Shown piece after piece: positions 1 through 43,722 of a stretch of DNA of 43,722 nt. Below the pieces are notes generated by a model, which saw only the letters and a program-made list of their open reading frames with translations, did not search any database and was not told where the DNA came from. Source of the stretch: Clostridia bacterium (lineage in GTDB: Bacteria > Bacillota > Clostridia > Oscillospirales > CAG-272); assembly GCA_017471825.1 (NCBI GenBank), contig JAFURQ010000031.1:1-43722 (forward strand), read 5' to 3'. Positions within the stretch are counted from its first letter, which is position 1. The number at the start of each line of letters is the position of its first letter. A program made the translations under genes and the position numbers.

Positions 1-76
1 GGCCTACCCGAAAGGATTCGAACCTTCGACCTTCAGAGTCGGAGTCTGACGCGCTATCCAGCTGTGCCACGGGTAG
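1..76 (-). tRNA. tRNA-Arg (anticodon CCG), 3' A lies outside the window
   Basis: The minus strand folds as a complete tRNA. The acceptor stem CTACCCG (76-70) pairs with CGGGTAG (10-4). The anticodon stem is TCAGA/TCTGA around loop CTCCGAC, giving anticodon CCG (reads CGG, Arg). The T arm has a TTCGAAT loop, and discriminator G is followed by encoded CC at the window edge. The D stem has one A-C mismatch. Upstream, GTGACC and TATACT 18 bp apart could be its promoter. Confidence 0.93.
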
Positions 77-119
77 AAATAAGTATAAATGTGGAAAATG
101 AGTGAGGTCACCTCTTCAG

Positions 120-261
120 GAAACCTTCAGAGTTTGCCGCTCGGGGAGTGCTCCGTGCGCTCGTGCCGCTACGGATAAGGGGGCAAGAACCCTTCCTCGC
201 GTGGCAATATTCCGCAAGCGGAATGCGGTGCTGACGTGCTATCTGACTGTGCCACGGGTAG
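120..261 (-). pseudogene. Partial, interrupted copy of the adjacent tRNA-Arg
   Basis: Bases 247-292 repeat 62-107 exactly (46 bp, offset 185). The repeat covers the first 15 nt of the tRNA plus its 5' flank. Similarity continues with substitutions through the D arm to the start of the anticodon arm (about 229-261). It is then lost for roughly 90 nt and returns only as a short match near 126-137 (CTCTGAAGG-like). No acceptor 3' strand or TTCGAAT loop remains, so it cannot make a tRNA. The weak 3' match may be chance. Confidence 0.6.
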
Positions 262-311
262 AAATAAGTATAAATGTGGAAAATGAGTGAGGGTATTTTT
301 AGAGCCCTATA

Positions 312-362
312 TATAGCGGAGTCCGAGAGTGAAGCTTGCCTTCTCGCTCGGGCTCCGCTATA
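312..362. other. Long imperfect hairpin between tRNA copy and HAD gene
   Basis: Arms 312-334 and 340-362 are inverted repeats of 23 nt with about four mismatches and a 5-nt loop. It lies 3' of the HAD phosphatase gene, which reads leftward, so it may act as its terminator. No U tract follows on that strand; on the plus strand a T6 run begins about 10 nt after it. The rest of 77-402 holds the tRNA copy and no convincing gene. Confidence 0.5.
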
Positions 363-402
363 TTCTATCATTTTTTAAGGGTGTTGTCAACAGTTATATT
401 TG

Positions 403-1110
403 TTATAAATTCGCAATAAATTTCAAAAGCTCGGTAAAGCTTCCTTGCGGATAAGCCGAGATATCCTTGCCATTCTTGTTTATAAGATTATCGGTGAGCA
501 GGAAAACCTTCATACCGAGCTCCGCCGCTACCATATCCTCGTCAGCATCATTTCCGACCATTACGCATTCCTCGGGTCTGATGCCGAGCTTTTGTGCAAT
601 CTCGCCGTAGTATTCAAGCTGCGGCTTGCAAAAGCTTGAATTTTCATAGGTTGTGTAAAGCTCAAAATCATCGGGCGTGAGTCCTGCGTGCAATATTCGT
701 TTTTTAGTGGCAATGGCAGGGAATACGGGCTGTGTCGCAAGAGCTATTCTGAATCCCATAGCCCGAATTTTCTCTATTGACTCCGCGACCTCCTCGTTAA
801 AGCCGCACACGTCGAGCACCGAGTCGAATTTCTCCTCGTAGAATTTCTCAAAATACGGAAGATGCGCCTCGGATTCTCTGCCGCAAACGGCATAAAATTT
901 CTCCCAGAACACCGCCTCATTGGTTTGCTCGCCGTTGTTTTTCATCATTGCACCGATTCCCGACCACATAGCCTTGGTAAACCTTTCCTTCTCGTAGCCA
1001 AGCGGCGCGAGGCTTTTGTACAGAGCCCCAAAATAAGTTTTTATAAAAACATCCTGATCCATCGGCAGAAGCGTCCCGTCAAGATCAAATAAAATTACCT
1101 TTGTTTTCAT
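403..1110 (-). CDS. HAD-superfamily hydrolase (phosphatase-like)
   Basis: A 235-residue HAD-family hydrolase. Motif I is FDLDGTLL near the N-terminus (Asp nucleophile), motif II is LATQP, the motif III lysine is in CKPQ, and motif IV is GNDADED. A helical cap sits between motifs I and II, as in phosphoglycolate phosphatase-like and beta-phosphoglucomutase-like members. Substrate cannot be told from sequence. The start is set at the ATG before KTKVILFDLDG because GTGGAG lies 5 nt upstream; an in-frame TTG at 1143 has no ribosome binding site. Its promoter is at 1146-1174, divergent from the next gene. Confidence 0.88.
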   Translation of the reverse strand: MKTKVILFDLDGTLLPMDQDVFIKTYFGALYKSLAPLGYEKERFTKAMWSGIGAMMKNNGEQTNEAVFWEKFYAVCGRESEAHLPYFEKFYEEKFDSVLDVCGFNEEVAESIEKIRAMGFRIALATQPVFPAIATKKRILHAGLTPDDFELYTTYENSSFCKPQLEYYGEIAQKLGIRPEECVMVGNDADEDMVAAELGMKVFLLTDNLINKNGKDISAYPQGSFTELLKFIANL

Positions 1111-1145
1111 AACTCCACCACTCATATTCTTAAACCTTTTCAAAT

Positions 1146-1174
1146 ATTTTACATCTAAAAGAGAATAAAGTCAA
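1146..1174 (-). promoter_or_regulatory. Sigma-A type promoter of the HAD gene
   Basis: On the minus strand, -35 TTGACT (1174-1169), a 17-bp spacer and -10 TAAAAT (1151-1146). Confidence 0.75.
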
Positions 1175-1230
1175 CAAAAATTCCAAAATTCAAAAATTAT
1201 CAAAAAAATAATTAAAATTTATTAAAAGTA

Positions 1231-1259
1231 GTGACAAACCGAAAAAACTGTGCTATAAT
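1231..1259 (+). promoter_or_regulatory. Sigma-A type promoter of the small lipoprotein
   Basis: -35 GTGACA (1231-1236), a 17-bp spacer and a perfect -10 TATAAT (1254-1259), 58 bp before the start codon. Confidence 0.75.
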
Positions 1260-1316
1260 ACTTGATAGTTTAAGTAAACCTTAAAACAAAAAATAAAATA
1301 AGGAGATTTGAAAACT

Positions 1317-1682
1317 ATGAAAAAGATTGTTTCTGCACTTCTTGTTTGCATACTTCTTGTAGGCTCTGTTTTCGCACTTGCTTCTTGTAGCAATATCACC
1401 GAAAGCTATGCCGAGAAGATTAACGAAGCAGCAAAGAACGACGAGCACTACACCTACGATGAGGTTATGGAAGACCTCGGTGACAATGCTATTGACATCA
1501 CTGTTACCGTTCTTAATTCCACTAACGGCGCTGTTATAGCTGTTAAGGGTTGCGAGACCACCGAAGAAATCGAGGAAAAGCTCGATGCAGGCGAAGAGGT
1601 TAAGGGTATCACCGTTGTTATCGTAAACAACAAGGCAATCTCTGCCGAGTACAAGGTAATCACCGAAGAAGACCTTAAGTAA
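1317..1682 (+). CDS. Small secreted lipoprotein of unknown function
   Basis: A 121-residue protein with a lipoprotein signal peptide: KK, a hydrophobic core, then lipobox LASC with the lipidated cysteine at residue 24. The mature part is about 98 residues, acidic, beta-rich and free of further cysteines. I do not recognise a family. The start is the ATG 11 nt after AAGGAGA; an upstream in-frame TTG at 1308 overlaps that Shine-Dalgarno and is unlikely. It is monocistronic, with its own promoter (1231-1259) and a terminator at 1691-1720 shared with convergent queT. Confidence 0.8.
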   Translation: MKKIVSALLVCILLVGSVFALASCSNITESYAEKINEAAKNDEHYTYDEVMEDLGDNAIDITVTVLNSTNGAVIAVKGCETTEEIEEKLDAGEEVKGITVVIVNNKAISAEYKVITEEDLK

Positions 1683-1690
1683 TTAATAAT

Positions 1691-1720
1691 AAAAAAGGAA
1701 GCCGACTGGCTTCCTTTTTT
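1691..1720. terminator. Bidirectional terminator between lipoprotein and queT
   Basis: Perfect 13-bp stem (1691-1703 with 1708-1720) with GACT loop and A6/T6 flanks, so it works in both directions. The last base pairs overlap the queT stop codon. Confidence 0.92.
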
Positions 1721-2225
1721 ATTTGCCGAAAAGCTTTGTTTTAATCAGAGAGTAATAGAGAAGGGTGCCGCCGACTCCGGCGCAGGCTATCTCTCCGACT
1801 CCCACAGTCAGCATAAAGAAGAAGTATCCGCCCTCTGCTCCGTATGCAAAAATCAGAACGAAGGGAATGATAATCGCATTGGCGAGTATCGTAGGCAGCG
1901 TTGCCAGCCACATCAGATTTTTCGGCAGCTTACGCATAAAATACGCCCCAAGCGCGCCTATAAGCGTTGCAAGGCTTCCGAACACTATGTCAAGGGGTAG
2001 TACTCCGCTTGCAAAGATATTTGAGATTATGCACCCTACGAAAAGCCCGATGCTTGCCTCGGGGAAGAATACAGGAAGAATACAGAGAGCCTCTGAAATC
2101 CTGAACTGAATCACTCCGCTCGACAGACCGAAGACGGAGGAGATGTAGGTCAGCGCCACGTATAGCGCACCCACAAGCGCACCGCGCGTCAGGTATAGCG
2201 CGGCATTGTTTGTTTTGCGTTTCAT
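1719..2225 (-). CDS. queT: QueT-type queuosine-precursor transporter (ECF S component)
   Basis: A 168-residue membrane protein with about five to six hydrophobic helices. It carries the QueT-family signature around VIQFRISEALCILP after the first helix. QueT proteins are substrate-binding S components of energy-coupling-factor transporters that import preQ1 or related queuosine precursors; the ECF ATPases are not in this window. The ribosome binding site AAAGGAG lies 7 nt before the ATG. A promoter at 2299-2327 starts transcription directly at a hairpin leader resembling a preQ1 riboswitch, which fits this assignment. Confidence 0.85.
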   Translation of the reverse strand: MKRKTNNAALYLTRGALVGALYVALTYISSVFGLSSGVIQFRISEALCILPVFFPEASIGLFVGCIISNIFASGVLPLDIVFGSLATLIGALGAYFMRKLPKNLMWLATLPTILANAIIIPFVLIFAYGAEGGYFFFMLTVGVGEIACAGVGGTLLYYSLIKTKLFGK

Positions 2226-2229
2226 TATT

Positions 2230-2292
2230 TGCTCCTTTAGTTTTGTTTTTTCAGCGCATAGCGCTTAGGTGAGGAAGGTCTCGAACTCACCG
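2230..2292 (-). promoter_or_regulatory. Candidate preQ1 riboswitch (class II/III-like) in the queT leader
   Basis: Read on the minus strand, hairpin GGTGAG/CTCACC (2291-2286 with 2274-2269) has loop TTCGAGACCTTC. A small GCGC/GCGC hairpin, an A-rich stretch and CTAAAGGAG follow. Loop CCTT can pair with AAGG of the Shine-Dalgarno. This is the order of parts in preQ1-II/III riboswitches (stem, accessory hairpin, pseudoknot sequestering the ribosome binding site). The assignment rests on architecture and the queT context, not on a covariance-model match. Confidence 0.5.
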
Positions 2293-2298
2293 ACGTAT

Positions 2299-2327
2299 AT
2301 TCTATCACAGCGTAGCGTTTTTTTCAA
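2299..2327 (-). promoter_or_regulatory. Sigma-A type promoter of queT
   Basis: On the minus strand, -35 TTGAAA (2327-2322), a 17-bp spacer and -10 TAGAAT (2304-2299). Predicted transcription start is about 2292, the first bases of the leader hairpin. Confidence 0.75.
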
Positions 2328-2476
2328 TAGATTTCAGTAAAATAATATTTTATTCGCTAAAATCTCCCGTTTTTCTTTATTTTTTACCATAATGGAACAG
2401 CTCTGCCACAGAGTTGATATAGCCTCATTTAACCCCCTTGAGTATAATATAATTAGGTAATTATAGGAGGAATACG

Positions 2477-3058
2477 GTGGAGTTTTTGATTGTGAGCAGC
2501 AGTAAGCTGAAAATAATGATGAGCCGCGAGGATATGGAAAAATTTGGAATTAGCGACAGCGACGAGGACTACTCCTCGCCCGAGGTGCGCCGCGCCTTCT
2601 GGAAAATTTTGGATACGGCGCGCGACGAATGCGGCTTCGACGTCTCGGGGGACAAAATACTTATCCAATTCTATCCGACGAAGGACGGCTGTGAGATATT
2701 CGTCACAAAGCTCGGGAAAATCGGAGCAAGCGCGGAGCGAAGCATTACAAAATCCCAAAACGTCGCCATGCTTTCCTCGAAGCCCTCGATATATAAATTC
2801 CCCAATCTCGAGGCTCTTATTTCGGCGTCAAAAAATGTTTCATGTGAAACATTATCCCGCGCGGTGAGGCTCTACGCCTCCGACGACGGGGAATATTATC
2901 TGATGCTCGAGGAGAGGAATTCGCCGCCCGCCCCGTCGGAGCTGTTGGTTTTTGGCGAATTTGCTAAAGAGGTGCCGAAAAGCCTCGAGCCTTACATAAT
3001 CGAGCACTCCGAGCACGTCGCGTCCGTGTCCTCGCTCTCTGTGCTCGCCGAGCTCTGA
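2477..3058 (+). CDS. mecA: MecA-family adaptor protein
   Basis: 193 residues. The N-terminal half matches the MecA/NegA adaptor pattern: a short strand, then LSREDME-like helix, the acidic stretch DSDEDYSSPEVRRAFW, DTARDECGFD, and a strand ending in CEIFVTK. MecA proteins deliver substrates such as ComK to the ClpC-ClpP protease in Bacillus; targets in this organism are unknown. The C-terminal half is less conserved. Start is GTG with TAGGAGGA 6 nt upstream. A TATAAT lies at 2443-2448 without a good -35. Confidence 0.75.
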   Translation: MEFLIVSSSKLKIMMSREDMEKFGISDSDEDYSSPEVRRAFWKILDTARDECGFDVSGDKILIQFYPTKDGCEIFVTKLGKIGASAERSITKSQNVAMLSSKPSIYKFPNLEALISASKNVSCETLSRAVRLYASDDGEYYLMLEERNSPPAPSELLVFGEFAKEVPKSLEPYIIEHSEHVASVSSLSVLAEL

Positions 3059-3063
3059 AAAAG

Positions 3064-3091
3064 AAAAAAGCAGATTAAATCTGCTTTTTTT
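3064..3091. terminator. Bidirectional terminator between mecA and rpiB
   Basis: Stem AAAAAAGCAGAT with ATCTGCTTTTTT, loop TAA. The rpiB stop codon (3075-3077) lies inside the hairpin. Confidence 0.85.
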
Positions 3092-3533
3092 CTATATCGG
3101 TCATCATATCGACTCTTTGTCTGTGTCTGCCGCCGTCCTCGAATTCGGCGCCGAGGAAGGCGTCGAGAATATCCTCCGCAAGACAGATGCCGATGACTCT
3201 CGCGCCCATACAGAGCACGTTGGCGTTGTTGTGGACCCTCGTCATACGGGCGGAGAAGGTGTCGGAGCACACCGCGGCGCGCACGCCGTTGTATTTATTG
3301 GCGCACATCGACATGCCGATTCCCGTGCCGCAAATGAGGATTCCGTAAGCGGTGTCGGGCGTCTTCTGCACCGCCTCGCTCACGAGGGAGGCGTAAACGG
3401 GGTAGTGGCAGGAGGCGGATGAGTCGGGGCCCATATCCTTTACCTCGTAGCCCTCGGCGATGAGCTTCGCCTTCAGGTGCTCCTTGTAGTCGTATCCTGC
3501 GCTGTCAGCGCCTATAAAAATCACTCTTTTCAT
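3075..3533 (-). CDS. rpiB: Ribose-5-phosphate isomerase B (RpiB/LacAB family)
   Basis: 152 residues, the usual RpiB length. It would interconvert ribose-5-phosphate and ribulose-5-phosphate in the pentose phosphate pathway. Visible landmarks are the N-terminal GADSAGY phosphate/sugar loop, catalytic cysteine in ILICGTGIGMS, and TRVHNNANVL with its conserved histidine. The N-terminal loop has Ser where many RpiB proteins have His (DHAG). LacA/LacB-type relatives also differ here, so a related sugar phosphate cannot be excluded. It is the last gene of the plsY-tsaB operon, starting 1 nt after the tsaB stop. Confidence 0.87.
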   Translation of the reverse strand: MKRVIFIGADSAGYDYKEHLKAKLIAEGYEVKDMGPDSSASCHYPVYASLVSEAVQKTPDTAYGILICGTGIGMSMCANKYNGVRAAVCSDTFSARMTRVHNNANVLCMGARVIGICLAEDILDAFLGAEFEDGGRHRQRVDMMTDIEKKQI

Positions 3534-3534
3534 A

Positions 3535-4245
3535 TCAGTTTTCGCCTTTCATTCGTTCGAGTCTTTCGCGCTCTGCCTGCGGCATACGCAAATATATCGG
3601 CGACACGTCTGTGTCGGAGACGGTCTCACCGTTTTGGTATTTTCTGGAAGCGATTTTGGCTATCGAATATGCGTTTTCTGTAATGAGAAGGTCGGGGGTG
3701 CGCTCGACCGTAACGCCCGCCTCTGCGAGCCCACGCCGAGCTACCTCGTATCCGTCGCCGACGAGATAAATTCTCTGACCGCTGAAGTCCTTCAGTCTGT
3801 CGGCAAGCTCGGAAATCGACATTGCCGCATCGTCTGTCAGTCGCTCGGTGCCGTTTTCTGTCGATTTAAACAGAGCCGTGTAGACCTGAGAGCGTCGCGC
3901 ATCCATAACGGGCACGATTATGCCGTCGAGGCCGCTTGCGCTTTCTGCCAGTGCCTCAAGGGTTGACACACTGACGCAGGGAATATCCCTGCCGAATGCA
4001 ATGCCCTTAACCAATGCCGCGCCTATTCTGACGCCTGTGAAGGAGCCGGGCCCCATTGAGGCGGTGACGAGCGATACGTCCGAAAAGGATAGGTGCAACG
4101 AGGCAAGGGCGCTCTCCGCCATAGGAAGCAGGAGCTCGCTCTGCGTGAGTCCGTTGTCAATATTGTAAAGTGCAAGAAGCCGCTCGCCGTCGCAGACCGC
4201 AACAGACGCCGCCCTCGCGGTGCTGTCAAAAGCAAGAATAATCAT
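3535..4245 (-). CDS. tsaB: tRNA t6A37 biosynthesis protein TsaB
   Basis: 236 residues, ASKHA-fold TsaB/YeaZ family. N-terminal AFDSTARAASVAV is the family phosphate-binding strand, followed by QSELLLPM, MGPGSFTGVRIG and VPVMDARRSQVYTALF. TsaB is the scaffold that pairs with TsaD and TsaE to place threonylcarbamoyl on A37 of ANN-decoding tRNAs. tsaD and tsaC are not in the window. It overlaps tsaE by 4 nt (ATGA) and is followed 1 nt later by rpiB, so the genes are translationally coupled. Confidence 0.94.
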   Translation of the reverse strand: MIILAFDSTARAASVAVCDGERLLALYNIDNGLTQSELLLPMAESALASLHLSFSDVSLVTASMGPGSFTGVRIGAALVKGIAFGRDIPCVSVSTLEALAESASGLDGIIVPVMDARRSQVYTALFKSTENGTERLTDDAAMSISELADRLKDFSGQRIYLVGDGYEVARRGLAEAGVTVERTPDLLITENAYSIAKIASRKYQNGETVSDTDVSPIYLRMPQAERERLERMKGEN

Positions 4246-4691
4246 ATCTGAATCTCCATACCGCCGCCCGTGACGGTTATTCGTCTGTGCTCATCGCACT
4301 CGGGCAGGCGCTCTATGCTTACGTATATTGCCGAATCGGGAATGGCGTATTCGATGTTTTCGCTCCACTCGACTATATTATAGCCGCGCGCGTTAACGTA
4401 ATCGTCATATCCGATAGAGTACAGGTCGTCCTCGTCGGTGATTCTGTACATATCAAAATGTCTTATCGTAATACCGTCCATGCTGTATTGATTCATAACG
4501 GCATAGGTGGGGCTTTTTACACCCGAAATTCCAAAATAAGAGGCAAAGCCCGAGACAAAAGCGGTTTTGCCGACTCCCATCTCTCCGCGCATTGCAATAT
4601 ACGCGGTTTCGGTGCCACCCGTGTGAAGTTTTTCCGCTATTTTTCTGCCGATAGCGCGGGTTTCGTCGGTATTTTTTGTTGTGAAAATCAT
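4242..4691 (-). CDS. tsaE: tRNA t6A37 biosynthesis ATPase TsaE
   Basis: 149 residues, P-loop ATPase. Walker A is GEMGVGKTAF at about residue 35, followed by KSPTYAVMNQY, the family HFDMYRI motif, and IVEWSENI, which carries the conserved Trp-Ser/Glu near the C-terminal third. TsaE binds the TsaB-TsaD complex and its ATP hydrolysis resets t6A synthesis. It sits 16 nt downstream of the methyltransferase gene and overlaps tsaB by 4 nt. Confidence 0.94.
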   Translation of the reverse strand: MIFTTKNTDETRAIGRKIAEKLHTGGTETAYIAMRGEMGVGKTAFVSGFASYFGISGVKSPTYAVMNQYSMDGITIRHFDMYRITDEDDLYSIGYDDYVNARGYNIVEWSENIEYAIPDSAIYVSIERLPECDEHRRITVTGGGMEIQI

Positions 4692-4707
4692 ATATTTCTG
4701 TAAACCT

Positions 4708-5895
4708 TTATTTGCGTATTTCCTTCAAATAGTCCTCGGCGCCGTCGCCGAAAAGGAAGCGGAGCAGGGCATCATAGTGCTCGGATTTTGCACTATCCTG
4801 CACGCTGCACTGTGGCGAGCGAATCGCGCGTATCAACGTGTTTTTCGGCGTGTTTTCGGGGTCTGTAAGCTCGAGGACCGAAACGGTGTAGCCGAGTGAG
4901 GCGAGCTTTTCTGCGCGGAGCGCATCCGTGAGTGCCTCGCAGAGCTTGCCGCGAAGGTGCGGATAATCGGTGACGAACCGCAGCTCTTGCGCGTTGATTT
5001 TCGTGCTCATATATCTGTGACAGCAGGGGGTGGAGAGTATAATTTTCGCCCCGAGCCTGCAGGCTGTATCAAGAACCACGTCGGTTGCGACGTCGCAGGC
5101 GTGCAGGGATATGACCATATCGGGTGATAGCTCCTTCGGGGTGTTGGTTATATCGTCACAGATGAATTTCATACCGCCGTAGCCAAGCTCGCGTGCGAGC
5201 GCATCGCACCAGAGGATAACGTCACGCTTCAGATCTATGCCGAGCAGATATACCTCGCGGTGCTTGATTTCGGTGAGGTAGTAGTACACTGCGAAGCTGA
5301 GATAGCTCTTGCCGCAGCAGAGGTCGAAAATATTTATTCGCCCATCGGCAGGCAGGTGTGAATACACGTCCTCGACGTGCTCGAGAAAGCGGTTTATCTG
5401 TCGGAATTTGCCCTGCTTTTTGTCGTGGACGCGTCCGTTTTTATCCGATACGCCGAGCCTGATGAGAAAATTCTCGGAGCCGGCGAGAATGTAATTTTTC
5501 TTTTTATCAAGCGCTTCGATTGCGCTTTCAAATTTCGGTGTCTCGCCCGAGAGCTTACGCAAGAGGGCGTCACCGCCGAGCAGGACCTCCTTACCGCTTT
5601 TTGACGTTTTCCATTCGGCGTCGCCGAGGGCGGTAATCAGATTTGCCTGCTTGTATTGCCGGATAAGCGAAAGGAGCTCGGCTTCGACGTCACATTCGGG
5701 GATATTGCGCTGTGAAACAGTGTTGCCGGGAAGGGAATATTCAAGCGCGAGCACGCGCCTGCCCCTGTGGGCACAAAGCCTGCCCGACACCCTTTGCACC
5801 TCGCTGTCGTGAGGTCTTGAAAAGATAATCTTTTTTAATGCCTCTATCTGAAACGCTCTTAAAGCAAGAGCGACGAAATCACGCGTCCTTGTCAT
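4708..5895 (-). CDS. SAM-dependent methyltransferase, METTL25/Methyltransf_32-like
   Basis: 395 residues. The N-terminal ~180 residues are a family-specific region ending in GKFRQINRFLEHVEDV. The Rossmann domain follows: motif I is FDLCCGKSYLSFAVYYYL, the acidic second motif is LLGIDLKRDV, then CDDIT, and SLHACDVATD, which resembles the LHACGDLS motif of METTL25/RRNAD1-like proteins. A CCHRYM segment follows. The substrate is not known to me. The neighbours suggest a housekeeping role, perhaps RNA or protein methylation, but that is inference. It overlaps plsY by 17 nt. Confidence 0.72.
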   Translation of the reverse strand: MTRTRDFVALALRAFQIEALKKIIFSRPHDSEVQRVSGRLCAHRGRRVLALEYSLPGNTVSQRNIPECDVEAELLSLIRQYKQANLITALGDAEWKTSKSGKEVLLGGDALLRKLSGETPKFESAIEALDKKKNYILAGSENFLIRLGVSDKNGRVHDKKQGKFRQINRFLEHVEDVYSHLPADGRINIFDLCCGKSYLSFAVYYYLTEIKHREVYLLGIDLKRDVILWCDALARELGYGGMKFICDDITNTPKELSPDMVISLHACDVATDVVLDTACRLGAKIILSTPCCHRYMSTKINAQELRFVTDYPHLRGKLCEALTDALRAEKLASLGYTVSVLELTDPENTPKNTLIRAIRSPQCSVQDSAKSEHYDALLRFLFGDGAEDYLKEIRK

Positions 5896-6616
5896 CTTCT
5901 GCCTTCTTCTTAAAGGAGAGCTTGCGCTCTGTTCTGTCCGAAATCCTCTGCAGATTCTCTCTGTGGCACCATACGATAAGTATGGCGAGAATTATCGCCG
6001 AGGCAGATATAAGTCCGTGAAGCGGCACGTACGCAACCGCCGTGTATCCGTGGATAACGACGGGGTAGAGCACGGCGCTGACAACCGAGCCGAGAGATAC
6101 GTATTTTGACGAAGCGACGAGAATGACGAAAACCGTGAAAAGAATAGCAAAGGTAATCGGCGAGAGCATAAGCACCATGGTTGCGGTTACAAGCACACCC
6201 TTGCCGCCCTTGAATTTGTAATACACGGGGAAAACGTGTCCGAGCATAACGAAAAGACCGGAAACGTAGCAATATCCGTCACCTGCGCTCATTCCGCGGT
6301 GATAATAGAAGCCGAGGAGCGTGCCCGTGATGCCGATGGCAATTACCGTTTTGAGAATATCGCCCAAAAGGGTAAATACAGCCGCCTTCGCACCATAGGT
6401 GCGGAGCACGTTGGTAAGTCCTGCGTTGCCGCTTCCGTGATTTCTTATATCATCACGGTAAAAGAGCCTCGAAACCACGATTGCGGTATTCATACTGCCG
6501 AGCAGGTACGAGACGATTATTGAAAATGCAAAGAAGCAAAGAAGAGTCGCCGTATAGTTCCAGCCATGATGATTTACAAGATAAAAGAGCAAGCCGCCCA
6601 CGTTTAAATCAAACAT
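5879..6616 (-). CDS. plsY: Glycerol-3-phosphate acyltransferase PlsY
   Basis: 245 residues, a polytopic membrane protein. PlsY uses acyl-phosphate to acylate glycerol-3-phosphate, the first step of phospholipid synthesis. Motifs seen are SGNAGLTNVLRTYGAK, GHVFPVYYKFKGGKGV and CHRENLQRI, matching the three conserved PlsY loops. Start is placed at the ATG before FDLNVGG with TGGAG 6 nt upstream. An open frame runs 59 codons further upstream, but those codons are not PlsY-like. A promoter at 6784-6812 leaves a 5' leader of about 160 nt. First gene of a five-gene operon. Confidence 0.9.
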   Translation of the reverse strand: MFDLNVGGLLFYLVNHHGWNYTATLLCFFAFSIIVSYLLGSMNTAIVVSRLFYRDDIRNHGSGNAGLTNVLRTYGAKAAVFTLLGDILKTVIAIGITGTLLGFYYHRGMSAGDGYCYVSGLFVMLGHVFPVYYKFKGGKGVLVTATMVLMLSPITFAILFTVFVILVASSKYVSLGSVVSAVLYPVVIHGYTAVAYVPLHGLISASAIILAILIVWCHRENLQRISDRTERKLSFKKKAEDDKDA

Positions 6617-6783
6617 AACAATCTCCATTCCGTCGCCGACGGGCGACCGCATAAATTTATAAAGAAATTCCCGACAAAGCGAGAAATTCAAGCGCAATAA
6701 GCGAAGGCCAAAAGAGCCACGCTCTCTCACGCTGAGCCTCACAAGAGAATTGCGGTAACGCATAAGCATAATACCACGCATAC

Positions 6784-6812
6784 ATTTTAGCATAACGCGC
6801 GCATAAAGTCAA
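6784..6812 (-). promoter_or_regulatory. Sigma-A type promoter of the plsY operon
   Basis: On the minus strand, -35 TTGACT (6812-6807), a 17-bp spacer and -10 TAAAAT (6789-6784). It is divergent from the queG promoter with 8 bp between the -35 boxes. Confidence 0.75.
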
Positions 6813-6820
6813 GAAATATA

Positions 6821-6849
6821 TTGCAATTCATACGGCTTTATGATAAAAT
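6821..6849 (+). promoter_or_regulatory. Sigma-A type promoter of queG
   Basis: -35 TTGCAA (6821-6826), a 17-bp spacer and -10 TAAAAT (6844-6849). Confidence 0.7.
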
Positions 6850-6868
6850 ATGGTGGGAGGAAGGGTAA

Positions 6869-7675
6869 ATGAACGAAATTATAAGCAGTTTTTTTGAAGA
6901 GAAGAAAATAGAATATTTTTCCGTGCTTGATTACTCGGATTGCCGCGAGATAAATCACGGAATTATGGCGAGAGAAAATTTTTCGCCCAAAAGCGTCATT
7001 ACGTTTCTTATCCCATACTATACGGCGCCTGTGAAAAACCTCTCCGTCTATGCCGCGTCGCTCGACTATCACCTGATAATCAGGGAAATAACAGGGGAGC
7101 TTATTGCTCTTTTGAGCGAAAAATATCCCCGAAATTCATTCCGCGGCTACGGCGACCATTCTCCGATTGACGAGCGACACGCCGCGCTGATAGCGGGGCT
7201 CGGAATCCTCGGCGATTCGGGGCTTCTGATAAACGAAAAATACGGCACCTTCGTTTTTATAGCCGACGTGGTGACGGATATTCCGCCCGACGAGCTTGGC
7301 GCGGCGGCACCGCGCGAGGTCGAGCTCTGCACCCACTGCGGAGCCTGCCGAAGAGCCTGCCCCACGGGCATCCTCCGCTCCGAGGGTGACGACTGCCTCT
7401 CGGCAATCACTCAAAGGAAGGGTGAGCTCGCCGATTTTGAGGTCGAAATGATGCGAAAATGTGACACGGTATGGGGGTGCGACGTATGTCAGCTCGCCTG
7501 CCCATACAACAGAGAGGTGCAAAAAACACCGCTCGAATTCTTCCACCTCGACAGAATAGAATGCCTTACGACAGATATTCTTGAATCGTTTTCCAAGGCG
7601 GATTTCGCTCTGCGTGCATTCGCTTGGCGCGGAAGAAAAACGGTTGCGAGAAACCTCGAAAAGCTCGGTTATTGA
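6869..7675 (+). CDS. queG: Epoxyqueuosine reductase QueG-like iron-sulfur protein
   Basis: 268 residues, shorter than most QueG proteins (about 310-380) and lacking a C-terminal HEAT extension. It has HSPIDERHAALIAGLG and DSGLLINEKYGTFVF in the cobalamin-binding region. Two [4Fe-4S] clusters follow: CTHCGACRRACPTG, and CDTVWGCDVCQLACPYN with its outlying cysteine. QueG reduces epoxyqueuosine to queuosine in GUN-decoding tRNAs using B12. The nearby queT transporter supports this role; the short length leaves some room for a QueG paralogue. Ribosome binding site GGGAGGAAGG precedes the ATG. Confidence 0.83.
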   Translation: MNEIISSFFEEKKIEYFSVLDYSDCREINHGIMARENFSPKSVITFLIPYYTAPVKNLSVYAASLDYHLIIREITGELIALLSEKYPRNSFRGYGDHSPIDERHAALIAGLGILGDSGLLINEKYGTFVFIADVVTDIPPDELGAAAPREVELCTHCGACRRACPTGILRSEGDDCLSAITQRKGELADFEVEMMRKCDTVWGCDVCQLACPYNREVQKTPLEFFHLDRIECLTTDILESFSKADFALRAFAWRGRKTVARNLEKLGY

Positions 7676-7700
7676 CATACAGAGAATTGTGTGGTAAAAT
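7672..7700 (+). promoter_or_regulatory. Sigma-A type promoter of the MATE-miaA-desulfidase operon
   Basis: Consensus -35 TTGACA (7672-7677), a 17-bp spacer and -10 TAAAAT (7695-7700). The -35 overlaps the queG stop codon. Confidence 0.8.
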
Positions 7701-7744
7701 ATTTCAGATAAAGATAAGATAAAAATAAGAAACGGAAATTTAAA

Positions 7745-9151
7745 ATGGCAGAAATTACAAAAGAAAACAAAATGGGCACGATGAAGGTACCGAAGCTTTT
7801 GTTCTCGGTATCTATTCCCATCATCATATCAATGATAGTACAGGCGATCTACAACCTAGTGGACTCGGTGTTCGTTGCACAGTACAACAGCCTCGAGGGT
7901 ACGGGCGCACTCACTATTGCATTCCCGATACAAAACCTCTTGCTCGCGGTTTCGATAGGTCTTGCGGTCGGTATCAACGCATTGCTCTCCCGCTCACTCG
8001 GTCAAAAGCGCTTTGATAAGGCAAACGTGGTTGCGGGGCAGGGCTTTTTCCTCATGTTCTGCGGCTACCTTATTTTCCTTGTATTCGGCATCTTCTTTTC
8101 AAGAGCGTATGCCGTATCGCAATCCGACGGCAATGCTCTGCTTGCGGAATACACCTATCAGTACGTATCGGTTGTAACGATAGGCTCGATAGCCGTGTTC
8201 ATTCAGGTGCTCGGCGAGCGTCTGCTTCAGGCGACGGGAAAATCGGTGCTCAGCATGATAACGCAGGCGACCGGTGCGATAGTGAATATTATACTTGACC
8301 CGATACTTATCTTCGGCTGGCTCGGTTTTCCCGAGATGGGCGTTTTCGGTGCGGCACTCGCAACCGTAATAGGACAGATTATGGGTGCGGTTGTTGCTAT
8401 ATTCCTGAACGTAAGGTATAACAAGGAAATCACTCTGCAAATAAAGAATTTCCTGCCTCAGTTTCCGATAATCAAGGAGATTCTCGTAATATCCATTCCC
8501 TCGATACTGATGCAGGCTATCGGTACGGTAATGACGCTGTCGATGAACAACATTCTCATTCGCTTCAGTCAGACCGCTATGAACGTGTTCGGCGTTTATT
8601 TCAAGCTTCAGAGCTTCGTATTTATGCCCATATTCGGTCTTAATAACGGAATGGTTCCGATAATTTCATACAACTACGGCGCGAACAATCCTAAGCGCGT
8701 TTTCGCCACGATGAAGCTCGCATATATAACCGCCGTTTCATACGCGGTGCTCGGATTCGCGGCATTCCAGCTGTTTCCCGGTGCGTTCCTCGGCATATTC
8801 AACGCCACGGAGGATATGCTTGCGATAGGAACCGTCGCGCTTCGCACGATAAGCTGGAGCTTCCTGTTTGCAGGCTTTTCGATTATAAGCATATCGACCT
8901 GTCAGGCGCTCGGCAAGAGCATTTTCGGTCTTTTCGTGAGCATAGGACGCCAGCTTGTAATACTTATTCCTGCGGCATTCCTGCTTTCTCTTATCGGTAA
9001 CGTTGACTACGTTTGGTGGGCGTTCCCGATTGCCGAGCTTATGAGCCTTGCTCTTTGCGCTATCTTCCTTTTTGTAACTGTAAAATCTGCATTCTATAAA
9101 AATTCTGACGAAGGGGAAACGGACAAGCGAAATGAAATCACAGAAGAATAA
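7745..9151 (+). CDS. MATE-family multidrug/sodium efflux transporter
   Basis: 468 residues with about 12 hydrophobic helices in two similar halves, as in MATE exporters. N-terminal motifs LLFSVSIPIIISMIVQAIYN and VDSVFVAQ are typical, as are GINALLSRSLGQ, LDPILIFG and the second-half FGLNNGMVPIISYNYGA. MATE proteins exchange cations for drugs or metabolites; the substrate here is unknown. No strong Shine-Dalgarno is seen before the ATG. The 3' end overlaps miaA by 20 nt, so the two are co-transcribed. Confidence 0.92.
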   Translation: MAEITKENKMGTMKVPKLLFSVSIPIIISMIVQAIYNLVDSVFVAQYNSLEGTGALTIAFPIQNLLLAVSIGLAVGINALLSRSLGQKRFDKANVVAGQGFFLMFCGYLIFLVFGIFFSRAYAVSQSDGNALLAEYTYQYVSVVTIGSIAVFIQVLGERLLQATGKSVLSMITQATGAIVNIILDPILIFGWLGFPEMGVFGAALATVIGQIMGAVVAIFLNVRYNKEITLQIKNFLPQFPIIKEILVISIPSILMQAIGTVMTLSMNNILIRFSQTAMNVFGVYFKLQSFVFMPIFGLNNGMVPIISYNYGANNPKRVFATMKLAYITAVSYAVLGFAAFQLFPGAFLGIFNATEDMLAIGTVALRTISWSFLFAGFSIISISTCQALGKSIFGLFVSIGRQLVILIPAAFLLSLIGNVDYVWWAFPIAELMSLALCAIFLFVTVKSAFYKNSDEGETDKRNEITEE

Positions 9152-10031
9152 GCTTGTTTCCATAGTCGGCACGACCGCATCGGGCAAAAGCTCGCTCGGT
9201 ATAGAGCTGGCGGAGCATTACGGCTCCGAGATAATTTCGGCGGATTCCCGTCAGGTTTACCGCCATCTCGACCTCGGTACAGGTAAGGTTACACCCGAGG
9301 AAATGGCGCGAGTTCGTCACAGACTGATAGACATACTCGACCTGAACGAGCCGTTTTCTATGGCGGAATTTCAGACCCTTGCATACCGCGAGATTGACGA
9401 GGTTATCGCAATGGGCAAGCTTCCGCTCCTTGTCGGCGGAACGGGGCTCTACACGCGCTCGGTGGTGGAGGGCTACAACCTCGTCGATGCACCCCCGAAC
9501 GATAGGCTCCGTGCAGAGCTTGCCGACAAGGGTGGAGAGGAGCTGCGCGAGATTCTCGCGGGCTACGGAGTAACCGATATTGACGGCGAGGTAAGCGAGC
9601 GCCGCCTCATACGAATGATAGAAAAATGCGCGGCAGGCTTTCCTGCCGAAAACGAAAGCTGTCCGCGTTATGACGTGCTTCAGCTTGGAATAACCTACGA
9701 CAGACAGACACTTTATCGGAGGATATCCGAGCGCCTTGATGCGAGAATCAAGGCGGGAATGATAGAGGAGGTCGAGAACGTATTACGGCTCGGCGCTACT
9801 CCCGAATTTCTCGAAAAGCTCGGGCTTGAGTATCGCTATACCTACCGTTACATTGCGGGCAAATATTCCGGCTTTGACGAATACAGAAGCGAGCTTTACA
9901 AGGAAATCTGTCATTTCGCGAAGCGGCAGATGACCTGGTTCCGCAAGGAGAAAAATATAGTGTGGCTTGACACAGAGGGCAACCTGTTTGATCAGGCGAA
10001 AAAGCTGATTGACAATTTCACGGAGGACTAA
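9132..10031 (+). CDS. miaA: tRNA dimethylallyltransferase MiaA
   Basis: 299 residues. It transfers dimethylallyl from DMAPP to A37 of UNN-decoding tRNAs. P-loop is GTTASGKSSLG (~residues 13-23), then ISADSRQVYRHLDLGTGK, HRLIDILDL, VGGTGLYTRSVVEGY, and the C-terminal HFAKRQMTWFRKEKNIVWLD motif that contacts tRNA. Length is normal. It begins inside the end of the MATE gene and is followed 1 nt after its stop by the desulfidase gene. Confidence 0.96.
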   Translation: MKSQKNKLVSIVGTTASGKSSLGIELAEHYGSEIISADSRQVYRHLDLGTGKVTPEEMARVRHRLIDILDLNEPFSMAEFQTLAYREIDEVIAMGKLPLLVGGTGLYTRSVVEGYNLVDAPPNDRLRAELADKGGEELREILAGYGVTDIDGEVSERRLIRMIEKCAAGFPAENESCPRYDVLQLGITYDRQTLYRRISERLDARIKAGMIEEVENVLRLGATPEFLEKLGLEYRYTYRYIAGKYSGFDEYRSELYKEICHFAKRQMTWFRKEKNIVWLDTEGNLFDQAKKLIDNFTED

Positions 10032-10032
10032 A

Positions 10033-11307
10033 ATGCAAGACGTACTCCCTATGGAAAAACACGGCTATTACGTATCAATTCTTGAAGAAGAGCTGATACC
10101 TGCAATGGGCTGTACCGAGCCTATTGCCATCGCGTATGCCGCGGCAAAGGCAAAAAGCGTACTGGGCGCGCATCCCGAGTCTGTCAGCATCAGCGTCAGC
10201 GGTAACATAATAAAGAACGCCAAAAGCGTTGTCGTGCCTCACACCGACGGAATGCGCGGTATTGAATCTGCCGTTATTGCAGGCGTCGTCGCGGGAAATT
10301 CCGAGGCTCGCCTTGAGGTGCTCTCAAGCGTTACGCCCGAGCAGATAGAAAAGATGAAAATGGAGAAAGAGATGCTTCCCGTAAGGGTTGAGCTTGCGGA
10401 GGTTGAATCGCCATTTTATATTCATATCACACTCGAAAGGGGCGAGGAGAGCAGTGAGGTTGTGATAGTCGGCAGGCACACCAATATTACCGAGGTGAGA
10501 AAAAACGGAGAAGCTATTTACCGCTCCGACGACGAAGCCGCGACCGAGAAGCAGAGCAGGGAAATGTCCGTGCGCGAGATTCTCGACTTTGCCGAGAGTG
10601 TTGATATACAGAGCGTGAAGGCGGTGCTCGACCGTCAGATTGCTTACAATATGGCAATTGCGGAGGAGGGACTTCGCAACAGCTACGGAGCGAATATAGG
10701 AAAGGTGTATCTTTCCTCATACGCGCCCGATATCAGCATAAGGGCAAAGGCATATACTGCGGCGGGAAGTGATGCCAGAATGAACGGCTGTGAGCTTCCT
10801 GTAATTATAGTTTCCGGAAGCGGAAATCAGGGAATGACCGCCTCGATTCCCGTAATCGTTTATGCTCGGGATATGGGTGTATCCGACGAGGTGCTTTACC
10901 GCGCTCTTTGTGTTTCAAATCTCATAACGATACATATAAAAAGCGGAATAGGAACGCTTTCCGCCTACTGCGGAGCAGTTGCCGCGGGTGCGGGGGCGGG
11001 ATGCGGAGTTGCATATCTGCACGGCGGAAAATACGCGGAAATCGCGCATACTCTCGTGAACGCGCTGGCGATTGATTCGGGCCTCATTTGTGACGGCGCG
11101 AAGGCAAGCTGTGCGGCGAAGATTGCAACGGCAGTTGAAAACGGACTTCTCGGCTTCCATCTCTATCGCTCGGGCAACCAGTTCTACGGCGGTGACGGAA
11201 TTGTGAAGAAGGGCGTTGAAAAAACCATAGAATCAATCTCCCGTCTTGCCAAGGACGGTATGAAGGAAACCGATAGAGAAATACTCAGCATTATGTTGAG
11301 CGAATAA
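10033..11307 (+). CDS. L-cysteine desulfidase family protein (UPF0597, CdsB/CyuA-like)
   Basis: 424 residues, serine dehydratase alpha-chain-like fold. Conserved MGCTEPIAIAYA near the N-terminus, SGNIIKNAKSVVVPHT, SGSGNQGMTASIPV, and C-terminal GLICDGAKASCAAKIATA supply the cysteines expected to bind an iron-sulfur cluster. Characterised relatives break cysteine to pyruvate, ammonia and sulfide. The start is the ATG 1 nt after the miaA stop, with CGGAGGA 6 nt upstream; an in-frame TTG at 10009 lies inside miaA. Last gene of the operon, closed by the terminator at 11306-11338. Confidence 0.88.
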   Translation: MQDVLPMEKHGYYVSILEEELIPAMGCTEPIAIAYAAAKAKSVLGAHPESVSISVSGNIIKNAKSVVVPHTDGMRGIESAVIAGVVAGNSEARLEVLSSVTPEQIEKMKMEKEMLPVRVELAEVESPFYIHITLERGEESSEVVIVGRHTNITEVRKNGEAIYRSDDEAATEKQSREMSVREILDFAESVDIQSVKAVLDRQIAYNMAIAEEGLRNSYGANIGKVYLSSYAPDISIRAKAYTAAGSDARMNGCELPVIIVSGSGNQGMTASIPVIVYARDMGVSDEVLYRALCVSNLITIHIKSGIGTLSAYCGAVAAGAGAGCGVAYLHGGKYAEIAHTLVNALAIDSGLICDGAKASCAAKIATAVENGLLGFHLYRSGNQFYGGDGIVKKGVEKTIESISRLAKDGMKETDREILSIMLSE

Positions 11308-11338
11308 GAAAAAGCATCCTTTTGGGATGCTTTTTCTT
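11306..11338. terminator. Bidirectional terminator after desulfidase gene
   Basis: Stem AAGAAAAAGCATCC with GGGATGCTTTTTCTT and TTTT loop. It also ends the convergent lipoprotein gene at 11340. Confidence 0.92.
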
Positions 11339-11339
11339 A

Positions 11340-13052
11340 TTATTCGGTTTTCTCCTCTGCTTCGGTCCATACTGCAGTGAGAGATATATCTGCGGTTACT
11401 GTATCGGTGTCGAAGCTCCATTCAACGTCGCCGTTGTTCCACGCGGAAAGAACGTAGCCCTCCTTTGTGGGAGCTTCGGGCGCTGTGACCGTACCGCCGC
11501 TCGTTACGAAGGCGGAGGTTGAGGTTTCCTCGTCAAAATTGAAGACTACCTCGAAATAATCGGTGACAATTTGGGTATCCTTCGGGAAGGCCTGCTCGCC
11601 GAGGGATATTGTAGAGAGGTCTGCTTCGGTGCCGCGGTAAGCGAAGGTGTGAAGCGCGGTGCATCCGTCGAAGGCATTGCTTCCGATACGGGAGAGTGCC
11701 GCACCCTCGGGGACTGTGACTGCCAGAAGCGAGTAGCAGCCGCGGAATGCGTCCTCGCCAATCTCGGAAACGGTAGTGCCGAGGTCGAGGCGTTTAAGAG
11801 CCGTACAGCCGAGAAACGCCCATTTTCCTATTGCCGAAACGCCGGAAAAATCTATTTCGGTTATTTTTTCACACTCATAGAAGGCAAAGTCGCCTATAAC
11901 AACGTTTTCGCCTTTAAAAACAACCTCTTGTATACTGTCGCAGCCTTCAAAGGCGTTGTTTTTGATGGTTGTTACGGTGGCGGGGATTTCGAGCACGGTG
12001 ACGTACGCGTCGTTTATGAAGAGATCCTCCGCGTAATTCATCGGGTTTGCATAATCCTTGGCGAGCGTTACGTTACACCAGCTCTCGAGGCTTGAGATGT
12101 GGAACTCGTCAAGCGCGGTACAGCCGTAAAAGGCGTACTGTCCGATCTCGGTGAGGCTTTCGGGAACTGTGACGGATTGCAATGAGAAGTTGCCGTAGAA
12201 GGCGTAGGGGTTAATCTTGGTGATGCCCTCGTCGATTACGAGCACTCTGAGCACCTTATTATTTAAATAGAGGAAGCGTGTACGGTAGAGAGAGGGAATA
12301 CCTTCGTCCTCAAACTCGAGCGACACCCAGGTTGCGACGTCGTAAATAAAAACGTTGTACGGAGCAAAATCGGTTGCAAATGCGCTGTTGCCGACGCTTT
12401 TTACGCCCTTTTCAACAAACACGCTTTCGATAGCGGAGAAATCGAAGAAGGAAAAATCGCCGACAGAGGTTACACCCTCATATACGTGAATCACGGTTGC
12501 GGTGTCCTTGTATTCGTTCCACTCGGGCTTCGCTTCTTTGGAGAAGTCTGCCATAACGCCGTTGCCGACAACGTCGAGCTCGAAATGTCCGTCGCTTCCC
12601 TTATAGACCTTAACGGTAACGCTGCCGTCCTTTTGTGCGGAGGCGTCGTAGGTTTTGATGAGGGTCATAGCATCGTTACACGCGGTGCAGACGCCGCTCT
12701 TGTAGGTGTGGCCGATGGGGCTTCCTTCGATGAGCTTGGTTTTGGTCTGCTCGCATCCCTCGTGCTCACACACCGCAGTCTGTGTGCCCATGGAAACACA
12801 GCTTTCATTATCGTCGGGCAGGTATTTTGAGAAGACGTGCCCCTTCGCTTTTATACTGTCTGTTTCGCGGTTGCCGCACAGAGTGCAGACTCTCGCCTGA
12901 ACTCCGGCCTCGTCGCACGTTGCTGATACCTCGACGCTCCAATTGCCGTACGAGTGAGCGCAGTCATCGCCGCAGGCGGAAAGAGCGAGGAAAAGCACAG
13001 CTGTCAACGAAATCGCCGCAATCAGCACTAAAGCTTTTCTAATAAAATTCAT
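11340..13052 (-). CDS. BspA-type leucine-rich-repeat surface lipoprotein with CxxC repeats and an InlB B-type C-terminal repeat
   Basis: 570 residues. Signal peptide with lipobox LSAC (Cys ~27). Residues ~30-125 hold short cysteine motifs (CTLCG, CEHEGC, CTAC) each preceded by a His-Thr/Ser-Tyr element, a repeat common in clostridial surface lipoproteins. Residues ~180-490 are LRR_5/BspA repeats with the AFxGC pattern. The last ~70 residues form an InlB B-type repeat ending in SLTAVW. It is likely an anchored adhesion or binding protein. AAAGGA precedes the ATG. No clear own promoter is seen in the 49 bp after galM, so it may be read from the thrS T-box transcript. Confidence 0.85.
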   Translation of the reverse strand: MNFIRKALVLIAAISLTAVLFLALSACGDDCAHSYGNWSVEVSATCDEAGVQARVCTLCGNRETDSIKAKGHVFSKYLPDDNESCVSMGTQTAVCEHEGCEQTKTKLIEGSPIGHTYKSGVCTACNDAMTLIKTYDASAQKDGSVTVKVYKGSDGHFELDVVGNGVMADFSKEAKPEWNEYKDTATVIHVYEGVTSVGDFSFFDFSAIESVFVEKGVKSVGNSAFATDFAPYNVFIYDVATWVSLEFEDEGIPSLYRTRFLYLNNKVLRVLVIDEGITKINPYAFYGNFSLQSVTVPESLTEIGQYAFYGCTALDEFHISSLESWCNVTLAKDYANPMNYAEDLFINDAYVTVLEIPATVTTIKNNAFEGCDSIQEVVFKGENVVIGDFAFYECEKITEIDFSGVSAIGKWAFLGCTALKRLDLGTTVSEIGEDAFRGCYSLLAVTVPEGAALSRIGSNAFDGCTALHTFAYRGTEADLSTISLGEQAFPKDTQIVTDYFEVVFNFDEETSTSAFVTSGGTVTAPEAPTKEGYVLSAWNNGDVEWSFDTDTVTADISLTAVWTEAEEKTE

Positions 13053-13101
13053 TTCAAAAATCCTTTCACATCAATCTTTTCGGTTGATATATGAAAAAGT
13101 C

Positions 13102-13980
13102 TTAACAGTTAAATTTGAGCTCGCAGAAGAAGAGCTGCGATGAACCGGGAGCAAGGCGACACATTCTTCTCGTTTCAAAGTTCTCATCCGTTACGCCGTC
13201 TGCGGGAGTTCCGGTCCAGGGCTCGAGGCAAATGAATTTAGCCGAGCTGTCGGGCTCCTTCCAAATGCAGAGGTAGGGGAGGTTATCACTCCACCTCATA
13301 TCAACGGAATAAGCGTTTTTATCGGAGAATAATTTGACACGGGGTGGCACCTCTGTGAAAATCATAGTGTCGTTTTTGTAGATTTCCGCCTCGTTTATCC
13401 TATATATTCCCGAAGGAGTGGTAAAATCCTCGGAATAGGGTCTTGCAAAGACGGCGTTCTGCAGAGGTATCCACTGCACAGTATCCTTGCCGATGAGGAG
13501 GGAATAGTCCTCTATATCCGCGCCGCCGTCTGTGGAGAGGGCAAAGCCCGGGTGAAGTCCAAACATATACGGCATAGGCTCACCTGAGCGGTTTGATACG
13601 GTGTACTCGCATCTCAGGACGTCACCGTCGAGCGAATAGGTAACGGTGAAATCGTAGTCAAAGGGGTATACCATTTTCGTTTCCTCGTCGGAGGAGGAGC
13701 TAAGGGTTATTTTGCTCTCGGAGAGCTCGATGAGCGAGAAGCTCTTCTTGCTTATATATCCGTGCGCCGACATATCGTAACGCTTGCCACCGTAGGTGTA
13801 CTCAGAATTTTTCAGGCGGCCGCAAACGGGGAAAAGCAGGGGCGAATGCTTGCTCCAAAATTTTTCACTCGGAGATTGCCACATAAATTCGCCGCCGCAC
13901 TTGCCCTGCACGGAAATTATTTCCGCACCTATATCCGACACGGTTACGGTATAAAAATCGTTTTTGATAATTCGATTCAT
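13102..13980 (-). CDS. Aldose 1-epimerase family protein (LacX/GalM-like)
   Basis: 292 residues, beta-rich. The active-site pattern of aldose epimerases is present: histidines in DMSAHGYI and FGLHPGF and the glutamate in CLEPWTG. Early FPVCGRLKNSEY matches the LacX branch of the family, which acts on sugar anomers or hexose-6-phosphates; the exact sugar is unknown. It begins 10 nt downstream of thrS and so is in the T-box operon, an unusual partner for a synthetase. Confidence 0.88.
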   Translation of the reverse strand: MNRIIKNDFYTVTVSDIGAEIISVQGKCGGEFMWQSPSEKFWSKHSPLLFPVCGRLKNSEYTYGGKRYDMSAHGYISKKSFSLIELSESKITLSSSSDEETKMVYPFDYDFTVTYSLDGDVLRCEYTVSNRSGEPMPYMFGLHPGFALSTDGGADIEDYSLLIGKDTVQWIPLQNAVFARPYSEDFTTPSGIYRINEAEIYKNDTMIFTEVPPRVKLFSDKNAYSVDMRWSDNLPYLCIWKEPDSSAKFICLEPWTGTPADGVTDENFETRRMCRLAPGSSQLFFCELKFNC

Positions 13981-13990
13981 CTGAATATCC

Positions 13991-15934
13991 TCAACGCTTC
14001 TTGGTTTCTACTTCGTTAACTATTTTTGCAACAAATTCGTCAAGGGTGAACTTTCCGCCCTCGCCTTCCTTACGTGCGCGTACGGTTACGCTTCTCGAAT
14101 TCATTTCGTCCTCGCCTACAACGAGCATATAGGGAACCTTCGAAATCTGTGCCTCGCGGATACGGTAGCCGAGCTTTTCGTTTCTGTCGTCAAGCTCTGC
14201 GCGAATGCCCTTTGCCTTCAGTGCGGCAACGACCTCTGCGCCGTAATCTGCGAAATCAGCAACGACGGGAATAACGGTTACCTGCGTGGGAGAAAGCCAT
14301 ACGGGAAGCGCACCTGCGTACTTTTCAAGAAGAAGCGCGAGCGTTCTCTCGTAGCAGCCGAGCGAGGTACGGTGAATGATGTAGGGAGTCTTCATTGTGT
14401 TGTCGCGGTCGGTGTACTCCATACCGAACTTCTTCGCAAGAAGCATATCTATCTGAATAGTAACGATGGTGTCCTCCTTGCCGAAAACGTTCTTGCACTG
14501 AATGTCAAGCTTGGGACCGTAGAAGGCAGCCTCGTCGATTCCTATCGCGTAGTTGCCCTTGCCAAGACATTCGTCAAGCAGCTCGCCCATAATGGTCTGA
14601 GCCTCGTTCCACTGCTCGGGTGTGCCCTCGTATTTATCGGTGCGGTTGGGATCCCACTGCGAGAAGCGGAAGGTACAGTCCTCCCAGAGTCCAACGGTGT
14701 CGAGGCAGTATTTGGCAAGGTCAAGACAGCCCTTGAACTCCTCTGCGAGCTGGTCGGGACGAAGCACGAGGTGACCCTCGGAAATTGTAAACTGACGAAC
14801 TCTTATAAGTCCGTGCATCTCGCCCGAATCCTCGTTTCTGAAGAGGGTAGAGGTCTCGCCAAGACGCATGGGAAGCTCTCTGTACGAGCGCTTTTTGTTA
14901 AGATATACCTGATACTGGAAGGGGCAGGTCATGGGGCGCAGGGCAAAGCAGTCCTTGGTGTAATCGTCGGGGTCGCCCATAACGAACATACCGTCAAGGT
15001 AGTGATCCCAGTGTCCCGAGATCTTGTAGAGCTCTCTTTTTGCCATAAGGGGTGTTTTGGTAAGCAGATAGCCGCGCTTCTGCTCCTCGTCCTCAACCCA
15101 TCTTTGAAGAACCTGGATAACACGGGAGCCCTTGGGCATAAGGATCGGAAGGCCCTGACCGATAGAATCAACGGTGGTGAAAAATTCAAGCTCGCGGCCT
15201 ATCTTGTTGTGGTCGCGCTTAAGCGCCTCCTCCTGTGCGGTGACGTATGCGTTGAGCTCGTCCTTGGTGGGGAAGGCAATGCCGTAAACTCTCTGAAGCA
15301 TCTTGTTGTTCTGGTCGCCCTTGTAATAAGCGCCGGTGCACTGCGTGAGCTTAAATGCTTTTACAGCACCCGTGGTGTGAAGGTGGGGGCCAGCGCAGAG
15401 GTCTATATATTCGCCCTGCTTGTAGAGGGATATAACCGCGCCCTCCTCGAGCTCCTCGATTCTTTCAACCTTATAGGGCTCGTCAAGCTCCTTCATAAGC
15501 TTGATGGCCTCGTCCTTTGACATTACTATTCTTTCTATAAGAAGATTTTCCTTAACTATCTTCTTCATCTCACCCTCGATTGCCTTGAGTATGTCGGGGG
15601 TGAAGGAAATTTCGGAATCGAAATCCTGGAAAAAGCCGTTGTCGGTAGCGGGGCCGATCGTCTGCTTTGTCGAGGGGTAGAGTCTTTTTACCGCCTGTGC
15701 CATAATGTGTGCGGCGGTATGACGGAATACCTGCTTACCCTCGGCATCTCGGAAGGTGTAAAGAGCTACGAGAGCATCGTCGGATACCTTGGTGGAAAGC
15801 TCGCAAAGCGTGCCGTTAACGCGAGCGGTGAGCACCTCTCTCGAGATTATACCAAGCGCCGCCGCGGCATCGTAAACCGAAACCTCGCCTTCAAATTCGT
15901 AGACCTCGCCTGTGGCGAAAGTGATTTTCTTCAT
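13991..15934 (-). CDS. thrS: Threonine-tRNA ligase
   Basis: 647 residues, full length. Domains in order: TGS (1-~62); editing domain with HTAAH at 72-76 and LCAGPHLHTTG; class II catalytic core with ALRPMTCPFQ, RNEDSGEMHGLIRVRQFT and IIHRTSLGCYER, which supply the Cys-His-His zinc site; then the anticodon-binding domain (~540-640). It charges tRNA-Thr. ATG is preceded by AAGGAG. Expression is controlled by the upstream T-box. Confidence 0.97.
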   Translation of the reverse strand: MKKITFATGEVYEFEGEVSVYDAAAALGIISREVLTARVNGTLCELSTKVSDDALVALYTFRDAEGKQVFRHTAAHIMAQAVKRLYPSTKQTIGPATDNGFFQDFDSEISFTPDILKAIEGEMKKIVKENLLIERIVMSKDEAIKLMKELDEPYKVERIEELEEGAVISLYKQGEYIDLCAGPHLHTTGAVKAFKLTQCTGAYYKGDQNNKMLQRVYGIAFPTKDELNAYVTAQEEALKRDHNKIGRELEFFTTVDSIGQGLPILMPKGSRVIQVLQRWVEDEEQKRGYLLTKTPLMAKRELYKISGHWDHYLDGMFVMGDPDDYTKDCFALRPMTCPFQYQVYLNKKRSYRELPMRLGETSTLFRNEDSGEMHGLIRVRQFTISEGHLVLRPDQLAEEFKGCLDLAKYCLDTVGLWEDCTFRFSQWDPNRTDKYEGTPEQWNEAQTIMGELLDECLGKGNYAIGIDEAAFYGPKLDIQCKNVFGKEDTIVTIQIDMLLAKKFGMEYTDRDNTMKTPYIIHRTSLGCYERTLALLLEKYAGALPVWLSPTQVTVIPVVADFADYGAEVVAALKAKGIRAELDDRNEKLGYRIREAQISKVPYMLVVGEDEMNSRSVTVRARKEGEGGKFTLDEFVAKIVNEVETKKR

Positions 15935-15963
15935 AATTATATATCTCCTTTTGAAAAATGTAC

Positions 15964-16172
15964 TAAAAAATCCTCACCCCAAAGACCCATTGACAGTCTT
16001 CGGGGTGAGGACAACAGTCCCGCACGGTTCCACCCGAGCGATTAACTCTTTCATATAAAATTGTGCGCTATGCGCCGTGGGCGGTATCTTTTGGGGCGTC
16101 AAGGTTCGTCTTTTCAGCTTCCGACGACTCTCTGGTGCAGTGCGTATCCCAAGGACATATTCCACTGAATAA
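15964..16172 (-). promoter_or_regulatory. Threonine T-box riboswitch of thrS
   Basis: Read on the minus strand, the T-box core GGGTGGAACCGTGCGGG lies at 16035-16019. It is followed by a terminator, a 16-bp stem (16011-15996 with 15986-15971) and T6. Upstream is a long stem I region with ACC (Thr) at 16085-16083 as the likely specifier. Uncharged tRNA-Thr would favour the antiterminator and switch on thrS and the genes behind it. Confidence 0.9.
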
Positions 16173-16173
16173 C

Positions 16174-16202
16174 ATCTTATCACAAACAAAAAACAAAGTC
16201 AA
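16174..16202 (-). promoter_or_regulatory. Sigma-A type promoter of the T-box thrS operon
   Basis: On the minus strand, -35 TTGACT (16202-16197), a 17-bp spacer and -10 TAAGAT (16179-16174). Confidence 0.78.
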
Positions 16203-16283
16203 CACTTTTAATAAAAAATTAAAAGATTCGCGTAATTTGTCGGTATATGTAAAAATAATAATGAAACAAATGATTTATTTTCG

Positions 16284-16312
16284 TTGACAAACGGGTAAAG
16301 GTTTGATATAAT
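16284..16312 (+). promoter_or_regulatory. Consensus sigma-A promoter of the HPr-like gene
   Basis: Perfect -35 TTGACA (16284-16289), a 17-bp spacer and perfect -10 TATAAT (16307-16312). Confidence 0.9.
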
Positions 16313-16352
16313 AAAGGTTGCAAGGATCATAATAACATTAAGGAGAACATAT

Positions 16353-16583
16353 ATGAAGGAAATGAAAATCAAGCTCTTTACCATTCAGGAGGTAAGAGAG
16401 TTCGTAAACAACGTTATCCTCGTTGATTTTGAGGTCGATCTCGTGCAGGGCAGATACATTATCGATGCTAAATCCATAATGGGTATTTTCTCGCTTGACC
16501 TGCTTTCTCCCATAACAGTTGTGGCTCACACCGATTCTCCCGAAGCTTTCTTTGGCAAGATCAGCAAATTCAAGGCAGATTGA
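16353..16583 (+). CDS. HPr-family protein lacking the phosphorylated histidine (Crh-like)
   Basis: 76 residues, close to HPr length. The region around AKSIMGIFSLDLLSP matches the HPr Ser46 helix (KSIMGxxSL), followed by the final strand ITVVAHTDSPEAF. The usual GxHARPA loop with His15 is replaced by FTIQEVREFVNNV, so it cannot carry PTS phosphate. Known proteins of this type, such as Bacillus Crh, act only through Ser46 phosphorylation in carbon regulation; that role here is inference. It has a strong promoter, AAGGAG 6-7 nt before the ATG and its own terminator. Confidence 0.78.
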   Translation: MKEMKIKLFTIQEVREFVNNVILVDFEVDLVQGRYIIDAKSIMGIFSLDLLSPITVVAHTDSPEAFFGKISKFKAD

Positions 16584-16596
16584 TCGAAATCAATAG

Positions 16597-16640
16597 CATA
16601 AACGAAGCCCGTTGCGAAAAAGCAACGGGCTTCGTTTATG
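16597..16640. terminator. Bidirectional terminator after the HPr-like gene
   Basis: Perfect 19-bp inverted repeat (16597-16615 with 16622-16640) around GAAAAA. Its right arm covers the stop codon of the convergent gene at 16636. U tracts are short. Confidence 0.8.
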
Positions 16641-16929
16641 CCAGCTCATCCTCGACTATGTAGGGTAAATCTATCGGCGTTGCGAGATTGTCAACTATTT
16701 TGTCGAAAAATCTGCCTGCCTTGTTTACGTCGGAGAATATATTCTCCGTGCGGCCCTCGCTGACTCTGCCCGTGTCGCGAAAGTGCATAGATACCGAAAC
16801 CGAATACAGCGGCAGTCCGTAGCTGGCAACGTCGGTGGCTCTCGATGAGGTAAGCTCGTATCTGTACTCGATTCCGTCAAGCTCGCGTACCTCGGTTCTG
16901 ACGGTGGTTTTCTTTTTGCTGTTTGTCAT
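16636..16929 (-). CDS. Small protein of unknown function, DUF6514-like
   Basis: 97 residues from the preferred ATG (TNSKKKTTV), which has CGGAG 6 nt upstream. An ATG 8 codons earlier (16953) lacks a ribosome binding site. It is basic at the N-terminus and then beta-rich: YRYELTSS, SYGLPLYSVSV, then ENIFSDVNKAGRFFDKIVDNLATPIDLPYIVEDEL. The YGI-type strand followed by a helix and a xTPxxLxxxVED ending recalls DUF6514 of Clostridia. That assignment is from memory. Function unknown. Confidence 0.55.
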   Translation of the reverse strand: MTNSKKKTTVRTEVRELDGIEYRYELTSSRATDVASYGLPLYSVSVSMHFRDTGRVSEGRTENIFSDVNKAGRFFDKIVDNLATPIDLPYIVEDELA

Positions 16930-17070
16930 CGTAATCTCCGTAATATTCTTCATTTTAATAACACTAATATGATAGCATATTACGAAAATCCGTGCTGTCG
17001 AAAAAGGCGTACAAATATCGCTGAAGGGTGTGAGCTAATTCGACAATATTGAATAAATTGCTCCTGCGGT

Positions 17071-17105
17071 AAAAAAGCTCCCGACGTATAACGCCGGGAG
17101 CTAAT
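17071..17105 (-). terminator. Terminator of the acyl-ACP thioesterase gene
   Basis: Minus-strand stem AGCTCCCG/CGGGAGCT followed by T6 (17076-17071), about 120 bp downstream of the stop. Nothing else is seen in 16930-17224. Confidence 0.75.
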
Positions 17106-17224
17106 AAAATGTCCGAAAATTTGATAGAGAAGCAAATCGGTAATGCCGAAAAATAAAGGAAAATTTCAAAAAATGTCTGCATTTATGAGAAAATGCGACG
17201 ATAAGAGCAATTTTTGCAATTCAT

Positions 17225-17935
17225 TTATATATCGGCAAGCCTGATTTCTGCCTCGCTGTTGACGGCACCGTCACCGCGAACCGTACGGAAATAATAAACT
17301 CCGTCGCTCTCGCCGCGGTAAACAGTGAGAATATCGCCTGCCGGCGCTTCCTTGTTATAATTTATTGTTATTTCCGCAATCCTTTTGTTTTCAAGGGGAA
17401 GGAAATTAGAATACATATCGGGGTAGGTTGTGTTGTTCATATGCCTGTTTTGGTCAACGACAGAGTAGGAAACGGCGTACTTTCCGACCTCCTTCATTTC
17501 GGAGGGGAGTCTGAAAAATGAAAGCGAAAGATCAAGCGGCTCAAGCAGGGGGAGGGGAAGCTCAAAGTTGTTTACCCTGACGAGCGAGTGATTCTCTGTG
17601 TCGAGGAGCGCCCAGACCGAAACGGCGCGTCCGATTGTCCTGCCGTCCTTCACAAGCTTATAGCAACGCAAAAAGCTGAAGGCGCGGCTCTCGCAGGGGA
17701 AGGATATTGCCGTGAGTCTGTCGTATGCGCGTACGGTTTCGGTAAATTCAAGCTTTATACGCGCAAGCACGAAGGCGCGGCCGCGAGCCTTAAGCTCGTC
17801 GTATGACATACCAACCTCGGTGAGCTGGCACTGTGCCGCAGTTTGTATATATCTCATAAGTGCAGAGGCTCTGCATACTCCGTTAAAATCGACCTCGTGG
17901 ACGTCGACCTCAACCTCTCTTTCATACCAATTCAT
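17225..17935 (-). CDS. Acyl-ACP thioesterase (FatA/FatB family)
   Basis: 236 residues in two hot-dog repeats. The first begins REVEVDVHEVDFNGVCRASALMRY (residues ~5-28). The second carries VDQNRHMNNTTYPDMY (~162-177), holding the conserved Asp/Asn/His of the family. It would release free fatty acids from acyl-ACP in the cytosol; chain preference is not readable. The ATG follows TAGGAG by 7 nt, and the promoter is at 17974-18002. Monocistronic. Confidence 0.88.
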   Translation of the reverse strand: MNWYEREVEVDVHEVDFNGVCRASALMRYIQTAAQCQLTEVGMSYDELKARGRAFVLARIKLEFTETVRAYDRLTAISFPCESRAFSFLRCYKLVKDGRTIGRAVSVWALLDTENHSLVRVNNFELPLPLLEPLDLSLSFFRLPSEMKEVGKYAVSYSVVDQNRHMNNTTYPDMYSNFLPLENKRIAEITINYNKEAPAGDILTVYRGESDGVYYFRTVRGDGAVNSEAEIRLADI

Positions 17936-17973
17936 AAGTAATCTCCTATGTCATTTTAAGATTTTACCTGAAT

Positions 17974-18002
17974 ATGATACTATTTTTTTGATAGGAAATC
18001 AA
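17974..18002 (-). promoter_or_regulatory. Sigma-A type promoter of the thioesterase gene
   Basis: On the minus strand, -35 TTGATT (18002-17997), a 17-bp spacer and -10 TATCAT (17979-17974). Confidence 0.68.
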
Positions 18003-18071
18003 GAATTTTTTGTTAAAATATAGATTTTTTTGCTTGCGTGTGATAGAATAAATAAAAAAAGGAAATAAAAG

Positions 18072-18383
18072 ATGACAAAGCTTACAAAAGAAAATTTCAA
18101 AACCGAGGTTGAGGAATACGACGGTCTTGTCGTTATAGACCTTTATGCCGATTGGTGCGGTCCGTGCAAGATGCTCGCGCCTATTTTTGCCGAGCTTGAG
18201 GCAGAGATGACGGACGTAAAGTTTGCGAAAATCAACGTGGACGAGCAGCTCGAGCTGGCACGGGAATTCAGAGTCAGCTCTATTCCTATGATAGCTCTCG
18301 TGAAGGACAACACCTTCCTCGATATGTCCGTCGGATATACTCCCAAGGAAAATTTAAAAAGGCTTATTGAAGAATATCTTTGA
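18072..18383 (+). CDS. trxA: Thioredoxin
   Basis: 103 residues, a single classic thioredoxin fold. Active site is ADWCGPCKML at about residues 26-35, the cis-proline is in SSIPMIAL, and INVDEQLELAREFRV precedes it. It is a cytosolic disulfide reductase; no thioredoxin reductase is in the window. AAAGGAAA precedes the ATG. A -10-like TAGAAT lies about 20 bp before the start without a clear -35. Confidence 0.95.
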   Translation: MTKLTKENFKTEVEEYDGLVVIDLYADWCGPCKMLAPIFAELEAEMTDVKFAKINVDEQLELAREFRVSSIPMIALVKDNTFLDMSVGYTPKENLKRLIEEYL

Positions 18384-18402
18384 TTCGCCATCATAACTCA
18401 AA

Positions 18403-18437
18403 TAAAAGCCCGAATCGTCAGGATTCGGGCTTTTAGT
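18403..18437. terminator. Terminator after thioredoxin gene
   Basis: 14-bp stem (18403-18416 with 18422-18435), GTCAG loop, ending in TTTTA. Confidence 0.85.
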
Positions 18438-18482
18438 ATGCACCCGTGTCAATTTTTGCTAAAAGTAAACGCCCGTAGCATC

Positions 18483-18512
18483 TTGAAAAATCGGTATATA
18501 TCGCGATATAAT
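18483..18512 (+). promoter_or_regulatory. Sigma-A type promoter of the large surface protein
   Basis: -35 TTGAAA (18483-18488), an 18-bp spacer and -10 TATAAT (18507-18512). Confidence 0.7.
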
Positions 18513-18545
18513 AGGTGGCAGAAAATTACGCGAGGAATTTGAAAA

Positions 18546-21500
18546 ATGATACGATTTTTAAAAGTGATTTTTGTTTTGGCGGCGATTGGTGCGATGTCGG
18601 TTTTCGGTGTCCGAGCCGCCGCTGTATCACCGTCGGAGATACCGTCCGCCGCGGCAGATGCCGAGAATATCAGCATCACCTTCTACAACGGGGACGAGCC
18701 GTACTGTGAGGAGGTAATTAAGCAGGGTGAAGCACCGACGCTTCCTGCGCCGCCCGAGCGCGAGGGCTACGCCTTTGAGGGATGGTGCTTCAACTCTGCA
18801 AAGGGGGAAAAATATGAGAGCGGTGAGCCGTTAAACGCCGACACCGTCCTATATGCCGCCTATGAGCTGACTCCGCCGTCGTTTGAGATTAGCTCACTCT
18901 CCTTTACCTATGACGGAGGCGCGCACAGCCTTAAATTTGCCGATATATCGCACCCCCTGCTGGACGAGGGCTTTATTTCGTATGAGTGGTATAAGGATGG
19001 CGAAGCGATAAACTGCTTCGGTGAATCGGTAAGCGTAAGAGAGGTTCGGGATAGCGGAAGCTACGTTTGCAGGCTTACCTTCTCGGTTGAGGGCGACGTG
19101 GCGCGACTCAGCACTCTGCCTGTAAGCGTCGAGATCTCAAAATGCCCGGTTCCAATACCCGAGATACCAGAGGCGAGCTATACCGCAGACCCGATATTTC
19201 CGCAAATATTTGACACGGGTGCCTACTCGGTGGTTAGAAAATCATACGTTGATGCAGGCGAGCATCCCATAGAGATAACGCTGAAGGATCCCGATAATTA
19301 TGCTTTTTCGGGCACTGATGACACAACCGTTTCGGTCGCCTTTGTCATTTCGCGTGCGCAAAACTACTGGATAGATCAGCCGTATATATCCGACGGATAT
19401 ACTGAAGTTCCGACGTCACCCACCGCCTCTGCGCGCTTTGGTGAGGTCGGGTTCCTCTATTCCCCTGTCGGCAAGGAGGAATACACCTCGACACAGCCAA
19501 CCAAGGCGGGCGAATACCTTATGTGCGCTATCGTTGAGGAAACGGAGAATTACACAGCTCTTATATCATCACCCGTCAAGTTCAGAATTTTAGAGGAGAA
19601 AATAACGGGCATATCTGTAAAAACTCCAGCCGATAGGCTTGAATACGTTGCTTTTGATTCCTTCGACCCAACGGGGATAGAGGTGTCGGTCAGCTATAAC
19701 AGCGGCAGGGGAGAGACGGTGGGCGCCGAGGAGCTTACCTTTTCTTACCTGCGCGGTGAGTGCTTTCTTTACGGAGATAAGGGGATAAGAGTTTCCTATT
19801 GCGGAGCCTCCGTGATACTTGATACCGAGATTTTACGGGCGGATTACGACATTACCGACGTTTCCTTTACCGATTTTAGCCAGACCTACAGCGGTGAGCA
19901 TATAGGCGCCGAATATACGGGTGCGCTTCCGACAGGGCTTGACGGGATATCCTTAATGGCGGCAGTAAGCGGCGGTGGCGTCAATGCGGGGAAATACGAG
20001 CTTGTGCTCGAATTTTCAACCTCAAGTCCAAACTATAATACTCCGTCGCCGATTACGGCAACGCTTACGATACTTCCGCTCGCACGCGAGGTGGAGTGGT
20101 CGGAGCTTTCGTTTACTTATGACGGTACGGCGAAGCTGCCGCGAGCCTTCTTTGTTGACGTTTTTGGGGAAAGGGCGGAGCTCGCGGTAAGCGGCACGCG
20201 CATCAATGCAGGCACGTACACCGCTACTGCCGCATCTGACGATGAAAATTACGTTTTCAGCGGCTTGGAGACAAGCTATGAGATATTGAAGGCGGATTAT
20301 GACGTAAGCGGTGCTGAATGGATTGGCGGCGGCGTTATCTACAACGGCGAGGAGCACGAGGTATATCTTTCGGGGCTTCCCGACGGAGTGACGGTAAACG
20401 GATACGTAAACAACAAGGCAACGGATGCGGGGGAGTACATGGCAAGGGCTGTTTTCCTCTACGATAGACTGAATTACAACGAGCCGGATATTGCGGATTA
20501 TGAGTGGGAAATTCTCAAAGCGACGTATAGCGGCGAGGGTATATCCTTTGCGGACAATACGGTTACCTACGACGGCGAGGCGCATTACCCGTTATGTAAC
20601 GGTGAGATGCCAACAGGCAAGGACGGTATCGCGCTTGAATACTCCTTCTCCGAGGGGGTGACGCACGTTGCGGATGCGCCCGTGGCAGTTACCGTTACGT
20701 TTACAACGAAGAGTAAAAATTATATTGCGCCAGACCCCATAACTTGCTATGTGAAAATATTGCCAAGGGTTGTGGCAGTAGAATGGATTTTATCCGATTT
20801 TTGTTACACGGGTGCGCCTCAATTCCCGATTGCCGTATCTGATGAATGCGAGATTTCCGTTATGGGAGCGGGGGTGTCGGCAGGTGAGCATACCGTCTAT
20901 GCGGTACCGAAAACCAACGATTTTACAATATCGAATCCAACCTGCACCTATACAATAGCAAAGGCGGAAAACGGCTGGCGTGAGGGGCTGAGCGTCGAGA
21001 GCGTCTTTTTCGGTCAGGCGGTAAAGCCGATTGCTACCGCGCTCGGCGGTGAGGTGGAATACGTATATTATTCGGACCCCGAGTGCAAGGTGCCGCTTTC
21101 GACTCAACCGTCCGCGGTCGGCGTATATTACATTATAGCGCATACCGACGGGAATGGAAATTATTTATCCGTTACCTCTGAGCCTGTAAGCTTCGAGATA
21201 ATAGCGATAGTCCCCGTGGCTCTTGAAATCACGATTCTGAACGGTGAGCTACGCGCTTTTGACAGTCCCAGCTTTGCCGCCGCGCTTCTCAACAACGACG
21301 GGACGCGCACACCTATTTTTTCGAGCGATATAAGCGTTAGCTATCAGAGGGGAGATTCACTGCTTTTTGGCGATACTGAGATAATTTTCGGGTATTCGGA
21401 TTTTACCGCAACAGTGTCGGTAAGCGTATTGAAGCAGTGCTACGATATGTCGGGCATTCAATGGATAGAAACCTCGCAGGTTTATGACGGCACACCCAAA

Positions 21501-22739
21501 TCTCCCAAGCTTTCGGGACTTCCCGACGGCGTTACGGTGAAGGAATACGTGGGAGCGGATAAAACCGAGGTGGGAGAATACGTAGTCAGCGCGGTTCTCT
21601 CATACGATAGCGAAAACTATATTGCACCCGTGTGTGCGTCGGTGAGATTTACGGTTAAAAAGCAGGTGGTGAGTCTGCCGCAAATCCCCGTGCAGACGTA
21701 TAACGGCACGGCGCTTCTTCCTTTTATCGAGGACTCGCCGCTTTACACCTCGGGTGAATTTGCCGCTGAAGCACTTGCAGGCTCCTATCCCGTCGTATTT
21801 ACCCTCACGGATTCGAAGAACTATGCTTTTGCAGGTGGGGAGAGCAGTGTCAGCGTGCCATTCATAATCGCACCGAGAGATATTGAAATAACCGTATCCG
21901 ACGTTGAACAGCGACTTTTTGACAACGATATAGCTCCGAGCTTTTCCGTGACGGGCGGCTCGCTTGTTCCGGGAGATTCGCTGACTCCGTCATACCGAGT
22001 TGACGGCAATAAAATTTATGCGGATTTCAGCAACACAAACTACAAGGTCACCGTGATTCCAGGCGAGGTGAAAAACGGGGGAATTTTCTCATCGGGAAAC
22101 ATTGACTACCTTATGCTTATTCTTTTCGTTTTTTTCGGCGTGCTATTGATAGTGGCGGTACTGCTTTATACAAACCGCGGCTCGCGATACGTGCTTCGGG
22201 TGCATGAGACGGGCTCGCGTCAAAGGCGCTATGCGCCTACGGCAGAAGAGGCTCCGCCGCCCGTCGCCGTAACGGAAGAGCCGGCGGCAGACGCTTCGGC
22301 GGCAAGCGAAAATATATCCGAGCCGACCGATAACGGAGAGTGTGCACCCGTAATTGCGGAGCCCGACGGGGCAGAACACGAGGGTGTGAGCACACAAAGA
22401 GCCGACGAGCTCATAACCGACGGTCTTGCGCGCGACCTGATTCGCCGCGACGATGACGTAGTCACAGGCGGACACAGGCACGGAATCATAAATATAGACA
22501 CTTTGTCGCGCAGCTTTTCCGCAGGAGAAAGGGTGGATATAAACGCGCTGAAAAGTCACAGCCTTATTCCCTATGATACCGCGTATATCAAGGTTCTCGC
22601 CAGGGGGATTCTCGACAAGCCGCTTGACGTATATGCAAACGATTTCAGTCTTTGCGCAGTGAAAATGATAGCGCTGATGGGGGGCAAGGCAATAAAGGTT
22701 AACACGGTTTCTGCAGGAAAGCGTGGCAAAAAACGATAA
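18546..22739 (+). CDS. Large MBG/Ig-like-repeat surface protein with one C-terminal TM helix and a cytoplasmic ribosomal L15-like domain
   Basis: 1397 residues. Signal peptide at 1-~27. An InlB B-type repeat (~46-107, ends in TVLYAAYEL) is followed by an Ig-like unit (to ~185). Many MBG-type units follow, marked by TYDGxA/YNGEEH, GLPDGV and INAGTYTA-like signatures, with at least two Ig-like (Big_3) units such as FDPTGIEVSVSY. A single hydrophobic helix (~1188-1210, YLMLILFVFFGVLLIVAVLLY) leads to an acidic Pro/Ala-rich linker. The last ~85 residues (IINIDTLSRSFSAGE ... AVKMIALMGGKAIKV) resemble the C-terminal part of ribosomal protein uL15. The bulk would be extracellular and the L15-like part inside. 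Ligand unknown. Start ATG with GAGGAA upstream. Confidence 0.82.
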   Translation: MIRFLKVIFVLAAIGAMSVFGVRAAAVSPSEIPSAAADAENISITFYNGDEPYCEEVIKQGEAPTLPAPPEREGYAFEGWCFNSAKGEKYESGEPLNADTVLYAAYELTPPSFEISSLSFTYDGGAHSLKFADISHPLLDEGFISYEWYKDGEAINCFGESVSVREVRDSGSYVCRLTFSVEGDVARLSTLPVSVEISKCPVPIPEIPEASYTADPIFPQIFDTGAYSVVRKSYVDAGEHPIEITLKDPDNYAFSGTDDTTVSVAFVISRAQNYWIDQPYISDGYTEVPTSPTASARFGEVGFLYSPVGKEEYTSTQPTKAGEYLMCAIVEETENYTALISSPVKFRILEEKITGISVKTPADRLEYVAFDSFDPTGIEVSVSYNSGRGETVGAEELTFSYLRGECFLYGDKGIRVSYCGASVILDTEILRADYDITDVSFTDFSQTYSGEHIGAEYTGALPTGLDGISLMAAVSGGGVNAGKYELVLEFSTSSPNYNTPSPITATLTILPLAREVEWSELSFTYDGTAKLPRAFFVDVFGERAELAVSGTRINAGTYTATAASDDENYVFSGLETSYEILKADYDVSGAEWIGGGVIYNGEEHEVYLSGLPDGVTVNGYVNNKATDAGEYMARAVFLYDRLNYNEPDIADYEWEILKATYSGEGISFADNTVTYDGEAHYPLCNGEMPTGKDGIALEYSFSEGVTHVADAPVAVTVTFTTKSKNYIAPDPITCYVKILPRVVAVEWILSDFCYTGAPQFPIAVSDECEISVMGAGVSAGEHTVYAVPKTNDFTISNPTCTYTIAKAENGWREGLSVESVFFGQAVKPIATALGGEVEYVYYSDPECKVPLSTQPSAVGVYYIIAHTDGNGNYLSVTSEPVSFEIIAIVPVALEITILNGELRAFDSPSFAAALLNNDGTRTPIFSSDISVSYQRGDSLLFGDTEIIFGYSDFTATVSVSVLKQCYDMSGIQWIETSQVYDGTPKSPKLSGLPDGVTVKEYVGADKTEVGEYVVSAVLSYDSENYIAPVCASVRFTVKKQVVSLPQIPVQTYNGTALLPFIEDSPLYTSGEFAAEALAGSYPVVFTLTDSKNYAFAGGESSVSVPFIIAPRDIEITVSDVEQRLFDNDIAPSFSVTGGSLVPGDSLTPSYRVDGNKIYADFSNTNYKVTVIPGEVKNGGIFSSGNIDYLMLILFVFFGVLLIVAVLLYTNRGSRYVLRVHETGSRQRRYAPTAEEAPPPVAVTEEPAADASAASENISEPTDNGECAPVIAEPDGAEHEGVSTQRADELITDGLARDLIRRDDDVVTGGHRHGIINIDTLSRSFSAGERVDINALKSHSLIPYDTAYIKVLARGILDKPLDVYANDFSLCAVKMIALMGGKAIKVNTVSAGKRGKKR

Positions 22740-22754
22740 TTTTCATTAAATCTA

Positions 22755-22783
22755 TTGAAAAAAAGCTTTCGTAGTGTTAAAAT
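22755..22783 (+). promoter_or_regulatory. Promoter lying before the 22805-22843 hairpin
   Basis: -35 TTGAAA (22755-22760), a 17-bp spacer and -10 TAAAAT (22778-22783). The predicted start, about 22790, is only ~15 nt before the hairpin. Confidence 0.62.
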
Positions 22784-22804
22784 GATAGCAAAGAGTCAGT
22801 AGAA

Positions 22805-22843
22805 AAAATGCCGCAGTCGGCAGACGTCCGACTGCGGCATTTT
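22805..22843. terminator. Strong hairpin, terminator or attenuator before the pseudouridine synthase gene
   Basis: 16-bp perfect stem (22805-22820 with 22828-22843), CAGACGT loop, A-run before and TTTT after. It probably ends the large surface gene. A promoter lies upstream of it. Confidence 0.75.
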
Positions 22844-22866
22844 AATAATACGAAAGGTTACGTGCC

Positions 22867-23541
22867 GTGGAAATTCTCTATAAGGATAAAAATATGATAG
22901 CGGTCTACAAGCCGTCGGGGATACCGTCACAGCCCGACCCAACGGGTGCTGACGATGCTATGACGCTTACCTCGGGTATTTTGCGCGAGCTTGGCGAGCG
23001 CGATGAGCTGTGGCTTGTGCACAGGCTCGACAGAGTGGTTGCAGGGGCTATGGTTTTTGCCAGAACAAAGCGCTATGCCGCACTGCTTTCCGAGCTGTTT
23101 GCGACGCGCGGTGCGAGTAAAGAATACCTTGCCGTTGTCGAGGGCAGGGCAGAGGGCGGAGTACTCACCGACCTTCTCTTTAAGGACAGCGCGAAGGGCA
23201 AGGCATTCGTGGTCAAGAGCGAGCGGCGCGGCGTGAAAAGGGCTGAGCTTGAATATACTCCGCTTGCGGTCGCGGAGTGTGAGGGCGGCTGTCATACTCT
23301 TGTGAGGATTGAGCTTCACACGGGTAGGTTTCATCAGATAAGAGCGCAGTTTTCCTCGCGCGGTATGGCGGTTGTCGGTGACGGAAAATACGGCAGTCAC
23401 GATAACAGAGCGAGGGGCATAGCTCTTATCTCCCACCGCATCAGATTTGTCGTCGAGGGAAAAGACTACGATATAGTCGCATATCCCGAGCTTACCGCTT
23501 ATCCGTGGTCGGAATTTGGAATTTCAAAGGAGCAGCTATGA
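22867..23541 (+). CDS. RluA/RluD-family pseudouridine synthase
   Basis: 224 residues, a catalytic domain without an S4 domain. VYKPSGIPSQP is the opening strand. Catalytic Asp is in LVHRLDRVVAGAMVFARTK, followed by SKEYLAVVEG, VRIELHTGRFHQIRAQFSSRG and VVGDGKYG, all family landmarks. It isomerises uridine in rRNA or tRNA; the target is not predictable. Start is GTG with AAAGG upstream. The last 4 nt overlap the next gene. Confidence 0.93.
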   Translation: MEILYKDKNMIAVYKPSGIPSQPDPTGADDAMTLTSGILRELGERDELWLVHRLDRVVAGAMVFARTKRYAALLSELFATRGASKEYLAVVEGRAEGGVLTDLLFKDSAKGKAFVVKSERRGVKRAELEYTPLAVAECEGGCHTLVRIELHTGRFHQIRAQFSSRGMAVVGDGKYGSHDNRARGIALISHRIRFVVEGKDYDIVAYPELTAYPWSEFGISKEQL

Positions 23542-24683
23542 CAGAAAAGCTTTACTACAAGGATTCATACATAAAGAGCTTCACCGCGACGGTGCTTTCG
23601 TGCGAGAGGAGCGAGGGCGGATTTACCGTAATACTTGACAGAACCGCGTTTTTCCCCGAGGAAGCGGGGCAGTACTGCGACAGGGGAGAAATTTCGGGTG
23701 TCGAGGTGTTCTCGGTTACTGAGGAGGACGGCGTAATTTTGCATAAGGTGACTTCGCCGCTTGCCGTCGGTCAAGAGGTAGAGGGAAATATACTTTTTGA
23801 CGAGCGGTTTGAGAAGATGCAGTGCCATTCTGCCGAGCATATTCTCTCAGGGCTTTTTCATTCAAAATTCGGACTTGAAAACGTTGGATTTCACCTCGGT
23901 GCCGAGGATGTGACGATGGATATCAGTGCGCCGCTTTCGTGGGAGAGCCTGATGGAGATTGAGAGAATGGCAAATGAGGTCGTTTTTGAAAACGTACCGA
24001 TAACCGAGATATATCCAACGCCCGAGGAGCTTGGAAAGATAGAGTACCGCTCGAAGCTCGATTTGACCGAGAACGTGAGAATCGTTAAAATCGGGGAATA
24101 CGATAGCTGTGCCTGCTGTGCTCCGCACGTAAAGCACACGGGAGAAATCGGTAGCATAAAGATACTCGACGCGGTAAAGCTTCGCGGCGGTATGCGTATA
24201 TTTATCACCGCAGGGCGCAGGGCTTACGGAGTGTATCGCGCTATGTATAAAAATCTCGCCGCGATTTCAAGAGCGCTTTCGGTTCCGAAGCTTGACACTG
24301 CGCCTGCGGTGACAAGGCTGCTTGAGGCATACGAGGAGAAAAAGACGGAATGCAAGGCAGCCCGTCTTGCATATTTTGAGAGGGAAGCGGAGCTCGTCGA
24401 GAGAACGGCGGAGAATGCCGTTATTGTCTTTTCTGACGCTACGGCGGAGGAGCTGCGCGCGTTTGCCAACATTGCCGTGACACGCGTCGGGGGTGTTCTC
24501 GTTTTGCTCGCCGGTGCGGAGCCCGAATATAAGTATATTATCGCATCTGCCTCGGTGAATCTTCGCGAAGAGGTCAGAAAAATAAACGCCGCCCTCTGCG
24601 GCAAGGGCGGCGGTACCCCGTCAATGGTGCAGGGCAGTCTTTGCGCCGCACTTGACGAAATAAAAGAATATTTTAAATGCTGA
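23538..24683 (+). CDS. Alanyl-tRNA editing protein, AlaX-like with DHHA1 domain
   Basis: 381 residues, resembling the editing and C-terminal parts of AlaRS. An N-terminal beta domain (FPEEAGQYCDRGEI) is followed by zinc-site motifs HSAEH and CCAPHVKHTGEIG, then a coiled helical linker. The C-terminal DHHA1 domain ends in CGKGGGTPSMVQGS. It hydrolyses Ser- or Gly-charged tRNA-Ala. Start is the ATG overlapping the upstream stop (ATGA), with AAAGGAG 5 nt before; an earlier in-frame start lies inside the upstream gene. Its last 11 nt overlap the convergent dCMP deaminase gene. Confidence 0.92.
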   Translation: MTEKLYYKDSYIKSFTATVLSCERSEGGFTVILDRTAFFPEEAGQYCDRGEISGVEVFSVTEEDGVILHKVTSPLAVGQEVEGNILFDERFEKMQCHSAEHILSGLFHSKFGLENVGFHLGAEDVTMDISAPLSWESLMEIERMANEVVFENVPITEIYPTPEELGKIEYRSKLDLTENVRIVKIGEYDSCACCAPHVKHTGEIGSIKILDAVKLRGGMRIFITAGRRAYGVYRAMYKNLAAISRALSVPKLDTAPAVTRLLEAYEEKKTECKAARLAYFEREAELVERTAENAVIVFSDATAEELRAFANIAVTRVGGVLVLLAGAEPEYKYIIASASVNLREEVRKINAALCGKGGGTPSMVQGSLCAALDEIKEYFKC

Positions 24684-25164
24684 AATCTATTACGAGCTTA
24701 TCCTTGGTGGGAAGGATTTTTCTGCACTTGACACCGCCTGCGGCGAGCATTCTTTTCGATGCTACGTCAGATGCGGTTCCGTTGTATTTGTCCGAGAGAT
24801 AAACGACCTCGGATATGCCTGCCTGAATTATTGCCTTTGCACATTCGTGGCAGGGGAAAAGGCTGACGTACAGTCTTGCTCCCGAGAGATTCTTTCCCCG
24901 CGCGTTAAGCACGGCGTTAAGCTCTGCGTGAACGACGAACTGATATTTGGTTTCGCCGAGGCTCTCGTCCCTGTTCCAAGGGAAGTCGTCGTCGGAGCAC
25001 CCTTGGGGGAAGCCGTTATAGCCTGTGGAAAGTATTCTGTTCTGGTTGTCTATTATGCAGGCTCCAACCTGTGTGTTGGGGTCCTTGGATCTCTGAGCGG
25101 CGAGCAGGGCAATGCCCATAAAATAGTCATCCCAGCCTATGTAATCGGTGCGTTTGTCGGACAT
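24673..25164 (-). CDS. comEB: Deoxycytidylate (dCMP) deaminase, ComEB family
   Basis: 163 residues. Zinc ligands are in VVHAELNAVLNA (HAE) and SLFPCHECAKAII (PCxxC). The N-terminal SKDPNTQVGACIID and GYNGFPQGC are typical of dCMP deaminases. It makes dUMP for dTTP synthesis. The start is the ATG with GGAGGG 7 nt upstream; a TTG two codons earlier is less likely. Promoter at 25194-25222. It overlaps the 3' end of the editing-protein gene, so no terminator fits between them. Confidence 0.94.
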   Translation of the reverse strand: MSDKRTDYIGWDDYFMGIALLAAQRSKDPNTQVGACIIDNQNRILSTGYNGFPQGCSDDDFPWNRDESLGETKYQFVVHAELNAVLNARGKNLSGARLYVSLFPCHECAKAIIQAGISEVVYLSDKYNGTASDVASKRMLAAGGVKCRKILPTKDKLVIDFSI

Positions 25165-25193
25165 ATTCAATCCCTCCGTGGAAATATATAAGA

Positions 25194-25222
25194 ATTATAG
25201 CATAAAGAAAAAGGATTGTCAA
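25194..25222 (-). promoter_or_regulatory. Consensus promoter of the dCMP deaminase gene
   Basis: On the minus strand, -35 TTGACA (25222-25217), a 17-bp spacer and -10 TATAAT (25199-25194). Confidence 0.88.
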
Positions 25223-25237
25223 TAGAAAGGAGCGCTT

Positions 25238-26140
25238 ATGGAAAACGGGTGCCTACACGAATATTCTGCCTGCTCGCTCTGTGCGCGTTCCTGCGGAGTG
25301 AACAGAAGCCGCGGCGAGCTCGGCTTTTGCCGTTCCACGTCCACCGTGCGAATTGCGCGCGCCGCCCTTCATCACTGGGAGGAGCCCGTCATTTCGGGCG
25401 CGCGCGGCTCGGGAACTATATTCTTCTCAGGGTGCTCGCTCGGGTGCCTTTTCTGCCAGAACAGAGAAATCTCGGGCAGCGAGGCAGGGCGCGATATATC
25501 GATTTTTCGTCTTGCGGAAATTATGCGCGAGCTTGAGCGAGCGGGAGCGCACAATATCAACCTCGTCACGCCCACGCACTACGCCCCCTCGATAATTCGC
25601 GCGACAGAGCTTGCCCGTGCGGACGGACTCGGAATACCGATAGTGTATAACACGGGCACCTACGATACGGTAGACACCGTGAAATCGCTCCGCAAAACCG
25701 TGGATATATACCTCGCGGATTACAAGTATAACCTCGAAAAAACCGCACGGGTATGGGCTAAAGCCGAAAAATACCCCGAGGTAGCCAAGGCGGCGATGGC
25801 CGAAATGGTGAAGCAAAGGGGCGCGCCCGTGATAGAGGACGGCATAATGCGCTCGGGGGTTATCGTGCGTATTCTGCTCCTTCCGTCGCATCTTGCCGAG
25901 GCGAAGCTCTCGGTGAAGTATCTTTACGAAACCTACGGCGACAGCATCTATATCAGCCTTATGAACCAGTACACCCCGATGCCGAGCATGCCGCCGCCCC
26001 TCAACCGCAGAGTCACGCGCGAGGAGTATTCCGAGCTTGTGGACTACGCCATATCAAAGGGCGTGCGCCAAGCCTTCATTCAAGAGGACGGCACCGCCAC
26101 GGAAAGCTTTATCCCACCGTTTGACTTAACGGGAGTTTAG
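25238..26140 (+). CDS. Radical SAM protein, PflX/COG1313-like
   Basis: 300 residues. The N-terminal cysteine group CSLCARSCGVNRSRGELGFC (12-31) precedes HHWEEPVISGARGSGTIFF. The radical SAM cluster motif is GCSLGCLFCQNREIS. The partial barrel continues with NLVTPTHYAP, PIVYNTGTYD and YLADYKY. The layout is that of PflX proteins, annotated as pyruvate formate-lyase-activating-like but of unproven function. AAAGGAG precedes the ATG. No pyruvate formate-lyase is nearby. No clear promoter in the short gap. Terminator at 26167-26200. Confidence 0.88.
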   Translation: MENGCLHEYSACSLCARSCGVNRSRGELGFCRSTSTVRIARAALHHWEEPVISGARGSGTIFFSGCSLGCLFCQNREISGSEAGRDISIFRLAEIMRELERAGAHNINLVTPTHYAPSIIRATELARADGLGIPIVYNTGTYDTVDTVKSLRKTVDIYLADYKYNLEKTARVWAKAEKYPEVAKAAMAEMVKQRGAPVIEDGIMRSGVIVRILLLPSHLAEAKLSVKYLYETYGDSIYISLMNQYTPMPSMPPPLNRRVTREEYSELVDYAISKGVRQAFIQEDGTATESFIPPFDLTGV

Positions 26141-26166
26141 TTCTAAATAGCCTGTTTTCAACAAAA

Positions 26167-26200
26167 ATGGCGAGCCAAATCGGCTCGCCATCGCTTTTTT
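26167..26200 (+). terminator. Terminator of the radical SAM gene
   Basis: 10-bp stem ATGGCGAGCC/GGCTCGCCAT, then CGCTTTTTT. Confidence 0.88.
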
Positions 26201-26203
26201 GAT

Positions 26204-27652
26204 TTATTCTTCGCCTGTATATCCCCAAACGACAGGGCAGTCCCAATAGTTCCATTTGGAATCCCATCCAGAAGGCTTGCTTGTAGCTTCGCAATAGATA
26301 GTAAGGCTTGTGCAACCTTTGAACGCACTATAACCAATACTCGTTACGCTATCAGGGATAGTTATGCTTGTGAGGCTTGTGCAATTTTTGAACGCATAAT
26401 TACCAATACTTGTTACACTATTGGGGATTGTTACACTCGTAAGGCTTGTGCAATCACAGAACGCAGAACCACTAATGCTTGTTACACTATCAGGGATAAT
26501 TATGATCGTAAGACTTGTGCATCCTTCAAATACACTAGTATTGATACGCTTCAATTTGCTGTTTTTTCCAAACTTTACTCCTGTAAGACTCGAACAACCA
26601 TAGAACGCGCTATCACCGATAATATTAACGTTATCTGGGATAGTAATATCTACAATATTCGAGCAATTCAGAAAAGCCTGCCATCCGATATATGAAACAC
26701 CTTCCGGAATTATTATGCTAGTAAGGTTTGTGCAACCTCGAAATGCCGTATTACTGATGCTTGTTACGCCATCAGGTATTTCGAAGCTTGTTGCTGTTTT
26801 TCCTATGGCATATTGTACAAGAGCTTTTCCGCTCTTAGAATAAAGATTTCCGTCAATATCTTTATATGATGTATTGCTTGCGTCAACCGTTATTTGAGTA
26901 AGGCTTGAACAATTAGAGAACGCCCAATAGCCTATGCTTGTTACACTGCCCGGTATAGTTATGCTCCTAAGGTTTGTACAATCGAGAAGCGCCACCTCGC
27001 CTATGCTCGTTACGCTATCCGGGATTTCAAAGCTTGTTGCTGTTTTGCCTTTAGCATATCCTATAAGAATAGTTTCGTCTTTGGAATAAAGATTTCCATC
27101 TATATCTTTATATGCCGCATTGTTTGAATCAACATTTATTTGAGCAAGGCTGAAGCAATCATCAAATGCACGAATATCGAGATCTGTTACGCTGTCTGGA
27201 ATAGTTATGCTCGCGAGGCTCGTACAACCCTTAAATGCGTACTCACCAATGCTTGCTACGCTACTTCCTATAGTCACGCTAATAAGGTTTGTACACCCTT
27301 GGAATGCAGAATGGTGAATGCTCGTTACACTATCGGGGATTGTTACGCTTGTAAGTGTTGTGCAATCTTCAAATGCCTCAGAACTGATCGCCATTACAGG
27401 CAAATCGTTGTAGCTTGAGGGAATTACAATATCGGTGTCGGTGCAGGCCCCTATACCGACAACCACACAATATGTTCCACCGCTCCGCGATTGAAATTTC
27501 AGTCCCTCACTATATTGAGAATTAGGAGTTTCCACCGTTGGTTCATCTCCGTTGTCGCCGTTATCGCCATTGCCGCCGTTGCAGGATATGAGGGCGAGGC
27601 AGAGGGTAAGGCAGAGTGCGAGAGTGATAAAAAGCTTTAGGTTCTTTTTCAT
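26204..27652 (-). CDS. BspA-type leucine-rich-repeat lipoprotein (leader copy B)
   Basis: 482 residues from the ATG before KKNLKLF; an in-frame start at 27709 lies within the leader. Lipobox LISC with Cys at 24, a short Gly/Asn/Asp-rich linker, then tandem LRR_5 repeats built on LTSVTIPDSVTSIGxxAF units over ~75-450. Two YKDIDGNLYSK inserts interrupt the repeats. It ends in the module PSGWDxxWNYxxCPVVW shared with the paralogue at 40343. Probably a cell-surface adhesin or ligand-binding protein. AAGGAG lies 11 nt before the ATG. Expression should pass the structured leader and terminator at 27681-27828. Confidence 0.88.
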   Translation of the reverse strand: MKKNLKLFITLALCLTLCLALISCNGGNGDNGDNGDEPTVETPNSQYSEGLKFQSRSGGTYCVVVGIGACTDTDIVIPSSYNDLPVMAISSEAFEDCTTLTSVTIPDSVTSIHHSAFQGCTNLISVTIGSSVASIGEYAFKGCTSLASITIPDSVTDLDIRAFDDCFSLAQINVDSNNAAYKDIDGNLYSKDETILIGYAKGKTATSFEIPDSVTSIGEVALLDCTNLRSITIPGSVTSIGYWAFSNCSSLTQITVDASNTSYKDIDGNLYSKSGKALVQYAIGKTATSFEIPDGVTSISNTAFRGCTNLTSIIIPEGVSYIGWQAFLNCSNIVDITIPDNVNIIGDSAFYGCSSLTGVKFGKNSKLKRINTSVFEGCTSLTIIIIPDSVTSISGSAFCDCTSLTSVTIPNSVTSIGNYAFKNCTSLTSITIPDSVTSIGYSAFKGCTSLTIYCEATSKPSGWDSKWNYWDCPVVWGYTGEE

Positions 27653-27680
27653 TGTTTGTTTTTCTCCTTGCTGTGAAAAT

Positions 27681-27828
27681 AAAAAAGTGCGCCCGCAAAG
27701 CGAGCGCACTCCATCAAGTACTTCACTTTGCCGCGACGCAACTTTTTACACACAAGGTATAGAAAAAGACGGAAGTACTAAAATGGCATAGTACACCCTT
27801 GTGTGTAAAATATTAAGTTACGTCGCAA
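27681..27828 (-). ncRNA. Structured leader RNA, copy B (candidate cis-regulatory RNA)
   Basis: Predicted transcription starts near 27827. P1: 27826-27815 pairs with 27744-27733 (12 bp). P2: 27810-27797 pairs with 27757-27744 (14 bp; base 27744 can join only one helix). The loop contains CCATTTTAGTACTTC (27786-27772), which can pair with GAAGTACTTGATGG (27724-27711). An intrinsic terminator follows at 27710-27681 (10-bp stem, T6). P1 and P2 differ in sequence from copy A but keep pairing, while loop and terminator are nearly identical. Structure is inferred by eye. Confidence 0.7.
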
Positions 27829-27832
27829 CTCC

Positions 27833-27861
27833 ATTTTAGCACTTTGTGGGGAGATTGTCAA
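27833..27861 (-). promoter_or_regulatory. Promoter of leader copy B
   Basis: On the minus strand, -35 TTGACA (27861-27856), a 17-bp spacer and -10 TAAAAT (27838-27833). Confidence 0.82.
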
Positions 27862-27864
27862 TAG

Positions 27865-27895
27865 AAAAAGAGCAAACGCGCGTTTGCTCTTTTTG
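27865..27895. terminator. Terminator of the pot operon
   Basis: Perfect palindrome AAAAAGAGCAAACG...CGTTTGCTCTTTTT just after the potD stop, ending upstream of the copy B promoter. Confidence 0.9.
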
Positions 27896-27900
27896 ATTTG

Positions 27901-29202
27901 TTATTTCGTTTTGCTCGCCTTTTTGGTTATGTCGCGCAGGCGGTAGTCTCGCGAGCGCTTCTTCTTCACACAGGTGGTGTAGATTGCGAGGGTGAGCACG
28001 GCACCGACGATAACAGCTGTTGCTATGTGAACCCACAGCTCAGTTGCGTTTTCGGTTTTGAGGCTCTCCCAAAGGGTGTTTACGTGTGCCTGGATTTCGG
28101 GGGGGAAGCTCTTGTAGCAGGCGGTGCCGAAGGTCGCGTTGTATTCCGCGTTGATTTCGGCGGGGGAGGCGCTGTACAGGATGCTCATAGCATCCTCGCC
28201 CATTTCGTCTGCGTATTCGGCGCTTTCGCGCACGAGGGTGTTGGGTGAGGCGTAGCCGATATAAAGAGAGTTTGCAACTGCGGCGTCCTCGGAGAGCATA
28301 AAGTTGATGTACTCCTTCGCGACGTCAACGTTCTTCGCCGTTTTCGGAATACACATAGCGTCTACGAAGTAGTTTACGCCCTCGGTGGGGTAGTAGAAGG
28401 CGAGGCTTTCATTCTGCTCCGCCATGGTGATGAAATCGCCTGCGAAATAGGGTGCAATTGCGGCGGAGGCGGTGGTCATTTTGTTGAAAATCTCGTCGTT
28501 GACGTAGCCCTGGACGAGCGGCTTCTGCTCCTTGAGGATTTCGAGGGCTCTGTCCCAATCCTGTGTGCTCTGAGAATTGACGTCTATGCCCTTATAATAC
28601 ATTGCAGTGGCAAAGGCGTCGCGCGGATTGTTGAACTGCAAAATTTTGCCCTTGTATTTCTCGTTCCAGAGGAGCGACCAGCTCTCGTCGGCAACGTCCT
28701 CCGCGTCTACGAGGTCGGTATTGTATATGATACCGAGCATACCGTAGGTATAGGGAACAGAGTATTTGTTGTGCTCGTCGTAATAAAGCCCCTTGAACTC
28801 GTCCATAATATTGCCGTAGTTTTCGATTTCGGACTCGGCATTAAATTCAAGAAGCATATCCTCCTCAATCATCTTCTGCACCATATAGTCGGAGGGGATT
28901 ACGATGTCGTAGGAAACGGCGCTGTTCTTGAGCTTGGAGTACATATCCTCGTTTGTTGCGTAGGTGGAGTAATTCACCTTTACGCGCACGCCGAATTTTT
29001 CGTAGTAGTATTTCTCAAATTCCGCGTTCGTGTCGAAGGAATCGAACGAGCCGTCGGAAATATATTCACCCCAGTTGTAGACGTTGAGGGTGAGGGTGTC
29101 GCCGCTTGTCTGCTCTCCGTCGCTCTCGCCGCAGGAAAAGAGGGCAAGCGCGAGCAGGGAAATCAGCAAAACGGCAAGAGTAAGCTTCAGATATTTTTTC
29201 AT
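27901..29202 (-). CDS. potD: Spermidine/putrescine-binding lipoprotein PotD with an extra C-terminal TM helix
   Basis: 433 residues, longer than typical PotD (~350). Lipobox LFSC (Cys ~24), then LTLNVYNWGEYISDG, the family polyamine-binding strand, DIVIPSDYMVQKMI, YGMLGIIYNTDLV and IPKTAKNVDVAKEYINFM. After the binding domain come a hydrophobic helix (~400-420, IATAVIVGAVLTLAIYTTC) and a basic tail KKKRSRDYR, predicted cytoplasmic, so the protein would be anchored at both ends. It delivers polyamines to PotBC. The start overlaps potC by 4 nt. Confidence 0.9.
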   Translation of the reverse strand: MKKYLKLTLAVLLISLLALALFSCGESDGEQTSGDTLTLNVYNWGEYISDGSFDSFDTNAEFEKYYYEKFGVRVKVNYSTYATNEDMYSKLKNSAVSYDIVIPSDYMVQKMIEEDMLLEFNAESEIENYGNIMDEFKGLYYDEHNKYSVPYTYGMLGIIYNTDLVDAEDVADESWSLLWNEKYKGKILQFNNPRDAFATAMYYKGIDVNSQSTQDWDRALEILKEQKPLVQGYVNDEIFNKMTTASAAIAPYFAGDFITMAEQNESLAFYYPTEGVNYFVDAMCIPKTAKNVDVAKEYINFMLSEDAAVANSLYIGYASPNTLVRESAEYADEMGEDAMSILYSASPAEINAEYNATFGTACYKSFPPEIQAHVNTLWESLKTENATELWVHIATAVIVGAVLTLAIYTTCVKKKRSRDYRLRDITKKASKTK

Positions 29203-30038
29203 TTCGCGCTTACCCCCGTTTTCTTCTTTTTCTTTTTTGCTCCGTCAAGCTTTTTACCGCTTCGTACGTTCGAAAGTATAAGCAGAGCGAATACCACGAA
29301 AATAACTATGGCGGAAAGAGCGTACATATCGGGAGTAACCTTCTTCTTGGTCATTGAGTAAATGAGAAGGGGAAGAGTCTGGAAATTCGTGGGGCCGACG
29401 AAGTATGAAATAACGAAGTCGTCGAGCGAGAGGGTGAACGCCATTACCATACCCGAAAGAACGCCGGGCATAATATTGGGGAGCTTAACCTTAAAGAACG
29501 CCTTGATGGGTGTACAGCCAAGGTCGAGCGCCGCCTCGGAAAGAGTATCTCCGAGCTCGTTGATTCTCGGCAGGACAGAGAGGATAACGTACGGCAGGCA
29601 GAAGGTGGTGTGCGCTATAAGCATAGCCGCAAAGCCTATGTCATTATAGTCGCCGATTTTGAAAATAGCCATAACTGCCGCAAAAAAGAGCATCATGGAC
29701 ATACCGGTAACTATATCGGGGTTCATCATCGGGATATTTGTAACCGAGGTTACGGTCGCCTTGACGTATTTATTCCTCATTTTGTAGATGCCCTCTGCTG
29801 CCGCGGTTCCTATGACCGTGGAAATAAGGGCGGAGAGCACCGCGAGTATCAGGGTGTTGCGAAGGGCGATCCAGGTATCAGCGGATTTGAAAAGCTCAAT
29901 ATACCACTGAAGGCTGAAGCCCGTGAAATTCGCCGTTGAGTTCGTTGCGTTAAAGGAGAAGAGAATAAGCGTGAGAATCGGAATATAGAGGATACCGAAA
30001 ATCAGGCAAAGATAGATTCTGGAGGCGTATTTTTTCAT
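29199..30038 (-). CDS. potC: Spermidine/putrescine ABC transporter permease PotC
   Basis: 279 residues with six hydrophobic helices. The permease EAA loop is EAALDLGCTPIKAFFKVKLP (~180), where the ATPase docks. The ending KKLDGAKKKKKK is a basic tail. It overlaps potB upstream (4 nt) and potD downstream (4 nt), the usual coupled order potA-B-C-D. Confidence 0.92.
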   Translation of the reverse strand: MKKYASRIYLCLIFGILYIPILTLILFSFNATNSTANFTGFSLQWYIELFKSADTWIALRNTLILAVLSALISTVIGTAAAEGIYKMRNKYVKATVTSVTNIPMMNPDIVTGMSMMLFFAAVMAIFKIGDYNDIGFAAMLIAHTTFCLPYVILSVLPRINELGDTLSEAALDLGCTPIKAFFKVKLPNIMPGVLSGMVMAFTLSLDDFVISYFVGPTNFQTLPLLIYSMTKKKVTPDMYALSAIVIFVVFALLILSNVRSGKKLDGAKKKKKKTGVSAK

Positions 30039-30847
30039 ACTATTATACCTCCGTCGTCATCATCGCCGAACTTATTCATAACGGTGAGCGAAATAAGTAT
30101 CAGCACCATCATTACGAGCGAGATTGCCGCGCCGACGTTCAGAGCACCCGTAACGAACTGACGCTCTATGGTGTCACCTATGAGCTCAAAGGTGCCGCCG
30201 CCCAGCTTCTGCGATATATAGAAGGTGCTTATCGAGGGGACGAATACCATCGTAACGCCCGAAATTATGCCCGACATCGACAGGGGAAGAATGACCTTGA
30301 TAAGAGTCATTACGGTGTTACAGCCGAGGTCGCTCGCCGCCTCCCACATATTTTTGTCGATTTTCGATATACAGGTGTAGATGGGAAGCACCATATACGG
30401 CAAAAAGTCGTAGACCATACCGAATATTACAGCACCCTTCGTGCCTACTATATGAAAGGTAGTGCCGAGAAGGGAGTTGAGAAATCCGCCGTCGTCAAGT
30501 ATAGCCATTATCGAATAGGTTCTGATAAGAAGGTTTGTCCACATGGGGAGCATAAGAAGCATAATGAATATCTTCTGGTGCTGGGGCTTCGCCTTTGCGA
30601 TTATGTAGGCAAGGGGATAGCCTAACAAGAGGCATATCGCGGTTGCGATAACCGAGAGCTCGATGGACAGACCGAAAATCGGAGCATATTCGGTAAGAGA
30701 TGCTATATTTTCGAAAGAAAAGCTACCATTAGCATCGGTAAATGCGTAATAGACAACTATAATCAGCGGCAGAACGATAAACAGCACTGCCCAAAATATG
30801 TGCGGGGCGGCTGCAATCGATTGCATCAATGATTTTTTCTTTTTCAT
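30035..30847 (-). CDS. potB: Spermidine/putrescine ABC transporter permease PotB
   Basis: 270 residues, six hydrophobic helices. The EAA loop is EAASDLGCNTVMTLIKVILP. IVVYYAFTDANGSFSFENI lies after the first helix, as in other PotB proteins. It starts 49 bp after potA and overlaps potC by 4 nt. Confidence 0.92.
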   Translation of the reverse strand: MKKKKSLMQSIAAAPHIFWAVLFIVLPLIIVVYYAFTDANGSFSFENIASLTEYAPIFGLSIELSVIATAICLLLGYPLAYIIAKAKPQHQKIFIMLLMLPMWTNLLIRTYSIMAILDDGGFLNSLLGTTFHIVGTKGAVIFGMVYDFLPYMVLPIYTCISKIDKNMWEAASDLGCNTVMTLIKVILPLSMSGIISGVTMVFVPSISTFYISQKLGGGTFELIGDTIERQFVTGALNVGAAISLVMMVLILISLTVMNKFGDDDDGGIIV

Positions 30848-30896
30848 TTCTTAACCAAAAGAGAGCCGTGCTCTCATCGCTTTCATAAGTAGTAAA

Positions 30897-32015
30897 TCAG
30901 AATTCCTCTGCGGTATCCGCGTCGGAGAGCAGGTCGATTTCGTCGGAGAATGACGAGTAATCGCCGAACTTGCCGGAATACTTTGATTTTTTCATAATAT
31001 GTATAGCGTCGGGCTCGATATAGACGCCGATGTTCGCATCCGGCGCAACGTAGTCGGTGGACTGGATCATCCACTTGAAGCCCTTGATGTCAACGATTAT
31101 TTCGTAATGCACACCCTTGAAGGTAACGCTGGTTACCTTGCCTGTGAGCATACCCTTGTCGATGCTGACGACGTCGACGTCCTCAGGACGAATAACGACG
31201 TCAACGGGCTCGTTCTTTTCAAATCCGCCGTCGACGCAATCGAAAACGTGGTTTGCAAGCTTCACACGCTTGTCCTCCAGCATTACGCCGTCTATTATGT
31301 TACTCTCGCCGATGAAATCGGCAACAAAAGCGTTTTTAGGCTCGTTATATATATCCGTGGGGGTACCGATCTGCTGAATCTCGCCGTCCGCCATTACAAC
31401 GATGGTGTCGGACATGGAGAGCGCCTCCTCCTGATCGTGCGTAACGTAGATAAACGTTATGCCTATTGCCTGCTGAATGGTTTTAAGCTCGTTCTGCATA
31501 TCCTTACGAAGCTTGAGGTCGAGCGCGCCGAGCGGCTCGTCGAGCAGGAGCACCTTGGGATGCGAGATAAGCGCTCTTGCAATGGCAACGCGCTGCTGCT
31601 GACCGCCGGAGAGAGTGCTGACGCTCTTGTTCTCAAAGCCCGAGAGCGCAACCATAGCGAGCATTTCGGTAACTCTCGTTTTTATTTCTGCCTCCTTGAC
31701 CTTTTTCAGTCGGAGAGGGAAAGCAATATTTTCATAAACATTAAGATGAGGGAATAGGGCATATTTCTGGAACACCGTGTTTATATGCCTTTTATATGCG
31801 GGGACGTCGCTGATTTCAACCCCGTCAAAATAAAGTTCGCCTTCGTCCGCGGTTTCGAAGCCGCCGATTATACGAAGTGTTGTGGTTTTTCCGCAACCCG
31901 ACGGACCGAGAAGGGTGATAAACTCGCCATCTCTTATGTAAAGGTTCATACAGTCAATGACCTTTTCGCCATCGTACGACTTGGAAATTCCTTTCAACTC
32001 AATGAGCTTTGCCAT
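30897..32015 (-). CDS. potA: Spermidine/putrescine ABC transporter ATPase PotA
   Basis: 372 residues. Walker A is GPSGCGKTT (~38-46), signature LSGGQQQR (~135), Walker [13 protein letters not shown] and H-loop YVTHDQEEA, followed by a TOBE-type C-terminal domain with [11 protein letters not shown]. It powers polyamine import by PotBCD. The Shine-Dalgarno before the ATG is weak and distant. The promoter is at 32108-32136, leaving a leader of about 90 nt. Confidence 0.95.
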
Positions 32016-32107
32016 TTTCTTAAAATCTCATATCCTTTCTTGCGGCGCGTGCGCGTCTTCATTCGTCAAAGAACCCCAAAATTCCGCAAAGTTCTGTGAC
32101 GAAAGTA

Positions 32108-32136
32108 ATTATAGCAAAAACATACTGCTTTTGCAA
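32108..32136 (-). promoter_or_regulatory. Sigma-A type promoter of potABCD
   Basis: On the minus strand, -35 TTGCAA (32136-32131), a 17-bp spacer and perfect -10 TATAAT (32113-32108). Confidence 0.8.
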
Positions 32137-32241
32137 TAGTTTTTCTAATATTTTTTTCAAAAATAACCGCAATTAAATGGAATTAACCGAAATTATCCGC
32201 AATTTTTCCAAGGAAAAAATATGAAAACCTCTCAAATTCTC

Positions 32242-32871
32242 TCAAAAACTCTCGAAATCTCGTGTATTCTCGCGTTTTATGGATTTTTGCGTTTTTGTAA
32301 TGTCCCGAAGCATTATTGAGAAAAAAATGGCGAAAATCCAATATCCCTCGCCTATTTTCAGCATCAGAAACAGCGAAATGAAGACGAGTGCGCCACATAA
32401 AAGTGAGGATATGGCACCTGTTATGCGCCCTGCCGATTCGACGTCGGTGTGCGCGAGAAGTATGCCGTTTACTACTCTGTAACCGTCGTAGCCGCGGATT
32501 GGAAGAAGGTTTGAAATGGCTGTAAGCAGGTTTATAACGCCAAAGGTAAAGAGGTACGCGCTTGCTCTATAAAAGGGGAGAAGGGCAAGAAACGCAAGAA
32601 GGTTCACCAGCGGTCCGCCAAGCGCGATTACCGCCTCCTCCTTGTATGACAAGAGGCGCGAGGGGCGTATGCGGAGTCCTGTCAGGGCTGCCTGCGGAAG
32701 CGATATATCTCCGCACCCGATAATAAATGCGGCAGTTATGTGTCCGCCCTCGTGGATGAGCGCCGCGATAACCGTGAGGACTGCCACGCTCGGCGTATCA
32801 AAGGTAAGCATAACCGCAATCCAAAAGAGGACGGGAAGTATTCTGTCGGCGACTGTTTTAAAGAATTTCAC
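32242..32871 (-). CDS. M50-family site-2 protease-like membrane metallopeptidase
   Basis: 209 residues with about five to six hydrophobic segments. Zinc-binding HEGGH (HExxH) is at ~40 in IAALIHEGGHITAAF, and the third ligand motif NLLPIRGYDGYRVVNG is at ~122. This is the SpoIVFB/S2P-like layout for cleaving substrates inside the membrane. A sporulation role (pro-sigma-K processing) is possible given the spore gene nearby but cannot be shown. The start is GTG with GGAGG 6 nt upstream. No clear promoter was found; the region before it is shared with the divergent topoisomerase gene. Confidence 0.85.
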   Translation of the reverse strand: MKFFKTVADRILPVLFWIAVMLTFDTPSVAVLTVIAALIHEGGHITAAFIIGCGDISLPQAALTGLRIRPSRLLSYKEEAVIALGGPLVNLLAFLALLPFYRASAYLFTFGVINLLTAISNLLPIRGYDGYRVVNGILLAHTDVESAGRITGAISSLLCGALVFISLFLMLKIGEGYWIFAIFFSIMLRDITKTQKSIKRENTRDFESF

Positions 32872-32917
32872 TCGGCACCTCCGCTTGTTTTTTCTTTATA
32901 TTTAAATATTTGCGTTC

Positions 32918-32946
32918 TTGACAAATTATTATAAATATGGTATAAT
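32918..32946 (+). promoter_or_regulatory. Consensus promoter of the topoisomerase B-like gene
   Basis: -35 TTGACA (32918-32923), a 17-bp spacer and -10 TATAAT (32941-32946). Confidence 0.88.
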
Positions 32947-33010
32947 TTCCTTTGATAAATTTTTCACGGGGCAGTATATTCCCCGACAGTCTGTAACAAC
33001 GGAGGATGCT

Positions 33011-35011
33011 ATGGCAACCAAAAACGCTAAAAAAGCATACGACGATCAAAGTATAAAAAGCCTGAAGGGTGCGGAGCGTGTCCGTAAGCGCCCTGCGGTA
33101 ATTTTCGGCTCCGATGACCTTATCGGATGCCAGCACTCGTTTATAGAAATTCTCGCGAACTCGGTTGACGAGGCGCGCGAGGGCTACGGCGAGAAAATAA
33201 TAGTAAAGAAATATCTTGACCACTCTCTTGAGGTTGAGGATTTCGGCCGCGGCGTTCCGCTCGGCTATAACGAAAAGGAAAAGCGCTGGAACTGGGAGCT
33301 TGTTTTCTGCGAGCTTTACGCCGGCGGTAAATACGATAACAACGATGGCAACGCGGCGTATGAATTTTCGCTCGGACTTAACGGTCTGGGTGCAACCGCT
33401 ACCCAATATTCCTCCGAGTATATGATTGTTAAATCATATAACGGGAAAACTCTGTCGGAAATGAACTTCAAATCGGGAAATTCGAAGGGCGAGCTTTCCG
33501 TTACGCCGTTAGAAATCAAGCCGGGAGCAAAAAAGACCGGTACGATAATCAAATGGCGCCCCGACCTGAAGGTTTTCAAGGAGATCGACGTTCCCGTTGA
33601 ATTTCTTGCCAATACGCTTCGCCGTCAGGCGTTCATAAACGCGGGCATCAAATTCATCCTTGAGGTGGAGAAGACTGCGGGTAAATTTGAAAAGAGCGAG
33701 TTTTATTACGAGCACGGTGTTGCCGATTATATAGCGGAAATCACCGAGGGAATAACGATTACCTCGCCCGAGCTCTGGACCATAGAAGCGAAGGGCAGGG
33801 ACAGGGAAGACCTCCCCGATTATAAATTCAAGGCGGAGGTGACCTTCTGCTTTGCAAAATCCGGGCTTGCCGAGTATTACCACAACTCCTCGTTCCTTGA
33901 GTACGGCGGAGCGCCCGACAAGGCGGTGAAGAATTCGTTTGTCTATGCAATAGACAAGCATATAAAGGCACAGAACAAATACACCAAAAACGAGTCGAAA
34001 ATATCCTTCCAGGATATAGCGGACAACCTCGCGGTAATTATCAATTCGGCGTCCACGCAAACCTCGTATGAGAACCAGACGAAAAAGGCTATAACGAATG
34101 CCTTTATTCAAAAGGCGCTCACCGACCTTATCAAAACCAACCTCGAAATATACCTCACCGAAAATCAGTCGGCGGCAAACGCGATAGTAAATCAGGTGCT
34201 TGTAAACAAGCGCGCCCGTGAGTCTGCCGAAAAAACCAAGGTTGACATCAAAAAGAAGCTAACGGGCAGTATGGACGTGTCCAACCGCGTGGAAAAATTC
34301 GTCCCCTGTCGCTCGAAGGACCCCGAGGTGCGTGAGGTCTATATAGTAGAGGGCGACTCGGCTATGTCAAGCTGTAAGCTCGGCAGAAACGCGGAGTTCC
34401 AGGCGATTATTCCCGTAAGAGGTAAGACTCTTAACTGTATGAAGAGCTCGTACGACAAGATCTTCGCCAGCGATATCATCGTTGATTTGCTCAAGGTTAT
34501 CGGATGCGGCGTAGAGGTAAAAACGGGAAAGAAGTCCGATCTCACTACCTTTGATCTCAAGCTCCTCAAGTGGAACAAGATAATAATATGTACGGATGCG
34601 GACGAGGACGGATTCCAGATCAGAACGCTTCTTCTCACTATGTTCTACCGCCTGCTTCCCACGCTGATTGAGATGGGCAAGATATATATTGCCGAGTCAC
34701 CGCTTTTTGAAATAACCTGCGGCGGCGAGACCTATTTTGCTTACAACGAGCAGGAGAAAACCGAGATTATCTCGAAGCTCGGAAACAAAAGATACACCCT
34801 TCAGCGCTCGAAGGGACTCGGTGAAAACGAGCCCGAAATGATGTGGCGCACCACAATGTGTCCGCAGACGCGCAGACTCATCGCAATAACTCCGGCAGAT
34901 GCGGAGGCAACCGCGAGAATGTTCGACGTGCTCCTCGGCGATGCACTTCAGGACAGAAAGCGCTTCATTACGGAAAACGGTCACAGATACATCAAGGACG
35001 CAGATATTTAA
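33011..35011 (+). CDS. Divergent type IIA topoisomerase B subunit (GyrB/ParE-like)
   Basis: 666 residues. GHKL ATPase: RKRPAVIFGSD, EILANSVDEAREGYG (Mg-binding Asn), VEDFGRGVPLG and LGLNGLGATATQ. Transducer: GTIIKWRPD. Toprim: YIVEGDSAMSSCKLGRN, IIPVRGKTLNC, ICTDADEDGFQIRTLL, and RSKGLGENEPEMMW. Several positions differ from ordinary GyrB: DNGRG is DFGRG, GLHGVG is GLNGLG, DADVDG is DADEDG. It therefore looks like a separate paralogue rather than the housekeeping gyrase. No A subunit follows; the next gene is gpmI. Start ATG with GGAGG 5 nt upstream; a longer in-frame start begins inside the promoter. Confidence 0.85.
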   Translation: MATKNAKKAYDDQSIKSLKGAERVRKRPAVIFGSDDLIGCQHSFIEILANSVDEAREGYGEKIIVKKYLDHSLEVEDFGRGVPLGYNEKEKRWNWELVFCELYAGGKYDNNDGNAAYEFSLGLNGLGATATQYSSEYMIVKSYNGKTLSEMNFKSGNSKGELSVTPLEIKPGAKKTGTIIKWRPDLKVFKEIDVPVEFLANTLRRQAFINAGIKFILEVEKTAGKFEKSEFYYEHGVADYIAEITEGITITSPELWTIEAKGRDREDLPDYKFKAEVTFCFAKSGLAEYYHNSSFLEYGGAPDKAVKNSFVYAIDKHIKAQNKYTKNESKISFQDIADNLAVIINSASTQTSYENQTKKAITNAFIQKALTDLIKTNLEIYLTENQSAANAIVNQVLVNKRARESAEKTKVDIKKKLTGSMDVSNRVEKFVPCRSKDPEVREVYIVEGDSAMSSCKLGRNAEFQAIIPVRGKTLNCMKSSYDKIFASDIIVDLLKVIGCGVEVKTGKKSDLTTFDLKLLKWNKIIICTDADEDGFQIRTLLLTMFYRLLPTLIEMGKIYIAESPLFEITCGGETYFAYNEQEKTEIISKLGNKRYTLQRSKGLGENEPEMMWRTTMCPQTRRLIAITPADAEATARMFDVLLGDALQDRKRFITENGHRYIKDADI

Positions 35012-35042
35012 AGAGTATTTTAAAAACGAAAGGTAATACAAA

Positions 35043-36695
35043 ATGGCAGATCTTATCAAATCAACAAAATTTGAAGGCGTAAAGGGTCCCCTTCTTACAA
35101 TAGTTATGGACGGTGTCGGCATAGCTCCCAACAACGGCGCAAATGCTGTTGCGGCGGCAAACACCCCCAATCTTGACCGCATTATGAGAGATTATCCCAC
35201 CCTCGCAATCAAGGCTCACGGCACTGCGGTAGGACTCCCCTCCGATGACGATATGGGTAACTCCGAGGTAGGACACAACGCGCTCGGCTCCGGTCAGGTT
35301 TTTGCACAGGGTGCAAAGCTTGTTTCGCAGTCAATCGAAAGCGGCAAAATCTTTGCATCAAATACCTGGTGCGAGCTTGTCGGAGGTGTTAAGGAAAAGG
35401 GAAGCACGCTTCATTTCCTCGGTCTTTTCTCCGACGGTAACGTTCACTCTCACATCGACCACCTCAAAGCGCTTATAACCGAGGCAAAGAGCACGGGCGT
35501 AAAGCGCGTAAGAGTTCATATTCTTCTTGACGGACGCGACGTTGGTGAAACAAGCGCACTTGATTACGTTCTCCCCTTTGAAGAGTTTATCGGCGCACTC
35601 CGCTCCGACGATTTTGATATTGCAATTGCATCCGGCGGCGGAAGAATGCAGATAACCATGGACAGATACGAGGCAAACTGGGCGATGGTTGAAGCAGGCT
35701 GGAAAACTCACGTACTCGGAGAGGGAAGACAGTTTGCATCCGCTGAGGAAGCAATCACGACGTACAGAAACGAAACCAAGGTTATCGACCAGGATCTGCC
35801 CCCCTTCGTAATTGCAAGGGACGGCAAGCCCGTCGGCACGGTAGAGGATGGCGACAGCGTTATATTCTTTAATTTCCGCGGTGACCGCTCCATTGAGATC
35901 TCCAAGGCGTTTGAATCGGGCGCGGAGTTTGATAAGTTTGACCGTAAGAGAGTTCCGAGCGTTCTCTATGCAGGTATGCTTGAATACGACGGAGACCTTC
36001 ACATCCCCTCCAAGTATCTCGTTTCTCCCCCCACCATCACCAATACTATGACCGAATATCTCGTTTCTGCAGGCATTAACGAGCTCGCGATCTCCGAAAC
36101 CCAAAAATACGGTCACGTAACCTATTTCTGGAACGGTAACAAATCCGGAAAATTCTCCGAGGAGCTTGAAACCTACATCGAGATTCCCTCCGACGTCGTT
36201 CCCTTTGAGGAAAGACCGTGGATGAAATGTGCCGAAATAACCGACGAGCTCATCAAGGCTCTTCGCTCCGGCAAATATAAGTATCTGCGCGTTAACTTTC
36301 CCAACGGTGATATGGTTGGACATACCGGCTCCTTTGCCGCAACGCAGTGCTCGATGGAGGCACTCGACCTCTGTCTCGGCAGAATCCTTGCGGTTGTTGA
36401 CGAGCTCGAGGGTGCGGCGCTTATCACTGCCGACCACGGTAATGCAGACGAGATGTACGAGATTGACAAGAAAACAAAGGCTCCCAAGGCAGGCAAGGAC
36501 GGCTCCTTCAAGGCAAAGACGAGCCACACCCTCAATCCCGTGCCCTTCATTATATATGACAACTTTACGAGCGACAAATACACCGTAAAGCTCGGCAGAG
36601 AGGATTTTGGACTTTCCGCCGTTGCCGCAACCACGGTTAATATGCTCGGCTACGAGGCTCCCGAAATCTGGGACGAGTCGATGATAGCACTTTAA
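35043..36695 (+). CDS. gpmI: 2,3-bisphosphoglycerate-independent phosphoglycerate mutase
   Basis: 550 residues, slightly longer than usual (~510). The alkaline-phosphatase-like metal site opens with TIVMDGVGIAPN, and the catalytic serine is in DDDMGNSEVGHNALG. Also seen are HILLDGRDVGE, FNFRGDRSIEISKAF, ITADHGNADEM and KAKTSHTLNPVPFI. It interconverts 3- and 2-phosphoglycerate in glycolysis using Mn. It starts 31 bp after the topoisomerase gene with AAAGG upstream and is closed by the terminator at 36711-36743. Confidence 0.96.
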   Translation: MADLIKSTKFEGVKGPLLTIVMDGVGIAPNNGANAVAAANTPNLDRIMRDYPTLAIKAHGTAVGLPSDDDMGNSEVGHNALGSGQVFAQGAKLVSQSIESGKIFASNTWCELVGGVKEKGSTLHFLGLFSDGNVHSHIDHLKALITEAKSTGVKRVRVHILLDGRDVGETSALDYVLPFEEFIGALRSDDFDIAIASGGGRMQITMDRYEANWAMVEAGWKTHVLGEGRQFASAEEAITTYRNETKVIDQDLPPFVIARDGKPVGTVEDGDSVIFFNFRGDRSIEISKAFESGAEFDKFDRKRVPSVLYAGMLEYDGDLHIPSKYLVSPPTITNTMTEYLVSAGINELAISETQKYGHVTYFWNGNKSGKFSEELETYIEIPSDVVPFEERPWMKCAEITDELIKALRSGKYKYLRVNFPNGDMVGHTGSFAATQCSMEALDLCLGRILAVVDELEGAALITADHGNADEMYEIDKKTKAPKAGKDGSFKAKTSHTLNPVPFIIYDNFTSDKYTVKLGREDFGLSAVAATTVNMLGYEAPEIWDESMIAL

Positions 36696-36710
36696 TTGAC
36701 AGATATTATG

Positions 36711-36743
36711 AAAAGCTCGCGTTATTTGACGCGAGCTTTTTTT
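36711..36743 (+). terminator. Terminator of gpmI
   Basis: 12-bp stem AAAAGCTCGCGT/ACGCGAGCTTTT, TATTTG loop, T7 run. Confidence 0.92.
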
Positions 36744-37060
36744 GTTGAAATTCGCGCAGACGGTTGAAATATTTGCCAAAAAATTGTTAAAATTCGACAG
36801 AAAATATGCCTTTTTCAAGAAAATAAGAAAAAAATCAAAAAAAGTCTGTTTTGTTCATACTTTAGAAATAATTATCTATTATAATGTTTCTCGCTCTTGT
36901 ATGTATCTCTTTTTTAAAAGTATAATATTCTTATAAATAGAGAGCGTGAGCTCGTGTTGCTTTACGAATCAAAAAAGCAAACCAAGCTATAATAGATAAA
37001 GAAACAAAAATCTTTTAATAGAGGCGCTGTGCCTTTATTGGAAAGTTGGAAGGATTTAGT
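36744..37060. other. AT-rich intergenic region with several promoter-like -10 boxes
   Basis: No gene is seen. Three TATAAT boxes lie at 36880-36885, 36921-36926 and 36988-36993; only the second has a fair -35 (TTGTAT at 36897-36902, 18-bp spacer). A small AGGC/GCCT hairpin lies near 37022-37034, just before the next gene. The 5' leader from the second promoter would be about 130 nt. Confidence 0.4.
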
Positions 37061-37405
37061 ATGATTTCAGAGAATACAAGAGTTAAGCATAAGGCATTCG
37101 GTGACGGTATCATAACGGAGTGCGTGGGCAATTATATAACCGTAAGCTTCGAAACCTGCGTGAAAAAGTTCGTATATCCCGATTCCTTCGAGCGCTTTCT
37201 CACTCTTGCCGACGGTACTGTTTCTCCCGAAATTCAGAGCGATATCGAAGCGGCAAAAAAAGCAAAGCAGCTCATTATTGATAAAAAGAATGAGGAAAAT
37301 CTTCGTGCGATGACTCGCGGAATAGTAATACCCGGCAAGGAATCCACCGCCGATACCGAGGAAGACGATTTCCACGGCAATAATAAGGATACAGATGAAA
37401 TTTAA
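37061..37405 (+). CDS. Small protein with an N-terminal VKHKAFGDGII motif, function unknown
   Basis: 114 residues from the ATG with GGAAGGA 7-8 nt upstream; a start 5 codons earlier overlaps this site. Residues ~8-50 form a small beta module, VKHKAFGDGIITEC ... VSFETCVKKFVYPDSFERFLTL, of the type seen at the ends of some helicases and in stand-alone clostridial proteins. Residues ~57-85 are a charged helix, followed by an acidic disordered tail. It may bind nucleic acid or protein, but that is only a guess. Monocistronic, closed by a strong terminator. Confidence 0.65.
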   Translation: MISENTRVKHKAFGDGIITECVGNYITVSFETCVKKFVYPDSFERFLTLADGTVSPEIQSDIEAAKKAKQLIIDKKNEENLRAMTRGIVIPGKESTADTEEDDFHGNNKDTDEI

Positions 37406-37446
37406 AAAACAGCACCTGCCGTTGCATTGGCAGGTGCTGTTTTTTT
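37404..37446. terminator. Terminator after the small VKHKAFG gene
   Basis: Stem AAAAAACAGCACCTGCC/GGCAGGTGCTGTTTTTT with an 8-nt loop. Confidence 0.93.
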
Positions 37447-37467
37447 ACCTTACTTTCTCAAATTTGC

Positions 37468-37496
37468 TTGACTTTAGGCGATTGTGAGTGTATTAT
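37468..37496 (+). promoter_or_regulatory. Sigma-A type promoter of the kinase-DUF92 fusion
   Basis: -35 TTGACT (37468-37473), a 17-bp spacer and -10 TATTAT (37491-37496). Confidence 0.72.
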
Positions 37497-37560
37497 ATAG
37501 ATATAAACATTTAGGCTTCGCGGTCGATTTTGTAAAAAAATATAAAAGGAGTGACGCATA

Positions 37561-39003
37561 ATGCCTCAGCTTATGGGATATATTCTGGCGTGTGTGTTTG
37601 TAGCGGCGGTCATAGGAATGGCGCTTTTGTTCTACAAGCTCGGTATGCCGAAAAAATATACTCGGAAAATGGTACATATACTCGTCGGCTTTGAATGGGT
37701 AATACTGTCGCATTTTATGGGCGCGACATTCCATTTTTTGATAGTCTGCCTCGTTTTTACGGCGGGATTGACGCTTTCGTTTTTCCTGAAGCTTTTGCCT
37801 GCTATGTCGTCCGACGGTGAGAATGATCCCGGCACGGTTTATTACGGCGTTTCGATGTGCATACTTTCACTTGTATGCCTATTCATTCCCGAAATGATGC
37901 TTCCGTTCGGAATCGGTGTTTTCTGCACCTCATTCGGTGACGGTCTGGCAGGTATAGCAGGACAGCTCGTTAGCAGATACAACCCCAAAATATTCCGCAA
38001 AAAAACCCTTGTGGGTACTCTTGTCAATTTTGCCGTATCGTTTGGTGTTGCGCTTGTATTCCGCGCAATATTCGATATGGAGCTCTCGGTGTGGGGCTGT
38101 CTGTTTATAGGAATACTTTCCGCAGGTCTTGAGCTTGTCGGAACCTACGGACTTGACAATATATACGTTTCGGTCGGTGTTGCCTTCTTTGCTTATGCTC
38201 TTATGTATATCGACGGCACGCTTCGCTTTGTTGTGCCGATACTCGTTACCCCATTTCTTATCGCTACGGTACTGCATAAAAAGGCGCTCACCCCATACGG
38301 TCTTGTAGGCGCGATGTTCCTCGATGCGATAGTGTCGGTGGTATTTATGAATTTCGGATTTATCGTGCTTATCTCGTTCTTCGTCGGAAGCCTTTTGGTC
38401 GATAAAATTAAGAAGATAAAGAAGCGCGAGGACACCATAACAAAAAAAGAGGGCACGCGTGATCTCGTGCAGGTTATCGCAAACGGACTTGCACCTATGC
38501 TTATGGCTGTTATGTTTGCCCTGACGGTAGAATACGCATTCCTCATCGCCTTTGTGGCATCACTTGCCGAGGCGTTTGCTGATACGGCGGCGTCGGGTAT
38601 AGGAGTATTCTCAAAAAAGACCTTTGACCCATTCAAAATGAAGAAATGCGAGAGCGGACTCTCCGGCGGAATGTCCCTTGTCGGAACTATTGCGTCGCTT
38701 GTGGCGGCTTTCCTGATTTCTCTTATTCCGTGGGCGTTCGGCGTTTACGGCACTATTCTTGAGCCCGTCATAGTTACAGCCTCGGCGTTTCTCGGTGTCG
38801 TTTTTGATTCCTTCCTCGGCTCGCTTCTGCAGATAAAATACAGATGCACTGTGTGCGGAAAAATCACCGAAAGGGAAGCACATTGCGATAAACCGACCGT
38901 TAAAGACTCGGGCTTCGCATTCTTTGACAATGACGTTGTCAATCTCGCAAGCGGTATATTCACTGCAATTGTTGCCGCAGTGACCTGCTTCGTAATAGCG
39001 TAA
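37561..39003 (+). CDS. Fused isoprenoid-alcohol kinase (VTE5/SEC59-like) and DUF92 (VTE6-like) membrane protein
   Basis: 480 residues, about 12 or more hydrophobic helices. N-terminal part (~1-285): MPKKYTRKMVHILVGFEW and TSFGDGLAGIAGQLVSRYN match the CTP-dependent phytol/dolichol kinase family. Charged linker KIKKIKKREDTITKKEG (~280-297). C-terminal part (~298-480): GLAPMLMA, FVASLAEAFADTAASGIGVF and SGLSGGMSLVGTIASLVAAF match DUF92, with a CTVCGKITEREAHC cysteine segment typical of the family. In plants VTE5 phosphorylates phytol and VTE6 phosphorylates phytyl phosphate, so the fusion could make a prenyl diphosphate. That activity is inference. AAAGGAG precedes the ATG; an oxidoreductase gene follows 32 bp later. 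Confidence 0.82.
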   Translation: MPQLMGYILACVFVAAVIGMALLFYKLGMPKKYTRKMVHILVGFEWVILSHFMGATFHFLIVCLVFTAGLTLSFFLKLLPAMSSDGENDPGTVYYGVSMCILSLVCLFIPEMMLPFGIGVFCTSFGDGLAGIAGQLVSRYNPKIFRKKTLVGTLVNFAVSFGVALVFRAIFDMELSVWGCLFIGILSAGLELVGTYGLDNIYVSVGVAFFAYALMYIDGTLRFVVPILVTPFLIATVLHKKALTPYGLVGAMFLDAIVSVVFMNFGFIVLISFFVGSLLVDKIKKIKKREDTITKKEGTRDLVQVIANGLAPMLMAVMFALTVEYAFLIAFVASLAEAFADTAASGIGVFSKKTFDPFKMKKCESGLSGGMSLVGTIASLVAAFLISLIPWAFGVYGTILEPVIVTASAFLGVVFDSFLGSLLQIKYRCTVCGKITEREAHCDKPTVKDSGFAFFDNDVVNLASGIFTAIVAAVTCFVIA

Positions 39004-39035
39004 ATTCTCTATATAAATAAAAAGGAAGTTTTAAA

Positions 39036-40076
39036 ATGATTAAAGACGTAAAAAAGAAACTCAGAGTTGCCGTTATCGGCTGCGGACGTATATCCGTTAT
39101 GCATCTTGGCTCGATTAAAATGCTCGACGAGGAGCTCGTGTGCGTTTGCGATATCAAGCCCGACAGAGCAGAGGAGGCTGCCGAAAAATACGGCACCAAG
39201 GCTTACACCGACTATATAGAGATGCTTGACAATGAGCAGCTTGACGCGGTACATATCTGCCTGCCTCACTATATTCACTGCAAGGTTGCCACAGAGGCAA
39301 TTAAGCGCGGAGTAGCCGTTTTGTCTGAAAAGCCCATGGACGTAAACTATGAGGCGGCAGAGGCGGCAGTCGCACTTGCCAAGGAGAGAAACGTTCTTTT
39401 TGGCATAGTATCTCAGTGCAGATACAACAATTCCGCAGTTCTCGTAAAGCGCGCTCTTGAAGCGGGCAAGCTTGGAAAAATCATTTCCGCGAGAAGCATT
39501 CTGACCTGGAGCCGCGACGACGCTTATTATGCCGAGAGCGATTGGAAGGGCACCTGGGATAAAGAGGGCGGCGGCGTCGTTATCGACCAGGCGATTCATT
39601 CCATCGACCTTGTTAACTGGATGATCGGCGATGAAATCAAATCCATCTCCGCAAACCTTTGCAAGCACAGCAATAAAATATGCGAGGTTGAGGACACCGC
39701 AGAGGGCTTTATCGAGTACGAGGGCGGCGCGGTATACGGCTTTTACTGTATGAACAATTACGCCGTTGACGAGCCGATTGAAATAATACTCCAATGCGAA
39801 AAGGGCAAGGCGGTATTCGACTACGACGATGCCGTAATAACCTACAACGACGGCGCCGTTGAGCAGGCACATCAGGATTTCTCTGCGGATTACAACGGCG
39901 GCAAGGATTATTGGGGCTTCCAGCACGTCCGTCAAATCAGGCAGTTCTATGCGGCACTGCGCGGCGAGGAGCCGCTCGACATAAGCGGCGAGGAAGCGCT
40001 TAAAACTCACAAGCTTATATGCGCCATTTATGAAAACGGCACAAGAAACGGAAAGCTTAAGAGCCGCAACGCTTAA
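39036..40076 (+). CDS. Gfo/Idh/MocA-family NAD(P)-dependent oxidoreductase
   Basis: 346 residues. Rossmann motif VAVIGCGRISVMHL (~11-24), ICLPHYIH, catalytic-lysine motif LSEKPM (~97), and GGGVVIDQAIHSIDLVNWM, which carries the family aspartate and histidine. It acts on a sugar or related polyol; the substrate cannot be read. AAGGAAG precedes the ATG. It shares the promoter at 37468 with the fusion protein and is ended by the terminator at 40081-40115. Confidence 0.93.
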   Translation: MIKDVKKKLRVAVIGCGRISVMHLGSIKMLDEELVCVCDIKPDRAEEAAEKYGTKAYTDYIEMLDNEQLDAVHICLPHYIHCKVATEAIKRGVAVLSEKPMDVNYEAAEAAVALAKERNVLFGIVSQCRYNNSAVLVKRALEAGKLGKIISARSILTWSRDDAYYAESDWKGTWDKEGGGVVIDQAIHSIDLVNWMIGDEIKSISANLCKHSNKICEVEDTAEGFIEYEGGAVYGFYCMNNYAVDEPIEIILQCEKGKAVFDYDDAVITYNDGAVEQAHQDFSADYNGGKDYWGFQHVRQIRQFYAALRGEEPLDISGEEALKTHKLICAIYENGTRNGKLKSRNA

Positions 40077-40080
40077 CCAA

Positions 40081-40115
40081 AAACCGACACAGGCTTACTC
40101 TGTGTCGGTTTTTGC
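40081..40115. terminator. Terminator of the oxidoreductase gene
   Basis: Stem ACCGACACAG/CTGTGTCGGT followed by TTTT. The arms are flanked by A and T runs. Confidence 0.9.
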
Positions 40116-40132
40116 TATTTTTTTAAAAAGTG

Positions 40133-40161
40133 TTTACTTTTATAATAAATTGTGGTAAAAT
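40133..40161 (+). promoter_or_regulatory. Promoter of leader copy A
   Basis: -35 TTTACT (40133-40138), a 17-bp spacer and -10 TAAAAT (40156-40161). Predicted start is about 40167, at the first base pairs of P1. Confidence 0.72.
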
Positions 40162-40316
40162 AAAGCTGCGACGTAAAACCGAATATTTTTCACAAGAAGG
40201 GTGTACTATACCATTTTAGTACTTCCTGCCTTTTCATATCTTCTTGTGAAAGGTTTTGCGTCGCGGCAAAGTGAAGTGCTTAATGGAGTGCGCTCGCTTT
40301 GCGGGCGCACTTTTTT
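40162..40316 (+). ncRNA. Structured leader RNA, copy A (candidate cis-regulatory RNA)
   Basis: P1: 40168-40180 pairs with 40252-40264 (13 bp incl. one G-U). P2: 40188-40199 pairs with 40240-40251 (12 bp). The apical loop has GTACTA (40203-40208) and TAGTAC (40217-40222), which can form a small hairpin. It also has CCATTTTAGTACTTC (40211-40225), complementary over 13 pairs to GAAGTGCTTAATGG (40273-40286). The terminator is at 40288-40316: 10-bp stem, TTT loop, T6. The lipoprotein ATG is 27 nt later. Not recognised as a named RNA family; fold is by eye. Confidence 0.72.
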
Positions 40317-40342
40317 ATTTCATTCATAAAAGGAGAAGACTA

Positions 40343-42703
40343 ATGAAAACAAGCTTAAAGCTTTTTATCACTCTCGCGCTCTGCCTCACCCTCTGCCACG
40401 CCCTCATATCCTGTAACGGCGGCAATGGCGATAATGGCGACACGCCCACAGTGGAAAACGGAGATAATCCCACCGTGGAAACTCCTAATTTTCAATACAG
40501 CCAAGGATTAGAGTTTAAATTAAATTCAGATAGCACCGCTTACATATTGGTTGGAATAGGCGATTGCACGGATACTGATATTGTAATCCCTTCAATTTAC
40601 AATAATTTGCCCGTAACAATTATAGCTGCTGAAGCGTTCAGAGGTTGCAACAACCTTACGAGCGTAACTATTTCAGATAATGTAGAGAACATTCGTGGTT
40701 ATGCCTTCGCTGATTGTTATCTTCTTACAAGCGTAACTATTCCTGACAGCGTAACGAGCATATCTAAATCGGCATTCTATAATTGCACAAGCCTTAAGTA
40801 TAACGAATATGATAACGCGTATTACCTCGGCAACAATAACACCCCATACATCGCTTTTATAAAAGCGAAAGATACCTCTGCTATATGTATACATAACGAT
40901 ACGAAAGTAATATGCGATTATGCGTTCGGAGATTGCACGAATCTTACAAGCGTTACAATTGGTAGAAATGTAACGAATATAGGTTACGGTACACTCGAAG
41001 ATTGCGCAAGCCTTGCACATATAATCGTTGATGTCAACAATGCAACATATAAGGACATAGATGGCAATCTTTATACAAAGGATGAAAAAACTCTCGTAAA
41101 GTATGCTAATGGAAAAACAGAAATAAGCTTTGCAATCCCTGACGGTGTGACGAGTATAAGTGATGGTGCATTCGAAAATTGCACAAGCCTTACGAACATG
41201 AGCATTCCGAATAGCATAACAGAAATAGGTTATTACGCATTCAAAGGTTGCACAAGCCTTACAAAAATTTATATTTCCAACATAGCCAATTGGTGCAAAA
41301 TATCGTTCGGTGATAGTTATGCAAATCCTCTTTGTTATGCAAATCACATTTATATCAACGGTCAACTTATAACCGAACTTGTAATTCCAAGTGGTATTGT
41401 TAATCGTTATGCATTCTATAATTGCACAAGCCTTAGGAGTGTGACAATTGGCGACGGTGTAACGAGCATAGAATATAGCGCGTTTGAAGATTGCACCAAC
41501 CTTACGAGTGTTACTATTCCTGATAGCGTAACGCGCATTAGCTCTAATGCGTTCGACGGTTGCACAAGCTTACGATATAACGAATACGATAACGCTTATT
41601 ATCTTGGCAATAAAAACAATCCTTATGTAGTTCTTGCCAAAGCAAAAAACGAACACATCGTCTCTTGCAATATAAATGAAAATACTAAGATTATTGCACC
41701 TAATGCATTTGAATATTGCACAACAATTACAAGCATAACTATCCCTGACAGCGTAACAAGCATTGGCAATAGTGCGTTCTGTTTTTGCTATGGCCTAACA
41801 AGCGTGACAATTGGCAAGGGTGTAACAAGCCTTGGCGATAATACGTTTGCTGATTGCAGAGGTCTTAGACAAATAACTGTTAATGCATACAACGCAATAT
41901 ATAGGGACATAGATGGAAATCTTTATACGAAATACGGAGAAACTTTAATACAATATGCTCGTGGAAAAACAGAGACAAACTTTGTAATTCCAGATGATGT
42001 AATGAGCATAGGTTATAGAGCATTCGACAACTGCACAAACCTTGAGAGCATAACCATTCCCGATAGTGTAACGGTTATTGATTGGTATGCTTTCTCCGGC
42101 TGCACAAGTCTTGCGAGTATAACAATCCCGAATAGCGTAACCGGCATTGGTATTGCCGCGTTCTCTGGTTGTTCAAGCCTTGTTATCTATTGTGAAGCCA
42201 CAAGCGAGCCTTCTGGATGGGATCCGAATTGGAACTATTGGGACTGCCCTGTCGTTTGGGATTGCAATAAAAATGTCGTAACAGATGACGGATATATTTA
42301 CACTGTAGTAGACGGTATAAGATACGGCATCAAAAACGGAGTTGCTACTGTTATGGAACAATCTACAAATATTACAGAAGCAAATATCAAATCAAGCATT
42401 GTATATAAGTCAAATGCTTACAGCGTAACGTTCATTGACGAATATGCTTTCTCTGGTTGCAGAAGCCTTACGAGTATAACTATCCCCGATGGCGTAATAA
42501 TCATTGACGAATATGCGTTCTCCGGTTGCGACAACCTTACGAGCGCAACTATTCCAGATAGTGTAACTGTAATTGGCAAATATGCGTTCTACGGTTGTTA
42601 CAATCTTACAATCTATTGCGAGGACGCAAGCAAGCCTTCGGGATGGGATTCGGATTGGAATTATTCAAATTGCCCTGTCGTTTGGGACTGTAAAAATCAA
42701 TAA
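40343..42703 (+). CDS. BspA-type leucine-rich-repeat lipoprotein (leader copy A)
   Basis: 786 residues from the ATG before KTSLKLF, with AAAGGAG 8 nt upstream. A longer in-frame start lies in the leader terminator. Lipobox LISC (Cys ~24), a Gly/Asn/Asp linker with repeated PTVEN, then many LRR_5 repeats (LTSVTIPDSVTSIxxxAF). Inserts YNEYDNAYYLGN and YKDIDGNLYTK each occur twice. The PSGWDxxWNYxxCPVVW end module occurs at ~620-640 and again at the C-terminus, with a DDGYIYTVVDGIRYGI segment between. It therefore looks like the 26204 paralogue plus an extra tail. Likely a surface binding protein. Confidence 0.88.
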   Translation: MKTSLKLFITLALCLTLCHALISCNGGNGDNGDTPTVENGDNPTVETPNFQYSQGLEFKLNSDSTAYILVGIGDCTDTDIVIPSIYNNLPVTIIAAEAFRGCNNLTSVTISDNVENIRGYAFADCYLLTSVTIPDSVTSISKSAFYNCTSLKYNEYDNAYYLGNNNTPYIAFIKAKDTSAICIHNDTKVICDYAFGDCTNLTSVTIGRNVTNIGYGTLEDCASLAHIIVDVNNATYKDIDGNLYTKDEKTLVKYANGKTEISFAIPDGVTSISDGAFENCTSLTNMSIPNSITEIGYYAFKGCTSLTKIYISNIANWCKISFGDSYANPLCYANHIYINGQLITELVIPSGIVNRYAFYNCTSLRSVTIGDGVTSIEYSAFEDCTNLTSVTIPDSVTRISSNAFDGCTSLRYNEYDNAYYLGNKNNPYVVLAKAKNEHIVSCNINENTKIIAPNAFEYCTTITSITIPDSVTSIGNSAFCFCYGLTSVTIGKGVTSLGDNTFADCRGLRQITVNAYNAIYRDIDGNLYTKYGETLIQYARGKTETNFVIPDDVMSIGYRAFDNCTNLESITIPDSVTVIDWYAFSGCTSLASITIPNSVTGIGIAAFSGCSSLVIYCEATSEPSGWDPNWNYWDCPVVWDCNKNVVTDDGYIYTVVDGIRYGIKNGVATVMEQSTNITEANIKSSIVYKSNAYSVTFIDEYAFSGCRSLTSITIPDGVIIIDEYAFSGCDNLTSATIPDSVTVIGKYAFYGCYNLTIYCEDASKPSGWDSDWNYSNCPVVWDCKNQ

Positions 42704-42716
42704 AACGGCATTAAAT

Positions 42717-42755
42717 AAAAAGCTGTCGTGCATTTTTGCACGACAGCCTTTTTTA
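42717..42755. terminator. Terminator of the BspA-type gene (copy A), also facing the spore-protein remnant
   Basis: Stem AAAAAGCTGTCGTGCA/TGCACGACAGCCTTTTTT. It is active on the plus strand and plausible on the minus strand for the remnant. Confidence 0.9.
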
Positions 42756-42789
42756 TACAGAGCCAAAGAGCAGGCGCTGTATAAATTTA

Positions 42790-43080
42790 AGGAAAGGAAA
42801 CAGCCTTTAATTAGCCGTTAGTCTTGAGCGAGTTCTCGTAGGACTCGACCATTTTCTCGGAAGAATATAAGTGCAAATTAATTGTCCGAAGGATGCGAAG
42901 CAGTTGTTGAATCGAGAATTTGTTCGTAGACGAGGAAGGGTTTGCAGATAATACAAAAGTATTGTCAAAAAACATGACGAAGAATACGGGCAAATTATCA
43001 GTCAAGAACCAATATTGTTTGCACTTATATTCGACGTATCTGACCGCCAACAGAACCGGTCCGCTTGACAGCGAAGGATA
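42790..43080 (-). pseudogene. Decayed copy of the spore-protein gene, interrupted by an insertion
   Basis: Bases 42790-42840 are identical to 43140-43190, covering the 3' flank and last codons of the intact gene (ESYENSLKTNG). Similarity continues to about 42850 and resumes at 43038-43057 (20 identical bases), then fades near 43075. The N-terminal half is missing and a 170-bp element sits in between. A 79-codon frame runs through the insert (43050-42811) but is probably not a functional protein. Confidence 0.8.
42863..43032. mobile_element. MITE-like insertion with 15-bp terminal inverted repeats
   Basis: GAATATAAGTGCAAA (42863-42877) and its exact reverse complement (43018-43032) bound a 170-bp segment with no transposase gene. 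It lies where the spore-protein copy is interrupted. No clear target-site duplication: left flank CTCGGAA, right flank GACGTA. Confidence 0.6.
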
Positions 43081-43086
43081 AGCGCG

Positions 43087-43122
43087 AAAAAAAGACTGCC
43101 ATGCAATTGCACAGCAGCCTTT
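43087..43122 (-). terminator. Terminator of the spore-protein gene
   Basis: Minus-strand imperfect stem AAGGCTGCTGTGCAA/TTGCATGGCAGTCTT (with G-U pairs) followed by a T run, 38 nt after the stop. Confidence 0.7.
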
Positions 43123-43160
43123 CTTGCGTATTATAACTTAGGAAAGGAAACAGCCTTTAA

Positions 43161-43349
43161 TTAGCCGTTAGTCTTGAGCGAGTTCTCGTAAGACTCAACC
43201 ATCTTTTTAACCATCTGACCGCCAACAGAACCAGCCTGCTTAGAGGTAAGGTCACCGTTGTAGCCCTGCTTAAGGTTTACGCCAACTTCGCTTGCAGCCT
43301 GCATTTTAAAGTTTTCGAGAGCTGCCTTCTTTTCGTTATTCTTAGCCAT
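43161..43349 (-). CDS. Small acid-soluble spore protein, alpha/beta type
   Basis: 62 residues, typical length. Helix 1 ends in ASEVGVNLKQGYNGDLTSKQAG and the second signature SVGGQMVKKMVESYE follows, both family hallmarks. These proteins coat and protect spore DNA and are degraded on germination. At the usual GPR protease site (K-x-E-I-A-x-E) this protein reads K-M-Q-A-A-S-E, so the key Glu is Gln. AGGAG lies 9 nt before the ATG. A forespore sigma-G promoter was not identified with confidence. A GAGCCGCAG/CTGCGGCTC hairpin sits at 43389-43417 upstream. Confidence 0.92.
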   Translation of the reverse strand: MAKNNEKKAALENFKMQAASEVGVNLKQGYNGDLTSKQAGSVGGQMVKKMVESYENSLKTNG

Positions 43350-43590
43350 AAGAATTGATCTCCTGTTTTATTTAAATCTATATTATCGAGCCGCAGAAGC
43401 TTGGTGCCTGCGGCTCCGTGCTTCTTGACTCTGTTATTATTTTATCGTTTTTTTCGTCTTATATAAGTGGGAATTAAAGGTATTTTATATCTCTTTTCAG
43501 TGAATATTGATGAAAATTGCATATATTTTTTGCTTTTGCAGTCGTTTTTTTAATATTTTTCCCAAAAAACAAAAAATATTTAAATTTCTC
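43350..43590. other. Intergenic region between spore-protein gene and rRNA promoter
   Basis: It contains the 9-bp hairpin at 43389-43417 (loop AAGCTTGGTGC) and otherwise AT-rich sequence with no frame I can support. The spore-gene promoter should be in this stretch. Confidence 0.5.
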
Positions 43591-43619
43591 TTGACAAATG
43601 AAAAAGATTGAGATATAAT
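43591..43619 (+). promoter_or_regulatory. Consensus promoter, probably of an rRNA operon
   Basis: Perfect -35 TTGACA (43591-43596), a 17-bp spacer and perfect -10 TATAAT (43614-43619). What follows resembles an rRNA leader. Confidence 0.88.
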
Positions 43620-43722
43620 AATATGGCGCGCTTGAGAGAGCGTGCCCTGGTTCCTTGAAAATTGAACAACATGAAATTTCTGAGCACTGAAAAGTGCAGA
43701 GATCTCGTTAAAACACTTTGAA
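43620..43722 (+). other. Probable rRNA operon leader, 16S gene expected just beyond the window
   Basis: After the promoter come a GGCGCGCT/AGCGTGCC hairpin (43624-43645) and CCTTGAAAATTGAACAACA, a stretch very like the TTGAAAACTGAA segment before 16S in Firmicutes rRNA operons. A TCTGAGCACT...AGTGCAGAGA hairpin follows. The window stops before any 16S sequence, so this rests on leader similarity. Confidence 0.65.

Follow-up and report, generated by a model that had tools for sequence, protein, structure and literature searches.

A structured leader RNA family in Clostridia with a predicted pseudoknot/antiterminator switch

What kind of RNA lies between a promoter and a surface-protein gene in a Clostridia bacterium, how might it control that gene, and does it belong to a class already named? 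The question is raised by the leader RNA called here copy A, a stretch of 155 bases at 40162-40316 located 5' of such a gene. The window, i.e. the whole stretch of DNA analysed, comprises 43,722 nucleotides from a Clostridia bacterium. The segment 40162-40325 has a fold energy of -74.7 kcal/mol, compared with -37.4 +/- 3.5 kcal/mol for shuffled sequences (z = -10.75). An initial annotation had described a two-helix stem (P1 and P2), a loop hairpin, a pairing between loop and tail, a terminator and promoter-like boxes, and all these parts are found where it had placed them. The features of copy A are as follows.

40133-40161, plus strand: promoter-like boxes TTTACT and TAAAAT, 17 nt apart (sequence and family statistics)
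40165-40180, plus strand: 5' strand of P1, pairing with 40252-40267 over 16 bp (fold and covariation)
40181-40187, plus strand: hinge bulge GAATATT, 7 nt, between P1 and P2; its AAUA belongs to the family consensus
40188-40199, plus strand: 5' strand of P2, pairing with 40240-40251 over 12 bp (pairing kept, sequence free)
40203-40222, plus strand: P3, a local hairpin in the apical loop, GTACTA...TAGTAC (fold and covariation)
40211-40229, plus strand: loop strand, pseudoknot partner of R (duplex energy, covariation, permutation test)
40266-40286, plus strand: R, the switch strand, forming the pseudoknot with the loop or, through 40266-40279, the antiterminator with the terminator 5' arm
40285-40316, plus strand: intrinsic terminator hairpin and U tract (sequence)
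40290-40302, plus strand: terminator 5' arm and loop, antiterminator partner of R (13 bp, duplex energy -20.0 kcal/mol)
40330-40335, plus strand: ribosome-binding site AAGGAG (sequence)
40343-42703, plus strand: gene for a 786-aa lipoprotein carrying BspA-type leucine-rich repeats (LRR_5), behind copy A

The -10-like box (TAAAAT, 40156-40161) adjoins copy A, ending one base before the element, so that transcription is expected to start at the base of P1. The promoter assigned to the foot of the two-helix stem is thus present as boxes in the sequence, with a predicted start site. The apical loop had been credited with two alternatives, a local hairpin or a downstream pairing of 13 bp; both are found, the second being longer than thought (40211-40229 with 40266-40286, 17 bp interrupted by small gaps, with a duplex energy of -17.1 kcal/mol that disregards pseudoknot topology). 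The terminator does lie close before the start codon, the ATG at 40343 standing 26 nt past it and not 27 nt as first given.

The window also contains repeats of another kind. A 62-aa ORF on the minus strand (43161-43349), which we take to resemble a small acid-soluble spore protein, has its 3' end repeated at 42790-42855, 350 nt away, with 95% identity. Positions 46-107, overlapping the end of a tRNA-Arg gene, recur at 231-292, 185 nt further on, with 94% identity.

Copy A is accompanied in the window by a second copy, B, whose existence is confirmed.

27681-27832, minus strand: copy B of the element, with an antiterminator of 15 bp (-20.7 kcal/mol) and a pseudoknot of 19 bp (-17.6 kcal/mol), both as duplexes
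27833-27861, minus strand: promoter-like boxes of copy B, TTGACA-17-TAAAAT
26204-27652, minus strand: gene for an LRR_5 lipoprotein of 482 aa, downstream of copy B

The genome carries five copies, three beyond the two first noticed: A, B, C, D and a fifth on contig 32 (L205, G000:C32:2055-2269), which has a long apical-loop insertion. L205 and the locus L073 represent a variant with such an insertion in which R, hinge and terminator are retained. LRR_5 matches occur on about 14 ORFs of this genome, three of which are preceded by the element. The LRR gene behind copy C (L002, G000:C1:157838-158059) is short (162 aa), with a TAA within the LRR match, and may be truncated.

The absence of a name for this RNA, as first proposed, is upheld by the searches made. 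In Rfam release 15, no family reached its gathering score at any element tested, namely those in the window plus 40 loci elsewhere, covering several loop types. At a permissive threshold the best sub-threshold match over copy A scored 28.4 bits against a cut-off of 228.9, and such matches were taken as chance. A preQ1 covariance model gave no match at the elements tested. No account of the element appeared in the literature searched, which consisted of titles and abstract openings with few subscription journals, and a word search for element-related terms gave no match in PMC8632094.

The distribution of the element was followed with two covariance models, R1 built from four copies and R2 from 56 matches within the genus. 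R1 matched 46/69 genus genomes (E <= 0.01), 36 of them at 1e-6 or better, including the false positive G040; this genome was rejected on reading despite an R1 E-value of 3e-7, so that R1 E-values near 1e-7 are no proof. In samples of genomes that overlap, R2 matched 175/295 family genomes (E <= 0.001; 162 at 1e-6 or better), 94/295 order genomes (E <= 1e-4; 88 at 1e-6 or better) and 76/291 class genomes (E <= 1e-4; 71 at 1e-6 or better). In the phylum sample (249 genomes, R2, 1e-4) the genome of origin alone matched, with no match in the 248 others, from which false R2 matches appear rare at 1e-4 and the element family seems confined to the class Clostridia. Antisense matches with E-values of 5e-5 to 7e-4 were seen on true loci, which calls for caution with weak covariance-model matches. 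Among the candidates scored, up to at least 10 matches occur in one genome.

A pattern scan of named genomes returned 32 stretches, every one from metagenome-assembled Clostridia, Clostridiales or Oscillospiraceae, and the host animal, where given in the title, is a ruminant. In IMG/VR, ten contigs filed as viral (L212-L221) carry the element, all 10/10 matched by R2, with lipoprotein-like and other ORFs downstream. The type-1 loop pattern is absent from the viral contigs scanned, the phage sequences scanned gave one partial match, and the element was not found in the plasmid sequences scanned.

For comparative analysis, 60 rows from the genus were read, and G040 (false positive), G037 (long apical insertion, later recognised as a real variant) and G005c (degenerate) were dropped. 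From 86 later rows, eight antisense matches and L037 were dropped. The total set holds 138 elements, reduced to 92 non-redundant ones and to 91 after removal of G005b, in which the terminator was not detected; its loci from outside the genus are the best-scoring ones and not a random sample.

The consensus of 78 sense matches reads UGCnACACAA, hinge AAUA, free P2, P3 loop, pyrimidine-rich linker, UUGUGUnGCAaCAAU, R and terminator. ACACAA/UUGUGU in P1 is near-invariant, and both the unpaired AAUA hinge and the linker are conserved. P1 and P2 have median lengths of 14 bp each and the apical loop measures 33-50 nt (81/91 elements parsed). Loops fall into several types with unlike sequences: that of the window has GUACUA/UAGUAC, one with GGUAAAAAGUG is common in other genera, and there are further ones. 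The idea of a fold-back, with P1 and P2 lengths matched element by element, was not supported (rho -0.13, p 0.25, 81/91 parsed).

In P1, P2, P3 and the pseudoknot, sequences vary while pairing stays, and compensatory changes among homologues are found in P1, P3 and the pseudoknot. P1 arms pair better with their own partner than with those of other members (-19.9 vs -12.7 kcal/mol, with 0/5000 permutations as good, n=91). For P2 the values are -18.0 vs -4.4 kcal/mol (0/5000, n=88), although P2 arms were defined from each element's own fold, which favours the own value by construction. The outcomes that the initial annotation had set against its own reading, namely an Rfam match or homologues devoid of compensatory changes, are not what the searches returned: many genomes matched, the changes are there in three of the pairings, and Rfam offers no family for the elements tested.

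Covariation in fixed columns was examined on 44 type-2 and 30 type-1 sequences, picked by loop type, against 500 shuffles, kinship among sequences inflating all shuffle tests. In P1, 93% (type-2) and 92% (type-1) of cells are paired and the covariation score exceeds all 500 shuffles. In the pseudoknot the figures are 88% and 87% (0/500 shuffles as good in each type), in P3 87% (type-2, 0/500) and 96% (type-1, 1/500), and in the antiterminator 76% (type-2, 4/500) and 89% (type-1, 0/500). Support is therefore best for P1 and the pseudoknot, followed by P3, and weaker for the antiterminator. Pairs changed on both sides are not above shuffles in the antiterminator (244/500 for type-2, 306/500 for type-1), in the type-1 pseudoknot (423/500) and in type-1 P1 (87/500). 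Changes linking R to the terminator arm are visible by eye in the alignment (GAG/CUU, CAG/CUG, CGG/CCG).

R, the strand directly 3' of P1, pairs with the loop strand although both vary between loop types. In the 91 non-redundant elements, R binds its own loop better than the loops of other members (-18.8 vs -14.3 kcal/mol) and its own terminator arm better than the arms of other members (-13.5 vs -9.5 kcal/mol), with 0/5000 permutations as good in each case; since R belongs to both helices, the pseudoknot and antiterminator tests are not independent. At least 4 bases of R are common to the two pairings in 91/91 elements. When the 3' arm of the terminator is left out, minimum free energy folding places R on the terminator arm with at least 5 pairs in 91/91 elements and at least 8 in 89/91. 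In controls, at least 8 pairs form in 71% of swapped and 35% of shuffled cases, and at least 5 in 88% of swapped cases; swapped partners thus often pair too, and the R:arm signal is one of strength and not of presence. With the whole terminator present, at least 5 R:arm pairs are retained in 57/91. Support for the antiterminator is weaker than for the pseudoknot, several copies having z near or above 0. For its part, the pairing of R with the loop must span a stem of about 28 bp and requires a sharp bend at the hinge.

The setting of the element is that of an attenuator, with promoter, leader, intrinsic terminator and gene in this order. Promoter-like boxes (<= 3 mismatches to TTGACA-N16-18-TATAAT) precede 130/137 elements with enough upstream sequence, compared with 25/621 control windows, and 114/130 have the -10 box directly adjoining the element. 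A terminator is present in 91/92 non-redundant elements. A start codon with a Shine-Dalgarno (SD)-like site follows within 120 nt in 120/138, at a median of 21 nt past the element end; among the 18/138 lacking one, two stand upstream in a tandem array, and for two no more than 162 nt of sequence remain. In 95/138 cases the first 50 nt downstream contain the start of an ORF of at least 60 aa that has an SD-like site, vs 1/138 in the antisense-upstream control. Tandem units, two or three complete ones 39 to 149 nt apart, occur in at least 10 loci. At one locus (L133 1100-1664, G483 contig 48), three tandem units stand before one ORF.

The genes served are varied. Downstream ORFs outside the genome of origin numbered 116, or 108 once redundancy was removed, of which 99 were scanned with Pfam and PADLOC, nine short or doubtful ones being omitted. 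LRR_5 (BspA-type repeats) is matched by 26 of the 99 proteins and the Flg_new repeat by 5; other Pfam matches are scattered over zinc ribbons, AMP-binding enzymes, SLOG, SPFH, lipase and others. As to a link with defence systems, PADLOC matched 21 families, nearly all with one protein out of the 99. The description of the element as lying in front of a BspA-type gene is hence right for copy A and does not hold as a rule for the family. A Cys-rich protein of 55-68 aa (CCCDECDYFLLCFPEFD or near) recurs behind the element in several family genomes (L054, L055, L057, L106, L107 and others), and a single copy of it scanned alone had no Pfam match.

Taken together, the lack of an Rfam match, the compensatory changes and the gene directly downstream of most copies support the plan of a transcription-attenuating leader, as initially put forward. 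Alternative pairing as the means of attenuation stands, with the correction that the decisive alternative helix, the antiterminator between R and the terminator arm, was missing from that first account. A mutually exclusive antiterminator with covariation, as expected of an attenuator, is found by permutation (0/5000) and is weaker in fixed columns. These comparisons support the view that the element represents a real family of cis-acting attenuators with a putative pseudoknot/antiterminator switch, which nothing in Rfam matches.

The element is probably a cis-acting cassette of promoter plus attenuator, with an OFF state made of pseudoknot and terminator and an ON state made of the antiterminator. 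Helices, conservation, the overlapping pairings of R, and promoter and gene context come from comparing sequences; from them we infer a start site, an order of folding, a direction of control and the existence of a signal. RNA synthesis would start at the base of P1, and P1, hinge and P2 would fold first together with the P3 hairpin. Upon emerging, R could invade the P3 hairpin and form the pseudoknot by pairing to the apical loop. Once this has formed, R would be occupied, the terminator would fold and transcription would stop. Should the pseudoknot be slow or prevented, R would take the terminator 5' arm as soon as it is made, and polymerase would enter the gene. The balance may be set by a signal, which would most likely act by binding to the domain of P1, hinge and P3 loop.

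The nature of this signal admits several explanations. A small molecule is one possible answer, the element being in this case an orphan riboswitch with an aptamer formed by P1, hinge, P2 and P3 and responding to a signal of a general kind, for example a second messenger. The leader position, the terminator/antiterminator platform, the conserved unpaired hinge and linker, the near-invariant P1 motif and the tandem arrangement at the loci described above are in line with it; however, the quite different sequence types of the apical loop leave no single invariant binding core, and no pathway is common to the downstream genes. A protein that binds the RNA at P3 or P1, and so blocks or promotes the pseudoknot, is just as possible, P1 being conserved in sequence besides pairing, as expected of a protein site. 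The three known antitermination families tested do not fit, however: in 15 multi-copy genomes, a CAT_RBD (BglG/LicT) protein was found in 0/15 and an ANTAR protein in 5/15, the latter not in the genome of origin (89.8% complete), while a second NusG-family (LoaP-like) protein was found in none, with one match in 14/15 and zero in one 74%-complete genome.

It is rather unlikely that the element dispenses with a ligand and acts as a kinetic or physical switch, sensing temperature, magnesium or polymerase speed, or as a stochastic attenuator. The exchange of P3 for the pseudoknot is a strand displacement, the R:arm pairs kept in more than half of the elements beside the whole terminator point to states near balance, and a varied gene set suits a general signal, but a pure strand-exchange switch would not need a conserved hinge, linker and P1 sequence. 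Action in trans, whereby the loop of a released leader would pair with R of sister leaders in an RNA feedback, is improbable: copies A to D are nearly identical in loop and R, which would let a released leader pair with a sister transcript, but a separate antisense RNA was not seen in the genome of origin, where a search with the 15-base loop strand (<= 2 mismatches) gave six sites, those of A, B, C and D and two others, compared with eight for the reversed control. Finally, it is hardly credible that the element does no switching and is a plain repeat-bearing terminator or a mobile repeat, for although A and B precede paralogous genes whose first codons are conserved too, this view is contradicted by the compensatory changes, the class-wide spread, the fixed position of promoter and gene, and an R strand that fits two partners.

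Returning to the cis-acting attenuator, a broader interpretation can tentatively be proposed. The element may constitute a family of RNA switches spread across the class, which may have escaped notice because most of the bacteria carrying it are gut Clostridia not yet grown in culture. By RNA strand displacement, a single shared signal could act through this family to set varied accessory genes. These would include surface lipoproteins, SLOG proteins, small Cys-rich proteins and a few defence-like genes, with some copies on contigs filed as viral, and tandem units could in places serve as logic gates. A large structured-RNA family with a clear switching anatomy, present in about a quarter of the class genomes sampled, is of interest on several grounds. 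The signal, once found, would reveal what gut Clostridia sense when turning on surface and accessory genes. In addition, the family would offer a long strand-displacement switch of natural origin, whose loops come in several types of distinct sequence, for use in studies of co-transcriptional folding.

Comparison with known systems helps to situate the element. Leader-peptide attenuators, which depend on the ribosome, differ from it by their conserved short ORF with an SD sequence: SD, start codon and 6 codons occur in 21/91 elements, and no conserved leader peptide was seen, none being shared among 12 elements inspected. T-box leaders share with it the choice between terminator and antiterminator, and the GGGUGGUAC string of one loop subtype presumably resembles a T-box sequence, but other loop types are without GGGUGGUAC and no Rfam T-box match was found at the elements tested. 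In pseudoknot riboswitches that have a terminator platform, such as those for ZTP (pfl) and fluoride, a pseudoknot near the terminator decides on read-through; the element is set apart from ZTP and fluoride riboswitches by the lack of an Rfam match at the elements tested.

Orphan leaders with terminators have also been found by covariation in a genome-wide search for riboswitch and leader candidates (PMC11109978), to which the element is akin; the part of this source consulted contains no motif of the same plan, and the words lipoprotein, leucine-rich and oscillospir are absent from its main text. The closest parallel is the preQ1-I riboswitch of the transcriptional type of B. subtilis, in which a hairpin loop pairs with the 3' tail in an H-type pseudoknot that favours the terminator, the tail bases otherwise forming part of the antiterminator (according to the part of PMC11625349 consulted). 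As in that riboswitch, the tail is unavailable for an antiterminator while it is paired with the loop in the pseudoknot, a likeness seen here at the level of pairing. Unlike preQ1-I, the element has a hinged stem of some 28 bp, an apical loop 33-50 nt long, P3 and several loop types; its switch helix measures 17 bp in copy A, and Rfam models do not match it. By analogy, the element would work like the preQ1-I riboswitch without being a member of that class.
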